Shown: positions 1-56,954 of the stretch, piece after piece
Numbering within the stretch: position 1 is the first letter of the stretch
Layout: each line of letters opens with the position of its first letter
Assembly (NCBI GenBank): GCA_000419465.1
Contig: ATTB01000002.1
Span: 22,125-79,078 of the forward strand
Source: an alpha proteobacterium SCGC AAA028-C07
Lineage (GTDB): Bacteria > Pseudomonadota > Alphaproteobacteria > Pelagibacterales > Pelagibacteraceae
DNA: 56,954 nucleotides
Direction: 5' to 3'
Program-made: the position numbers and the translations under genes
The notes under the pieces: generated by a model
Database searches by the model: none
Told to the model about the DNA's origin: nothing
The model's input: only the letters and a program-made list of their open reading frames with translations

Positions 1-247
1 TTATTTCAAGTGAGTGAATAATATTTTTCATCTCTTCATCTAAAATTGTGTATATTTTTTTATGCGCATCTATTGTCTTTAATTTTTTTAGTTCTGCAGA
101 AGAAATTACTACTTCAAAATGACTATTATTATTTTTTGGTGACTGAACGTGATGCTGATGCAAATGCGATTTATTATTCACTTCTACATTCTCACATACG
201 ATATTTTGTTTAATTTTATCTAAGATAATATATTTTAGATCGGACAT
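1..247 (-). CDS. bolA: BolA family protein, 3' end cut by window edge
   Basis: Reading the minus strand from the ATG at 247 gives 82 codons with no stop before base 1, so the last residues lie outside the window. The translation has the BolA layout: a short N-terminal helix, a His-rich loop (HLHQHHV), a β-strand SHFEVVISSAE, and a helix with DAHKKIYTIL, which corresponds to the conserved His near the end of the family's nucleic-acid/Fe-S face. BolA proteins usually have 80-110 residues, so only a few are missing. In the family, BolA pairs with monothiol glutaredoxin in iron-sulfur trafficking or acts as a morphology regulator. It is divergent from the J-protein gene at 282, with 34 bases between the starts. 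BolA next to this J-protein/cobS/cobT run is a known alphaproteobacterial neighbourhood. The family call is fairly sure; the specific role is not. Confidence 0.8.
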   Translation of the reverse strand, partial: MSDLKYIILDKIKQNIVCENVEVNNKSHLHQHHVQSPKNNNSHFEVVISSAELKKLKTIDAHKKIYTILDEEMKNIIHSLEI

Positions 248-281
248 AAAATAATTTTAATCAATTTAAAAAATTACGCAA

Positions 282-929
282 ATGAGAAAGATCTGTGAAT
301 GGAGTAAATGTAAAGAAATAGCTTCAGGTCAGGGTCTTATAAAGAAAGATATCAATAAACAATACAAATGGTTTTGCGGTGATCATTTAAAAATTCACAA
401 CAAGACCAACGATAATTCGTGTGATTGGAAAAGATGCAAACAACCAGGAGAATTTAAAGCTCCGTCAAAAACTGTAGGCGAATATAAATGGTTCTGCGCG
501 GAACATATAAAAATTTATAATTATGAGTGGGATTTTTTCTCTGAAATGTCACAAGACAAAATTGAAGAATTTATTCATTCAGATATTACCTGGCACAAGC
601 CAACCTCTAAACTTGGTTCAAAAGATAATTTTTTTAATAAAGTATGGAGAAATATTTTGGAAGAACAAGATATCTTTCCTGCAGATTATTTTAAGCAATT
701 TGAAAAAAAAACAATTTATAGCTCAAAAGAAATAGAAGCTTTAAAAAAATTAGATTTAAAAAGTAATGTAAAATGGAGCGAAATTAGAGAACAATTTAAA
801 AAACTTGTAAAAAAATATCACCCAGATACAAATTCTGGAGATAAAAAATTTGAAAATAAATTAAAAGATATAACAATTGCCTATACTCTTTTAAGGAATA
901 ATCAAAAAAACGTAAATCATGGACAATAG
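282..929 (+). CDS. J-domain protein with tandem zinc-binding repeats
   Basis: A 215-residue protein with two parts. Residues 1-83 hold two copies of a probable zinc-binding unit: C5-x4-C10-x21-C32-x2-H35 and C47-x4-C52-x19-C72-x2-H75, each ending in YKWFC..H.KI.N. Residues about 145-215 form a C-terminal J domain with the HPD motif at 180-182 (KKYHPDT), the element that stimulates DnaK ATPase. There is no Gly/Phe linker and no DnaJ-type four-repeat zinc domain, so this is a class III J-protein, not DnaJ itself. Relatives next to cobS in other alphaproteobacteria, as I know them, clearly show only one Cys/His unit, so the N-terminal copy is notable. The stop overlaps the cobS-like start by 11 bases, indicating translational coupling. 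The likely role is to recruit DnaK to a substrate or partner of the downstream AAA+/VWA pair; this is inferred. Confidence 0.85.
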   Translation: MRKICEWSKCKEIASGQGLIKKDINKQYKWFCGDHLKIHNKTNDNSCDWKRCKQPGEFKAPSKTVGEYKWFCAEHIKIYNYEWDFFSEMSQDKIEEFIHSDITWHKPTSKLGSKDNFFNKVWRNILEEQDIFPADYFKQFEKKTIYSSKEIEALKKLDLKSNVKWSEIREQFKKLVKKYHPDTNSGDKKFENKLKDITIAYTLLRNNQKNVNHGQ

Positions 930-1914
930 TATTTTTGAAAGCACACCTGATATAAAAATTTCTGTAAAACAAACTTTTAATATCGACTCTGATATGACGG
1001 TTGAAGGTTTTTCAAAAAAAAATCAATTTGTTCCTGAATTGGATAGCGCTTATAAATTTGATCGCGATACAACTCTTGCAATTCTTGCTGGCTTTGTTTT
1101 TAATAAAAGAGTTTTAATTCAAGGTTTTCACGGCACAGGAAAATCAACTCACATCGAACAAGTAGCAGCAAGATTAAATTGGCCTTGCATAAGAGTAAAT
1201 TTAGATAGCCATATAAGTAGAATTGATCTTTTAGGAAAAGATGCAATCGTAATAAAAGACAACAAACAAGTTACTGAATTTAGAGAAGGAATCTTGCCTT
1301 GGGCGCTGCAAAATCCTGTGGCTTTAGTATTTGATGAATATGACGCTGGTAGACCAGATGTTATGTTTGTTATCCAAAGATTGCTTGAAAGCGAAGGAAA
1401 ACTAACTTTACTTGATAAGAATAAAGTAATTAAACAGAATAAATATTTTAGATTATTTGCAACAGCAAATACAATTGGTCTTGGTGATACTTCAGGACTT
1501 TATCATGGGACGCAGCAAATTAATCAAGGACAGATGGATCGATGGAATATTGTAACGACTCTAAATTATCTAAAACAAGAGAATGAACTTGAAATCATAT
1601 TATCGAAATGTCCTCATTTGAATAATGCTGAAGGTAAAAAAATTGCGCAAAAAATGATTCAAGTTGCCGATCTAACAAGATCTGGTCTTGCTAATGGAGA
1701 TATTTCAACCGTTATGAGCCCCAGAACAGTAATGACTTGGGCAGATAATTATAAAATTTTTAATGATATTGGGTATTCTTTTAGGATATCATTTTTAAAT
1801 CGATGTGATGAATTAGAAAGAGCAATTATCGCTGAATATTTTCAAAGATGTTTTGCTAAAGAACTGACTGAAACATCTGCAAGTGTAAAAATAAATCTTA
1901 AAAATGGAAAATGA
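919..1914 (+). CDS. cobS: CobS-like AAA+ ATPase (MoxR-type)
   Basis: A 331-residue AAA+ ATPase closely matching the CobS subunit of aerobic cobaltochelatase in length and order. Walker A is GFHGTGKST at 69-77. Walker B follows in [12 protein letters not shown] at about 137-148, with sensor region [13 protein letters not shown] and an arginine-rich helix at the C-terminus. In cobalamin-making bacteria CobS and CobT form the ATP-driven chaperone for CobN. No cobN or other cob gene is visible here, and streamlined marine alphaproteobacteria generally lack de novo cobalamin synthesis, so the annotation 'cobaltochelatase' may mislead. MoxR-type ATPase plus VWA protein is a widespread pairing for remodelling or metal insertion. 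The gene overlaps the upstream J-protein by 11 bases and the VWA gene by 11 bases, so the three are surely one operon. Confidence 0.88.
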
Positions 1915-3694
1915 AAAACAGGCTGAAAATTTTAAAATAGCCATCTCATCAACCATAAAAGCATTAGCTAAAAAACAAGATCTTAATATTCTATTTTCAG
2001 ACGCACCTACTAAAGAAAGTAATGTTATAAATCTTCCTAAAATTACTTTCGACTATATAGACGAATATCAAAATATTAGAGCTCTTGCAGATTCTGAGGC
2101 TTTGAAAATAAAATATAGCAATTCAGAACTTTTAAAAAAATTTGAACCAAGAGGAATGATTGCAAAAAATATTTATAAAAGTGCTGAAAAGATTCGTTAT
2201 GAAAAACTAGGATCAGAAAATTTTGCAGGAATAAATTTAAACTTTAAAAACTACTACCAAAAAAAATTTAAAGAACAAAATGAAGATACCTATAATAGCA
2301 TTGAAAAGGCTTTTGATATTATTTTAGCAAACGACCTGCTTAATCTGGACTTAAATATTGAAGAAAAGAAGAGTTTAAAAAATTGGAATAAGATTATTGA
2401 TGAGCAGATTAAAGATAAATTAGATTTGTTAAAAAAAAATATTTCTGATCAAGAAAAGTTTTCGACAATTTTAAATTCTATTATTCAGGATTTAAAATTA
2501 GAAGAAAAATTAAGTCCTAATGAAAGTGATAGCGATAACGAGCAAAAGAATGAAAATAAACTTAAAGATCAGAATGAAAATCAGATTAACCAAGATAAAA
2601 ATTCTAATAAACAAGACTTTAATATTGAAAGTATAATTCCTGATGTAGAGATTGATGCTAATCAGAGCGAACAAGAAACCTTAATTGAGGATGAAAATAG
2701 CTCAAATGATGAAATTAAATCTTCTAATGTTAAAAAAAATAGCAGCGAAGTTAAATATAAAATTTTTACAAATAAATTTGACAAAATTATTAACGCTGAA
2801 GAAATGGTGGATCCTAGTGAAATGATTAAATTTAGAGAAAATTTAGATAATCAATTAAAATCTTTTCATAACTTCATTTCAAGACTTGCAAATAAATTGC
2901 AGAGAAAGCTGTTAGCATTTCAAAATAGATCTTGGGAATTTGATCTTGAAGAAGGGATGCTTGATACAGCAAAACTAACCAGAGTTATCATCGATCCTCA
3001 CAACTCTCTTTCTTATAAAAAGGAAAAAAATACAAATTTTAAAGATACGGTAGTAACTTTGTTAATTGATAATTCTGGATCAATGCGAGGCAGACCTATC
3101 TCTATTGCTGCTATTTGCGCCGACATTTTATCCCGCACATTAGAAAGGTGCTCTGTAAAAGTTGAGGTATTAGGATTTACAACATTAAATTGGAAAGGTG
3201 GGAAAAGTAGAGAACTGTGGTTAACAAATAAAATAAATAATCCTGGAAGATTAAATGATTTATCACACATCATTTATAAATCTGCCGATACTCCATGGAG
3301 AAGAGGAAAAAATAATTTAGGATTGATGTTAAAGGAGGGAATCTTAAAAGAAAATATTGATGGAGAAGCAATCTTATGGGCTTACCAAAGATTAAAAAAA
3401 AGAAGTGAAGAAAGAAAAATTTTAATGGTAATTTCTGATGGTGCTCCCGTTGATGATTCAACGCTTTCTGTAAATCCAGGTAACTATTTAGAAAAACATC
3501 TAAAAAATACTGTAAAATGGATCGAGAATAAAAAAGATGTTGAAATTAATGCAATTGGAATTGGTCATGATGTTACCAACTATTATAGCAAAGCTTTAAA
3601 GATTGCGGACGTACAGGAGCTGGGAGATGCTTTAATCGACCAGCTTGCAGATTTATTTATTGAAGAACCAAAAAGAAAAAAAACAATTAACTAA
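1904..3694 (+). CDS. cobT: CobT-like VWA-domain protein
   Basis: A 596-residue partner of the upstream AAA+ ATPase. The N-terminal helical region (1-200) resembles CobT. Residues about 200-270 are an acidic, Asn/Asp/Glu/Ser-rich low-complexity linker. The C-terminal third is a von Willebrand A domain with an intact [13 protein letters not shown] at about 388-395, and a later SDGAPVDDS segment near residue 510. The metal-ion site is therefore expected to be functional. CobT normally works with CobS in loading Co2+ into hydrogenobyrinate via CobN. Without CobN nearby, the pair is more simply described as an AAA+/VWA chaperone of unknown client. The 3' end overlaps the convergent transporter gene by 8 bases. 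It is confidently a CobT family member; its function here is open. Confidence 0.85.
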
Positions 3695-4235
3695 ATCTAG
3701 CGATTGCAATTCTAAAGGGTAGCAGCATTGCAAGATCTACAAATAACTTAACTGCCAAATCTCCAGCGGCTAATATTATCCAAGGAGAATCTGTTCCGTA
3801 AAAAGCTATACTAAAAAATAGCACCGTATCTAATACTGAGCCAAGAATTGAAGAGACAAGTGGCGGAATAAACCACAGTTTATTTCTTAAAACATTAAAT
3901 ACTCTAATATCTAAAAGTTGACCTGCTAAAAAAGCAACTCCAGATGCAATAACTATTCTTAAAACGATTAAATTAAATCCTTCAAAAGTTAAAATAAATG
4001 AAAAAACAATCCCAAGTATAAATCCAAAAACGACAATCTTTTTAGCAAATTGATTGCCGAAGAATCTATTGGCAAGATCAGTGACTAAAAAAGTAACTGG
4101 ATATGTAAAAGCGCCCCAAGTTAAGATTTCTTGCATTCCAAAATATGGAAAAGGAAATTGTACTAAATAATTTGAAGAACAAATAACAACAGCCATAATG
4201 GCCGAATATAAAAATATCTTTTTTGAATATACCAA
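3687..4235 (-). CDS. yhhQ: Queuosine-precursor transporter (YhhQ/VUT family)
   Basis: A 182-residue hydrophobic protein with about six membrane segments. Its signature [19 protein letters not shown] (residues about 40-58) is typical of the YhhQ/QPTR family, also called 'VUT family' or 'vitamin uptake transporter'. Characterised members import 7-cyano- or 7-aminomethyl-7-deazaguanine for queuosine modification of tRNA. No que or tgt gene lies in the window, so whether this cell salvages or makes the precursor cannot be told here. The gene starts 5 bases after the rpmB stop and is probably co-transcribed with it. Its last codons overlap the convergent cobT-like gene by 8 bases. Confidence 0.85.
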
Positions 4236-4240
4236 GAAAA

Positions 4241-4582
4241 CTAATTAACTTTAGCTTTTGTTTCTTTTTTAGCTTTAATTTCTTTTTTAGGTTTTTTAAC
4301 GTGTGGAACAATTGTTAACAAAAGTTTTCTTAATTTTTTAACTCTAGGTGATAAATTTTTATTTTTAGCTCTTAACAAAAATTCATCAATGCCTCCTCTA
4401 AAGTCTACGGCTTTAATTGCGCGAGTACAAATTTTAATACGAATATCGCGATTTAATTTTTCACTTTTAAAAGAAACTTTTTTAAGATTTGGGAAAAATC
4501 TTCTTTTAGTTTTGTTGTTAGCATGACTGACGTTATGACCTGTCTGTGGTCTCTTACCTGTCAGTTCGCAAAGTTTAGACAT
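4241..4582 (-). CDS. rpmB: Ribosomal protein bL28
   Basis: 113 residues beginning MSKLCELTGKRPQTGHNVSH, the diagnostic start of L28. It continues through the conserved RRFFPNL, IRIKICTRAIK and VDFRGGIDEFLL segments. The body ends near residue 90; the remaining 20-odd residues are a Lys/Ala/Glu-rich tail (KKPKKEIKAKKETKAK), longer than the usual 70-100-residue L28 and probably an rRNA-contacting extension. A strong ribosome binding site AGGAG sits at 4588-4592. The putative promoter just upstream is listed separately. It is probably the first gene of a two-gene transcript with the transporter. Confidence 0.95.
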   Translation of the reverse strand: MSKLCELTGKRPQTGHNVSHANNKTKRRFFPNLKKVSFKSEKLNRDIRIKICTRAIKAVDFRGGIDEFLLRAKNKNLSPRVKKLRKLLLTIVPHVKKPKKEIKAKKETKAKVN

Positions 4583-4598
4583 ATTTTCTCCTGCAAGG

Positions 4599-4627
4599 GA
4601 TATAGTTAGATGATGAATTTACGTCAA
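4599..4627 (-). promoter_or_regulatory. Putative sigma-70-type promoter of rpmB
   Basis: On the minus strand, TTGACG (4627-4622) and TATATC (4604-4599) are separated by exactly 17 bases. They match the -35 box at 5/6 and the -10 box at 4/6. The predicted start site falls at about 4592, giving a very short leader that begins at or just before the AGGAG ribosome binding site. This is inferred from consensus only. Confidence 0.45.
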
Positions 4628-4689
4628 GATATTTCTTATAAATCCTAGATTATTTGTAGCAATTGATTTCTTGTTTTTACAAGATTAGT

Positions 4690-4709
4690 CCAATAATTAT
4701 TGGTTAACC
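4690..4709. promoter_or_regulatory. Overlapping perfect palindromes before the TauE-like gene
   Basis: CCAATAATTATTGG at 4690-4703 is a perfect 14-base palindrome. The last two bases begin a second perfect one, GGTTAACC, at 4702-4709. The pair lies 11-30 bases before the start codon at 4720, where a repressor would cover the ribosome binding site or promoter. They may be an operator; no regulator gene is adjacent. In DNA this AT-rich a chance palindrome is possible. Confidence 0.35.
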
Positions 4710-4719
4710 TAAAATTTTC

Positions 4720-5778
4720 ATGTTCCAAGTTTACCTTCCAATCGTAGAGGTTCACGTTAACATTTTATATTTATTATCAATCAGCGGCTTTATAGGTTTC
4801 TTAAGCGGTTTGCTTGGTATTGGTGGTGGGTTTTTAATGACGCCTGTTTTAATTTTTTTTGGTATCCCGCCAATGCATGCCATCGCAAACGGATCTAACA
4901 ATATTTTAGCATCTTCTGTTTCTGGAACATTTGCACATTGGTACAAAAAACAAGTTGATATTAAGATGGGTCTTTATATTTTAAGCGGAGGATTTTTTGG
5001 TGCGACTATTGGTATTTATTTTATTAAATTATTAATTCAAATTGGAAAGATTAATACAATAACTTCAATCTTATATTTTGTATTATTAACAAGTTTTGGA
5101 CTCTTAATGTTTATTGAAAGTCTTGCTGAGTATCGCAGAATAAAAAATAAAAAATTTATAAGGCGAAAATTTCGCAAACACACATGGATACATGGACTTC
5201 CCTTTAAAGTTAGAATGAATTCTTCAAGACTTTATATCAGTATTATTCCTCCGATATTTTTTGGATTCTTAACTGGAATCATTTCATCGATGATGGGCGT
5301 TGGTGGAGCATTTATTTTAATTCCAGTGATGATTTATGTTCTTGGAATGCCTTCTAAACTTGTTCCGGGAACATCTTTATTTGTGATGATTTTTGTTATG
5401 ACATTTGTAACTTTCTTTCATGCTATCACTAATCATAATATTGATCTTATTTTAGTTTCTATTCTAATGTTGGGATCTGTAATTGGAGTGCAATTGGGAA
5501 CTAGACTTGCAATGAATTTAAAAAATGAAGAACTTAGAATTTTAATGTCAATTATCATTACTATTTTTGGATTGAAGTTTGGTTATTCTCTACTCATAGA
5601 AGAATTAAAGTTTAAAATTTTTCGAAAAATAGAAAGTCAAGATCACTTAAATTTCTTTCAAGATTTTATTTATCAATTTGTAAATACTAGTCCAATATTA
5701 TATGCATTAACTGCTGTAGGACTGGCCATATTAATCGGATACTTCAGTTCTTTTATTTTTAAAAAACTAAAATATTAA
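4720..5778 (+). CDS. TauE/SafE family membrane transporter
   Basis: A 352-residue integral membrane protein with the internal duplication typical of TauE/SafE (sulfite exporter) proteins. The glycine-rich motif appears twice: GLLGIGGGFLMTPVLI near residue 32 and MMGVGGAFILIPVMIYV near residue 195. About eight membrane segments are present, with a basic cytoplasmic loop (RIKNKKFIRRKFRKH) in the middle and one extra C-terminal helix. Characterised members move sulfite, sulfoacetate or similar anions, and the actual substrate is not readable here. The start at 4720 places MFQVYLPIVEVHVN at the N-terminus, as in alphaproteobacterial relatives. The DUF3429 gene follows after 2 bases and is probably in the same transcript. 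Confidence 0.85.
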   Translation: MFQVYLPIVEVHVNILYLLSISGFIGFLSGLLGIGGGFLMTPVLIFFGIPPMHAIANGSNNILASSVSGTFAHWYKKQVDIKMGLYILSGGFFGATIGIYFIKLLIQIGKINTITSILYFVLLTSFGLLMFIESLAEYRRIKNKKFIRRKFRKHTWIHGLPFKVRMNSSRLYISIIPPIFFGFLTGIISSMMGVGGAFILIPVMIYVLGMPSKLVPGTSLFVMIFVMTFVTFFHAITNHNIDLILVSILMLGSVIGVQLGTRLAMNLKNEELRILMSIIITIFGLKFGYSLLIEELKFKIFRKIESQDHLNFFQDFIYQFVNTSPILYALTAVGLAILIGYFSSFIFKKLKY

Positions 5779-5780
5779 TT

Positions 5781-6230
5781 ATGCAAATAGAGAAAAAAAA
5801 ATTAGCAACAATATTAGGATATCTTGGTCTCATTCCTTTTTTTACATTTACAATTATTTTTTTTATTTCAAATTTTAATAATTATGTTGTCGATGTATAT
5901 TTGTTCTATGCAAATATAATTTTAGCTTTTCTTTGCGGCAGTCAATGGAGTAAAATTTTGAATAGTAATATTTCTAATAACAGAAATTTACTATTAACTT
6001 TAAGTGTTATAGTCCCGATTTTTTCTTTTATTTTAGATTTTTTTTCAAACCAAGATATAAAAATTGCAATCTATATAATCTTATTCTTTTCAACTAATTT
6101 TATAGATGGAAAAATATTTTCTGAACCTGGCAACGTTTGGTATTTAAATCTTAGAAAACGACTAACTTTTTTAGTAATTTTGACTTTGGTAATTAATTTA
6201 TTCGCTGTCAACGCCTACCGCTTTTTGTAA
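5781..6230 (+). CDS. DUF3429 family membrane protein
   Basis: 149 residues with about five predicted membrane segments. It carries the features I associate with DUF3429: ATILGYLGLIPFF at the start, YANIILAFLCGSQW in the middle and a final hydrophobic helix. No function is established for the family. It follows the TauE-like gene by 2 bases, so the two are probably co-transcribed; a shared membrane role is only a guess. Its 3' end overlaps the convergent pyrD reading frame by 33 bases, the longest convergent overlap in the window. Confidence 0.7.
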   Translation: MQIEKKKLATILGYLGLIPFFTFTIIFFISNFNNYVVDVYLFYANIILAFLCGSQWSKILNSNISNNRNLLLTLSVIVPIFSFILDFFSNQDIKIAIYIILFFSTNFIDGKIFSEPGNVWYLNLRKRLTFLVILTLVINLFAVNAYRFL

Positions 6231-7245
6231 AGAAGAGAATCCATCTCTTCTCAATAGCTCAGCCAATTCTTGTTTAATAGCCGTTACAACAAAAGGCCCT
6301 TTGTAAACTAAGCCCGTATAAAGCTGTAATAAAGAAGCGCCAGCTCTTATTTTTTCATAAGCAGAGGCTCCTGAATCAATTCCGCCCACACCAATTATTG
6401 GCACTTTTCCTTTGATAGTCTTAAAAAATTTTTTGATAATTAAATTAGAGGTATCTTTGATAGGAGAGCCTGACAATCCTCCTATTTCGTTTTTTTTTTT
6501 TGTTTACTAAATTTTCTCTTAGTTTTACCGATGTGTTAGTTAAAACTAATCCATCTAAATTAAATTCTAAAATATTTTTACAAATCATATCAATATCAGC
6601 GTCATTGATGTCTGGTGATATCTTTATAACAACTGGTGTTCTGCTACTTAAATTTTTTTTTATATTTAAAATTTCAGTTAATAATTTTCTTAAATTATCT
6701 TGTTCGTGAAAATTTCTTAAATTTTCAGTGTTAGGTGATGAAATATTTATACATATATAACTACATAAATTATGAAAATTTTTAAAACATTCAACATAAT
6801 CATCAATGCGGGATGCGCTATCTTTATTCGGCCCTATATTAATTCCTAAAATTCCCGCTGCTTTTTTTGTTTCGATTCTACTTTTAATTTTAACTAAACC
6901 CTGATTTGGAAAACCTAAACGATTAATAATCGCTTTATCTTCTATTAATCTAAAAACTCTTGGCTTTAAATTTCCTTCTTGTGGCTTTGGAGTAATAGTT
7001 CCTACTTCTGCAAAGCCAAATCCAAGAGCAAACATTTTATCATATACTTCGGCATTCTTATCAAATCCGGACGCTAGACCTATTGGGTTTAAGAATTCGT
7101 TTCCTAAAATATTAATCTTTAAAATCTCATCATCTTTTGATGGGAAGAGTGGAATATAAAGATTTTTTAAAAATTGAATGGCTAAAGAATGGGCAAGTTC
7201 AGGATCAAGTTTATTAATGAAAGAATTAATAATCTGATAATTCAT
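6198..7245 (-). pseudogene. pyrD: Dihydroorotate dehydrogenase (quinone), frameshifted
   Basis: Two minus-strand frames together encode one class 2 dihydroorotate dehydrogenase, the membrane-associated, quinone-linked enzyme that oxidises dihydroorotate to orotate in pyrimidine synthesis. Frame one (7245 to about 6502) has the N-terminal amphipathic helix and the conserved NPIGLASGFDKNAE, FGFAEVGTITPKPQ, NIGPNKD, NISSPNTENLR and VIKISPD segments. After NKKKK it runs out of frame into an unrelated tail. Frame two continues from about 6490 with GGLSGSPIKD, PIIGVGGIDSG and LLQLYTGLVYKGP, the normal FMN-binding end. The break is a run of 12 A (minus strand; T at 6490-6501). Eleven A would restore a 348-residue protein of usual length. 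Real mutation, assembly or sequencing error, and transcriptional slippage all remain possible. Both halves look otherwise undamaged, which argues against an old pseudogene. Confidence 0.85.
6490..6501. repeat. 12-base T/A homopolymer at the pyrD frameshift
   Basis: A run of twelve T on the plus strand is the point where the pyrD frame changes. Removing one base restores the conserved ...NEIGGLSGSP continuation. Homopolymers this long are prone to replication slippage, sequencing miscounts and RNA polymerase slippage. Confidence 0.9.
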
Positions 7246-7253
7246 TTTTATGA

Positions 7254-8822
7254 TTAATCATTAATAGACTTATTAATTAAATTCACTGTTTCTTTAATAC
7301 CATAAAAACTTATAAAAGATCCCATTCTAGGTCCTTGTTCATCTCCAAAAAGCACTTCATAAATCATTTTAAACCACTCTCTTAATCTCTCTTTTGAATA
7401 ATGTGTTTTGCCAACAGAATAAACTATTGTTTGCATTTCTTCTGGCTGTAAAGTTGGACTCATTTTAGAAATTTGTTCAGCAAGATCCTGTAGTGCTTTT
7501 TTCTCAGTCAAGTCTGGTTTTCTAAATTTTTTATTAACCTTCACAACGTCATTAAAATAATTAATTGCATTTAAAATAAGTTTTGCAAGAATAGGATGAT
7601 TTTCTTTAACTAAATTTGGACTGAAATTATTAATAAATTTCCAAATAACTTCCTCTTTATCTGTATTGCTAACGCTCACTAAATTAAGCAAAATATTAAA
7701 GGAGATAATTATTTCTTCTTTTGGTGGATTACCATTGTGAACATGCCAAACCGGATTTCCTAATTTTTCTTTTGCTTCCTGTTTGTCAAATTTTTCTAGG
7801 AAAGAAAGATACTCATCAACTGCTTTTGGGATAACTTGGAAATATAATTTTTTAGCTCTTGTCGGATTTTGATACATATACAGAGACAAACTTTCTGGAG
7901 ACGCATATTTCAACCATTGTTCAATTGTAATTCCATTGCCTTTTGATTTAGAAATTTTTTCTCCATTCTCATCTAAAAATAACTCATAGGCAAATCCAGC
8001 TGGAGGTATTCCTCCTAAAATTTTACAAATTTTACTGGATAGTTCTGCACTTGGGATTAAATCTTTTCCATACATTTCAAAATCAACTCCAAGAGCAAAC
8101 CAGCGCATGGCCCAGTCTACTTTCCACTGTAATTTACATGCCCCTCCTGTAATTTTTGTTTCAACTTTTTTATTTCCATTTTGATAAACAATAGTTTTGG
8201 TATCTAGATTTTTTTCAACTACAGCAACTTCTAATACTTTTCCTGTTTCGGGACATATAGGCAAAAATGGACTGTAAGTTTTTCTTCTTTCTGGACCAAG
8301 TGTTGGTAAAACAACATCCATAATTTTATCATAATTTTTTAGGACTGCAGTTAAAGCGTCATCAAATTCGCCTTTAGTATAAAGTTCAGTTGAACTTTTA
8401 AATTCATATTTAAAATTAAATTCATCTAAAAATTTTTTTAACATATTATTATTATGCTCTCCAAAACTCTTAAATTTTTTAAACGGATCAGGAATTGCCG
8501 TTAATGGCTTATTTAAATTATCTTCTAAGACTGATTTATTTGGAATGTTATCTGGAACCTTCCTAAGTCCATCCATGTCATCTGAAAATGTAAATAATTT
8601 AACGGGTATATTAGATAATCTTTGGAAAGCATTCATGACCATAGTTGTTCTGCAAACTTCTCCGAAAGTTCCAATGTGAGGAAGTCCACTTGGTCCATAA
8701 CCGGTCTGAAATAAAACGTAACCTTTTTTCTCTATTATTTTTAATCTTTTTTTTAATATTTCTCTAGATTCGGCAAAGGGCCAAGCTTCTGAATCTTCAA
8801 AAAACTTTTTATCAATTAACAT
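7254..8822 (-). CDS. lysK: Class I lysyl-tRNA synthetase
   Basis: A 522-residue class I LysRS that charges tRNA-Lys. The HIGH-type signature is GPSGLPHIGTFGE (about residues 43-55) and the KMSKS-type loop is GEKISKSKGNG (about 282-292). The Rossmann catalytic domain is followed by the helical anticodon-binding domain. Class I LysRS is the usual form in archaea and alphaproteobacteria, replacing the class II LysS of most bacteria, which supports the taxonomic placement. The start overlaps the upstream kinase gene end by 11 bases, and pyrD begins 8 bases after its stop, so this is one polycistronic run. Confidence 0.93.
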   Translation of the reverse strand: MLIDKKFFEDSEAWPFAESREILKKRLKIIEKKGYVLFQTGYGPSGLPHIGTFGEVCRTTMVMNAFQRLSNIPVKLFTFSDDMDGLRKVPDNIPNKSVLEDNLNKPLTAIPDPFKKFKSFGEHNNNMLKKFLDEFNFKYEFKSSTELYTKGEFDDALTAVLKNYDKIMDVVLPTLGPERRKTYSPFLPICPETGKVLEVAVVEKNLDTKTIVYQNGNKKVETKITGGACKLQWKVDWAMRWFALGVDFEMYGKDLIPSAELSSKICKILGGIPPAGFAYELFLDENGEKISKSKGNGITIEQWLKYASPESLSLYMYQNPTRAKKLYFQVIPKAVDEYLSFLEKFDKQEAKEKLGNPVWHVHNGNPPKEEIIISFNILLNLVSVSNTDKEEVIWKFINNFSPNLVKENHPILAKLILNAINYFNDVVKVNKKFRKPDLTEKKALQDLAEQISKMSPTLQPEEMQTIVYSVGKTHYSKERLREWFKMIYEVLFGDEQGPRMGSFISFYGIKETVNLINKSIND

Positions 8823-9825
8823 TTTTGGATCTTAATTTAATTTGCCGATTAATGATAATTCTCACGTCGTTAAATATCGGATCTTCTAACCTTTTATTAA
8901 GTATTGTCCAAGTGTAAGGAATTAATTTTAAATATCTACTTTTCTTGTCTCGTTTAAAAAGCCTTGAAAATATTCCAATAATTTTCATAGCTCTTTGCAC
9001 TGACAGAATAGAAAATTCTTTCTTAAATTGCTGCATATTAAAATGCTTTTCTTTCTTCACTAATAATAAATAATAATTCAATAACTTTTCCTTCAACTCA
9101 GGACTAGTTTTAATCCTAACATCATCTATTAGGGAAAGTATGTCGTAAGCTCTTGAGCCAATCAAGGCATCCTGGGTATCAATAATACCAATATTATTTT
9201 TTGATCCTTTTTTATATTCCATCATATTTGAGACGTGAAAGTCTCTATGAACAAAACAATTATTCTTAATAAAATTATTCTTTAAAATTGATAGCAACAA
9301 TTCTCTTAATTTTTTAATTTTAGGATTATTTTTTATTTTAAGTATATGTGGCAAATACCAAATAAAAAATAAATCTATTTCTTTTTTTAATATTCTAAAG
9401 TTATATTTTTTAAATCGAAATATATTAGTTTTATAATTTATTCTTTGTAATTTAATTAAATATTTGATTAATGACTGATAAATACCAAATTTATTTTTAG
9501 ATTTTTTAATTAACTGAAGATAAGTTTTGTTCCCAAAATCCTGCAATAAAGCTAAACCATTTTTATAATCATAATCTATTACTTTTGGGGCACTAATCGC
9601 TTGTTTGCTTAAAAATTTATTAATTAAAACATAATTTAAAATATTAGACTTTTTTTCCTGTTCTGCGGAAGCAAGAATATAAGATTTATTTTTATAGTTA
9701 ATTCTAAAATATTTTCTAAAAGAAGCATCTCCTTTTATTTCTTTAATTTTATAATTTTCTATATAATTTTTTTTAAGAAAAGTTTTTATTATTTTTAATC
9801 TATTTTTTTTAATCATTAATATCAA
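8812..9825 (-). CDS. Aminoglycoside-phosphotransferase-like kinase (AmgK-like)
   Basis: 337 residues with the APH/choline-kinase fold. The N-lobe contains ASFRKYFRI and SYILASAEQE. The catalytic loop is FVHRDFHVSNMM (about 190-201), with HxDxxxxN intact, and the metal-binding segment is GIIDTQDALIGSRAYDIL. In alphaproteobacteria a gene of this family sits beside tsaE. The best-studied relative, AmgK, phosphorylates N-acetylmuramate/N-acetylglucosamine at the anomeric carbon for peptidoglycan recycling. That activity is plausible here but not proven by sequence. The gene is Lys/Ile/Asn-rich, about the most AT-biased in this operon. It overlaps tsaE by 17 bases and lysK by 11. Confidence 0.7.
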   Translation of the reverse strand: MILMIKKNRLKIIKTFLKKNYIENYKIKEIKGDASFRKYFRINYKNKSYILASAEQEKKSNILNYVLINKFLSKQAISAPKVIDYDYKNGLALLQDFGNKTYLQLIKKSKNKFGIYQSLIKYLIKLQRINYKTNIFRFKKYNFRILKKEIDLFFIWYLPHILKIKNNPKIKKLRELLLSILKNNFIKNNCFVHRDFHVSNMMEYKKGSKNNIGIIDTQDALIGSRAYDILSLIDDVRIKTSPELKEKLLNYYLLLVKKEKHFNMQQFKKEFSILSVQRAMKIIGIFSRLFKRDKKSRYLKLIPYTWTILNKRLEDPIFNDVRIIINRQIKLRSKNVN

Positions 9826-10264
9826 AGTCTAGCCATTTTCCTTTTCCATTAAACTCTAGAGATCTAAGATCTTTATCGGGATCATAAGTAAATTTAATTT
9901 GTAAAAATTCATTCAGTGAATTCATAGCAATTTCTGGCCATTCAATAATATTTATAAAATCTTTTGCTGTATCGAATAATCCTATATTTAAAATTTCTTT
10001 TTCTTTTTTTAATCTATAAAAATCATAATGGGCAATTTTTAAACCTTTTCCTAAATCATAATATTGAACTATATTAAAAGTGGGGCTTACAATTTCTTCT
10101 AAAGGATGTTGATTTTTTTGCTGTAAATAATGTATTAAAAATCTAGTAAATGTTGTTTTGCCAGTGCCTAAGTTACCACTGAGCAATATAAAGTCGTTTG
10201 GTTTTAAATTAATTGCGACAGCTTCAGCAACTTTTTTTGTGGAATCTAAAGATTTTAATTCCAT
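9809..10264 (-). CDS. tsaE: tRNA t6A synthesis ATPase TsaE
   Basis: A 151-residue P-loop protein with Walker A SGNLGTGKTTFTR (about 30-42), the conserved SPTFNIVQYY segment and the acidic HYDFYRL and IIEWPEI motifs typical of TsaE (YjeE). TsaE drives the TsaB/TsaD complex that puts the threonylcarbamoyl group on A37 of ANN-decoding tRNAs. The partner TsaB is encoded in this window at 53975; TsaD and TsaC are not seen. ahcY ends 10 bases upstream of its start, and the kinase gene overlaps its 3' end by 17 bases. Confidence 0.92.
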   Translation of the reverse strand: MELKSLDSTKKVAEAVAINLKPNDFILLSGNLGTGKTTFTRFLIHYLQQKNQHPLEEIVSPTFNIVQYYDLGKGLKIAHYDFYRLKKEKEILNIGLFDTAKDFINIIEWPEIAMNSLNEFLQIKFTYDPDKDLRSLEFNGKGKWLDFDIND

Positions 10265-10274
10265 TTAATTGAAA

Positions 10275-11564
10275 TTAATAACGATATGTATCTGGTTTAA
10301 AAGGTCCTTTTTCAGGAACGCTTATATAATCAGCTTGTTCTTTGGTTAATTTCGTAAGTTTTGCACCAACTTTTGCAAGATGTAACATCGCAACTTTTTC
10401 ATCTAAATGTTTTGGCAAAACGTAGACTTTGTTCTCATATTTGCCATTACTATTCCATAATTCAATTTGCGCAATGACTTGATTTGTAAAAGAAGCACTC
10501 ATTACAAAACTAGGATGTCCTGTTGCGCAACCAAGATTCACTAGTCTACCTTCTGCTAATAAAATAATTCTTTTTTTATCTGGAAATTCAATTTCATGAA
10601 CTTGTGGTTTTACTTCATTCCATTTGTAATTTTTTAATGCGCTTACCTGAATTTCATTATCAAAATGTCCAATATTACAAAGGATTGATCTATCTTTCAT
10701 TTTTCTCATGTGTTCGATGTTAACGATGTCCTTATTTCCTGTTGCTGTAACCACAATGTCAGCTGATGATATGGCCTCATCCATTAATACAACTTGATAT
10801 CCTTCCATTGCCGCTTGCAATGCACAAATTGGATCTGTTTCAGTAATCAAAACTCTTGCGCCACTTTGTCTAAGTGATGCTGCACTTCCTTTTCCAACAT
10901 CCCCAAATCCAGCAACTATAGCGACTTTTCCTGACATCATAACATCCGTTGCTCTTCTAATTGAATCTACTAAACTTTCTCTGCAGCCATACAAATTATC
11001 GAATTTAGATTTTGTCACTGAATCATTCACATTAATTGCTGGAATTAATAATTTATTATCTTTCTCTAATTTGTTTAAAGCCTTAACCCCAGTTGTAGTC
11101 TCTTCGGAAACTCCCTTAACATTTTTTAATAAATCTTTGTACTTATCGTGCAATAACATTGTTAGATCTCCGCCGTCGTCCAATATGAGATTTGGTTTCC
11201 AGTCTTTCTTTCCATTAATAGTTTGTTCAATACACCACCAATATTCTTCTTCTGTTTCACCCTTCCATGCAAATACTGGAATTCCTTTTGCAGCAATTGC
11301 GGCTGCAGCATGATCTTGCGTTGAAAATATATTACAAGATGACCATCTGACCTCTGCTCCTAGAGCCACTAAAGTTTCTATCAAAACTGCAGTTTGAATT
11401 GTCATGTGAAGACAGCCAATTATTTTTGCGCCTTTTAAGGGCTTGCTAGACTGATATTCACTTCTAATTGCCATTAAACCTGGCATTTCAGTTTCTGCTA
11501 GAGAAATTTCTTTATTACCAAACTCTGCTAGTTTTAAATCTTTTACTTTAAAATCTTGTGTCAT
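10275..11564 (-). CDS. ahcY: Adenosylhomocysteinase
   Basis: A 429-residue SAH hydrolase, which splits S-adenosylhomocysteine into adenosine and homocysteine and so completes the methyl cycle with metK, also in this window. Visible hallmarks are [16 protein letters not shown] near residue 50, the NAD-binding [11 protein letters not shown] near 220, NIGHFDNEI and the C-terminal KPDTYRY with the conserved Lys-Tyr end. Length is slightly below that of large proteobacterial forms. The 53-base gap upstream to chvG shows no clear SAH riboswitch; I looked for one and could not support it. Confidence 0.96.
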
Positions 11565-11617
11565 TTAAAAAGTTAACTAACAATAAAACTCGGATATATC
11601 AATTTTATTTATGAAAT

Positions 11618-13153
11618 TTAATCTGCTATTGGTAAATCAATCTCAACTACAGCACCTCTTCTTCCTTCTTCATTTAAATTATACGCTTTAATGTGACCTT
11701 TGTGAGATTCGACTATATTTTTAACTATATTTAATCCTAGTCCAGAATGCAGACCAAACATTTCCTTTGGTCTGTTGCTGTAGAATCTTTCAAAAACTTT
11801 TCCGATATTACTTTCGTTAAATCCAGGACCTTCATCAGCAATAATTATTCTTGCATAATTATTAGCGCTCTCAATATTTATTTTTAGAGTACTTTTTTCA
11901 GGACTAAATGAAATAGAATTTTCTAATATATTAGAAATAACTTGTTCAATTCTACTTTCAAAACCAATAACAAAAGTTTTTTTCTTTATTAAATTATTAA
12001 TCTCTATTGAAATATTTTTTTTAGTATTATCAATAACCTGCTGATATTCATCTGCAACTTTTTTTATAAGTTTAATTAAATCAAATCTGGTTAATTGTAA
12101 TTTAGCTTCTAAAGCCTCACCTTTTAGCATGTTAGAATAATCTGTTATTAATCTTTCAATCCTCACAACATCATCATTTAAAATTCCAAGTAACCTAGTC
12201 TTTTTTTCTGCATCTTTTGCATTAGGTAACAGCTCTGATGCTGCTTTTAACGATGCTAATGGATTTCTAATTTCGTGTGTAAGATCAGATGCAAATCTTT
12301 CTGCAAATTCAATTCGTTTATACAAATTATCTGTCATCCCTGAGAGTGATCTTGATAAATTACCAATTTCATCTCGTCTTAGATTAATTCTATTAATAAT
12401 TTTATTGTCAGGGTGATCAGAACTTGCTGAAGTTGCGTAACGTCCTAAAATTCTAATTGGTTTAATAATATTTGCATTTAAAAATATTGAAAAAATTAAT
12501 ATGATAGTAGCAACGCTTAATGCCGTTCTGATAACAAAGTTTTTTCTTTCAACGACAGCATTTTCAATATCATTTGAGTCTTCCGAGATAACAATAAAGC
12601 CTTTATTTTCACCATTTAAAGTTAGAGAGGACAAGCTAACAACAACAAAATTATTTTTGATCTTTCTTGAAAAAGTTAAAACCTTATCAGATCCCAATAT
12701 ACTTAAATTATCATTAATAATTTTATTAAGTATCTTTTCTTCTTGTTGAGTAGTTAGATCTGGTGTGTCTGGTAAGTTGTCTGTTGTTAATTTTTTTTCT
12801 TGAACATCTGGTACTTTGTAAAATGGTTTAGCATTTATATCTAGGGAGTGAGCATCTACTATGATTTCTTTTTTTAGATCATAAATTCTAATTTGATTAA
12901 TATTTGGTAATAAATATTTATAATTTGCTAGAAAACTTTTAAGATTATCTCTCCTATAGGGAATACGCTGTAACTCCATGTTTAAAGCGATATTCTTAAT
13001 AAGTTTAGAATGTTCTTTCTTTTTGTTGCCAACAAGCTCAGGTTCGATTGACTGAAGATAAGAAAAAGTTGCTAAGATTAATATTGAAAAAAAAAATAAA
13101 TTTATAAATAAAAATCTTACTAATAAAGATTTTAAATTAACAGAAAATTTCAT
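11618..13153 (-). CDS. chvG: ChvG-type sensor histidine kinase
   Basis: A 511-residue membrane histidine kinase. One membrane segment lies at about 10-32 and a second at about 205-228, enclosing a periplasmic sensor region of about 170 residues. A HAMP-like linker follows, then the phospho-acceptor motif LTHEIRNPLASLK (His near residue 293) and an ATPase domain with NILENSISFSP, DEGPGF and the glycine-rich GLHSGLGLNIVKNI. Architecture and pairing with the adjacent OmpR-type regulator fit ChvG/ChvI (BatS/ExoS-like), the alphaproteobacterial system for envelope and acid stress. The periplasmic input cannot be read from sequence. It lies 5 bases downstream of chvI in the same operon. Confidence 0.85.
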   Translation of the reverse strand: MKFSVNLKSLLVRFLFINLFFFSILILATFSYLQSIEPELVGNKKKEHSKLIKNIALNMELQRIPYRRDNLKSFLANYKYLLPNINQIRIYDLKKEIIVDAHSLDINAKPFYKVPDVQEKKLTTDNLPDTPDLTTQQEEKILNKIINDNLSILGSDKVLTFSRKIKNNFVVVSLSSLTLNGENKGFIVISEDSNDIENAVVERKNFVIRTALSVATIILIFSIFLNANIIKPIRILGRYATSASSDHPDNKIINRINLRRDEIGNLSRSLSGMTDNLYKRIEFAERFASDLTHEIRNPLASLKAASELLPNAKDAEKKTRLLGILNDDVVRIERLITDYSNMLKGEALEAKLQLTRFDLIKLIKKVADEYQQVIDNTKKNISIEINNLIKKKTFVIGFESRIEQVISNILENSISFSPEKSTLKINIESANNYARIIIADEGPGFNESNIGKVFERFYSNRPKEMFGLHSGLGLNIVKNIVESHKGHIKAYNLNEEGRRGAVVEIDLPIAD

Positions 13154-13158
13154 TCTAT

Positions 13159-13860
13159 TTAACTAACATTCCAGCGATAGCCACTTCCATATCTTGTTTC
13201 AATTGCTGAAAATTTTGGATCAATCTTTTTAAATTTTTTTCTTATTCTTTTAACATGACTGTCTATAGTTCTGTCTTCAATGTCATTATCCTGCTTATAG
13301 GCAATATTCATTAAATAGGCTCTTTCTTTAACAACTCCAGGCCTTTTTGCTAACTCGTAAATAATCTTAAATTCAGTTGTAGTTAATTTATCGGGCAAAG
13401 TTTTTCCTCCCCATTCACATTCTAATTGCTCTGAGTCCAGGGTTAATCTTCCAACGGTTAAAATATTTTTTGGTTGTGAGGCAGTCTTAGGTTCTAACTT
13501 TCTAAATTGAACACGAATTCTCTCTATTAATACTTTAATAGAAAATCCACCAGACTTTTTAACATAATCATCAGCGCCTAGTTTTAATCCTAACAACTCA
13601 TCTACCTCATCGTCTTTAGAAGTTAATAAAATTATAGGTATAGAAGATTTTTTTCTTAATTTTTCTAATAATTCTTCGCCGTTCATTTTGGGCATCTTTA
13701 AATCTATAACTGCTAGATCAGGAGGATTACGCGTCATTCCGATGTATGCGCTTTCACCGTCAAGATAGGTTTGAACTTTAAATCCCTCATTCTCAAGCGC
13801 CATTGAAACGCTTGTTAAGATATTTCTATCATCATCGACTAGAGCGATTGTTTTATTCAT
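13159..13860 (-). CDS. chvI: ChvI-type OmpR-family response regulator
   Basis: A 233-residue regulator. The receiver domain (1-120) has ALVDDDRNI with the acidic pocket, the phospho-acceptor Asp near residue 53 (AVIDLKMPKMNGEE), a Thr at ILLTSKDDE and Lys at DDYVKKSGG. The winged-helix DNA-binding domain (about 135-230) contains LTTTEFKIIYELAKRPGVV and the recognition segment DRTIDSHVKRIRKKF. It is close in form to ChvI of rhizobia and Caulobacter. It is the first gene of the chvI-chvG operon; only 39 bases separate it from the polA stop. Confidence 0.88.
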   Translation of the reverse strand: MNKTIALVDDDRNILTSVSMALENEGFKVQTYLDGESAYIGMTRNPPDLAVIDLKMPKMNGEELLEKLRKKSSIPIILLTSKDDEVDELLGLKLGADDYVKKSGGFSIKVLIERIRVQFRKLEPKTASQPKNILTVGRLTLDSEQLECEWGGKTLPDKLTTTEFKIIYELAKRPGVVKERAYLMNIAYKQDNDIEDRTIDSHVKRIRKKFKKIDPKFSAIETRYGSGYRWNVS

Positions 13861-13899
13861 GTAAATTATTTTATAATAATATTTGTATAATCAAAAGTT

Positions 13900-16695
13900 T
13901 TAATGCGCAGTAGTCCAATTTAATCCTTCTTTAATGTCTACGCTTAAAGGAATAGAAAATTTATAGTCGGGTTCGGACGCTTTTGACATTATTTCGACAA
14001 TATCAGTTTTTGATTTTTTAATATTATCAGTAGAGGATTCGAATACTAACTCATCATGAATTTGCAAAAGCATTCTACATTTTAAATCTTGATCTCGAAT
14101 CTTTTGATCTATCTTTATCATTGCGAGTCTTAAAAGATCTGCTGCAGTTCCTTGTATTGGCGCATTAATAGATGCTCTTTCTTGAAAAGTTCTTAAAGTA
14201 TGATTTTTGTCATTAATATTTGGAAAGTTACATTTTCTACCAAATATTGTTTTTACATAACCATATTTTCTGCAACTTTTTAATGTTTCATTCATGTAAT
14301 CTTTTATTTCTGGAAATTTCTTAAAATAAGATTTTAAAAAAGATTCTGCTTCAGTGTTGGAAACTGAAATTTGTTTAGCAAGACCGTATGATGAAATTCC
14401 ATAGATAATTCCAAAATTAATTGCCTTTGCTTTTCTTCTCATTTCTTCATTAATTTCTGCGTGCTTTACTTCAAATATTTGAGCTGCTGTAATATTATGA
14501 ATATCTTCAGAATTTAAAAAACCTTTCTTAAGTTCCTTAACATCGGCCATGTGTGCAAGTATTCTCATTTCAATTTGACTATAGTCTGCTGAAATTAAAA
14601 AATTACCTTTGTCAGCTATAAATGCGGAACGTATTTCTTTTCCTTCTGCGGACTTAATTGGAATATTTTGAATGTTTGGATCGCTAGATGCAAGTCTGCC
14701 CGTATTGGTGGCTGCAAGTAAAAAAGAAGTATGAATTCTTTTAGTTTTTGGATCGATAAATTCTTGTAAACTGTCAGTGTAAGTATTCTTTAATTTAGAT
14801 TTTTGTCTCCAATCTAAAATAAGCTGAGGTAAATCATGTCCTTGGAAGGCTAAGTCCTCTAAAATATTAACATTGGTAGCGTAATTGCCTTTTTTTGTTT
14901 TCTTAGTGCCAACAATCTTTAGCTTTTTATAAAGAATATCACCGAGTTGTTTTGTGGATGCAATATTAAACTCTTCGCCTGCATGTTCATAAATTTTTTT
15001 TTCTAGAACTTTTAAATCTTTCTCAAATTTTAATGATAAATTTTTTAGAATTTTTTCATCAATCTTTATTCCGTTTTCCTCCATTTGAGACAACACTTCA
15101 ACCATTGGCTTTTCAAGTTCTTGATAAACTTTCAATACTTCTTCTTTAAAAATTCTATTATTAAAAAAATTATATAATCTTAAAGTAACATCTGCGTCTT
15201 CAGCCGCATATTCTGTTGCCTTATCAATATGAACCTTATCAAAAGTAACTTGTGACTTTCCAATACCAGCAACATCTTTGAAAGAAATTGTCTTATGATT
15301 TAAATGAATCTCAGAAAGCAAATCCATTCCATGACGATTTATTCCGGCATCCAACACATAAGACATTAACATGGTGTCTTCTATTGAATTTAAATGAATT
15401 CCATATTTTTTTAATATTCGAAAATCATATTTAATATTGTGTCCAATTATTTTTATACTTTTATCCTCAACAAAAGGTTTGATCTTTTTAATGACAGCAT
15501 CAATATCTAACTGAGATTTAATTTGTTTATCCTCTTTATTAGAATGATTTAAAGGAATGTAATAAGCATTCCCCTCTTTTACACATAAAGAAATACCCAC
15601 TAAATCTGCCTGTCTAATATTTAAAGAATTTGTCTCAACATCAACAACTAGAGCGCCTTTTTTTTCAGCTTCTTCTAAAATTTTTTCCAGCTCAGATAAT
15701 TTAAATACTGTTTTATAATTTTCTCTAGAAACTTTTATGCCTGCAGAAATAATGTCTTTTGTTTCTTCTAAAACAACATCTTCTTTATCTGTTTGTCCTC
15801 CATAAGCTTTTTCGATTCTTTCCAAAAGTCTGGTAAATTCCATTTTTCTTAAAAATGAAATAATTTTTCCTTTATCTAAGTCCTTAACTACAAAATCTTC
15901 AATTTTTTCAACTGTAGGAACATCATCTTTAAGTGTTACTAATTTCTTACTAATAAGAGCATTCTCTTTATTGTCGGAAATTGCCTGTCTTCGTTTTGGC
16001 TGTTTAATTTTATCTACATTCTTTAATAAGTTTTCTACTGAACCAAATTCATTAATTAACTCTGCGGCAGTTTTAACTCCTATGCTTGGAACGCCAGGTA
16101 TATTATCTGAACTGTCCCCTGCTAATGCTTGTACTTCAATAACTTTATCTGGGGTTACACCAAATTTTTCCTTAACCTCTTCAATGCCAATATCTTTATT
16201 TTTCATTGAATCAAAAAGCGTTGTTTGATCATCAATTAATTGCATTAAATCTTTGTCAGATGAAATTATCTTAACTCTTATATTTTTTTTTAGAGCTTCT
16301 TTTTTATATGTAGCTATCAAATCATCAGCTTCATAATTTTCCATCTCTATACTTGGTAAATTAAAAGCTTTTACAGCTTCACGTATAAAACTAAATTGAG
16401 GTATTAAGTCTTCTGGAGTTTCACTCCTATTTGCTTTGTATTCTGGATAAATATTATTTCTAAAATTCTTTCTAGCAGTATCAAATATAACGGCTATGTG
16501 AGTTGGTTTTTCATGACCATTTTTTGATTTTGCATCTTCTAGAAATTTGTAAAGCATATTGCAAAACCCGCTGACGGCCCCCACTGGCATCCCGTCGCTT
16601 TTTCTTGTAAGTGGTGGAAGCGCGTAAAAAGCTCTAAAAATATAACCAGAGCCATCAATTAGATAAAGAAGGTCTATTTTTTTAGAATTGGTCAT
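13900..16695 (-). CDS. polA: DNA polymerase I
   Basis: A complete three-domain Pol I of 931 residues for Okazaki fragment processing and repair. The 5'-nuclease domain (1 to about 300) starts with LIDGSGYIFRAFYALPPL. The 3'-5' exonuclease (about 330-520) keeps its metal residues: VVDVETNSL, IIGHNIKYDF and YAAEDADVTLRLY, so proofreading should be active, unlike in many thermophile or Gram-positive Pol I. The polymerase motifs are DYSQIEMRILAH (A), RRKAKAINFGIIYG (B) and QIHDELVFE (C). It is divergent from the ABC ATPase gene at 16744, with a 48-base AT-rich space between. Confidence 0.97.
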   Translation of the reverse strand: MTNSKKIDLLYLIDGSGYIFRAFYALPPLTRKSDGMPVGAVSGFCNMLYKFLEDAKSKNGHEKPTHIAVIFDTARKNFRNNIYPEYKANRSETPEDLIPQFSFIREAVKAFNLPSIEMENYEADDLIATYKKEALKKNIRVKIISSDKDLMQLIDDQTTLFDSMKNKDIGIEEVKEKFGVTPDKVIEVQALAGDSSDNIPGVPSIGVKTAAELINEFGSVENLLKNVDKIKQPKRRQAISDNKENALISKKLVTLKDDVPTVEKIEDFVVKDLDKGKIISFLRKMEFTRLLERIEKAYGGQTDKEDVVLEETKDIISAGIKVSRENYKTVFKLSELEKILEEAEKKGALVVDVETNSLNIRQADLVGISLCVKEGNAYYIPLNHSNKEDKQIKSQLDIDAVIKKIKPFVEDKSIKIIGHNIKYDFRILKKYGIHLNSIEDTMLMSYVLDAGINRHGMDLLSEIHLNHKTISFKDVAGIGKSQVTFDKVHIDKATEYAAEDADVTLRLYNFFNNRIFKEEVLKVYQELEKPMVEVLSQMEENGIKIDEKILKNLSLKFEKDLKVLEKKIYEHAGEEFNIASTKQLGDILYKKLKIVGTKKTKKGNYATNVNILEDLAFQGHDLPQLILDWRQKSKLKNTYTDSLQEFIDPKTKRIHTSFLLAATNTGRLASSDPNIQNIPIKSAEGKEIRSAFIADKGNFLISADYSQIEMRILAHMADVKELKKGFLNSEDIHNITAAQIFEVKHAEINEEMRRKAKAINFGIIYGISSYGLAKQISVSNTEAESFLKSYFKKFPEIKDYMNETLKSCRKYGYVKTIFGRKCNFPNINDKNHTLRTFQERASINAPIQGTAADLLRLAMIKIDQKIRDQDLKCRMLLQIHDELVFESSTDNIKKSKTDIVEIMSKASEPDYKFSIPLSVDIKEGLNWTTAH

Positions 16696-16743
16696 TAAAT
16701 AAATATTATCTTATAAATACAAAAATTATATTACATAATATTA

Positions 16744-17676
16744 ATGGAAAATTTTTTAGCACTAGAAATTACTAATCTTTCAAAAGAATTTAAAACAAAA
16801 CAAAATACAATCCATGCTTTAAAAAATATTAGCTTAAATGTTAATAAAGGAGAAATATTTGGTTTATTAGGTCCAAATGGTGCTGGCAAATCTACATTTA
16901 TAAATATTCTTGCTGGAACAGTTATAAAGTCTTCTGGTTTAGTAAAGGTATGGAATTTTGATCTAGATAAAAATCCTAGAGAGGTAAGAAGTTCTATAGG
17001 AATAGTTCCTCAAGAAACAAACCTTGATCCATTTTTTACTCCAAGAAAATTACTCGAAATTCAAGCTGGAATGTATGGGATAAAAGAAAGCGAAAGAATT
17101 ACAGATAAAATTTTAGAAATCACCATGCTTCAAGACAAAGCAGATTCCTATGCTCGAAGTTTATCTGGAGGAATGAAGAGAAGATTATTAGTTGCAAAAG
17201 CTCTCGTTCACCGTCCTCCTATTTTAATTCTAGATGAGCCTACAGCTGGCGTTGATGTAGATCTAAGACAGCAACTTTTAGAAAATATCCAGCAACTTAA
17301 CAAGCAAGGTGTAACTATTATTTTAACAACTCACTACCTACAAGAAGCCCAACAATTGTGTGACCGTATTGCAATTATTAATAATGGTGAGTTAATAGCA
17401 TTAGATAAAACTGAAAATTTACTAAATAATATCTTAACCAAAAAAATAATTTTTAAATTAAAAGTTCCTAAAAATATTGGAGAAAAACTGAAGTCCGGTC
17501 TTACAATTAACTACCCAAAACCAGACCTTATTAGCGTTACCTATAATAAAAATGAGAATAAAATTGAAGAAATCATATCTGAAGTTAAAGAAAAAAATAT
17601 TGAAATTTTGGATATTTTAACAGAAGATGCAGACTTAGAAGATGTTTTTTTAAAACTGACAAAAAAAAATGCTTAA
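16744..17676 (+). CDS. ABC transporter ATPase, ABC-2 (DrrA/YadG-like) type
   Basis: A 310-residue ATP-binding subunit. Walker A is GPNGAGKST (about 43-51), the signature is SLSGGMKRRLL, Walker B is ILILDEPTAGVD and the switch His is in LTTHYLQEAQQLCDR. The C-terminal extension ends DLEDVFLKLT, the ending of the DrrA/YadG/CcmA-like group that normally pairs with an ABC-2 permease. No such permease is adjacent; instead bioY begins 8 bases inside its 3' end. It does not look like an ECF-type EcfA/BioM ATPase, so it is not obviously the energiser of BioY. Its substrate is unknown. Confidence 0.85.
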   Translation: MENFLALEITNLSKEFKTKQNTIHALKNISLNVNKGEIFGLLGPNGAGKSTFINILAGTVIKSSGLVKVWNFDLDKNPREVRSSIGIVPQETNLDPFFTPRKLLEIQAGMYGIKESERITDKILEITMLQDKADSYARSLSGGMKRRLLVAKALVHRPPILILDEPTAGVDVDLRQQLLENIQQLNKQGVTIILTTHYLQEAQQLCDRIAIINNGELIALDKTENLLNNILTKKIIFKLKVPKNIGEKLKSGLTINYPKPDLISVTYNKNENKIEEIISEVKEKNIEILDILTEDADLEDVFLKLTKKNA

Positions 17677-18241
17677 TAACAAAACTCAAAATAAAAAACT
17701 TTTTTTATTAAAAGAAATTATGTGGTTGTTGCCCGTAATTGTTTTTTCAACTTTTATCATTATTTTGTCTGCTAAAACTAAAGTTCCATTTTATCCTGTG
17801 CCCATGACTATGCAAACGTTCGTAATCATGGCGATTGGTGTTGCTTTTGGAAAAAGAATGGGTCTTTTAATACTATTAACTTATTTTTTAGAAGGCTTGT
17901 TTGGTCTTCCAGTATTTGCTGGCACACCAGAAAAAGGTGTTGGATTGAGTTATATATTTGGACCAACTTGCGGATACTTAATGGGATATTTTATTACTGT
18001 GTATCTTTCTGGGAATATCAAAGATGAAGATAAAATTCTAACAAGAATTACAAAATTAATAATCGCAATTATCCCAACTTATGTATTGGGAGTTATGTGG
18101 CTTGGAACAATATTCGGTTGGAATGATTCTATTATCAAATTAGGAGTTGCTCCTTTTGTATTTGCTGAATTATTTAAAATAACTTTACTTGCATTATTAA
18201 TTCCACATATTTTTAAGTTAAAAAAATATTTAAAATCTTAA
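17669..18241 (+). CDS. bioY: Biotin transporter BioY
   Basis: A 190-residue membrane protein with six hydrophobic segments and BioY hallmarks: KVPFYPVPMTMQTFVI in the first loop, the Gly-rich LPVFAG...GVGLSYIFGPTCGYLMGY middle (shown in parts) and WLGTIFGWNDS near the end. BioY is the substrate-binding S component of ECF biotin importers, and some bacteria use it without the BioM/BioN energiser. Neither bioM nor bioN is seen here. It overlaps the upstream ABC ATPase by 8 bases, so they are co-translated, though the pairing may be only transcriptional. Confidence 0.9.
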   Translation: MLNNKTQNKKLFLLKEIMWLLPVIVFSTFIIILSAKTKVPFYPVPMTMQTFVIMAIGVAFGKRMGLLILLTYFLEGLFGLPVFAGTPEKGVGLSYIFGPTCGYLMGYFITVYLSGNIKDEDKILTRITKLIIAIIPTYVLGVMWLGTIFGWNDSIIKLGVAPFVFAELFKITLLALLIPHIFKLKKYLKS

Positions 18242-18262
18242 ATTCTTAATATCTAATTATAA

Positions 18263-18688
18263 ATGTTCAAAAACCTTTTGGGTTCTTGGTATTTAAAAAA
18301 AAAAATATCGAATGGCTTTTTAGGCGAAGGTTTGGTGTTTTTAAAATCTAAAAAATTAAATAACTTTCATTATGAGGAAAAAAGCTTAATTCACAAAAAA
18401 GGTAATGGGAATGCAATATCTGGTTATCAAAAGTTTGATATCGTTGAAAATAAGAATTTTATAAAATTTTATTTTTTACTAGGTGATAAAAAAAATAAAA
18501 TTTATCAAAAATTTAATAACAACTTCAAAGAGAATCTTGTTTCTTGGTATTTTTGTAAAAAAGATACCTACAAAACATACTTAAGAGTTATAAATAATAA
18601 TTTATTTAAAATAGATCACTTAATAACAGGTCCAAACAAAAGAATATTAATACAAAATACTTATTTCAGGTCTTGTAAAAATAATTAG
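18263..18688 (+). CDS. DUF6314-like protein of unknown function
   Basis: A 141-residue, strongly Lys/Asn-rich protein with no signal peptide or membrane segment. Its layout resembles DUF6314: an opening GSWYLKKKI, a middle YEEKSLIHKKGNG (family: Y-E-G-L stretch), a paired-strand segment FIKFYFLLGD, and the ending HLITGPNKRILIQNTYFR, which fits the family's 'W.v.GP.K.y...t.Y.R' close. The predicted all-β pattern would give a lipocalin-like barrel. No biochemical role is known to me. It follows bioY by 21 bases and ends one base before the convergent regA. Confidence 0.5.
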   Translation: MFKNLLGSWYLKKKISNGFLGEGLVFLKSKKLNNFHYEEKSLIHKKGNGNAISGYQKFDIVENKNFIKFYFLLGDKKNKIYQKFNNNFKENLVSWYFCKKDTYKTYLRVINNNLFKIDHLITGPNKRILIQNTYFRSCKNN

Positions 18689-19255
18689 TTATTTTGGAGA
18701 TCTTTTTGAAAGTATTCTTTGAAGGGTTCTTCTGTGCATCTTAAGCCTTCTAGCCGTCTCAGAAACATTTCGGTCACACAATTCGAACACTCTCTGAATA
18801 TGTTCCCATTTTACCCTATCCGCAGACATTGGGTTCTCTGGAGGAATTGCTTTCTTATCTTTATCCGCCAACAAAGCGGCCTCTAAATCCTCGGCGTCAG
18901 CTGGCTTTGCAAGGTAATCTATGGCTCCTGATTTAACTGCCGCAACAGCCGTTGGAATGTTTCCGTAGCCGGTTAAAACTATAATTCTACTGTCAGCTTT
19001 GACCTTGTGGATCTCTTTAACAACATCCAGACCGCTCCCATCGTTCAGTCTAAGGTCTATAATGGCAAAAGCAGGGGCCGCAACTTTAACTTTTTGGTTT
19101 GCCTCAGCAACGCTAGAGGCTGAAGTAACTAAAAAACCTTTATTTTCCATGGCTTTTGAAAGCCTGTTTCGAAATGGATCGTCATCGTCCACTATGAGCA
19201 AAGATTTGTTCTCGAACTGCCCTAGATTCACTTTTGAGTTTAAAATTTTATTCAT
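18689..19255 (-). CDS. regA: RegA/ActR/PrrA global redox response regulator
   Basis: 188 residues. The receiver domain has LLIVDDDDPFRNRL, the phospho-acceptor Asp in AIIDLRLNDGSG, LTGYGNI and the unusual YLAKPAD switch region. A short linker leads to a Fis-type helix-turn-helix, RNVSETARRLKMHRRTLQRI, almost invariant in alphaproteobacterial RegA. RegA controls respiration, carbon and nitrogen genes in response to redox state sensed by RegB. The gene stands out in composition: lines near 18901 and 19021 count about 48% and 53% G+C against about 20-30% in flanking genes, with GAG, GCC, GAC and AAC codons instead of the local A/T-ending ones. Its kinase regB lies 4.3 kb away beyond the polyamine operon, facing it. 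Confidence 0.95.
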   Translation of the reverse strand: MNKILNSKVNLGQFENKSLLIVDDDDPFRNRLSKAMENKGFLVTSASSVAEANQKVKVAAPAFAIIDLRLNDGSGLDVVKEIHKVKADSRIIVLTGYGNIPTAVAAVKSGAIDYLAKPADAEDLEAALLADKDKKAIPPENPMSADRVKWEHIQRVFELCDRNVSETARRLKMHRRTLQRILSKRSPK

Positions 19256-19264
19256 CGAGACCTG

Positions 19265-19293
19265 ACTATAGTCCTTCCCGAACCTGATCTCAA
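19265..19293 (-). promoter_or_regulatory. Putative strong, near-leaderless promoter of regA
   Basis: On the minus strand, TTGAGA (19293-19288) and TATAGT (19270-19265) are 17 bases apart, each 5/6 to consensus. Only 9 bases separate the -10 box from the start codon, so transcription should begin at about 19258, giving a leader of about 0-4 bases. The -10 box lies inside the perfect palindrome GACTATAGTC (19264-19273), a possible autoregulatory site. This is consensus-based inference. Confidence 0.5.
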
Positions 19294-19424
19294 GCTAAGG
19301 TCACAGTGTAAAAAAAATTTCTCTTACCTAAAATAAATACTTTACAGAAATTAAAAATAGCTTTAATTCCCGACTCAGTTGGTTAATTAATAATAATTTT
19401 TTTAACAAAAGGACATAACAAGAA

Positions 19425-20615
19425 TTGAAAAAGTTTAATTCTGTTTCTGACTTAGTCAGAGAACTTCAGCCGGTAAATCCTGTATATTGTGTTCGCCCAG
19501 AAAGTATAAAACTGGCTTGCAATTTTTTTGTAAATAATTTTCCGGGGAAACCCCTATACGCTGTAAAAACAAATCCTCATAAAAGTGTTATCAAACACAT
19601 CTATCAAAATGGAATTTCAAATTTTGATGTAGCTTCTCTAGAAGAAATTAAATTAGTTAAATCGATTGCAAAAGATGCAAAACTTTATTTCATGCACACA
19701 GTAAAAAATAGAAAGAGTATTGAAGAAGCATATTTTAATTATGGTGTGAGAGATTTTTCTTTCGATACAAAAGATGAATTAATTAAAATTTTTGAAGCAA
19801 CTAAAGATGCGAAAGATTTAACTTTATATTTAAGAATATTTGTTTCGAACGAACATTCTGAAATTGATCTATCTAAAAAGTTTGGAGCATCTCCTACTGA
19901 AGCTATTGGGTTAATAAAATTAGTAAGACCGCTTGTTAAAAAACTTGGAGTAAGTTTCCACGTTGGTTCGCAGTGTATGCATCCAGTATCTTACTCAAAA
20001 GGAATTAAAGAAATTGGAAATATAATTGCAAAATCAGGAATTACGCCTGACATTATTAATGTAGGTGGAGGATTCCCGTCTAAGTATCCAGATTTATATC
20101 CTCAGCCATTAGAAAACTATATGGAAGAAATTAAAAAAGCAGTAAACAAATTAAATCTACCCAAACAACCAGAGTTAATTTGCGAACCAGGAAGAGCTAT
20201 TGTTGCGGAAAGTGGTTCTACTATTGTTAAAGTTGAACTTAGAAAAAAACAAAGTCTTTATATTAATGATGGAACTTATGGATCTTTATTTGATGCTGGA
20301 GTTCCAAATTTTATTTTCCCAACAAAAGTTATTGATACTGGAAAAGATTTAAGCAGACGCTTCACTCCTTTCAATTTTTACGGACCAACTTGTGATAGTA
20401 TGGATTTCATGAAAGGTCCTTACATGTTGCCAAATAATTTAAAAGAAGGCGATTATATCGAGATTGGACAATTAGGAAGTTACGGTTTAACTTTTAGAAC
20501 TAAATTTAATGGTTTTTACTCAGATGATATTTTTGAAATTGATGATAAACCAATAATGTCTGTTTACCAAAATGAACAGGACGAGGAATATAAAAGCAAT
20601 TATCTTGTTGCTTAA
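19425..20615 (+). CDS. Ornithine decarboxylase-like (fold type III PLP enzyme)
   Basis: A 396-residue alanine-racemase-fold decarboxylase. The PLP lysine is K48 in PLYAVKTNPH. HVGSQ (near residue 180) and INVGGGFPSKYP (near 210) form the phosphate and stacking sites, and CEPGRAIVAESG precedes the C-terminal β domain. The active-site cysteine motif is YGPTCDSMD, the ODC form rather than the CESGD of diaminopimelate decarboxylase. It most likely makes putrescine from ornithine, but with agmatine-processing genes downstream, arginine decarboxylation is an alternative. The start is TTG with AAAGGA about ten bases upstream; no better ATG exists before the conserved YCVRPESI. It is the first gene of the polyamine operon, overlapping the next start by 1 base. 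Confidence 0.85.
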   Translation: MKKFNSVSDLVRELQPVNPVYCVRPESIKLACNFFVNNFPGKPLYAVKTNPHKSVIKHIYQNGISNFDVASLEEIKLVKSIAKDAKLYFMHTVKNRKSIEEAYFNYGVRDFSFDTKDELIKIFEATKDAKDLTLYLRIFVSNEHSEIDLSKKFGASPTEAIGLIKLVRPLVKKLGVSFHVGSQCMHPVSYSKGIKEIGNIIAKSGITPDIINVGGGFPSKYPDLYPQPLENYMEEIKKAVNKLNLPKQPELICEPGRAIVAESGSTIVKVELRKKQSLYINDGTYGSLFDAGVPNFIFPTKVIDTGKDLSRRFTPFNFYGPTCDSMDFMKGPYMLPNNLKEGDYIEIGQLGSYGLTFRTKFNGFYSDDIFEIDDKPIMSVYQNEQDEEYKSNYLVA

Positions 20616-21661
20616 TGAACAAATCATCAAATCCAACTGTAGGTCACAACAAATCTAGCTTTTTAAGTAAAGCTATAGAGCACATAGATATTACGTCTTT
20701 TGATGCAAGGCCCATCATAGATGCTATGGCTAAGATGTCTTTTACATCTAGAGAAACAGCCAATGCAGCTCAAATCTATAACGAAATGTTAAACGACAAA
20801 AACTGCACTATTTTCTTAACTTTAGCAGGATCAACTTCTGCTGCGGGATGTATGAAAGTTTATGCCGATCTAGTTAAAAACAACATGGTTGATGCTATCG
20901 TTTCAACAGGAGCATCTATTGTTGATATGGATTTCTTTGAAGCACTAGGCTTTAAACATTACCAAGGATCTCAATTCCAAAACGACAATGTATTAAGAGA
21001 GCATTATATCGATAGAATATATGACACCTATATTGATGAAGACCAACTACAAGCGTGCGATAAGACAGTTGGCGAAATAGCAGATCAATTAGAACCTAGA
21101 CCTTATACTTCGCGTGAATTCATAAGAGAAATGGGAAAATATTTAACAAAACATTCAAAGAAGAAAGAATCTTTAATTCAACTTGCTTACGAAAATGATG
21201 TACCAATATTCTGTCCTGCTTTTGTAGATTCCAGTGCCGGGTTTGGTTTGGTAATTCACCAAGAAAGGAATCCAGAAAAACATTTAACAATTGACTCTGT
21301 GAGAGATTTTAGAGAACTTACTGAAATTAAAATTAAATCAAAAACTTCAGGTTTATTAATGATCGGTGGTGGGGTTCCTAAAAACTATATTCAAGACACA
21401 GTAATATGCGCTGAGCTTTTAGGAAAAGAAGTTGATATGCATAAATACGCTATACAAATTACTGTTGCTGACGTTAGAGATGGAGCGTGCAGTTCTTCTA
21501 CATTAAAAGAAGCAAGCTCATGGGGAAAAGTAGATACAGCAAGAGAGCAAATGGTTTTCGCTGAAGCAACTAGCGTTATACCTCTTATAGCAAGTGATGC
21601 ATTTCATAGAGGCTACTGGAAAAATAGACCTAAAAGGAGTTTTTCTAAATTATTTAAATAA
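20615..21661 (+). CDS. Deoxyhypusine synthase-like protein
   Basis: A 348-residue homologue of eukaryotic/archaeal deoxyhypusine synthase. Visible family segments are TLAGSTSAAGCMKVYADLV, the NAD-binding DAIVSTGASIVDMDFFEALG, GLLMIGGGVPKN and SWGKVDTA. The last contains K305, equivalent to the catalytic lysine that carries the butylimine intermediate, so the enzyme should be active. Bacteria have no eIF5A to modify; bacterial homologues have been associated with homospermidine formation or similar aminobutyl transfer. The position between ornithine decarboxylase and the agmatine genes fits a small-polyamine product. It starts within the odc stop codon (TAATG) and is followed after 3 bases by aguB. 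Confidence 0.88.
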   Translation: MNKSSNPTVGHNKSSFLSKAIEHIDITSFDARPIIDAMAKMSFTSRETANAAQIYNEMLNDKNCTIFLTLAGSTSAAGCMKVYADLVKNNMVDAIVSTGASIVDMDFFEALGFKHYQGSQFQNDNVLREHYIDRIYDTYIDEDQLQACDKTVGEIADQLEPRPYTSREFIREMGKYLTKHSKKKESLIQLAYENDVPIFCPAFVDSSAGFGLVIHQERNPEKHLTIDSVRDFRELTEIKIKSKTSGLLMIGGGVPKNYIQDTVICAELLGKEVDMHKYAIQITVADVRDGACSSSTLKEASSWGKVDTAREQMVFAEATSVIPLIASDAFHRGYWKNRPKRSFSKLFK

Positions 21662-21664
21662 ACA

Positions 21665-22546
21665 ATGTCTTCACTAACTAAAGTAGCTTTGGTGCAGATG
21701 AAGATGGACGCTGATCCAAAAAAAAATCTCTCTAAAGCCATTGATAAAATAAAATTAGCTAAAAAAAAAGGCGCACAAATTGTTTGTTTGCCTGAACTAT
21801 TTCTTACGCATTATTTTTGCCAAGAAGAAAATCACGACAACTTTGCAATAGCAGAAAAAATACCTGGAAAAACTACTAATGCATTATGTGAATTAGCAAA
21901 AAAAATAAGTGTAATTATAATCGTTCCTCTTTTTGAAAAGAAAGTTTCAGGTCTTTATCATAACTCATGTGTTGTGATTGATGAAAAAGGAAAAATCTTT
22001 GGTCATTATAGAAAAATGCATATTCCTGATGATCCGCAATATTATGAAAAGTTTTATTTCACGCCAGGCGATTTAGGTTTTAAAAGTTTCAAGACTAAGC
22101 ACGGTACGATTGGAACTTTAATATGCTGGGATCAATGGTTTCCAGAAGCAGCCCGTTTAACAGCTCTAAAGGGTGCAGAAATTATATTTTATCCAACAGC
22201 AATAGGCTGGCACTTACGTGAGAAAAAAGAATTTGGCAAATCACAATTAAATGCATGGCTTACAATTCAAAGATCACACGCCATAGCGAATGGTGTATTT
22301 GTTGTTTCTGTCAACAGAGTGGGCATTGAGGGCAAAAAGGATAAGGCTATCGAATTTTGGGGCAATTCAATCGTATTTGACCCTAATGGAAATATTATTG
22401 CGGAAGCTAGCAACGACAAGGAAGAAATAATTATCTGCAATATTGATCTAAACAAAGTTGAGAAAGTAAGACAACATTGGCCATTCCTGAGGGACAGAAG
22501 AATTGATCAATACCACGGTCTATTAAAGAATCCTTCCGATGAATGA
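21665..22546 (+). CDS. aguB: N-carbamoylputrescine amidase
   Basis: A 293-residue nitrilase-superfamily amidase. The catalytic triad is visible: Glu in CLPELFLTHYFC, Lys in HYRKMHIPDDP and Cys in GTLICWDQWFPE. Further AguB signatures are EKFYFTPGD, YPTAIGW and the ending WPFLRDRRIDQY. The enzyme hydrolyses N-carbamoylputrescine to putrescine, CO2 and ammonia, the step after agmatine deiminase. The downstream aguA start lies 8 bases inside this gene, so the two steps are translationally coupled. Confidence 0.92.
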   Translation: MSSLTKVALVQMKMDADPKKNLSKAIDKIKLAKKKGAQIVCLPELFLTHYFCQEENHDNFAIAEKIPGKTTNALCELAKKISVIIIVPLFEKKVSGLYHNSCVVIDEKGKIFGHYRKMHIPDDPQYYEKFYFTPGDLGFKSFKTKHGTIGTLICWDQWFPEAARLTALKGAEIIFYPTAIGWHLREKKEFGKSQLNAWLTIQRSHAIANGVFVVSVNRVGIEGKKDKAIEFWGNSIVFDPNGNIIAEASNDKEEIIICNIDLNKVEKVRQHWPFLRDRRIDQYHGLLKNPSDE

Positions 22547-23609
22547 AAATCTGGCATCCTTGGGTTATAGAATGCCGGCAGAGTGGGAAAAGCAAAGCTC
22601 TACATGGTTAGCATGGCCACATAATAAAAATGACTGGCCTGATAAATTTGAAAATATTCCTTCAACTTTTGCTAAAATAGCTTCAGCCTTATCTAAAGTT
22701 CAAAACGTTGATATTTTAATCCAATCAAAAGCTGTTAAAAAAAATATTAAGAGAATTCTAATTAAAGAAAAAACAAACCTTAATAAGGTTAATTTTCATA
22801 TCATTAAAACAAATAGAGTTTGGACCAGAGATACAGGGCCTATTTTTCTAGTAAACGATCTTTTGAAAAAGAAGATCATGACAAATTTTCATTTCAATGC
22901 GTGGGCAAAATATAAAGATTACAATTTCGACAATAATATAAAGCCACAAATAGCAAAAATTAAAAATATAGAATTAATAGATATAAAAGCAAAAATTAAA
23001 AACAAAGTTAAAGATGTTATACTAGAAGGTGGTGCAATTGACGTGAATGGAAAAGGAACTTTAATTGCAACAAAAGAATGTTTGTTAAGCAAAGTTCAAG
23101 AAAGAAATCCTGGATTAAGTAGAGAAAAATTAGAAATAATCTTAAGCGAAAGTTTAAATATCAAAAATTTTATATGGCTTAATAAAGGTATTGTCGGCGA
23201 TGACACTCACGGTCATATCGATGACATCACTAGATTTTTTGATGATGATAAAATCTTTACAGCGATGGAATATCAAAAAAGTGATGAAAATTATTCAGCT
23301 TTAAATGAAAATTTAAAAATATTAAAAAGATCTAGAAATCACTTAGGCAAACAAAATACTATCGTAGAAATTCCAATGCCATCACCTTTAATTATAGATG
23401 ACACAAGAGTGCCTGCTAGCTACTTAAATTTTTATATAGCAAATAAAATTGTTCTTCTGCCAGTATTTGAAGATAAAAATGATGACAAAGCTTTTCAAAT
23501 TTTAGAAAAGCATTTTAAGGATAGAAAAATTGTTCCAATCAACTGTCGTGATCTAATTTGGGGATTTGGAGCAATTCACTGTATGACACAACAAGAGCCA
23601 GCTATATAA
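22539..23609 (+). CDS. aguA: Agmatine deiminase
   Basis: A 356-residue guanidine-modifying enzyme. It opens with YRMPAEWEKQSSTWLAWPHN, then has NRVWTRDTGPIF, VILEGGAIDVNG, the catalytic acid/His region GDDTHGHIDDITRF and the C-terminal nucleophile Cys in GFGAIHCMTQQEP. It converts agmatine to N-carbamoylputrescine, which AguB finishes. No agmatine-forming SpeA-type arginine decarboxylase lies in the window, so agmatine must come from elsewhere, from outside the cell, or from the small decarboxylase at the head of this operon. Its 3' end overlaps the convergent regB by 8 bases. Confidence 0.93.
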   Translation: MNENLASLGYRMPAEWEKQSSTWLAWPHNKNDWPDKFENIPSTFAKIASALSKVQNVDILIQSKAVKKNIKRILIKEKTNLNKVNFHIIKTNRVWTRDTGPIFLVNDLLKKKIMTNFHFNAWAKYKDYNFDNNIKPQIAKIKNIELIDIKAKIKNKVKDVILEGGAIDVNGKGTLIATKECLLSKVQERNPGLSREKLEIILSESLNIKNFIWLNKGIVGDDTHGHIDDITRFFDDDKIFTAMEYQKSDENYSALNENLKILKRSRNHLGKQNTIVEIPMPSPLIIDDTRVPASYLNFYIANKIVLLPVFEDKNDDKAFQILEKHFKDRKIVPINCRDLIWGFGAIHCMTQQEPAI

Positions 23610-24894
23610 GTTTTAAATTAACTAAATCTTTTTTCTTCCAAAATATATCAATTACAGCACCTTTATTTTCTAAATTATAGAAATTAATAACAGCAGATAA
23701 CTTTTCTAAAAAAACTTTTGCTATAAAAATACCAAGACCTAACCCTTCTTTATTATTATCTAGATCTCTTTTATTAATATAAGGCTCTCCTAAAAATCCT
23801 AATATTTGTTTTGAAAAACCTATACCATCATCTTCAACTTTTATTCTCAACTCATTTTCATTAGATAGTAAAAAAATTTCAATTTTATTTGAAGAAAATT
23901 TTACAGCATTATCAATGATATTCTTAAGACTATAAATAATCTCAATTTTTTTCGTAATTAAATAATCTTTTCTATAATCATCTATATTAATAGTAATTTT
24001 TTTCTTACTTAGATCTTTAAATGAATCTACAATTTCTTGAACGATAATTTTAAATGATGCTTTATCAAAAAATTTATCTTCTTTTTCCGTATAAGGATTT
24101 TTTGATATCTGCTTTAATATTTCGCTACATCTTTTTGATTGAGAAATAAGCAAATCTAAATCTTGATTAAACTTTTTATTTGACCCTATTTCTTTTTTTA
24201 ACTCTTTAGCAACTAACGATATCGTATTTAATGGCGTTCCTAATTCATGAGCTGCAGCGGCTGCCAGACCTCCTAAAGATTTTAATTCTTGCTCTCTTAA
24301 AAAGATCTGCTGTAAAACATTAAAAGCTTCATTTCTTTGTGCGCTTTCAATTGCTAATCTTTGTGAATAAATAGCTAAAAATATTATCGCTGTGCACAGT
24401 GCCAATGCTAATCCTAAAATATAAAACTTTGGAAAAAGGTAATTATTTTCGAGTCCAGGTAGTTCAAAATAAAAAAATGATAAAATAATAATTAACAGGA
24501 TTGATAAAAAACCTATCAAAATACTGCTTCTTAGATTTAGAAATCCTGCGGCAATTGTAATCGGAGCGACAATTAATATTGAAAAGGGATTGGTTAACCC
24601 ACCGGTTAAAAATAATAATCCGAATAACTGAAATAAATCATAGAGGATGCTAAAAGTGGCTTGTTTATTGGATAATAAGTCAGTTTTTTTTGATCTCAAT
24701 TGAAGAAAAATATTAAGAAAAGAAGAAAACAAAACTAATAAATAACAATGCCCAATATTAAAACTGAAATTAAAATAAAAATATACAATTGATATTGTTG
24801 CAAACTGTCCAAAAATCGCAACCCAACGAATATTGATTAGTGTTAAAAGTTTTATCTGATTATCATTTAGCCCTGGTAGTTTTGCTAAATTCAT
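23602..24894 (-). CDS. regB: RegB/PrrB/ActS redox sensor histidine kinase
   Basis: A 430-residue membrane kinase with about six N-terminal transmembrane segments (about 20-180). GGLTNPF at 98-104 matches the RegB loop implicated in quinone sensing. The H-box is AAAAAHELGTPLN with His216. Cys256 in QSKRCSEIL corresponds to the redox-active cysteine of RegB (Cys265 in Rhodobacter). The ATPase domain has NIIDNAVKFS, DDGIGFSKQ and GLGLGIFIAKV. It phosphorylates RegA under reducing conditions. Unusually, regA is not adjacent and no senC/sco gene accompanies it. gyrB ends 4 bases upstream of its start, so it may be transcribed from the gyrB side. Confidence 0.92.
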   Translation of the reverse strand: MNLAKLPGLNDNQIKLLTLINIRWVAIFGQFATISIVYFYFNFSFNIGHCYLLVLFSSFLNIFLQLRSKKTDLLSNKQATFSILYDLFQLFGLLFLTGGLTNPFSILIVAPITIAAGFLNLRSSILIGFLSILLIIILSFFYFELPGLENNYLFPKFYILGLALALCTAIIFLAIYSQRLAIESAQRNEAFNVLQQIFLREQELKSLGGLAAAAAHELGTPLNTISLVAKELKKEIGSNKKFNQDLDLLISQSKRCSEILKQISKNPYTEKEDKFFDKASFKIIVQEIVDSFKDLSKKKITINIDDYRKDYLITKKIEIIYSLKNIIDNAVKFSSNKIEIFLLSNENELRIKVEDDGIGFSKQILGFLGEPYINKRDLDNNKEGLGLGIFIAKVFLEKLSAVINFYNLENKGAVIDIFWKKKDLVNLKLI

Positions 24895-24898
24895 TAAA

Positions 24899-27451
<2,553 letters not shown>

Positions 27452-27514
27452 TTATGAATTTTTTATTGAAGGCTTTTATAACATTTTTTATCCCTAATTA
27501 GGACAAGGTAATTG

Positions 27515-28594
27515 CTATAATTTTACAAAAATTGCTTTATTTTCAATAGTTTGGAACGGTTGTAAGTTAGTTCCTGTGTACCAAGTTTGCATCCCTATTT
27601 TTGCAATTTCATCGAAAAAGAGTTCGAGGTTTTTACCATCTATATGAGATGCAATTTCATCAAATAAAAGTATCGAATTTATATTTTTAGATTTCATTAA
27701 CAAAATAAATGCCAAAATTAATGATATTAATATTTTTTTTTGCTCGCCTGTAGAACATAGATCAGAATTTAATTTGGTTTCTTCATTAAAAAATTCAAAA
27801 ATATCAAATTGTGGACCAACACTATTTCTTTTGATTATTTGATCTATCTCACGTTTTTCGAAATATTTTTTTTCAAAAAACGCATAGAATTCTTTTTCGT
27901 CAATATTCAAATCTAAATCGTAAGAGTTTTTAATATTCAATTTAATCTTTAAAAATTTATTTAATTTATTTGAAATAACATTATTAACATCACTAATAAA
28001 AGATCTTCTATAAATAAAAATACCCCACAATTCATCTATCATTTTCTTTTCAAGAATATTCAACCATTGTAAATCTTGATTTTCTTTTAATAACTGAATT
28101 CTTTCTTCTGAAAACTTTTTAAAATTACTTAAGTTTTTTTTATAACCTAAATTATAATTAGAAATAATTTTATCCAAAAATTTTCTTTTAATACTATCTC
28201 CCTCGTACATAATTTTGTCCATTTGTGGCGTTAACCAAATAAAATTTATATCTTTGAAGACTTCATTTAAGGAAGATTTATTATTATCAATGTTTAAATA
28301 TTTTTTTATTTTATCTTCTTTTGCTTCAAAAATTACATCAACTTTATAATCTTTTTTTTCATAATTAACTGTTGTGGAAATAATTGTTTTATCTTTTGAA
28401 TCTTTTTTTATACAATCTTCTATTAATGTTCCTCTAATTCCTTTTTTATCTGAGATGAGCGATATAGCTTCTAAAACATTAGTTTTGCCGCTACCATTTG
28501 GGCCAATGATGCAAATAATTGGATGATTAGTCTTGAGTTCGGTAAAAGAATGAGATCTAAAATTTTGTAATTTTATATCTTTAATTAGGAACAT
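27515..28594 (-). CDS. recF: Recombination mediator RecF
   Basis: A 359-residue SMC-like ATPase. Walker A is IIGPNGSGKTNVLEAI (about 30-45), preceded by LQNFRSHSF; the signature region is STGEQKKILISLIL and Walker B is SILLFDEIASHID. RecF with RecO and RecR loads RecA onto gapped DNA. The middle is Lys/Asn/Phe-rich and divergent, as usual in AT-rich genomes. It starts 4 bases after the dnaN stop and belongs to the dnaA-dnaN-recF run. Confidence 0.92.
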   Translation of the reverse strand: MFLIKDIKLQNFRSHSFTELKTNHPIICIIGPNGSGKTNVLEAISLISDKKGIRGTLIEDCIKKDSKDKTIISTTVNYEKKDYKVDVIFEAKEDKIKKYLNIDNNKSSLNEVFKDINFIWLTPQMDKIMYEGDSIKRKFLDKIISNYNLGYKKNLSNFKKFSEERIQLLKENQDLQWLNILEKKMIDELWGIFIYRRSFISDVNNVISNKLNKFLKIKLNIKNSYDLDLNIDEKEFYAFFEKKYFEKREIDQIIKRNSVGPQFDIFEFFNEETKLNSDLCSTGEQKKILISLILAFILLMKSKNINSILLFDEIASHIDGKNLELFFDEIAKIGMQTWYTGTNLQPFQTIENKAIFVKL

Positions 28595-28598
28595 TTAA

Positions 28599-29714
28599 TC
28601 ATGCCACTCGCATTGGCATAATAACGTGTAGACTATTAATATCTGCTGGATCGTGAATTAATACTGGAGATGATGGATCTTTAGCATAAATCATCATATT
28701 TTTATCCTCTATAACTCCACCGACATCAATTAAATATTTAGAATTAAAACCGATTTCTAAATCTGGACCACTATAACTAAGAATAATTTCTTCAACGCCA
28801 TCCCCTGCGCTAGGATCATTAACTAATAATTTTAAAATATCTTTATTCACTACAAGTTTTAATGTTCCCTTACGATCAGACGACAATGAGTTAATCCTAT
28901 CAATTGTAGAGATAAATGATGATAAACTGACTGCTATCTTGTTACTATTATCCGTCGGTATTACTTTTGAATAATCTGGGAATCTGCCATCAATAACTTT
29001 AGAAATTAAAGTTATATCATTTATAGTAAATCTAATTTTAGTTTTGCTCGCAGTGATCTTTAGTTCTGAATTCTCTTCTTGAAGTATAGTAACTAGTTCA
29101 AATAACGTTTTTTTAGGTAAAATTACAGGTTCGAAGGCCACATCTTTATCTAATACTAATCTGCTTTTTGATAATCTATGCCCATCAGTTGCAACTGCTG
29201 AAAGATATAATTGATTATTCTCATTTGTTTTATGCAAATAAATTCCATTTAAATAATGTCTAGTCTCATCGTTTGAAATTGCAAATTTAGTCTTGTTAAG
29301 TAATTTTAAAAATACTGATGAACTAATCGCAAGAGCTTCTCCTTCGACATCGTCTTGAGTAATTGGAAAATCTTTGGGTGGTAAACATTTTAAATTAAAA
29401 TTTGATTTTGCTGAAATCAAAGAAAGTTGACCCTCAGTCTTTTGGGAAATTAATATTTCGGAACCCGATGGTAATTTTCTAACTAAATCATAGATAACTT
29501 GGGCTGTTGTAGTTGTTGAACCCTCTTTAATGATTTCACCTTTAATAACTTCAATAATAATAATATCTAAATCTGTAGCAGAAATTGTAATTTTACCATT
29601 GGATGCATCTAATAAAACGTTAGCTAATATAGGAATAGTATTTTTTTTCTCAACTATTCCCTGGATATGTGAGAGACTTTTAAGAAAAAGATCTCTATTT
29701 AACTTTAGTTCCAT
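28599..29714 (-). CDS. dnaN: DNA polymerase III beta subunit (sliding clamp)
   Basis: 371 residues, the usual clamp length, forming three repeated domains. Recognisable segments are KNTIPILANVLLDA, ATDLDIIIIE, KFAISNDETRHYLNGIYL, VATDGHRLSKS and the closing HVIMPMRV, whose Met/Pro/Met/Arg lines the cleft that binds polymerase and other clamp-binding proteins. Its start codon shares one base with the dnaA stop codon. Confidence 0.97.
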   Translation of the reverse strand: MELKLNRDLFLKSLSHIQGIVEKKNTIPILANVLLDASNGKITISATDLDIIIIEVIKGEIIKEGSTTTTAQVIYDLVRKLPSGSEILISQKTEGQLSLISAKSNFNLKCLPPKDFPITQDDVEGEALAISSSVFLKLLNKTKFAISNDETRHYLNGIYLHKTNENNQLYLSAVATDGHRLSKSRLVLDKDVAFEPVILPKKTLFELVTILQEENSELKITASKTKIRFTINDITLISKVIDGRFPDYSKVIPTDNSNKIAVSLSSFISTIDRINSLSSDRKGTLKLVVNKDILKLLVNDPSAGDGVEEIILSYSGPDLEIGFNSKYLIDVGGVIEDKNMMIYAKDPSSPVLIHDPADINSLHVIMPMRVA

Positions 29715-31108
29715 TAAACAGTTTTTGTTAATTTTTGATTAAGATCTTTAACTTCATTTTCAAAGTTTTTATCTTGAATCATTAACTCTTCTACTTTTTT
29801 AATCGCATGGATAACAGTTGTGTGGTCTCTACCAGAAAATCTTCTACCGATATCAGGTAAGGATTTTGTGGTCATTTTCTTAGATAAATACATTGCAATT
29901 TGTCTTGGTCTCGCAACAGATCTTGATCTTCTTGATGACATAAAATCATGCATCGAAATATTATAATAAGAAACTACGGTTTTTTGAATATCTTCTATGG
30001 TGATATTGGTCTCAATTTTATTCAGAGAATCTCTTAAAATACTCTTAGCTTCTGCCACTGAGATCTTTCTATTATTTATATTTAGATAAGCCGCTATTCT
30101 ATTAAATGCGCCTATCATCTCTCTAACGCTAAGTTTTAATTCATTGGCTATAAAATTAATAACCTCATCATCAATAGCGATGTTCCTCTCTGAAGCATGG
30201 AATTCTTTTAAACATCTTTGTTTTAAAATTTTAACTCTTTGTTCAAAATCTGGACTTTGAATATCGACAACTAAACCGCCTGATAGTCTCGATTTAATTC
30301 TATCTTGTATTCTATCCAGTTCGTTTGGTGGTCTGTCACAAGAAATAACTATTTGTGAACCCGATTCTATTAATGCATTAAACGTGTGAAAGAATTCTTC
30401 TTGTGTTACATCTTTGCCGCTTACAAATTGTATATCGTCTATAATTAAAACTTTTGCACTTCTAAAAATATCTTTAAATTTTACAACATCATTATTTTTT
30501 ATAGATCTAACGAATTGATACATGAATCTTTCCGCAGACACATAAATAACTTTATCTATTTTTTTTAATAATTTATTTCCAATAGCATTTAAAAGGTGAG
30601 TTTTTCCTAAACCAACTCCGCCATAAATATAAAGTGGATTATATTTATTTAAATTATCAATAATTCTATTAGCCGCTGTAAAAGCAAGTTCATTACTTTT
30701 TCCAACTATAAAATTATCAAAAACTAATCTTTCATCAATTTTTGAAAGTCCATAACTGCCACTATCTGGAAGGAAATCTTTCTTCTCAAAATCAATTACG
30801 TTTGATTTGCTGTTGCTCTTTGTTTCAACTCTTTCTGATATCTGAAACTCAATACGAGTAATATTTGCGTCTTGTTTCTTATATAAATCTAAAATTTTAT
30901 CGGCGTAATGAGCAACGATCCAGTCGCGAATAAATCTAGTTTTTACGTTTAGGACTAAAGTATTAAAATTTATTTTAGTAAAACTAATATTTTGTAACCA
31001 ACTTGTGTAGACATCTTTACCGTAAAGTCCTAGCAGAGATTGTTGTAGTGAATCCCATCTCGCTTTATCGTTACTAAAATTATCTTTAAGACTTGTTTGG
31101 TATGTCAT
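29714..31108 (-). CDS. dnaA: Chromosomal replication initiator DnaA
   Basis: 464 residues. Domain I (1 to about 85) has SWLQNISFTKI. Domain III AAA+ has Walker A YGGVGLGKTHLLNAIGN, Walker B VLIIDDIQFVSGK and the arginine-finger region DRIKSRLSGGLV. Domain IV has the DnaA signature RQIAMYLSKKMTTKSLPDI and GRDHTTVIHA for binding DnaA boxes. The 155-base region upstream contains the rpsT terminator but no convincing DnaA box, so this gene's neighbourhood is not obviously oriC, in line with other alphaproteobacteria where oriC is elsewhere. Confidence 0.97.
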   Translation of the reverse strand: MTYQTSLKDNFSNDKARWDSLQQSLLGLYGKDVYTSWLQNISFTKINFNTLVLNVKTRFIRDWIVAHYADKILDLYKKQDANITRIEFQISERVETKSNSKSNVIDFEKKDFLPDSGSYGLSKIDERLVFDNFIVGKSNELAFTAANRIIDNLNKYNPLYIYGGVGLGKTHLLNAIGNKLLKKIDKVIYVSAERFMYQFVRSIKNNDVVKFKDIFRSAKVLIIDDIQFVSGKDVTQEEFFHTFNALIESGSQIVISCDRPPNELDRIQDRIKSRLSGGLVVDIQSPDFEQRVKILKQRCLKEFHASERNIAIDDEVINFIANELKLSVREMIGAFNRIAAYLNINNRKISVAEAKSILRDSLNKIETNITIEDIQKTVVSYYNISMHDFMSSRRSRSVARPRQIAMYLSKKMTTKSLPDIGRRFSGRDHTTVIHAIKKVEELMIQDKNFENEVKDLNQKLTKTV

Positions 31109-31222
31109 TTGAACTTACTTTAAAAAAAGAAGTGTGTTTTATTTTTTTAAATCTGTAAATACAAGAAAAGAATTTAATATTTTTAATTTTCAACTAGAGA
31201 GTTTAAACTTTTTAGTTGTTTA

Positions 31223-31254
31223 GAAAAAAATAATTATCAACCTAAGATTGATAA
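31223..31254 (-). terminator. Intrinsic terminator of rpsT
   Basis: On the minus strand after the rpsT stop, TTATCAA and TTGATAA (31254-31248 and 31240-31234) form a perfect 7-base-pair stem with a 7-base loop. The stem is followed by TTATTTTTTT (31232-31223 region). The plus strand also has a T-rich run after the stem, but no convergent gene needs it. It insulates dnaA from rpsT transcription. Confidence 0.65.
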
Positions 31255-31263
31255 AATATTTTT

Positions 31264-31524
31264 TTACAACTTAGAGATTTGTTTTGAGATACGAGAAACT
31301 TTTCTTGAGACTGTAGTTCTTTTTAAAGAACCTTTTTTAGAAGCTTTCATAACCTGTGATTGAAAATTAGAAAATAACTTTAAAGCTTTTGCTTTATCTT
31401 TAGATTTAATTGCTTCTTCAATGATTTTTACCGCAGCTTTATATTTTCCAACTCTAATTTTATTAACTTGAGTTCTTTTTTTAATTTTTTTTACTGCGCG
31501 AATAGCAGAGACTGTGTTTGCCAT
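31264..31524 (-). CDS. rpsT: Ribosomal protein bS20
   Basis: An 86-residue, very basic three-helix protein matching S20: NTVSAIRAVKKIKKRTQVN at the start, a central helix with KSKDKAKALKLFSNFQSQ, and KGSLKRTTVSRKVSRISKQI at the end. It binds 16S rRNA early in 30S assembly. The mutM-rpsT-dnaA order is standard in alphaproteobacteria. It starts 46 bases after the mutM stop and ends at its own terminator. Confidence 0.95.
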   Translation of the reverse strand: MANTVSAIRAVKKIKKRTQVNKIRVGKYKAAVKIIEEAIKSKDKAKALKLFSNFQSQVMKASKKGSLKRTTVSRKVSRISKQISKL

Positions 31525-31570
31525 ATTTTTATGGGATTATATATAAGTTGAAGATATTAGGGTCAATTAC

Positions 31571-32434
31571 TTAATTTTGACATTCATTACAAAAAAAACT
31601 TGCTCTGCCTTGAGATACAACCCTTACTATTAGACCAGAGCATCCTGTCCTAAGACATTTTAAATCTTCCCTATCATAAACTTTAAATTCATTTTGGAAG
31701 CGCCCCTTTTGACCAACTGAAGACTTGAAGTCTTTTATGCTTGAACCACCTAATTTTAGAGCCCTTTTAAGAACTTTGCTAATAGAAGGGTGAAGTCTAT
31801 CGATATCAACTAAGCTTAACTTAGAGGAAATTTTATTAGGGTTTATCTTTGCTAAAAAAAGAATTTCGTTTGCATAAATATTTCCAATCCCAGAAATAAA
31901 ACGTTGGTCCATCAATAAAGTCTTGATCGTTCTTTGTGTGGCTTTAGTTTTTAATATTAAATAATCTTTCTTTAAATCTTTACCGAGTGGCTCTGGTCCT
32001 AATTTACTTAAAAATTTATTAGCATCTAATTTGAAAATTTTATCTAATAAAAAAAAACCGAATCTTCTAGGATCGTTATAAATTACCTTTAAATTATTAG
32101 AAAAGAAAAATTCTAAATGATTATGCTTTGAGGAAAATTCATTAGAGTAATAACTGGTCTTTAAAAAATCTTTAGAATAATTATTTTTAATTAAGAATTT
32201 GCCCGACATTCCTAAATGAGCGATCATTACATAATCGTTCTTTAGATAAATCAAAATATATTTAGATCTTCTTAAAACCTTAATAATCTTTTGTCCGGTT
32301 ACATTTTTTTTAAAATTTGCAGGAATTTTAAATCTTAAATTAGGATTATTTATTTTTATATTTTTAATAACTTTATTCTCGATAAATTTTAATAAAGTTC
32401 TTCGCGTTACTTCTACTTCTGGTAATTCTGGCAT
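31571..32434 (-). CDS. mutM: Formamidopyrimidine-DNA glycosylase
   Basis: A 287-residue Fpg. The N-terminus is (M)PELPEVEVTRR, giving the Pro nucleophile and catalytic Glu. Lys in RRSKYILIYLK and the helix-two-turn-helix region GIGNIYANEILF follow. The C-terminal zinc finger has all four cysteines (CLRTGC ... CNEC). It excises 8-oxoguanine and ring-opened purines. It is divergent from ubiE across a 42-base AT-rich spacer that must hold both promoters. Confidence 0.96.
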   Translation of the reverse strand: MPELPEVEVTRRTLLKFIENKVIKNIKINNPNLRFKIPANFKKNVTGQKIIKVLRRSKYILIYLKNDYVMIAHLGMSGKFLIKNNYSKDFLKTSYYSNEFSSKHNHLEFFFSNNLKVIYNDPRRFGFFLLDKIFKLDANKFLSKLGPEPLGKDLKKDYLILKTKATQRTIKTLLMDQRFISGIGNIYANEILFLAKINPNKISSKLSLVDIDRLHPSISKVLKRALKLGGSSIKDFKSSVGQKGRFQNEFKVYDREDLKCLRTGCSGLIVRVVSQGRASFFCNECQN

Positions 32435-32476
32435 TAACTATATGACTATTGATTGCAAATGTTCTATATTTAAAGA

Positions 32477-33193
32477 ATGCAAGATACTAATGCAAAACAA
32501 AATTCAAAAAAAGACTTTGTAAATAACGTTTTCAATTCTGTTTTTAAAAAATACGATTTGATGAATGACATCATGTCATTTGGCGTTCACCGACTATGGA
32601 AAAGTAATTTGATCGACTGGATGCAGCCAAAACTAAATTCAAAATTAATTGATATGGCAGCTGGGACCGGCGACATGACAAAACTTTTCATTGAACGCAC
32701 CAACTTGACTGGTCAGGCAATGATGGTTGATCAAAATATTGAAATGTTAAATGAAGGAAAAAAAAAACTTAAACAGTACAAAAATATTGATTCTTTGTGC
32801 GCCAGTGCAGAACAAGTTCCTCTAAAAGATTGTAGTTTTGATTACTACATCATTAGTTTTGGTATAAGAAACGTAACCGATATAAAAAAAACACTCAATG
32901 AGGCCTATCGATTACTTAAACCAGGTGGAAGATTTATGTGCTTAGAGTTTTCAAAAATTAATAATGAGATCATAGATAAATTTTACTCAATATACTCAAG
33001 TTTTATTCCTCACATTGGACAAGCGGTTGCTGGAGATAAAAAGCCTTATGAATATTTGATACAAAGCATCAAAGATTTTTATAATCAAGACCAACTATTA
33101 AATCTTATGAAAGAGGCTAAGCTTATAAACACAGAATATAGAAACCTAACAACTGGAGTTGCTGCAATCCACTCTGGGTGGAAAATACAATAA
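32477..33193 (+). CDS. ubiE: Ubiquinone/menaquinone methyltransferase UbiE
   Basis: A 238-residue class I SAM methyltransferase. Family segments are FNSVFKKYDLMNDIMSFGVH, the SAM-binding LIDMAAGTGDMTKL, SFGIRNVTDIKKTLNEAYR and LKPGGRFMCLEFSK. It performs C-methylation of the demethoxy-quinone in ubiquinone synthesis. ubiB follows after 6 bases, a conserved alphaproteobacterial ubiE-ubiB pair. Confidence 0.96.
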   Translation: MQDTNAKQNSKKDFVNNVFNSVFKKYDLMNDIMSFGVHRLWKSNLIDWMQPKLNSKLIDMAAGTGDMTKLFIERTNLTGQAMMVDQNIEMLNEGKKKLKQYKNIDSLCASAEQVPLKDCSFDYYIISFGIRNVTDIKKTLNEAYRLLKPGGRFMCLEFSKINNEIIDKFYSIYSSFIPHIGQAVAGDKKPYEYLIQSIKDFYNQDQLLNLMKEAKLINTEYRNLTTGVAAIHSGWKIQ

Positions 33194-33199
33194 CTTAAA

Positions 33200-34768
33200 A
33201 TGCTATCTAATTTTTTTACTCTCATTAAAATTGGCAGAGCCTTAGCAAAGTCTAACAGTTTATCTATTTTTGAAGAATTTTATAAACCACCTTTATCTAT
33301 TAAAGTTTTAATAAAGATTTTTGGCTTTACTACTTTTAATAAAGATTCTGCAAACAAAAGTGCAGGCGAAAGATTAAAAAATGCTTTTCTAACTTTAGGT
33401 CCTGCTTTTATAAAACTGGGACAATTTCTTGCAACTCGCGCTGATATTGTTGGAGAAGAATTTGCAAAAGAGTTACAGAAACTACAAGATCAAATGCCCT
33501 CTTTTGACATTTCTCAATCAAAAGAAGCATTGCGTAAGGAATTAGGAGAAGAGAAATATCAACAGATCACTTATTTAAGTAAACCCATTGCCGCTGCATC
33601 CATTGCACAAGTTCATTTTGCCAAAATTATTAATAATGAAAAAAAAGAAATCGATGTTGCTATTAAAATATTAAGACCCAACATAGAAAAAATTTTTAAC
33701 AAAGAGTTAGATGCTTTAAGATTTTTAGCATCGGTTATTGAATTTAGCGTTAAGAAAAGTCGCCGATTAAAATTAGTAAAAATTATAGATCTCCTTAAAG
33801 AAATTACCAACATTGAAATGGATCTAAGATATGAAGCGGCAGCTGCAAGCGAACTTAAAAAAAACACAGCGCAAGATGAAGGCTTTAAAGTTCCATCTAT
33901 ATTTTGGGATTTTACTTCACAAAGAGTTTTAACTATTGAAAAAGTAGAAGGAATTTCAATTAAAGATATAGACTTACTTATTAAAAATAAAATTGATCTA
34001 AAAAAAATATCAAGATTACTAATTCAAAATTTTTTAAGACAAGCAGTTGGCGATGGATTTTTCCATGGCGACATGCATCAAGGGAATCTTTTTGTCGATA
34101 AGAATGAAAATATTGTGCCTGTTGATTTTGGAATTATGGGTCGACTGGATATTGCTAATAGAAAGTATTTAGCCGAAATATTGTATGGCTTTATTAACCG
34201 AGACTATGAAAAGGTCGCAAAAGTCCATTTTATTGCAGGTTTAGTACCAAATACAGAGTCTTTAGACCAATTCACTCAAGCTCTAAGAACTATTGGGGAG
34301 CCTATTTTTGGTCAGTCTTCTAAGAATATTTCAGCTGGGAAATTACTAGCTAGACTTTTTGAAGTAACAGAAAAATTTAATATGGTCACTCAGCCACAAT
34401 TATTATTATTACAAAAAACAATGGTCGTAGTTGAAGGAGTTGCAAGATCATTAGATGAAGATGCAAATATTTGGGAAATTTCAAAACCAGTATTACAGGG
34501 TTGGTTGAACAATGAAATTGGTCCTAAAAATAGAATAGATAAAATATTAAAAACAACAACTGAACTTTTAGATAAACTTCCTGAATTACCCGAGATGATT
34601 AATCGCGCCAACAAAGCGATGGAACTTTTAAGTTCATATGAGTTTATAAAAAATCAAAACCAAAGTAACGAATATGAAATTAAAGAAAAATCTTCAAAAT
34701 TAAAAAAGACTTATCTAATTATAGGTTTATTAATTATTGTAATTATATTGCTAATAGTATTCAAATAG
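33200..34768 (+). CDS. ubiB: Ubiquinone biosynthesis regulatory ATPase UbiB
   Basis: A 522-residue ABC1/ADCK-type atypical kinase. The hallmark KxGQ motif is AFIKLGQFLATRADI (about 70-85). The A-rich loop is KPIAAASIAQVHFAKI, the catalytic-like segment is GFFHGDMHQGNLFV, and the metal-binding site is VPVDFGIMG. One hydrophobic helix at the extreme C-terminus (TYLIIGLLIIVIILLIVF) anchors it in the membrane. It supports ubiquinone synthesis, probably by helping access to membrane-bound intermediates. It lies in the ubiE-ubiB-coaBC-dut run with very short spacers. Confidence 0.95.
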   Translation: MLSNFFTLIKIGRALAKSNSLSIFEEFYKPPLSIKVLIKIFGFTTFNKDSANKSAGERLKNAFLTLGPAFIKLGQFLATRADIVGEEFAKELQKLQDQMPSFDISQSKEALRKELGEEKYQQITYLSKPIAAASIAQVHFAKIINNEKKEIDVAIKILRPNIEKIFNKELDALRFLASVIEFSVKKSRRLKLVKIIDLLKEITNIEMDLRYEAAAASELKKNTAQDEGFKVPSIFWDFTSQRVLTIEKVEGISIKDIDLLIKNKIDLKKISRLLIQNFLRQAVGDGFFHGDMHQGNLFVDKNENIVPVDFGIMGRLDIANRKYLAEILYGFINRDYEKVAKVHFIAGLVPNTESLDQFTQALRTIGEPIFGQSSKNISAGKLLARLFEVTEKFNMVTQPQLLLLQKTMVVVEGVARSLDEDANIWEISKPVLQGWLNNEIGPKNRIDKILKTTTELLDKLPELPEMINRANKAMELLSSYEFIKNQNQSNEYEIKEKSSKLKKTYLIIGLLIIVIILLIVFK

Positions 34769-34772
34769 CGCG

Positions 34773-35996
34773 ATGCTAAATTCAATTGAGAATAAGAAAA
34801 TTTTAATCGTTATTGGTGGCGGGATAGCCGCTTATAAAGTTCTCGATGTTATTAGAGAGCTTAGAAAGAATAACTGTGAAGTTAAAACTATTCTAACGAA
34901 TTCTGGAAAGGAATTCGTAACGCCATTATCAATCTCTGCTCTTTCTAAAAATAAAGTTTTTGAAAATCTATTTGATCCAAATAACGAAGGTGAAATGGAT
35001 CATATAGCGTTATCTAGATGGTGTGACTTGATACTAGTTGCACCTACAACTGCAAACCTGATGGCTAATTTTGCACATGGTGAAGCTAAAGATTTTGCAA
35101 CAACAGTTATTATGGCCTCTAACAAGCCTATTTTCCTTGCCCCAGCAATGAATGTTGAGATGTGGAATAATCAAGCGACCCAAGAAAATTTTAAAAAACT
35201 TATTCAATTTAAATATAAATTTATTGGACCCGTTGTTGGTGAAATGGCGTGTGGAGAAGTGGGTGTTGGTAAAATGTCATCTCCTGAAGAAATCATTCTA
35301 ACTATTAAAAATTATTTTCTTTCAAAGAATTTATTCAATAATAAAAATTTAAAAGCATTAGTAACTGCAGGATCGACTAGAGAATATATTGATCCGGTAA
35401 GGTTTTTGTCGAATGAGTCTTCTGGAAAACAAGGATTTGAAATTGCAAAGTCATTAAACGATATCGGCTTTAAAACAAAATTAGTTATTGGTCCAAATTC
35501 TTTGGATATTAAAAATCAGGATAATCTTGAAGTGATCAATGTGACAACTGCAAAACAAATGTTTGAAGCTTGTAAAGATAATTTACCAGTAGATGTTGCA
35601 GTTTGTGCTGCCGCGGTTTCTGATTTTAAAGTTAAAAATTATAGTGAAGAAAAAATAAAAAAAGAAGGATTAGAAGATTTTAATTTAGAACTTGAAAAAA
35701 ATATCGATATTTTATCTTACATCGCTAGCCAAAATATTAATCGACCGAGACTGGTAGTTGGCTTTGCAGCGGAGACTAAAAACATCATTGAAAATGCGCA
35801 AAAGAAAATTCAAAATAAACACTGCGATTGGATTGTAGCTAATAATGTGGCTGATAAATCTATTGGTTTTAACTCAGATTATAATGAAGTTTTTTTAATT
35901 TCTAAAAATAAAGAAGTTGAAAAATTTAATAAAACAACCAAATCCGAAATTGCAAAAAAACTATCTAACAAAATTCTTCACGCTCTTATTCAATAA
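34773..35996 (+). CDS. coaBC: Bifunctional phosphopantothenoylcysteine synthetase/decarboxylase
   Basis: A 407-residue two-domain enzyme of coenzyme A synthesis. The CoaC flavin domain (1 to about 185) has [13 protein letters not shown], the catalytic His in [26 protein letters not shown] and PAMNVEMW. The CoaB domain (about 190-400) has [28 protein letters not shown] and the CTP-site KK element, ending GFAAET and WIVANNV. It adds cysteine to phosphopantothenate and then decarboxylates it. The dut start overlaps its stop by 1 base. Confidence 0.96.
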
Positions 35997-36436
35997 TGGT
36001 TAAAATTTTAGTAAAAAAAATAAATTATAAACATAAAGACCTGCCTAAATATGAAACCGTAGGTTCTTCTGGTTTAGATTTAATTGCTAATATTGATAAA
36101 GAAATAATTTTAAAGCCTAATGAGCGTACATTAGTGCCGACAGGTTTAGCTGTGGCCATCCCTGAAAATTACGAAATACAAGTAAGACCAAGATCAGGAC
36201 TTGCGGCAAAGAACGGGATTAGCGTTTTAAATACGCCTGGAACAGTGGATGCTGATTATCGAGGTGAAATTAAAGTCATATTAATAAACTTAAGTTTAGA
36301 AAATTTTAAAATTGAACCAGGACAAAGAATTGCACAGATGGTGCTATGCCCTATTATAAAAGCTGAACTCGTTGAGGTTGATACACTTCCTGAATCAGTT
36401 CGTGGAAGCGGTGGATTTGGTTCAACGGGCCGATAA
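35996..36436 (+). CDS. dut: dUTP diphosphatase
   Basis: A 146-residue trimeric dUTPase with the family motifs in order: [50 protein letters not shown] and the glycine-rich C-terminal arm [11 protein letters not shown]. It removes dUTP and supplies dUMP for thymidylate synthesis. It follows coaBC directly and precedes a MoeB/ThiF-like gene by 6 bases, the conserved alphaproteobacterial order. Confidence 0.96.
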
Positions 36437-36442
36437 ATATTC

Positions 36443-37195
36443 ATGAAACTTAGCCATGACGATGTCAAAAGATACATTGCTCATATCAATTTAAAAAAAG
36501 TCGGCAGCTTTGGTCAAAAGAAAATCATCGATACAAAAGTTCTTATCATCGGTTTTGGTGGATTAGGTTCACCAGTTGCACTCTATCTTGCGTCCTCTGG
36601 GATTAATAATATCGGCATCGTCGATCATGACAAAATAGATATCTCAAATTTACACCGACAAATTTTATTTAATGAAGAGGATGTTAACAAGTTTAAAGTT
36701 GATATTGCTGAAAAAAGATTAAAAAAAATTAATTCTAAAATAAAAATAAAAAAATTTAAAACTAAAATCGAAAGCAACAATATAAATAAGATTGCAAAAG
36801 GATACGATCTCATCATTGATGGGACTGATAGTTTTAAATCAAAATTATTAATTAACGATTATTGTTATAAAAATAAAAAAATCTTAATTTGTGGCGCCAT
36901 CAGTAAGTTCGATGGTCATGTTTTTGTTTTTAATTTTAAAAAGAAAAAATCCCCTTGTCTTAGATGTTTTATGCCAGAAATTCCAAGTACTGACATGATG
37001 GATTGCCAAAGTGAGGGGGTTTTATCTACTCTTGCAGGGATGGTTGGAACAATTATGGCTAATGAGGCGATTCGTGAAATATTAAATTTTGAAAATTCAT
37101 TATGTGGGAATATTTTAATAATTAATGCTGAAAATCTTTTAATTAAAAAAATTAAATTAAATAAAAACAAAAACTGCATTAAAAAGATTAAATGA
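36443..37195 (+). CDS. moeB: MoeB/ThiF-type adenylyltransferase, incomplete zinc site
   Basis: A 250-residue E1-like enzyme. The nucleotide-binding segment is VLIIGFGGLGSPVALYLASSG, with the Arg/Asn/Asp set in DISNLHRQILFNEEDV and the acidic DLIIDGTDSFKSKLLIN. The likely acceptor Cys is in MMDCQSEGVLSTL. There is no rhodanese domain. The zinc site has the first CxxC (CLRCFMPE), but the second, normally CPVCG at the C-terminus, is reduced to a single Cys in NKNCIKKIK. It would adenylate the C-terminal Gly of MoaD or ThiS; which partner is not shown by context. The start of the SH3 gene overlaps its stop. Confidence 0.85.
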   Translation: MKLSHDDVKRYIAHINLKKVGSFGQKKIIDTKVLIIGFGGLGSPVALYLASSGINNIGIVDHDKIDISNLHRQILFNEEDVNKFKVDIAEKRLKKINSKIKIKKFKTKIESNNINKIAKGYDLIIDGTDSFKSKLLINDYCYKNKKILICGAISKFDGHVFVFNFKKKKSPCLRCFMPEIPSTDMMDCQSEGVLSTLAGMVGTIMANEAIREILNFENSLCGNILIINAENLLIKKIKLNKNKNCIKKIK

Positions 37196-37671
37196 AGTTT
37201 AAAACATTAATTATTATTTTATCTTTTGTTATTTTCACAAGCACAGATTTATTGGCGCAAAAAATTATCACTAAAAAATATCTTAGTATTAGAACGAGTG
37301 TTGCAAATCTTAGAATTGGACCCTCGCCTGCTCATCCCATTGCATTCGTATATGAAAAAAAGAATATGCCAGTTGAAGTGATTGATGAATTTGAAGTGTG
37401 GCGAAAAGTTAAAGATTATCAGGGAGACATTGGTTGGATTCATCTAAGTCAATTATCTAGAAAGAGAACTTTATTAACTACGAAGGATGGAATTGTTCTT
37501 TTTAAAAATTCAACCATCTATTCAAAGCCAATAATTAAAATTGGAAATTTAGAAGCTGCTTCTATTAAAAAATGTATCCCAAATTGGTGTTTGGTTGAAA
37601 TCCAAAAATACAAAGGTTGGATACAAACCGATCATGTTTGGGGCTTAGAAAATAAAGAGATTATCAATTAA
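37192..37671 (+). CDS. Secreted bacterial SH3-domain protein
   Basis: A 159-residue protein with an N-terminal signal sequence (MKFKTLIIILSFVIFTSTDL, cleavage likely after LLAQ). A bacterial SH3 (SH3_4/DUF1058-like) fold follows: VANLRIGPSPAHPIAFVYEK, VWRKVKDYQGDIGWIHLSQL and a second, partial repeat ending KYKGWIQTDHVWGLEN. Two Cys (KKCIPNWC) could form a periplasmic disulfide. Such proteins bind cell wall or periplasmic partners; no specific role is known. It overlaps the moeB-like gene by 4 bases. Confidence 0.8.
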   Translation: MKFKTLIIILSFVIFTSTDLLAQKIITKKYLSIRTSVANLRIGPSPAHPIAFVYEKKNMPVEVIDEFEVWRKVKDYQGDIGWIHLSQLSRKRTLLTTKDGIVLFKNSTIYSKPIIKIGNLEAASIKKCIPNWCLVEIQKYKGWIQTDHVWGLENKEIIN

Positions 37672-37673
37672 AT

Positions 37674-37702
37674 TTGTCAAATCCTGTATTAAACTGTAAA
37701 TT
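37674..37702 (+). promoter_or_regulatory. Putative promoter of the fabA-fabB-fabI operon
   Basis: TTGTCA (37674-37679) and TAAATT (37697-37702) are 17 bases apart, 5/6 and 4/6 to the sigma-70 boxes, giving a leader of about 34 bases before fabA. The -35 box lies in the short inverted repeat ATTTGTCAAAT. The spacer is the only 71-base gap in this plus-strand run, so a promoter is expected here. Confidence 0.35.
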
Positions 37703-37742
37703 GATATCTAATAATCAATAATTTTAATTCTCTAAAGATTTC

Positions 37743-38249
37743 ATGAAACAAAAAAATCAATACAGCTACCAAGATCTGCTTGATTGCGCTGAAGGGAAAA
37801 TGTTTGGACCTGGTAATGCAAAATTGCCAGCACCGCCGATGTTAATGTTTGATAGAATTACTTCAATCAAGGCTGATGGTGGATTATTTAATAAAGGTGA
37901 AATTTTAGCAGAGTTAGACATCAAAGAGAATTTGTGGTTTTTCGAATGTCATTTTAAAGGCGATCCTGTGATGCCAGGATGTTTAGGATTGGATGCAATG
38001 TGGCAGCTACTTGGATTTTATCTTGGTTGGTTAGGAAATCCTGGCCATGGTCGAGCACTGGGTGTGAATGAAGTAAAATTTACAGGTGAAGTTGTAAAAC
38101 AAGTAAAACTTGTAAAATATGTCATTAATATCAAAAGATTATTAAGAAAAGGCGAAACTTGTGTTGGTTTGGCTGATGGTTTAGTCTTTGCGGACAATAA
38201 AGAAATATATAACGCTAAAAATCTTAAAGTTGGTTTATTTAAAAGCTAA
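37743..38249 (+). CDS. fabA: 3-hydroxydecanoyl-ACP dehydratase/isomerase FabA
   Basis: A 168-residue hot-dog-fold enzyme. The catalytic His is in [17 protein letters not shown] and the Asp in [16 protein letters not shown]; the opening [13 protein letters not shown] is typical. FabA dehydrates 3-hydroxydecanoyl-ACP and isomerises the product to the cis-3 enoyl form, the branch point for anaerobic-type unsaturated fatty acid synthesis. fabB follows after 9 bases, the partner needed to elongate the cis intermediate. Confidence 0.97.
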
Positions 38250-38258
38250 GGAGAATTG

Positions 38259-39473
38259 ATGCGAAGAGTAGTAATCACAGGTTCTGGAATTGTATCTTGT
38301 ATTGGTAACAATAAAAAAGAAGTTTTAGATTCTCTATTAAATACTAAATCTGGAATAACTTTTTCTGAAGAATATAAAAAATATAATTTTAAAAGCCAAG
38401 TTTGTGGCGTTCCTAATATTAAATACGAAGATTTAATTGATAGAAAAGTTTTAAGATTTATGGGCGATGGATCTGCCTATGCTTATCTTTCAATGAAAGA
38501 AGCTATTGAAGAGTCAGGTCTTACTGAAAAAGAAATTAGCCATGAAAAAACTGGAATTATCATCGGATCGGGCGGTCCTTCAATTAAGAACGTTATGTTC
38601 GCAATCGATTCAACAAGAGCATCGGGCCCTAAAAAAATGGGTCCCTTTATTGTGCCAAGAACAATGGCAAGTACATGTTCTGCAACACTTGCAACACCAT
38701 TTAAAATTAAAGGAGTAAATTATTCAATTAGTTCCGCTTGTGCAACGAGCGCACATTGTATTGGTAATGCCATGGAACTTATTCAATTTGGAAAACAAGA
38801 TATTGTTTTTGCAGGAGGTGGTGAAGAAATAGATTGGAGTTTATCTGCAATGTTTGACGCGATGACTGCATTATCTTCAAAATATAATGATACTCCACAA
38901 ACAGCTTCTAGACCTTACGATTCAAGTAGAGATGGCTTTGTAATCGCAGGAGGAGGTGGTGTTATCGTTTTAGAAGAGTATGAACATGCAAAAGTAAGAG
39001 GAGCTAAAATTCTGGCCGAAATTACGGGTTATGGGGCTACATCTGATGGTTATGATATGGTTGCGCCTTCTGGTGAAGGAGCCGTGAGATGTATGAAAAT
39101 GTCTATGCAAAATTTAAGACATTCTAAAATAGATTACATTAACACACATGGAACCTCTACTCCTGTAGGGGACACAAAAGAAATTGAAGCAATGAAAGAA
39201 GTTTTTAAAGACAAAGTTCCTCCTTTCAGTTCAACAAAATCAATCACTGGACATTCGCTTGGCGCAACATCAGTTCAAGAAGCAATTTACTGTCTATTAA
39301 TGATGAAGAATAAATTTATAGCAGCCTCTGCAAACGTGAAAGATTTAGATGAAAAAGTAAAAGGATTGCCCATTGTAACTGAAGTTAAAAAAAATGTAGA
39401 TTTAAATTGTGTAATGTCTAATAGTTTTGGTTTTGGTGGAACGAACGCAACTCTAGTATTTGAAAGTTTATAA
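38259..39473 (+). CDS. fabB: 3-oxoacyl-ACP synthase I FabB
   Basis: A 404-residue condensing enzyme with the Cys-His-His triad: [25 protein letters not shown] and [11 protein letters not shown]. The closing [14 protein letters not shown] is diagnostic. It elongates the cis-3-decenoyl-ACP made by FabA. I place the start at the ATG at 38259 because an AAGGAG ribosome binding site (38248-38253) is 5-6 bases upstream. A TTG three bases earlier is in frame but too close to that site. fabI begins one base after its stop. Confidence 0.96.
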
Positions 39474-39474
39474 A

Positions 39475-40263
39475 ATGAAATTAATGCAAGGTAAAAAAGG
39501 ATTGATTATGGGTGTTGCAAATGATCGCTCTATTGCTTGGGGTATTACAAAAAAATTAAATGAACACGGTGCTGAACTTGCATTCACATATGTAGGAGAC
39601 GCTTTAAAAAAAAGAGTTATTCCTCTTGCAGAATCTTTAGGTTCAAAATTTACGTTAGATTGTAATGTGGAAAAGAAAGAAGACATTGTTAAAACTTTTT
39701 CAGACATTAAAGATAAATGGGGCAATTTAGACTTTGTGGTTCATGCAATCGCGTTCTCGGATAAATCAGAATTAACAGGACAATATCTAAATACATCAAG
39801 AGAAAATTTCTCAAACAGTATGTTAATTTCTTGTTTTTCTTTTACAGAAGTTTGTAAAGAAGCTGCTAAAATAATGAAACCAGGCTCAAGTTTTATCACT
39901 TTAACTTATTGTGCTGATAAAGTTATTCCAAATTATAACGTCATGGGAGTTTGTAAAGCTGCGCTTGAAACAAGCGTTAAGTATTTATCTGTCGATCTGG
40001 GTTCAAATGGAATTAGAGTAAATGCTATTAGCGCAGGTCCAATTAAAACTTTAGCAGCCTCAGCAATTGGTGATGCCAAGTTTTTATATAAATGGAATGA
40101 AAACCATTCTCCACTAAAGAGAAACGTTGATATTAACGATGTAGGTGGAGCTGCAGTTTATTTATTAAGCGATCTTGCGGCCGGTGTAACAGGCGAAATT
40201 CACTATGTGGATGCCGGTTATAATATCGTTGGAATGCCTAACCCAAAGAATATGCAGGCTTAA
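39475..40263 (+). CDS. fabI: Enoyl-ACP reductase FabI
   Basis: A 262-residue SDR-type enoyl reductase. It starts [20 protein letters not shown] (from residue 2), the NADH-binding signature of Fab[17 protein letters not shown] precedes the active site, and the catalytic Tyr/Lys pair with six residues between is YNVMGVCK. It completes each elongation cycle and is the target class of triclosan-type inhibitors. The ATG at 39475 is chosen over an in-frame TTG at 39460 inside fabB, since conserved residues begin directly after it. It overlaps the convergent pnp by 4 bases. Confidence 0.95.
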
Positions 40264-42335
40264 CTATCTAAAGCTTGTTTAATTGAAAGTTTAACTTTTC
40301 CTTTATCAAATCCTAAAACTTTAACTTTAACTTCATCGCCCTCTTTTACAACGTCACTTACTTTCTCCACTCTTTTCGCTGCAAGTTCAGAGATATGAAC
40401 TAGACCATCTTGTTTGCCTAAGAAGTTTACGAAAGCTCCAAATTCCATAATTTTAACAACCTTTCCTGTATAAATTTTTCCAAGTTCAGGTTTTGCAATA
40501 ATACTTTTTACCATCTCTAAAGCTTTGTTTCTTGAAATTTCATCTGGTGCAGAAATAGTTACAATACCATCATCACTAATATCAACTTTAGCTCCTGATA
40601 ATTCAACGATCTCTCTTATTGTTACTCCGCCTTTTCCGATAATGGCTGCGATATCTTTTTTATCGACAGTAACTTTTTCCATTTTTGGAGTGTGTTTAGA
40701 TAAATCTTTTCTTGAAGCATTAAGGGCTTTGTTCATCTCACCTAGGATATGAATTCTGCCGTCTTTTGCTTGTGACAATGCTTTATCCATAATCTCAAAT
40801 GTAATTCCTGTAATTTTAATATCCATTTGTAATGAAGTAATTCCGTCTTCTGTTCCTGCAACTTTAAAATCCATATCTCCTAAATGATCTTCATCACCTA
40901 AGATGTCGGATAGAACTGAGAAATCAGCCCCTTCTTTAATTAAACCCATTGCAATTCCTGCAACTGGCTTTTTAATTGGAACTCCGGCATCCATTAAAGC
41001 AAGGGATGCTCCGCAAACAGTTGCCATAGACGATGAACCGTTTGACTCTGTAATTTCTGAAACAATTCTAAATGTGTAAGGGAAATCTTCTTTTTTAGGC
41101 AAAATTGAATTAACAGCTCTCCACGCTAATTTACCATGACCTATTTCACGTCTTCCTGTTCCAACTCTACCAACTTCTCCAACTGAAAATGGAGGAAAAT
41201 TGTAGTGCAACATAAATCTAGATCTTTGTAATCCATCTAAGCTTTCAAATCTTTGCTCATCCTCTGAAGTTCCAAGTGTTGTAACAACAATTGCTTGTGT
41301 CTCACCTCTTGTAAATAAAGCAGAACCGTGAGTTCTAGGCAATACTCCCACCTCACACTTAATCGGCCTAATATCTGCAAGTCCTCTTCCATCGATTCTT
41401 TTCTTTTCTTTAAGAATTTTTGTTCTAACGATTTCTTTTTCAACATCTTTAAACTGAGATTCAACATCCATTGTGCTAAATTCTTCTGAGTCTGTGTAAA
41501 GTGCTAATGATTTTTCTTTTGCTAAATTAATTAATCCGCTTCTTTTCTTTTTATCTGGCTCTGAAAACGCTGCTACTAAATCATTTTTAACATTTTTTAA
41601 TAAATTATCTTTTACAACTTTTAAATCTTTTTTCTCTACAATCCATGTTTCTTTTTTACATTCTGCAGCAAATTCATTTATCATTTTAATCACCGAAGCA
41701 AATTGATCATGACCAAATTTAACTGCATCTAACATTATTTTTTCAGATAATCCTGAGGCTTCAGACTCCACCATCAAGACTGCATCTTTTGTTCCTGCAA
41801 CTATTAATTCTAATTGTGATTCTTTTAATTGTTCTTTTGTTGGATTTAAAACAAAGCTGTTATTAATGTAGCCTACTTTAGAAGCTGCAACTGGTCCCAT
41901 AAATGGAATTCCTGAGATAGCTAATGCAGCTGAAGCTGCGATTAAAGATAATACTTCTGGATCATTGTCTTTCTCGTATGAAAGAACTGTTGGCAGAACC
42001 TGAACTTCATTTCTAAAGCCTTCTGGAAACAAAGGTCTGATTGGTCTGTCAATTAATCTTGATATTAAAGTTTCGCTCTCTGTTGGTCTTGCTTCTCTTT
42101 TGAAATATCCACCTGGGATTTTTCCTGAAGCGTAATATTTTTCTTGGTAATTTACTGTAAGTGGAAAGAAATCTATGTCAGGTTTTGCTTTCTTTGCACC
42201 AACAACTGTTGCTAAAATAACTGTATCACCTGAAGTTAGTATAACTGCGCCATCTGCTTGACGAGCAATTTTACCGGACTCAATAGATAATTTTTTACCG
42301 CCCCAAACAATCTCTTTTCTTACTATTTTAAACAT
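40260..42335 (-). CDS. pnp: Polynucleotide phosphorylase
   Basis: A 691-residue exoribonuclease/polymerase of the degradosome. The first RNase PH domain has [20 protein letters not shown] and the second has [19 protein letters not shown]. The α-helical linker lies between them. The KH domain has [17 protein letters not shown] and the S1 domain has [19 protein letters not shown]. The catalytic segment [18 protein letters not shown] is complete. It is placed after rpsO, the classic rpsO-pnp order, with 6 bases between. Its stop shares bases with that of fabI (TTAA). Confidence 0.97.
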
Positions 42336-42341
42336 TAAAAT

Positions 42342-42611
42342 TTATTTTCTGATATTCAGCTTTTCTAAGATCTTTTTATAATTGGTTGCGTTTGTTTTGC
42401 TGAGATAATCTAATAGTTTTTTTCTTCTATTCACCAATGTCGTTAATCCTGTGTACGAATGCTTATCTTTTTTATTTTTTGTAAAATGCTCAGTTAAGTA
42501 TCTAATTCGCTCAGTTAAAATAGCGATTTGCACCTCTGAAGAACCAACGTCTTTAGCGTGCAGTTTTAAATCTTTAAAAACACTTTCTTTATTTAAAATT
42601 TTTTTTGTCAT
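42342..42611 (-). CDS. rpsO: Ribosomal protein uS15
   Basis: 89 residues with the S15 core: DVGSSEVQIAILTERIRYLT, HFTKNKKDKHSY and a LVNRRKKLLDYLSKTN segment that contacts the 16S rRNA central domain. It stands between truB (3 bases upstream) and pnp, as in most proteobacteria. In E. coli S15 represses its own translation through a leader pseudoknot; with a 3-base spacer here, such a leader would have to lie inside truB, so I do not claim it. Confidence 0.97.
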   Translation of the reverse strand: MTKKILNKESVFKDLKLHAKDVGSSEVQIAILTERIRYLTEHFTKNKKDKHSYTGLTTLVNRRKKLLDYLSKTNATNYKKILEKLNIRK

Positions 42612-42614
42612 TTT

Positions 42615-43493
42615 TTAATTAAATACTCTTCTTGGATAAAAAAAACCGGACTTAAGGTATCCGAGAGCAAGTGGCTTTTCTAAAGCCGCTGTGTAAATAT
42701 TGTCTAAACTAACCTTTCCAAATTCATTAACCAAACTAACTTTCATTCCATTCTTTATTAAATTAATTCTTTCATCATTTAATTTAATGCTAGGTATATG
42801 TATTAAAGCGCTCTGAATATCAAGTACATATTTTAAAAAATTAGCTGTACTTTCTTTTTCTATTAATTTTTCAAGGCTATTTGAGTTCTTAATTCTGAAG
42901 TTTCCATATCGAGTTCTGACTAATTTAGTGACATGAGCAAATCCACCAAAGAATTTTGCAATATCCCGTGCCAGACTTCGAATGTAAGTTCCCGTTCCAC
43001 ATTTTATATAAAAAAGACTTTTGTTATTTTCGTGTTTTAATAATCTAATATTTTTTATAAAAACTTTTCGCTTCTCCATATCAAATTCTAAATTATTTCT
43101 AGCAAGTTCATAAGATCTTTTGCCATTAATTTTTACAGCAGAAAATTTTGGTGGCATTTGCATTTGGTAGCCAATAAATTTTTTTAAAATATTTTGAACT
43201 TCTTTTTTTTCTGGGTAAATTTCATTACTGTTTATAACTTTTCCCTCTAAATCTAGGGTATCCGTCTCTGATCCCCACTGAATTTCAAATAAATAACTTT
43301 TGAATAACAAATGTATTAATGAAACAGTCTTGGTTGCTTCGCCTAGGGCAATGGGTAGAACGCCTTCTGCTAATGGATCTAGAGTTCCAGCATGACCTAT
43401 TTTAATTTTTTTAAATTTGCTCTTGATGACGTTTAAACAGTATGCAGAGCTAAAACCTTTTGGTTTGTTTAAATTTATCCAACCATCAATCAT
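42615..43493 (-). CDS. truB: tRNA pseudouridine-55 synthase
   Basis: A 292-residue TruB. The N-terminus has GWINLNKPKGFSSAYCLN, and the catalytic Asp is in GHAGTLDPLAEGVLPIALG. KINGKRSYELAR and KCGTGTYIRSLARDI complete the family set. It makes the universal Ψ55 in the tRNA T loop. It overlaps the rbfA stop by 8 bases, consistent with translational coupling in the infB-rbfA-truB-rpsO-pnp operon. Confidence 0.97.
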   Translation of the reverse strand: MIDGWINLNKPKGFSSAYCLNVIKSKFKKIKIGHAGTLDPLAEGVLPIALGEATKTVSLIHLLFKSYLFEIQWGSETDTLDLEGKVINSNEIYPEKKEVQNILKKFIGYQMQMPPKFSAVKINGKRSYELARNNLEFDMEKRKVFIKNIRLLKHENNKSLFYIKCGTGTYIRSLARDIAKFFGGFAHVTKLVRTRYGNFRIKNSNSLEKLIEKESTANFLKYVLDIQSALIHIPSIKLNDERINLIKNGMKVSLVNEFGKVSLDNIYTAALEKPLALGYLKSGFFYPRRVFN

Positions 43494-43863
43494 TTTCGTG
43501 CGTCTTAATAATTAATTTTTCAATTTTTTCTGCATAATCAAAAGATTTATCTAATACGAAATGAAGATTAGGAAGAAATTTATTCTTCCAACTGCGCGAC
43601 ATTTGTTTTTTAATTAAACCACTATGATTAATAAGAGATTGTAAAATAAATTCTGAATTTTTACCTCCAAGCGGCATAAAAAATACTTTTGCATGTTTTA
43701 AGTCTGGGCTCATTCTAACTTCTGAAACAGTAATCACTCGAGTATTGATATTTGGCAAAGCCACTTCTTCTTTTAAAAATAAATTTCCAAGCAACTGTTT
43801 TAATAGTTCACCCACTCTTAACTGCCTTTGTGTGAAAGGCTGATCGCTTAAATGAATGTTCAT
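43486..43863 (-). CDS. rbfA: 30S ribosome-binding factor A
   Basis: A 125-residue single-KH-type protein. SQRQLRVGELLKQLL-like opening is present as FTQRQLRVGELLKQLLGN, with ITVSEVRMSPDLKHAKVFFM and PNLHFVLDKSFDYAEKI typical of RbfA. It matures the 16S rRNA 5' end and helps cold growth in model bacteria. It sits between infB (6 bases) and truB (overlap 8). Confidence 0.94.
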   Translation of the reverse strand: MNIHLSDQPFTQRQLRVGELLKQLLGNLFLKEEVALPNINTRVITVSEVRMSPDLKHAKVFFMPLGGKNSEFILQSLINHSGLIKKQMSRSWKNKFLPNLHFVLDKSFDYAEKIEKLIIKTHEND

Positions 43864-43869
43864 TATTAA

Positions 43870-46086
43870 CTAATTTATTGTTCTTGCGCTTTCAACGACA
43901 GAAAATGCTTCAATAATATCTTTTTCTTTAAAATCTAAAAAATCTTTAAAAGCTACTCCGCCTTCAATACCCGCTTTAATTTCTTTCACTTCATTTTTTT
44001 CTCTAAAAAGAGATGCGACTTTTCCTGTATATACAACGCTTCCATCTCTAATAATTCTTACATCAGAATTATTAACGATACTTCCCTCAGTCACTTTAAT
44101 ACCTGCAACTTTTCCAGCTTTAGAAGATTTAAATACTTGTAAAATTTCGCACTGTCCTAACACTTGTTCATTAATTTCTGGCGCTAATAAACCTGAAAGT
44201 GCTTTAGTAATGTGCTCAATCGCTTCATAAATAATATTAAAGTATAAAACGTTTACCCCTAATTTTACCGCAAGATCTTTTGCTTCTTTATTAGGCTTAA
44301 TATTAAAGCCAATTAAAACCGCATGAGAAGCTTTTGCTAATGATACATCTGTCTCTGTAATAGCACCAACGGATGATAAAACGATAACTGGTTTAACTTC
44401 ATCATGTTGAATTTTTAATATCGCATTAGACAAAGCCTCTGCAGATCCATGCACGTCACTTTTGATAATAATTGATAATTCTTTTTGTTTGTTAACATCT
44501 CCAAAAATGTCATTTTTCTTAACAAGACCGATAGTTTTTTTAGATCTACCCTGTTCAATTCTATATTCATTTATTTCTTTTGCTTTTGCCTCGCTATCCA
44601 AAACTAAAAAATCATCACCTGCTTCAGACACGCCTGTTAAACCAATAATCTCAACTGGCATTGAAGGGGTTGCTTCATTAACCAATTCTCCTCTAAAATT
44701 ATTCATCGCTCTAATTTTTCCCCACTGCAAACCACTTGCAAAAAAATCACCTCTTTTTAAAGTTCCTCTGGTGATTAAAATTGTCGACACTGGTCCTTTG
44801 CCTTTGTCTAATTTTGATTCAATCACTATTCCCTGAGCGGGTACATTTGGGTTCGTTTTGTGATTTAAAATTTCTGCTTGTAAAATAATTGCCTCTTTTA
44901 ATTTATCTAAATTTGTTTTCTTTAAAGCTGATATTTCAACGCACTGAATATCTCCGCCTAATTCTTCGACAACAAGTTCGTGCTCTAATAATTGATTTCT
45001 AACTTTTTGTTTATCAACGCCGTGAATATCGCATTTATTAATTGCAACTATGATTGGAACTTTTGCGGCTTTTGCATGTTGTATCGCTTCAATCGTTTGC
45101 GGTTTAATTCCATCATTTGCAGCAACAACCAAAACAACAATATCTGTAATTTTAGATCCTCTAGCTCTCATTTCAGTAAAGGCCGCATGACCCGGTGTAT
45201 CTATGAAAGTCATCCATTTTTTATCTTCTGCAAAAACTTGATAGGCACCAATGTGCTGCGTAATTCCACCATGCTCTGTTGCAACAACATTTGTTTCTCT
45301 TAATGCATCTAGTAATGAAGTTTTACCATGATCGACGTGACCCATTACAGTTACAACTGGAGGCCTAGAATATGTGTCTTCGTCTTCTTTAGTTTTTTTT
45401 AATTTTGATAATTCATCATCGATTTGATTATCTTTAACAACTGTATGTCCAAATGCACCAACGATGTACTCTGCGGTATCTCTGTCGATGGTGTGATTGA
45501 TTGTAACTTTTACATTTTTTTCAAATAAAAATTTAATAATCGAACTTGCTTTTTCTGCCATTCTGTTCGCAAGATCCTGAATAGTGATTAAATTAGGTAC
45601 CGATATTTCTCGAGAAGCTTTTTTTGTCTCCCCTGATTCATCACCATCTTGAACTAATTTTTTGTCTTTTTCTCTAGCTCTTTTAAATGAAGCTAAACTT
45701 CTTGATTTCTCATCTTCATCAGCATCCGTAAGTGCTTTAGATAAGGTTAGTTTATATTCTCTTTTTTTACCGTGAGTTTTTTTAATTAATTTTTTACTAT
45801 TATCTATTTCAAGCTCTTCTTGAATTTTTTTTCTTGCCCATTCTTGAGCTGATTTTTGCGCTTTAGCTGTATCTTCTTTTGTTAAAGTCTTTCCTTTTAC
45901 TGCATCTACTGGAGTTGTTGAAACTTTTGGTTTTTCAATAGACTGACTAATATCAATCGATCTATTTTTCTTTTTTTCAACTAAAACTGATTTGTTGCCA
46001 GCACCTCTTGCATAGCTTGAAACAGCTGCTGATCCACCACTAAAGTTTTTTAATGTAAGTTTTTTCTTTTTGTCTTTAACGTCCAT
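43870..46086 (-). CDS. infB: Translation initiation factor IF-2
   Basis: 738 residues. A lysine-rich N-terminal region (1 to about 160) precedes an IF2_N domain around 170-220. The GTPase has G1 MGHVDHGKTSLLDAL, DTPGHAAFTEMRARG and NKCDIHG. Domains II-IV follow with the fMet-tRNA-binding C-terminus. It is shorter than many proteobacterial IF-2 forms because the N-terminal linker is reduced, in keeping with a streamlined genome. It lies 22 bases downstream of nusA; the ylxR gene usually found in between is absent. Confidence 0.97.
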   Translation of the reverse strand: MDVKDKKKKLTLKNFSGGSAAVSSYARGAGNKSVLVEKKKNRSIDISQSIEKPKVSTTPVDAVKGKTLTKEDTAKAQKSAQEWARKKIQEELEIDNSKKLIKKTHGKKREYKLTLSKALTDADEDEKSRSLASFKRAREKDKKLVQDGDESGETKKASREISVPNLITIQDLANRMAEKASSIIKFLFEKNVKVTINHTIDRDTAEYIVGAFGHTVVKDNQIDDELSKLKKTKEDEDTYSRPPVVTVMGHVDHGKTSLLDALRETNVVATEHGGITQHIGAYQVFAEDKKWMTFIDTPGHAAFTEMRARGSKITDIVVLVVAANDGIKPQTIEAIQHAKAAKVPIIVAINKCDIHGVDKQKVRNQLLEHELVVEELGGDIQCVEISALKKTNLDKLKEAIILQAEILNHKTNPNVPAQGIVIESKLDKGKGPVSTILITRGTLKRGDFFASGLQWGKIRAMNNFRGELVNEATPSMPVEIIGLTGVSEAGDDFLVLDSEAKAKEINEYRIEQGRSKKTIGLVKKNDIFGDVNKQKELSIIIKSDVHGSAEALSNAILKIQHDEVKPVIVLSSVGAITETDVSLAKASHAVLIGFNIKPNKEAKDLAVKLGVNVLYFNIIYEAIEHITKALSGLLAPEINEQVLGQCEILQVFKSSKAGKVAGIKVTEGSIVNNSDVRIIRDGSVVYTGKVASLFREKNEVKEIKAGIEGGVAFKDFLDFKEKDIIEAFSVVESARTIN

Positions 46087-46108
46087 GTTTTTTCTAAAAG
46101 CGAGTTTA

Positions 46109-47653
46109 CTATTTGTTAAAAACTTTTTCTCTAGCGCTCATTATCAAACGCTCAGCCTCAGCTCTTATGATATCGAAATTCTGTAGGATTCCTTCAAATT
46201 CCACTCTTTTTCCTTTAACTTCATCGTAACCACCTAAGATTTCATCAACAGATAAATCTGCAAAGTCAGCTAGAGTTTTAATATTTTTTTCACCTAAAGT
46301 AAGCAGCATTCCAAGTGATAGTCCTGGATGATTCATAAGATCATCCTGAATACCTAACTCTTTAACTCTGTTTGATATTTCTTTAGATTCTGTTTCTAAA
46401 TATTCTTTCGCTCTTTCTTTTAATTCTTTTGCTGTGTCTGCATCAAAACCATCAATTTTTGTTATCTCTTCTAAAGGAGAGCCATCGATTTCTTTGATCG
46501 AAGAAAATCCTTCTAGTACTAAAAGTTGAGCCATCATTTCATCGATTTCTAAACTTTCAATAAATCGTTTTGTTTTAATTTTAAATTCTGATTGTCGTTT
46601 TTCTGTTTCTTCTTGATCTGTTAAAATATCAATTTCATAATTCATTAACTTAGAAGCAAGTCTTACGTTTTGTCCTCTTCTTCCAATTGCTTTGCTAAGA
46701 TTATTTTCATCAATTACGACTTCAATTCTTTTTGTAGCTTCATCTAGAACTACTTTTTGAACTTCAGCAGGCGCTAAAGCGTTGATCACAAGTGTTGCTG
46801 GATCTTCAGACCAATGAATAATATCAATTTTTTCTCCTTGTAATTCATTGACCACCGCTTGCACTCTACTTCCTCTCATACCAACGCAAGCTCCAACTGG
46901 ATCTATAGATTTGTCTTTTGATGTAACGCAAATTTTTGCTCTACTCCCAGGATCTCTTGCTACTGATTTAATTTCAATTGTTCCTTCATAAATTTCTGGC
47001 ACCTCAAGTTTGAATAATTTTGCCATAAATTGTGGATGCGCTCTTGATAAAAATATTTGTGGACCTTTAGCTTCTTTTTTAACTTCATAACAATAAGCTT
47101 TAATTCGATCACCTACTTTTATATTTTCTCTTGGTATTAACTCATCTCTTTTAATAATTGATTCAGCTTTTTGTAAATCAACGATGATATTTCCAAATTC
47201 TATTCTCTTAACTATTCCGCTTAGAACTTCACCAATCTTATCTTTAAACTCGTTATATTGTTTTTCTCTTTCTGCATCTCTCACTTTTGTAGTGATGACT
47301 TGTTTTGCAGCTTGGGCAGCTATTCTACCAAAATCAACCGGTGGTAGTGGTTCTAAAATTTCTTGATCAAGGGTTATATCGCTTTTAATTTTTTGAGCGT
47401 CTTTTAAACTAATTTCGTTTTGACTGTTGGCTGGATTTTCTACAACTTTTAATCTTCGACCTAATTCAATTTGGCCATTAGCTCTATTGATAGAAACATA
47501 AATATTATTCTCTTGCCCATAACGAGTTCGAGCAGCTTTCTCAATAGCTTCTTCCATAGAAGTAAGCACAAGCTCTTTATCAATTGATTTTTCGTTTGCG
47601 ACAGCGTCAACTATTCTTATCAGTTCAACTGTATCAACTCTGTTATTTAACAT
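46109..47653 (-). CDS. nusA: Transcription elongation factor NusA
   Basis: A 514-residue NusA of alphaproteobacterial build. The N-terminal RNA-polymerase-binding domain comes first, then S1, with GIVKRIEFGNIIVDLQKAES. KH1 and KH2 follow with ACVGMRGSRVQAVVNEL and KAIGRRGQNVRLASKL. Two C-terminal helix-hairpin-helix acidic repeats close the protein (ELGIQDDLMNHPGLSLGML and a first copy near residue 365). It controls pausing, termination and antitermination. The AGGAAAC ribosome binding site lies just after a strong terminator, leaving almost no room for an independent leader. Confidence 0.97.
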   Translation of the reverse strand: MLNNRVDTVELIRIVDAVANEKSIDKELVLTSMEEAIEKAARTRYGQENNIYVSINRANGQIELGRRLKVVENPANSQNEISLKDAQKIKSDITLDQEILEPLPPVDFGRIAAQAAKQVITTKVRDAEREKQYNEFKDKIGEVLSGIVKRIEFGNIIVDLQKAESIIKRDELIPRENIKVGDRIKAYCYEVKKEAKGPQIFLSRAHPQFMAKLFKLEVPEIYEGTIEIKSVARDPGSRAKICVTSKDKSIDPVGACVGMRGSRVQAVVNELQGEKIDIIHWSEDPATLVINALAPAEVQKVVLDEATKRIEVVIDENNLSKAIGRRGQNVRLASKLMNYEIDILTDQEETEKRQSEFKIKTKRFIESLEIDEMMAQLLVLEGFSSIKEIDGSPLEEITKIDGFDADTAKELKERAKEYLETESKEISNRVKELGIQDDLMNHPGLSLGMLLTLGEKNIKTLADFADLSVDEILGGYDEVKGKRVEFEGILQNFDIIRAEAERLIMSAREKVFNK

Positions 47654-47669
47654 TAGTTTTGTTTCCTGT

Positions 47670-47693
47670 AAAAAAAAATGGGCCTAAGCCCAT
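47670..47693 (-). terminator. Intrinsic terminator between trmB and nusA
   Basis: Minus-strand ATGGGC-TTAG-GCCCAT (47693-47678) is a perfect six-pair stem with a four-base loop. It is followed at once by eight further T (47677-47670), a textbook terminator. It ends the metK-trmB transcript 17 bases before the nusA start codon, or acts as an attenuator for nusA. It is the most GC-rich hairpin in an AT-rich surrounding. Confidence 0.85.
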
Positions 47694-47720
47694 CATGTAC
47701 TTTCAATAATTTCCCTTAAT

Positions 47721-48386
47721 CTATGCTACATTTTTTAACTTATCAAGATTTAAAAAATAAATATCTTTTTTTAATTTATTGGCCTTATTTGAGTATTTTG
47801 TGTCGACTATGGGATGTCTATTGCTCAAACTATATTCAAAAGTATCTGTTTTTTTCTTTAATAAAGAAATCTCTTTTACAACATAACTAAAATAGTCCTG
47901 ATCGTCCGTTACAAATATTAGTGTAGATTTAATTTTCATTTTTTTTAAAATTTTTTCTAAAAATAAATAATTTAGCAATCTTCTTTTTTTTTGCCTATTT
48001 TTCATCCATGGATCTGGAAATAAAACAAAAACTTTTGAAAAAAAATTATCTACAAAATTATCTATGATTTTTTGTACCGGCGTATCTAGTATTGAAATAT
48101 TATTTAAGTTTAATTCTTTAGCTTTTTGAACAACATTAGCGACTCCATTAATAAAAGGGTCAACTCCAATAAAATAATCTTTGGGATTATTGCTCGCTTG
48201 AAATAATAAGTTCTCACCCAAACCAAATCCTATTTCTAAAATGAAATCTTTATTTTTAATTAGTTTTATTTCTTCAAAATTGACTAAAAAATCTTTTTTG
48301 TGATTTTCATAAAAAAACTTTTTGCTTTTAGATAAGGCTCTTGATTTTGATCTGCCAAAAAAAATCTTTTTTTTGTCGTCGATCAA
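47721..48386 (-). CDS. trmB: tRNA (guanine-N7-)-methyltransferase
   Basis: A 221-residue SAM methyltransferase that makes m7G46 in tRNA. Signatures are FFGRSKSRALSKSKK near the start, the SAM-binding ILEIGFGLGENLLFQA, VFVLFPDPWMKNRQKKRRLL and the closing IVDTKYSNKAN. The only start upstream of the conserved block is TTG at 48386, one base after the metK stop; initiation is presumably by coupling to metK translation. The transcript ends at the hairpin at 47670-47693. Confidence 0.94.
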   Translation of the reverse strand: MIDDKKKIFFGRSKSRALSKSKKFFYENHKKDFLVNFEEIKLIKNKDFILEIGFGLGENLLFQASNNPKDYFIGVDPFINGVANVVQKAKELNLNNISILDTPVQKIIDNFVDNFFSKVFVLFPDPWMKNRQKKRRLLNYLFLEKILKKMKIKSTLIFVTDDQDYFSYVVKEISLLKKKTDTFEYSLSNRHPIVDTKYSNKANKLKKDIYFLNLDKLKNVA

Positions 48387-48387
48387 A

Positions 48388-49551
48388 TTATACTTTTGAT
48401 TGAAAATATTTAATTAAATCAGTTTTTTCCCAGCTAAAAGAACCATTGTCTTCTGGTTGTCTACCAAAATGTCCGTACGCGGCTGTTTTTTGATAAATTG
48501 GTTTATTAAGTTTTAATAACTCACGAATACCTCTTGGACTTAAATTAAAATTTTTAGAAATAATTTCTTCAATTTTTTTTGATTTGTTGTCTTCACCATC
48601 AAATAAATCAATGTAAATTGAAAGAGGTTGCGATACGCCAATTGCATAAGACAATTGAATTAAACATTTTTCTGAAACGCCTGCGGCTACAATATTTTTT
48701 GCTAAATATCTTGCAACGTAAGCTGCTGATCTATCCACTTTTGTTGGATCTTTTCCTGAAAATGCTCCACCACCATGAGGTGCTGCGCCGCCGTAAGTAT
48801 CAACAATAATTTTTCGACCTGTTAAACCTGTATCGCCGTCAGGTCCACCAATAACAAATCTTCCTGTTGGGTTCACATAAAAATTTTTTTCATCACACAT
48901 CCAACCTTTTGGGATGACTGACAAAACATAAGGACGAACGATTTCTTTAACTTTTTCTTGATCAACACTTTCATCATGTTGTGTTGAAACAACTATTGAA
49001 GAAATTCCTTTTGGTTTTCCTTTTTCATAAATAACTGAAAATTGACTTTTTGAATCAGGTCTTAAAAATTTTTCTTTTCCAGATTTTCTTGCCTCTGACA
49101 TTAATTGTAAAACTTTATGAGAATAACTTATCGGTGCTGGCATAAGATCTTTTGTCTCTGTGCAAGCATAACCAAACATAATTCCTTGATCGCCTGCGCC
49201 TTCATCTTTGTTACCTGTTGAGTCAACACCCGCGGCTATGTCTTGTGATTGACTATGCAGATAATTTGTGAATTTTAAATTTTTCCAATGAAAACCTTCT
49301 TGCTCGTAACCAATATCTTTAACTCTAGATCTAATTAATTTTTCAATTTCATCGCTGTTTATTTCTGGACCCCTTACTTCACCAGCAATCACAACTGTAT
49401 TTGTGGTTACTAAAGTTTCGCAAGCAACTCGACTTTCCGGAAATTTAGATAAATATAAATCGAGTACTGAGTCCGATATGATGTCGCAAACTTTATCAGG
49501 ATGCCCTTCCGATACTGATTCACTTGTAAATATGTAATCTTGTTTAGCCAT
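48388..49551 (-). CDS. metK: S-adenosylmethionine synthetase
   Basis: A 387-residue Met[19 protein letters not shown] opens it, [14 protein letters not shown] marks the ATP site, and [19 protein letters not shown] is the P-loop-like motif. It makes SAM from methionine and ATP, feeding trmB, ubiE, fabI-independent methylations and the ahcY-closed cycle. No SAM riboswitch precedes it, because its start lies 8 bases inside lnt. Regulation must therefore come through an upstream promoter. Confidence 0.97.
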
Positions 49552-51082
49552 TCTTATTTAATTTTCTAAGAGCAATTACGAATATAATACTTAAGAAGAT
49601 TGTAAAATAAAAAATGTAGTTTTCTAATAAAGAAAATAAGGTTTTTTCTTTTAAAAAGGATAATTTTACATCAATAAATCCAGATTTGTTTAATTCTAAA
49701 GAATTTACAATTTTTCCATTTGAAGAAATATAAGCGGACATGCCTTTATTAGTTGATCTTACAATGGGTGAACCTTGCTCCACTGCTCTAAAAACCGCTT
49801 GGGTTAAATGTTGATAAGGACCGATTGAATCTCCAAACCAACCGTCCTCTGAAATGTTTATTATGAAATTATAATCTTTAGAATCGCGTTTAAGGTCACC
49901 GGAATAAATTATTTCATAACAAAGCAAAGGCAGGAAAGATAAATTGTTAAATATTTTAATCTCCTTTCTTTCAGCGCCTGAAGAGAAAGAACTGTATCCA
50001 AATGTAATTTTTTTTAATCCCCACCTTGTTAATAAATTTTCAAAAGGAATAAACTCTCCAAATGGAACAAGTCTAATTTTATTATAAACACTAACAACTT
50101 CAGCGTTATTATTAAGTACGACTAAGGAGTTATAAAAATTAATTTTATTACCTGAAATACTTGGATTGGTTACTCCAACAATAACTAAATGATTTTTAGA
50201 GAAATTTTTATTAAAGTATTCTTTATATTTATATAAATCTTTAGGATTGGTTTGCTGGATCATCCCCTCGGGCCAAACAATTAAGGTTTTTTCATCTTTG
50301 TTAGCTTTACTAAGATCGATTAAAGTAATTAAATTTCTATTTTCATTTTCAACGCCCCACGTCTTTGCAATATCAATATTAGGCTGGACTATTTTTATTT
50401 TAACATCGTTATACTGATTAAACTCTGCATTATTTATTATAATTTTTCCAAATAAATAATTAGAAATTAAAAAAATCAATAAAAAAGCGGAATTGACTAA
50501 TATTTTCTTAAACTGAACAGGCAATAAAGAGTTAAAGTAAATTGAAAAAATAAGAATGCTAAAAAAGTTAAAAGTATAAGTGCCAATAAATTTTAATATT
50601 TGAATACTCTCAAGTGAAAAACTCCATGAATAAGATATTAGATTCCAAGAAAATCCTGTGAATAATATCCCACGTAAATATTCGAATATGGATAAGGAAA
50701 TGGAAAATATTAACAAAAAAACATAATTTTTTTTTATCAAAGAATGAATTGCAATAACTGCAGCCCCATAAAAGATGGCAAGCAAAATAGGCAAGCCTAG
50801 TATGGCAACGGGCATTAAAAAGGTTAACTGTTTGTCAAAAGTTAATGAGTGTGAAACCCAATAAAGACTACTTGCAAAATATCCATAACCAAAGGCAAAA
50901 CCTAAAAAAAAGAAATTAGATAATTTTACTTTTTTTTCTTTTAATAAAATTATTAAATACAAAAATAGAGAGTAGGTAATAAAATTTATAAAGATAAAAT
51001 TATAAGGCGGTAAGGAAAAGCTAGATAAAGAGCCTAATAATAATAAAAAAATGTAAATAAAAAAAATATTTTTTTTTGTCAT
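49544..51082 (-). CDS. lnt: Apolipoprotein N-acyltransferase
   Basis: A 512-residue inner-membrane enzyme with about six N-terminal membrane segments and a periplasmic nitrilase-type domain. The catalytic set is visible: Glu in IVWPEGMIQ, Lys in [12 protein letters not shown] and Cys in [11 protein letters not shown] final membrane helix closes it. Lnt adds the third acyl chain to lipoproteins. It lies 7 bases after the ybeY stop; the corC/tlyC gene normally found between them in proteobacteria is absent. Confidence 0.95.
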
Positions 51083-51089
51083 CTTAATT

Positions 51090-51557
51090 TTAAATAGTTC
51101 TAATAATTTTTTGCTCTAATAGATTCATTTTTTTGTATTTTTTAAATGAATCATGTTCATGGCCAATAAGATGTAAAACACCATGAACTAACATTTTTTT
51201 AAAATAATCATCAAAGCTTATATTTTGTTTTTTAATAATTGCCTCAATATATTGGTAACTTAGCGCGATATCTCCAAGGTAAAGCTTTTTCTTTAATGTA
51301 AAATCTTTTTTAAAAAAATTTTTCTCCTCCGCAGGAAAAGACAGAACATCTGTGTCCTTATTAATTTTTCTAAATTTTTTATTGAGATTCTTCATATTTT
51401 TTGAGCCCGTAAGAAGGATGGATATTTCAAAAGCAATTGCCCGTGACGGGAATATAGATAATAAAATTTTTTTAATACTTTTTGTAAGAAACAAATTTAC
51501 TGTGGGATATCTAGATTTCCAATTCTTATTCTCGATAACTAAATTAACTTTTACCAT
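51090..51557 (-). CDS. ybeY: Endoribonuclease YbeY
   Basis: A UPF0054 metalloprotein for rRNA maturation. The three metal-binding His are in MLVHGVLHLIGHEHD. KKFRKINKDTDVLSFPAEE is the other conserved segment. I start it at the ATG at 51557 (155 residues, beginning MVKVNLVIENKNW), since the family begins with this β-strand. A longer frame reaches 51584 but would overlap phoH by 41 bases instead of 14. Confidence 0.92.
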   Translation of the reverse strand: MVKVNLVIENKNWKSRYPTVNLFLTKSIKKILLSIFPSRAIAFEISILLTGSKNMKNLNKKFRKINKDTDVLSFPAEEKNFFKKDFTLKKKLYLGDIALSYQYIEAIIKKQNISFDDYFKKMLVHGVLHLIGHEHDSFKKYKKMNLLEQKIIRTI

Positions 51558-52572
51558 TTGGCTCTTTTTTTTCATAATCATCATAAGCCTTAACTATTTT
51601 AGAAACTAAAGGATGTCGCATAACATCGTTGTGATCAAAATTTATAGTTTTAATTTCTTTAATATCTTTAAGAATTTTTGTGGTCTCATAAAGCCCAGAC
51701 TCTTTTGATTTTGCTAAATCCACTTGCGATGGGTCTCCGTTTATTACCATCGTTGAATTATTTCCAAGTCTCGTTAGAAACATTTTTATTTGAGTAAACG
51801 TTGCATTCTGAGCTTCATCTAATATGACAAATGAATCTTTTAGTGTTCTTCCTCTCATAAAAGCAAGTGGTGCGATCTCAATTATACCCTCTTCTATTTT
51901 TCTTTGAATTTTGTCATATCCTAAAAGTTCATAAAGAGAATCGTAAAGAGGTATAAGATAAGGATCAATTTTATCCTTCATATCTCCAGGCAAAAAACCT
52001 AAATTTTCTCCAGCTTCTACTGCTGGTCTTGATAATATTATTTTTTTAACTCTATCTTCTAATAAAAAAGTAACAGCTACCGCAACTGCTAAGAATGTTT
52101 TTCCGGTTCCCGCAGGCCCTAATGCCATTACAATTTTATGATTTTTTAAAGCATCTACGTAAATTTTCTGCTTCTCTGATCTTGGTAAAATTATTTTTTT
52201 TGACGTTTTGATAGCATCATTATCACTATAAATTGAATTAGGATTTGACTCTGTTCTGTTCATTTTAGTTACATCAAAGATTGTCTTGATGTCTTCTTTT
52301 TCAATGCTGTTCGTGTTTACAAATTTTGCGATAAGATTATCCATAATTTGAACAACGGATTGTCTATTGCTCACATCACCTCGTACAATCATTAAATTCC
52401 CTCTTAAATTAATTTTTGTATTAGTAATGTTTTCTATTTCCTTAAGATTAGAATCAAATTCACCAATAATTTTACTCAAAACTAAATTATTTTTTATGTA
52501 AAAACTTAAATAATCATTATTTTTTTCAATAATTTCAATCTGTGAACTTGAGACTTTAGATATATTCATCAA
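51544..52572 (-). CDS. phoH: PhoH-family ATPase (YbeZ-like)
   Basis: 342 residues. The N-terminal KH-like segment (about 20-100) precedes a P-loop ATPase with Walker A MALGPAGTGKTFLAVAVA (about 148-165), VEAGENLGFLPGDM, Walker B SFVILDEAQNAT and MVINGDPSQVDL. PhoH/YbeZ works with YbeY in RNA metabolism and is nearly always its neighbour. The gene overlaps the miaB stop by 4 bases. Confidence 0.94.
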   Translation of the reverse strand: MMNISKVSSSQIEIIEKNNDYLSFYIKNNLVLSKIIGEFDSNLKEIENITNTKINLRGNLMIVRGDVSNRQSVVQIMDNLIAKFVNTNSIEKEDIKTIFDVTKMNRTESNPNSIYSDNDAIKTSKKIILPRSEKQKIYVDALKNHKIVMALGPAGTGKTFLAVAVAVTFLLEDRVKKIILSRPAVEAGENLGFLPGDMKDKIDPYLIPLYDSLYELLGYDKIQRKIEEGIIEIAPLAFMRGRTLKDSFVILDEAQNATFTQIKMFLTRLGNNSTMVINGDPSQVDLAKSKESGLYETTKILKDIKEIKTINFDHNDVMRHPLVSKIVKAYDDYEKKEPNGKS

Positions 52573-53906
52573 ACAAGTACTTCTTCTTTTTGCAATACAC
52601 CAAAAAGATTTTTGCTATTACAAGAAGTAATTTCAATATTCACTAAATCCCCTGGATTACAATTTTCAGAGTTAAAAAAAATAGAATGCATAAATTTACT
52701 TCTACCAAAGAATTGGCCGGGTGTTTTAGTTTTATTCTCAATTAATATTTCAGTTTTTTTTCCTATTAATTGTTTACTGTTTTTAAATTGAATATCGCCT
52801 AATAAAGTCTGTAATTTTAATAATCTGCCTTTGCATATATCTAGGGATATCTGATCTCGATCAACAGCTGGAGTGCCTGGTCTTTGACTATATATAAATG
52901 AATAAGAACTATTAAAATTTACTCTGTTAATAATATCAAGCGTATCTTGAAAATCCTGTTCTTCCTCCCCTGGAAAACCAATTATAAAATCACTAGAAAA
53001 TTCCATGTCTGGATTAGCTTCTTTGAATTTAGCAATTAAATCTAAATAATATTCTCTTGTATGTTTTCTATTCATCAATTTTAAAATTTTATTTGAACCT
53101 GATTGAATGGGTAAGTGTAATTGTGGCATTAATTTTTTTTGATATTTAAAAGCTTCTATCAATTCTTGATCCATGTCATTTGGATGTGAGGTGGTAAAAC
53201 GTATTCGATAAATTGAATTAATTTTTGCTATTTCATCTATTAGTTTTGCAAGGTTATAAGTTTTATTTCCATCTACAAATTTGTAAGCGCTAACATTTTG
53301 TCCAAGCAAAACAATTTCTTTAACTCCATTATCGGATAATTTTTTTGCCTCGTTAATAATGCTGTTAAACGATCTAGAAAATTCAGCGCCTCTTGTATAA
53401 GGAACTACACAGAAGGAGCAAAATTTATCACAACCTTCTTGGATGGTTAAAAATTCAGAAACTTTAGATTTTCTTGAAGATTTTAAATTATCCAAAGTAT
53501 CAAATTTTTCTATTAATTCAAAATTAGTGTCAGAAAAATTTTCTTTTCTTTCTGCAAAATTTTTAATTTGTTCAGGCAGTCGATGGTAAGATTGTGGTCC
53601 TACAACAATATCGACATAGTTAGTTCTTTTAAAAATCTCCTCACCTTGTGCTTGCGCTATACATCCTGCTAATACGAAAATTGGTTTTTTTTTTGATCGA
53701 TTCAACTTTTTAATTTTACCAATGTCAGAGTAAACTTTCTCAGTTGCTTTTTCTCTAATGTGGCAAGTATTAAATATAATACAATCTACATCTGTTAAAG
53801 TTTCAGATCTTACAAAATTAACAGACTGCATTAAGTCGGATATTTTGTCAGAATCGTACTCATTCATCTGACAACCAAAAGTCTTTATATAAAATGTTTT
53901 TAACAA
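52569..53906 (-). CDS. miaB: tRNA-2-methylthio-N6-dimethylallyladenosine synthase MiaB
   Basis: A 445-residue methylthiotransferase. The N-terminal UPF0004 domain has FGCQMNEYDSDKI, NTCHIREKA and VLAGCIAQAQG with the three Cys that hold the second 4Fe-4S cluster. The radical-SAM motif is EGCDKFCSFCVVPYTRG. A TRAM domain closes the protein (about 375-440). It adds the methylthio group at A37 of tRNA. It precedes phoH-ybeY in the conserved order. Confidence 0.96.
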   Translation of the reverse strand: MLKTFYIKTFGCQMNEYDSDKISDLMQSVNFVRSETLTDVDCIIFNTCHIREKATEKVYSDIGKIKKLNRSKKKPIFVLAGCIAQAQGEEIFKRTNYVDIVVGPQSYHRLPEQIKNFAERKENFSDTNFELIEKFDTLDNLKSSRKSKVSEFLTIQEGCDKFCSFCVVPYTRGAEFSRSFNSIINEAKKLSDNGVKEIVLLGQNVSAYKFVDGNKTYNLAKLIDEIAKINSIYRIRFTTSHPNDMDQELIEAFKYQKKLMPQLHLPIQSGSNKILKLMNRKHTREYYLDLIAKFKEANPDMEFSSDFIIGFPGEEEQDFQDTLDIINRVNFNSSYSFIYSQRPGTPAVDRDQISLDICKGRLLKLQTLLGDIQFKNSKQLIGKKTEILIENKTKTPGQFFGRSKFMHSIFFNSENCNPGDLVNIEITSCNSKNLFGVLQKEEVLV

Positions 53907-53974
53907 TTATTTTAATCTCAAAATATTAGAAGCTCTGAAGGTATAAAAAAAAACAAATAAATGAAATATATTTG

Positions 53975-54523
53975 TTACATATTTTCATAAATGGGGAATA
54001 ACTTGCTATCAATAAAAAGTTTATTATCCAAAATATATTGAAGATTCTTAGATGTGTATTTGGGTAATTTTGAAAATTTAACTATTTTACCACTATTTTT
54101 TTCCAAAGCATTTAAAAGGGTAAATTTTGAATAATAGTCATCACAATTTTTTAGATCCTTAACATAAAATCTATTATTAACTTCTAAAGCAACTTTTTCA
54201 TAATCTTGATTGGTAATTGTAGTTTTTAGAATCTGAAAATTATTAAATCCAAGCAGTTTAATTTTTTTAACTAGGGCAATGCTTTTAATTGAGGACAAGA
54301 TGTTTCTAAGACCAACAAATCCACCTGGGCCTAAATTAATCATAAAAAAATTTAAGTTTTCTATCTTGATATTGTTTTGCTGAAGGAAATCTAAAAGAAT
54401 ATTTATAAAATTTTCACTATTTAAGAATTTATCTTTAACTAAAGCAAAGTCAGAATTGTTTTCTTTTGCGATTAGTATTAAACTTCCCAGTGTAAAATCG
54501 ATCGAACAAAAACGAGAATTCAT
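53975..54523 (-). CDS. tsaB: tRNA t6A synthesis protein TsaB
   Basis: A short TsaB of 182 residues with ASKHA-fold features: FCSIDFTLGSLILIA at the N-terminus and NLGPGGFVGLRNILSSIKSI (family GPGSFTGLR). The C-terminal half is shorter and more divergent than usual. It scaffolds TsaD and TsaE. I favour the ATG at 54523 because the family's first strand begins right after it; an in-frame ATG at 54535 adds four residues. The chosen start interlocks with the start of the divergent deacetylase (CATG). Neither rimI nor fur follows. Confidence 0.85.
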   Translation of the reverse strand: MNSRFCSIDFTLGSLILIAKENNSDFALVKDKFLNSENFINILLDFLQQNNIKIENLNFFMINLGPGGFVGLRNILSSIKSIALVKKIKLLGFNNFQILKTTITNQDYEKVALEVNNRFYVKDLKNCDDYYSKFTLLNALEKNSGKIVKFSKLPKYTSKNLQYILDNKLFIDSKLFPIYENM

Positions 54524-55574
54524 GGCTTCATTCATAAAAAGAATTATTTTAATTACTTTTTTTATAATTGCTAATCTTTCTGCAGTTAATTCTCAAGAAT
54601 ATCAAAATGAAAAAGGAATTATTGGATTAATGTACCATCGTTTTGAAGAAAATAAATATCCATCAACCAATGTCAGACTTAAAGAGTTTAATTTACAACT
54701 TGAAATTATTAATCAAAACAAGATTGAATTTATTTCAATTGATGAATTAAGAAAAATTCTCATTGAGAACAAAAGTTATGATTCAAAAAAAGTTTTAATT
54801 ACCGTTGATGATGCCTATAGATCTTTTTACGAAAATGGATGGAAGATATTAAAAGAGAAAAAAATTCCATTTGTACTTTTTTTTAATACACGAGAAGTTA
54901 ATGCTAATAACCCCAATTACATGACTTGGGATCAAGTGCGAGAAATTCATAATTCAAAAATTGGAACTATTGGTGGTCACAGCTTTTCTCATGAATTTTT
55001 AATTAATAAATCTGAAAGCGAAATAAGAGAAGATTTAGAAAAATCACATAAAGATTTTTTAAGAGAATTATCTTTTAAACCAAAATATTTTTCATATCCA
55101 TTTGGTGAGTACAGTTCTACTTTTAAAAAAATTGTAAAAGAATTTAATTATGAATTAGCATTTGGGCAACATTCCGGCGTTATCGATAAATCAAAAGATT
55201 TATTTGAGTTACCTCGTTATCCTGTAAATGAAAATTATGGAAAGCCAGAAAGATTTTTAACATTGTTAAATACTAAACCTTTTCCTTTTAAATCTTTCAA
55301 ACCAGAAAATAAATTTCTTACAAAATCAGAAAATCCTCCAAAAATTGAAATAGAATTTTTTAAAGAAACCACTAATCTAGAAAAAATTAATTGCTTTGCT
55401 AATGATGGCGGGGAGTGGAGTAAAAAGAAAATATCGTTTATCGAAAAAAATTGGATAAAAGTTAATTTAGATAAAAAATTTACAACAAGAACAGGTAGAA
55501 TTAATTGTTCTTTATTAGATAAAGATAATCAATGGCGCTGGTTGGGATTTCAGTTTGTAGTAGATGGAAATTAG
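54522..55574 (+). CDS. Secreted polysaccharide deacetylase (NodB-type)
   Basis: 350 residues. A signal peptide (MASFIKRIILITFFIIANLS, cleavage likely after AVNS) is followed by a NodB/CE4 domain: GLMYHRFEE, VLITVDDAYRSFYENG, the metal-binding IGGHSFSHEFL (HxxxH) and YFSYPFGEYSS. The first motif has Val-Asp-Asp-Ala for the usual Phe-Asp-Asp-Gly, but the Asp pair is kept. A C-terminal β-rich extension (about 265-350) is not recognised. It probably removes acetyl groups from peptidoglycan or another envelope glycan. The longer frame to 54456 is rejected because it would put 22 non-signal residues first. It overlaps the convergent glucosaminidase gene by 4 bases. Confidence 0.82.
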   Translation: MASFIKRIILITFFIIANLSAVNSQEYQNEKGIIGLMYHRFEENKYPSTNVRLKEFNLQLEIINQNKIEFISIDELRKILIENKSYDSKKVLITVDDAYRSFYENGWKILKEKKIPFVLFFNTREVNANNPNYMTWDQVREIHNSKIGTIGGHSFSHEFLINKSESEIREDLEKSHKDFLRELSFKPKYFSYPFGEYSSTFKKIVKEFNYELAFGQHSGVIDKSKDLFELPRYPVNENYGKPERFLTLLNTKPFPFKSFKPENKFLTKSENPPKIEIEFFKETTNLEKINCFANDGGEWSKKKISFIEKNWIKVNLDKKFTTRTGRINCSLLDKDNQWRWLGFQFVVDGN

Positions 55575-56722
55575 ATCGATCCTGATCTTTTAACTAATAA
55601 ATTTGCTTTATCAAAATCTTGTAGAGAATTTTGTTCAATAATTTTCTTTAAACCAAGAACATAATCATCTCCTTTAATTGAGTATTTATGAACATGTTTA
55701 ATTAATTTTATTCCTGATATTGATCCACTTAATCTACCTGATCTTTGTTTAGCTCTTTCTATGCGAAATTCCTCATAAAATGGATGGGTATTTAAATTAT
55801 TTTTATAAGCACTCACTGCATATCTAATTTTATTAAACTTTGAAATTTCGTGTCTTTCATCTTCGCCACGATTTTCTGGCACCATCCCTTTGTTTTCTTT
55901 CCAACCCCACTGACCAAATAAAGCATTGCCCTCAGTTGCAAAACGAGATGTACCCCAACCACTTTCATAAGCCGCTTGAGCTATAGCTAATGAAGGAGGA
56001 ATAATGTCCATTTTAACTAATAATTCTTTAACACTATTATTTTTAACTTTATATTGCTGGAACTTCTCATTTAACCAATCAGCGTCCTTTTTAAAACTTT
56101 TTCTATTCATGATGGCGGTTAACTTTCTTCGGTCTTCAATAATTTTTTCATTCTCTGATAAAACGATAGGTAATAATATTTGTATAAAAATTCTTTTTCT
56201 TTGCTCAATATTATCTAGTTCACTTATGCCTTCTGGAAATTTTGCTAAAAAGAAATTAGCGACAGGCTCTCCATCTCTAACTTTTTCAAGATTATAACCG
56301 CTCTTTTCAAATAAATTAATAATGCCTAAAACTTGCTGAAAATCTAAACCTAATTTTTTTGAATCATTGGTTAAAAAGCTTTTCTTTAATATCTGATCAA
56401 TGGAAGGATCATTGGTAGTATATTCTTCTGTTTGATTATTAATAATTTTTTTTTTATCGGCTGTGGACTTAAACATCTCCGGAACAAAAGCGGTAAAAAT
56501 GATTAAAGCAACAATAACGGTGTATGGTAAAATTTTTTTAAGATTAAATTTCTTAATTAAAAAAAAGTAAATTTTATTTATATTTTTTAAAACAAAAGAA
56601 AAAAATCTAAATGTTGGAGCAAATGTATCAACGATATACCGCGAGAAACCATTATTCAAAATTTCTTCTCTTATTTGTTTAAAAAAATTCAATAATTTTT
56701 GATTAATAATTATTTTTTTCAT
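55571..56722 (-). CDS. Bax-like membrane-anchored glucosaminidase
   Basis: A 383-residue protein with a basic cytoplasmic N-terminus and one membrane anchor (ILPYTVIVALIIFTAFVPEMF, split here: VIVALIIFTAFVPE near residue 70-83). The C-terminal half is a Bax-type N-acetylglucosaminidase domain: PSLAIAQAAYESGWGTSRFA with the catalytic Glu, GNALFGQWGW, and SAYKNNLNTHPFYEEFR. It should cleave peptidoglycan glycan strands in the periplasm. It pairs convergently with the deacetylase, so two envelope-glycan genes meet tail to tail. It starts 11 bases after the nfu stop, so they may share a transcript. Confidence 0.82.
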   Translation of the reverse strand: MKKIIINQKLLNFFKQIREEILNNGFSRYIVDTFAPTFRFFSFVLKNINKIYFFLIKKFNLKKILPYTVIVALIIFTAFVPEMFKSTADKKKIINNQTEEYTTNDPSIDQILKKSFLTNDSKKLGLDFQQVLGIINLFEKSGYNLEKVRDGEPVANFFLAKFPEGISELDNIEQRKRIFIQILLPIVLSENEKIIEDRRKLTAIMNRKSFKKDADWLNEKFQQYKVKNNSVKELLVKMDIIPPSLAIAQAAYESGWGTSRFATEGNALFGQWGWKENKGMVPENRGEDERHEISKFNKIRYAVSAYKNNLNTHPFYEEFRIERAKQRSGRLSGSISGIKLIKHVHKYSIKGDDYVLGLKKIIEQNSLQDFDKANLLVKRSGSI

Positions 56723-56733
56723 ATTAATTTATA

Positions 56734-56954
56734 TTATAGACTTACAGCTCTAACGCTTTTTACTTCGGGCACATAATGAACGAGCATTCGTTCCACGCCT
56801 TGTTTTAAAGTTAATGTAGAAGAAGGACAGCCTGCACAACTACCTTGCAGTTCTACTTCAGCCACTCCATCAATAAAAGATCTTAGCTTAATATTGCCTC
56901 CATCCTGTGCAACGGCAGGGCGTATTTTTAGTTCTAGTACTTCTTCTATTTTTT
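56734..56954 (-). CDS. Nfu-type Fe-S scaffold protein, 5' part outside window
   Basis: The last 73 codons of a minus-strand gene read through to the window edge. They form a NifU C-terminal domain: IRPAVAQDGGNIKLRSF, then GSCAGCPSSTLTLKQGVE with the cluster-binding CxxC, ending VKSVRAVSL. Alphaproteobacterial Nfu proteins have an additional N-terminal Nfu_N domain, which would lie beyond base 56954. Nfu delivers 4Fe-4S clusters to targets such as the radical-SAM enzyme MiaB, whose gene is nearby. Confidence 0.9.
   Translation of the reverse strand, partial: KIEEVLELKIRPAVAQDGGNIKLRSFIDGVAEVELQGSCAGCPSSTLTLKQGVERMLVHYVPEVKSVRAVSL

Follow-up and report, generated by a model that had tools for sequence, protein, structure and literature searches.

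The window analysed here, 56,954 nucleotides in full, carries on its minus strand regA, the gene of a 188-residue response regulator of the ActR/PrrA/RegA type (18689-19255). The first-pass annotation had called the product a typical RegA and this holds, as the protein matches the equivalog model NF033791 over its full length at 309 bits (cut-off 250, residues 16-188). It contains a Response_reg and an HTH_8 domain, and in an alignment of 16 genomes the acidic pocket DDDD, the IDLRL motif with the phospho-acceptor aspartate and the C-terminal helix-turn-helix NVSETARRLKMHRRTLQRIL are conserved. The partner sensor kinase is encoded by regB (23602-24894, minus strand), whose product matches NF033792 at 436 bits (cut-off 350). 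Judged from its sequence the regA product is an ActR/PrrA/RegA response regulator, and its phosphorylation by RegB as well as redox control of its target genes are predicted. The receiver domain and the Fis-type helix-turn-helix are the same as in the RegA/PrrA/ActR regulators that work with RegB/PrrB/ActS in Alphaproteobacteria, with the kinase gene 4.3 kb away; compared with these systems only the DNA composition of this regA is unusual. At its 3' end regA abuts a convergent gene of the DUF6314 family (18263-18688, plus strand) with an ordinary GC3 of 0.218, which gives the GC-rich island a sharp edge. On the 5' side of the island lies a divergent diaminopimelate/ornithine-type decarboxylase gene (19425-20615, plus strand; GC3 0.179).

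The GC-rich tract spans approximately 18710-19315; the final few codons of regA are AT-rich and the 60 nucleotides upstream of the gene (19256-19315, minus strand) belong to the tract. Their GC content of 0.45 compares with 0.234±0.080 for 151 upstream gaps, three of which reach 0.45, in agreement with the earlier claim that high G+C extends into the promoter. This region holds a promoter-like site, TTGAGA-17-TATAGT (19265-19293, minus strand), that ends 9 nt before the ATG and is largely conserved across nine close genus members; matches to the promoter consensus around regA are no more frequent than in shuffled sequences, and the match marks a candidate site. With the -10-like box this close to the ATG, the regA transcript is likely leaderless or nearly so. 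Within the promoter region (19256-19310), the block CCTTAGCTTG...GGAAGGACTATA is conserved among close genus members and may be a site for a regulator.

On the window regA has a GC content of 0.420, a GC3 of 0.381 and a fourfold GC of 0.316, against a mean GC3 of 0.201 (sd 0.031, maximum 0.293) and a fourfold GC of 0.188 for the other 53 coding sequences. The most GC-rich 300-nt window (0.473) and the most GC-rich 567-nt window (0.437) of the 56,954 bases both belong to regA, the best 567-nt window elsewhere reaching 0.399. The G+C counts given in the first-pass annotation are exact (29/60 at 18901-18960, 32/60 at 19021-19080 and 11/60 at 18481-18540), and its description of regA as a GC-rich island was borne out by sliding-window and codon analysis, in which the gene is the most extreme and lies outside the normal spread. 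Within 255 kb of the same genome regA ranks first of 253 ORFs after adjustment for amino acids (z 7.16, runner-up 5.35; observed 0.366, expected 0.169; sd of z among genes 1.38). Among 320 ORFs its scores by site class are 5.2 for NNY, 4.9 for NNR and 3.6 for fourfold sites; the combined NNR and fourfold score of 5.99 is the highest (runner-up 3.51) and twofold C is also high. These ranks are based on 255-320 kb out of an 847-kb genome. Codons ending in C and in G are raised about equally. The earlier statement on frequent codons stands for GAG (7/10), AAC (7/11), GAC (6/15) and GCC (7/22) and fails for CTG, which is infrequent (2 of 18 leucine codons). Part of the overall GC content comes from the RegA protein itself via codon positions 1 and 2; amino-acid content as the sole cause is ruled out, since the z score already adjusts for it, and chance is ruled out by a z of 7.2 together with recurrence in relatives. 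The compositional island at regA is real and limited to the gene, while the gene itself is ordinary.

A rule for all response regulators, or for regB, was rejected, since in the window GC3 is 0.239 for chvI and an ordinary 0.162 for regB. Separately, the gene of the ChvI-like response regulator (13159-13860) fits a model in which GC3 was once about 0.35 and decays to 0.22 within the genus (2dlnL 10.8), and it is a candidate second case of shifting composition. G000 and its sister G001 differ by 0.07-0.11 over regB (23401-24900) and by 0.01-0.05 immediately beside it, a jump that falls exactly on regB and likely reflects its import by recombination; a smaller rise, to 0.07-0.12, spans regA.

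We refer to the genus of the studied genome as g1 and to the second genus with a GC-rich regA as g2. Its nearest relatives among named genomes are SCGC AAA280-P20 and a MAG with the label ZH-13may13, which we take to be LD12 (Ca. Fonsibacter), freshwater SAR11, the latter from Lake Zurich; the studied genome belongs to this same genus. The earlier question whether sister genomes are also GC-rich at this gene can be answered, as all ten genus members compared show the excess. Their regA GC3 is 0.27-0.38, with neighbouring genes mostly at 0.13-0.27 and the lower values in G004 (0.28) and G007 (0.29). Adjusted z scores are 3.2-7.3 for the ten members of g1, which are non-independent samples, and 4.1-5.6 for g2; in other Pelagibacteraceae they are mostly -0.6 to 3.4. 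Of 92 loci, a number that counts some genomes more than once, 91% score above zero. This distribution shows that a slight excess in regA is common in the family and that a strong one is seen in two genera. Outside Pelagibacterales, regA GC3 in Alphaproteobacteria is close to that of the flanks at the readable loci, a motif filter having removed about half. A regional effect was rejected because the adjacent genes have a normal composition, also in G004 and G011, where regA has a different neighbour. GC-driven amino-acid change was not seen in RegA, the shares of GARP and FYMINK residues being alike across lineages.

Synonymous sites of regA turn over at an ordinary rate. Their divergence within g1 is ordinary to high (0.33 at fourfold and 0.23 at twofold sites), and 34% of synonymous sites are invariant, the fewest among nine genes (43-58% in the others). 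Divergence is near saturation, reaching 0.97 of the independent expectation between G000 and G006, the deepest member of g1, and 0.94 between G013 and G034 of g2; despite this, regA in all four genomes lies above its own background. GC positions are not shared beyond chance, neither within these pairs (z 1.0 and 0.5) nor between g1 and g2 (0.1-0.4). Saturated sites whose GC positions do not coincide indicate that the pressure is continuing and diffuse. A two-state model on 152 sites, which ignores rate variation among sites, gives regA an equilibrium GC of 0.255 against 0.11-0.20 for its neighbours and rejects 0.17 (2dlnL 6.2). Twofold sites are stationary at 0.36, and fourfold sites appear to decay from 0.38 at the root towards an equilibrium of 0.13. 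Codon-specific selection was rejected: the codon shifts in g1 and g2 have only the GC-ending class in common, with r 0.07 inside that class.

Recent transfer was among the causes first proposed for regA. Composition alone speaks for a recent arrival from a GC-richer bacterium, and regA resembles atypical genes of foreign origin in that its GC content and its codon usage depart strongly from the genome mean. Unlike such genes it has a vertical tree and a conserved gene order and is present throughout the genus as compared. In every Pelagibacteraceae genome compared it lies between bioY, with the DUF6314 gene present or absent, and the decarboxylase/polyamine genes. All nearest relatives of RegA are Pelagibacterales, and the protein tree keeps genera together inside the Pelagibacterales clade, where g1 forms a group with g7, g9 and g12 (support 100) and g2 branches in another part of the family. 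No RegA homologue was found in the phage records and viral contigs searched, and a phage origin was rejected on this ground. The gene order, the tree, the presence of regA across the genus and the saturation of its synonymous sites thus refute recent transfer, to which we give almost no credence, and regA is a vertically inherited core regulator. Separately, G003, a genome of the same genus that is 96% complete, yielded no RegA orthologue, its best matches being distant response regulators (E 1.9e-17 and 39% identity for the top one), and an orthologue is likewise absent from several f2 genomes (G040, G049, G052 and G059); some lineages may be able to do without regA. An older import, in which a GC-richer allele from an unsampled relative replaced regA and is slowly decaying to the genome average, would agree with the apparent decay of fourfold sites and with the lower values in G004 and G007. 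A composition left by one old event should however be gone at saturation, a state that the synonymous sites have reached throughout the genus and in g2. With twofold sites stationary, a vertical tree and two independent events required, we consider such a replacement improbable.

Gene conversion had also been proposed. GC-biased conversion, or a local bias of mutation or repair, at a short hotspot in regA is a possible cause if not a likely one. It would explain a shift that is codon-neutral and symmetric between C and G, extends to untranscribed promoter DNA and is ongoing without conservation of sites, and regA does reject the concatenated tree (AU p about 0.006). Yet nit, dhs and speC reject the same tree with ordinary GC3, nit even more strongly, and site incompatibility in regA is average, so that its recombination signals (tree conflict and incompatibility, taken from gene sequences) are at most equal to those of GC-normal neighbours. 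Conversion tracts usually measure hundreds to thousands of bases, which the edges of tens of nucleotides seen here do not fit. Biased conversion has been argued to be widespread in bacteria and to operate regardless of selection on codons, and the examples of Lassalle et al. (2015, PMC4450053) resemble regA in the codon-neutral GC enrichment of single genes, including non-coding DNA; they differ in that no link to recombination was seen for regA and its tract is gene-sized and sharp-edged. A very low recombination-to-mutation ratio has been reported for LD12 and much recombination for marine SAR11 (PMC4053759), a contrast that runs opposite to the distribution of the strong excess. Conflicting neighbours with normal GC3, sharp tract ends and the low recombination reported for LD12 leave the proposal of gene conversion unsupported. 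Translational selection for the optimal codons of a highly expressed gene is very unlikely. C-ending twofold codons are raised in regA as in codon-adapted genes, and slightly so in ribosomal-protein genes, but regA also raises G-ending and all fourfold GC codons, and its shifts, compared over 59 codons, are uncorrelated with those of groEL, dnaK and the ribosomal-protein genes (r -0.09). These genes, with a GC3 of 0.12-0.24, do not show the rise of GAG, ACG, AGG and GGG seen in regA. The pattern of a symporter (permease) operon, with fourfold C lowered, differs from that of regA as well. This operon (L035:14917-17021; C2 of the own genome, about 133,995-136,099; L178-L193 in relatives), presumably a DUF4212-like small subunit followed by a large symporter, has raised GC3 in all genera that carry it (0.28-0.33 in the large subunit), with NNY:C at 0.52 and ATC increased, and looks like a case of translational selection. 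Two forms of it, about 75% alike, occur in the genus, and the form of G000 is that of G004 (97%) and not that of closer relatives. Equally hard to credit is a constraint from an overlapping antisense gene or a structured RNA. An antisense ORF of 88 codons lies at 18999-19265, and nine of the ten genus members have an antisense strand free of stops for 83-119 codons; such long runs are a consequence of high GC. In G007 the run is interrupted, leaving 58 codons, and in g2 it is limited to 71-74. Of the nine genes compared, regA has the smallest share of invariant synonymous sites, and the antisense ORF gave no match in a Pfam search. Folding of the regA mRNA is no better than that of codon shuffles (z -1.2 to 1.7) and an Rfam search gave no match within regA.

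Among these explanations we tentatively rank selection on the overall composition of regA first, at somewhat less than even probability and with the cause unproven. A weak continuing pressure confined to regA would keep its synonymous sites, and in this genus also its promoter, raised in GC; selection would then act on the base composition of the transcription unit, not on particular codons or structures, for example through mRNA stability or through the exclusion of AT-rich sequence from the gene of a global regulator. The GC tract ends within tens of nucleotides on both sides of regA and the abutting genes are normal, and such sharp, gene-sized edges favour weak selection on composition over GC-biased conversion at the kilobase scale. 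Of the unusual selection on mRNA or DNA first proposed, the general idea remains by elimination, whereas no structure, conserved synonymous sites or antisense gene was found. No molecular target supports selection, as there is no conservation of synonymous sites and the mRNA folds in no unusual way. Also against it, fourfold sites taken alone look as if they were decaying (0.38 to 0.13), GC3 varies from 0.27 to 0.38 within the genus, and the excess is small or absent in most marine relatives, which can thus do without any function that high GC may have. Selection on the mRNA in particular is countered by the upstream GC, which lies outside the likely transcript and for which promoter elements may account.

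Compositional outliers in AT-rich genomes are routinely taken as transferred genes. In regA we find an outlier that is old, vertically inherited and apparently still maintained, and it is the same gene in two genera. That gene-specific selection for high G+C has opposed the genome-wide AT pressure on regA independently in two SAR11 genera is doubtful; if true, it would suggest that RegA production is under an undescribed form of control that depends on composition and acts, for instance, on how fast a leaderless mRNA decays. It is debated whether the base composition of streamlined aquatic bacteria is set by selection or by biased conversion, and regA offers a small and well-bounded test case in which LD12, with its low recombination, can be set against its highly recombining marine sister group.
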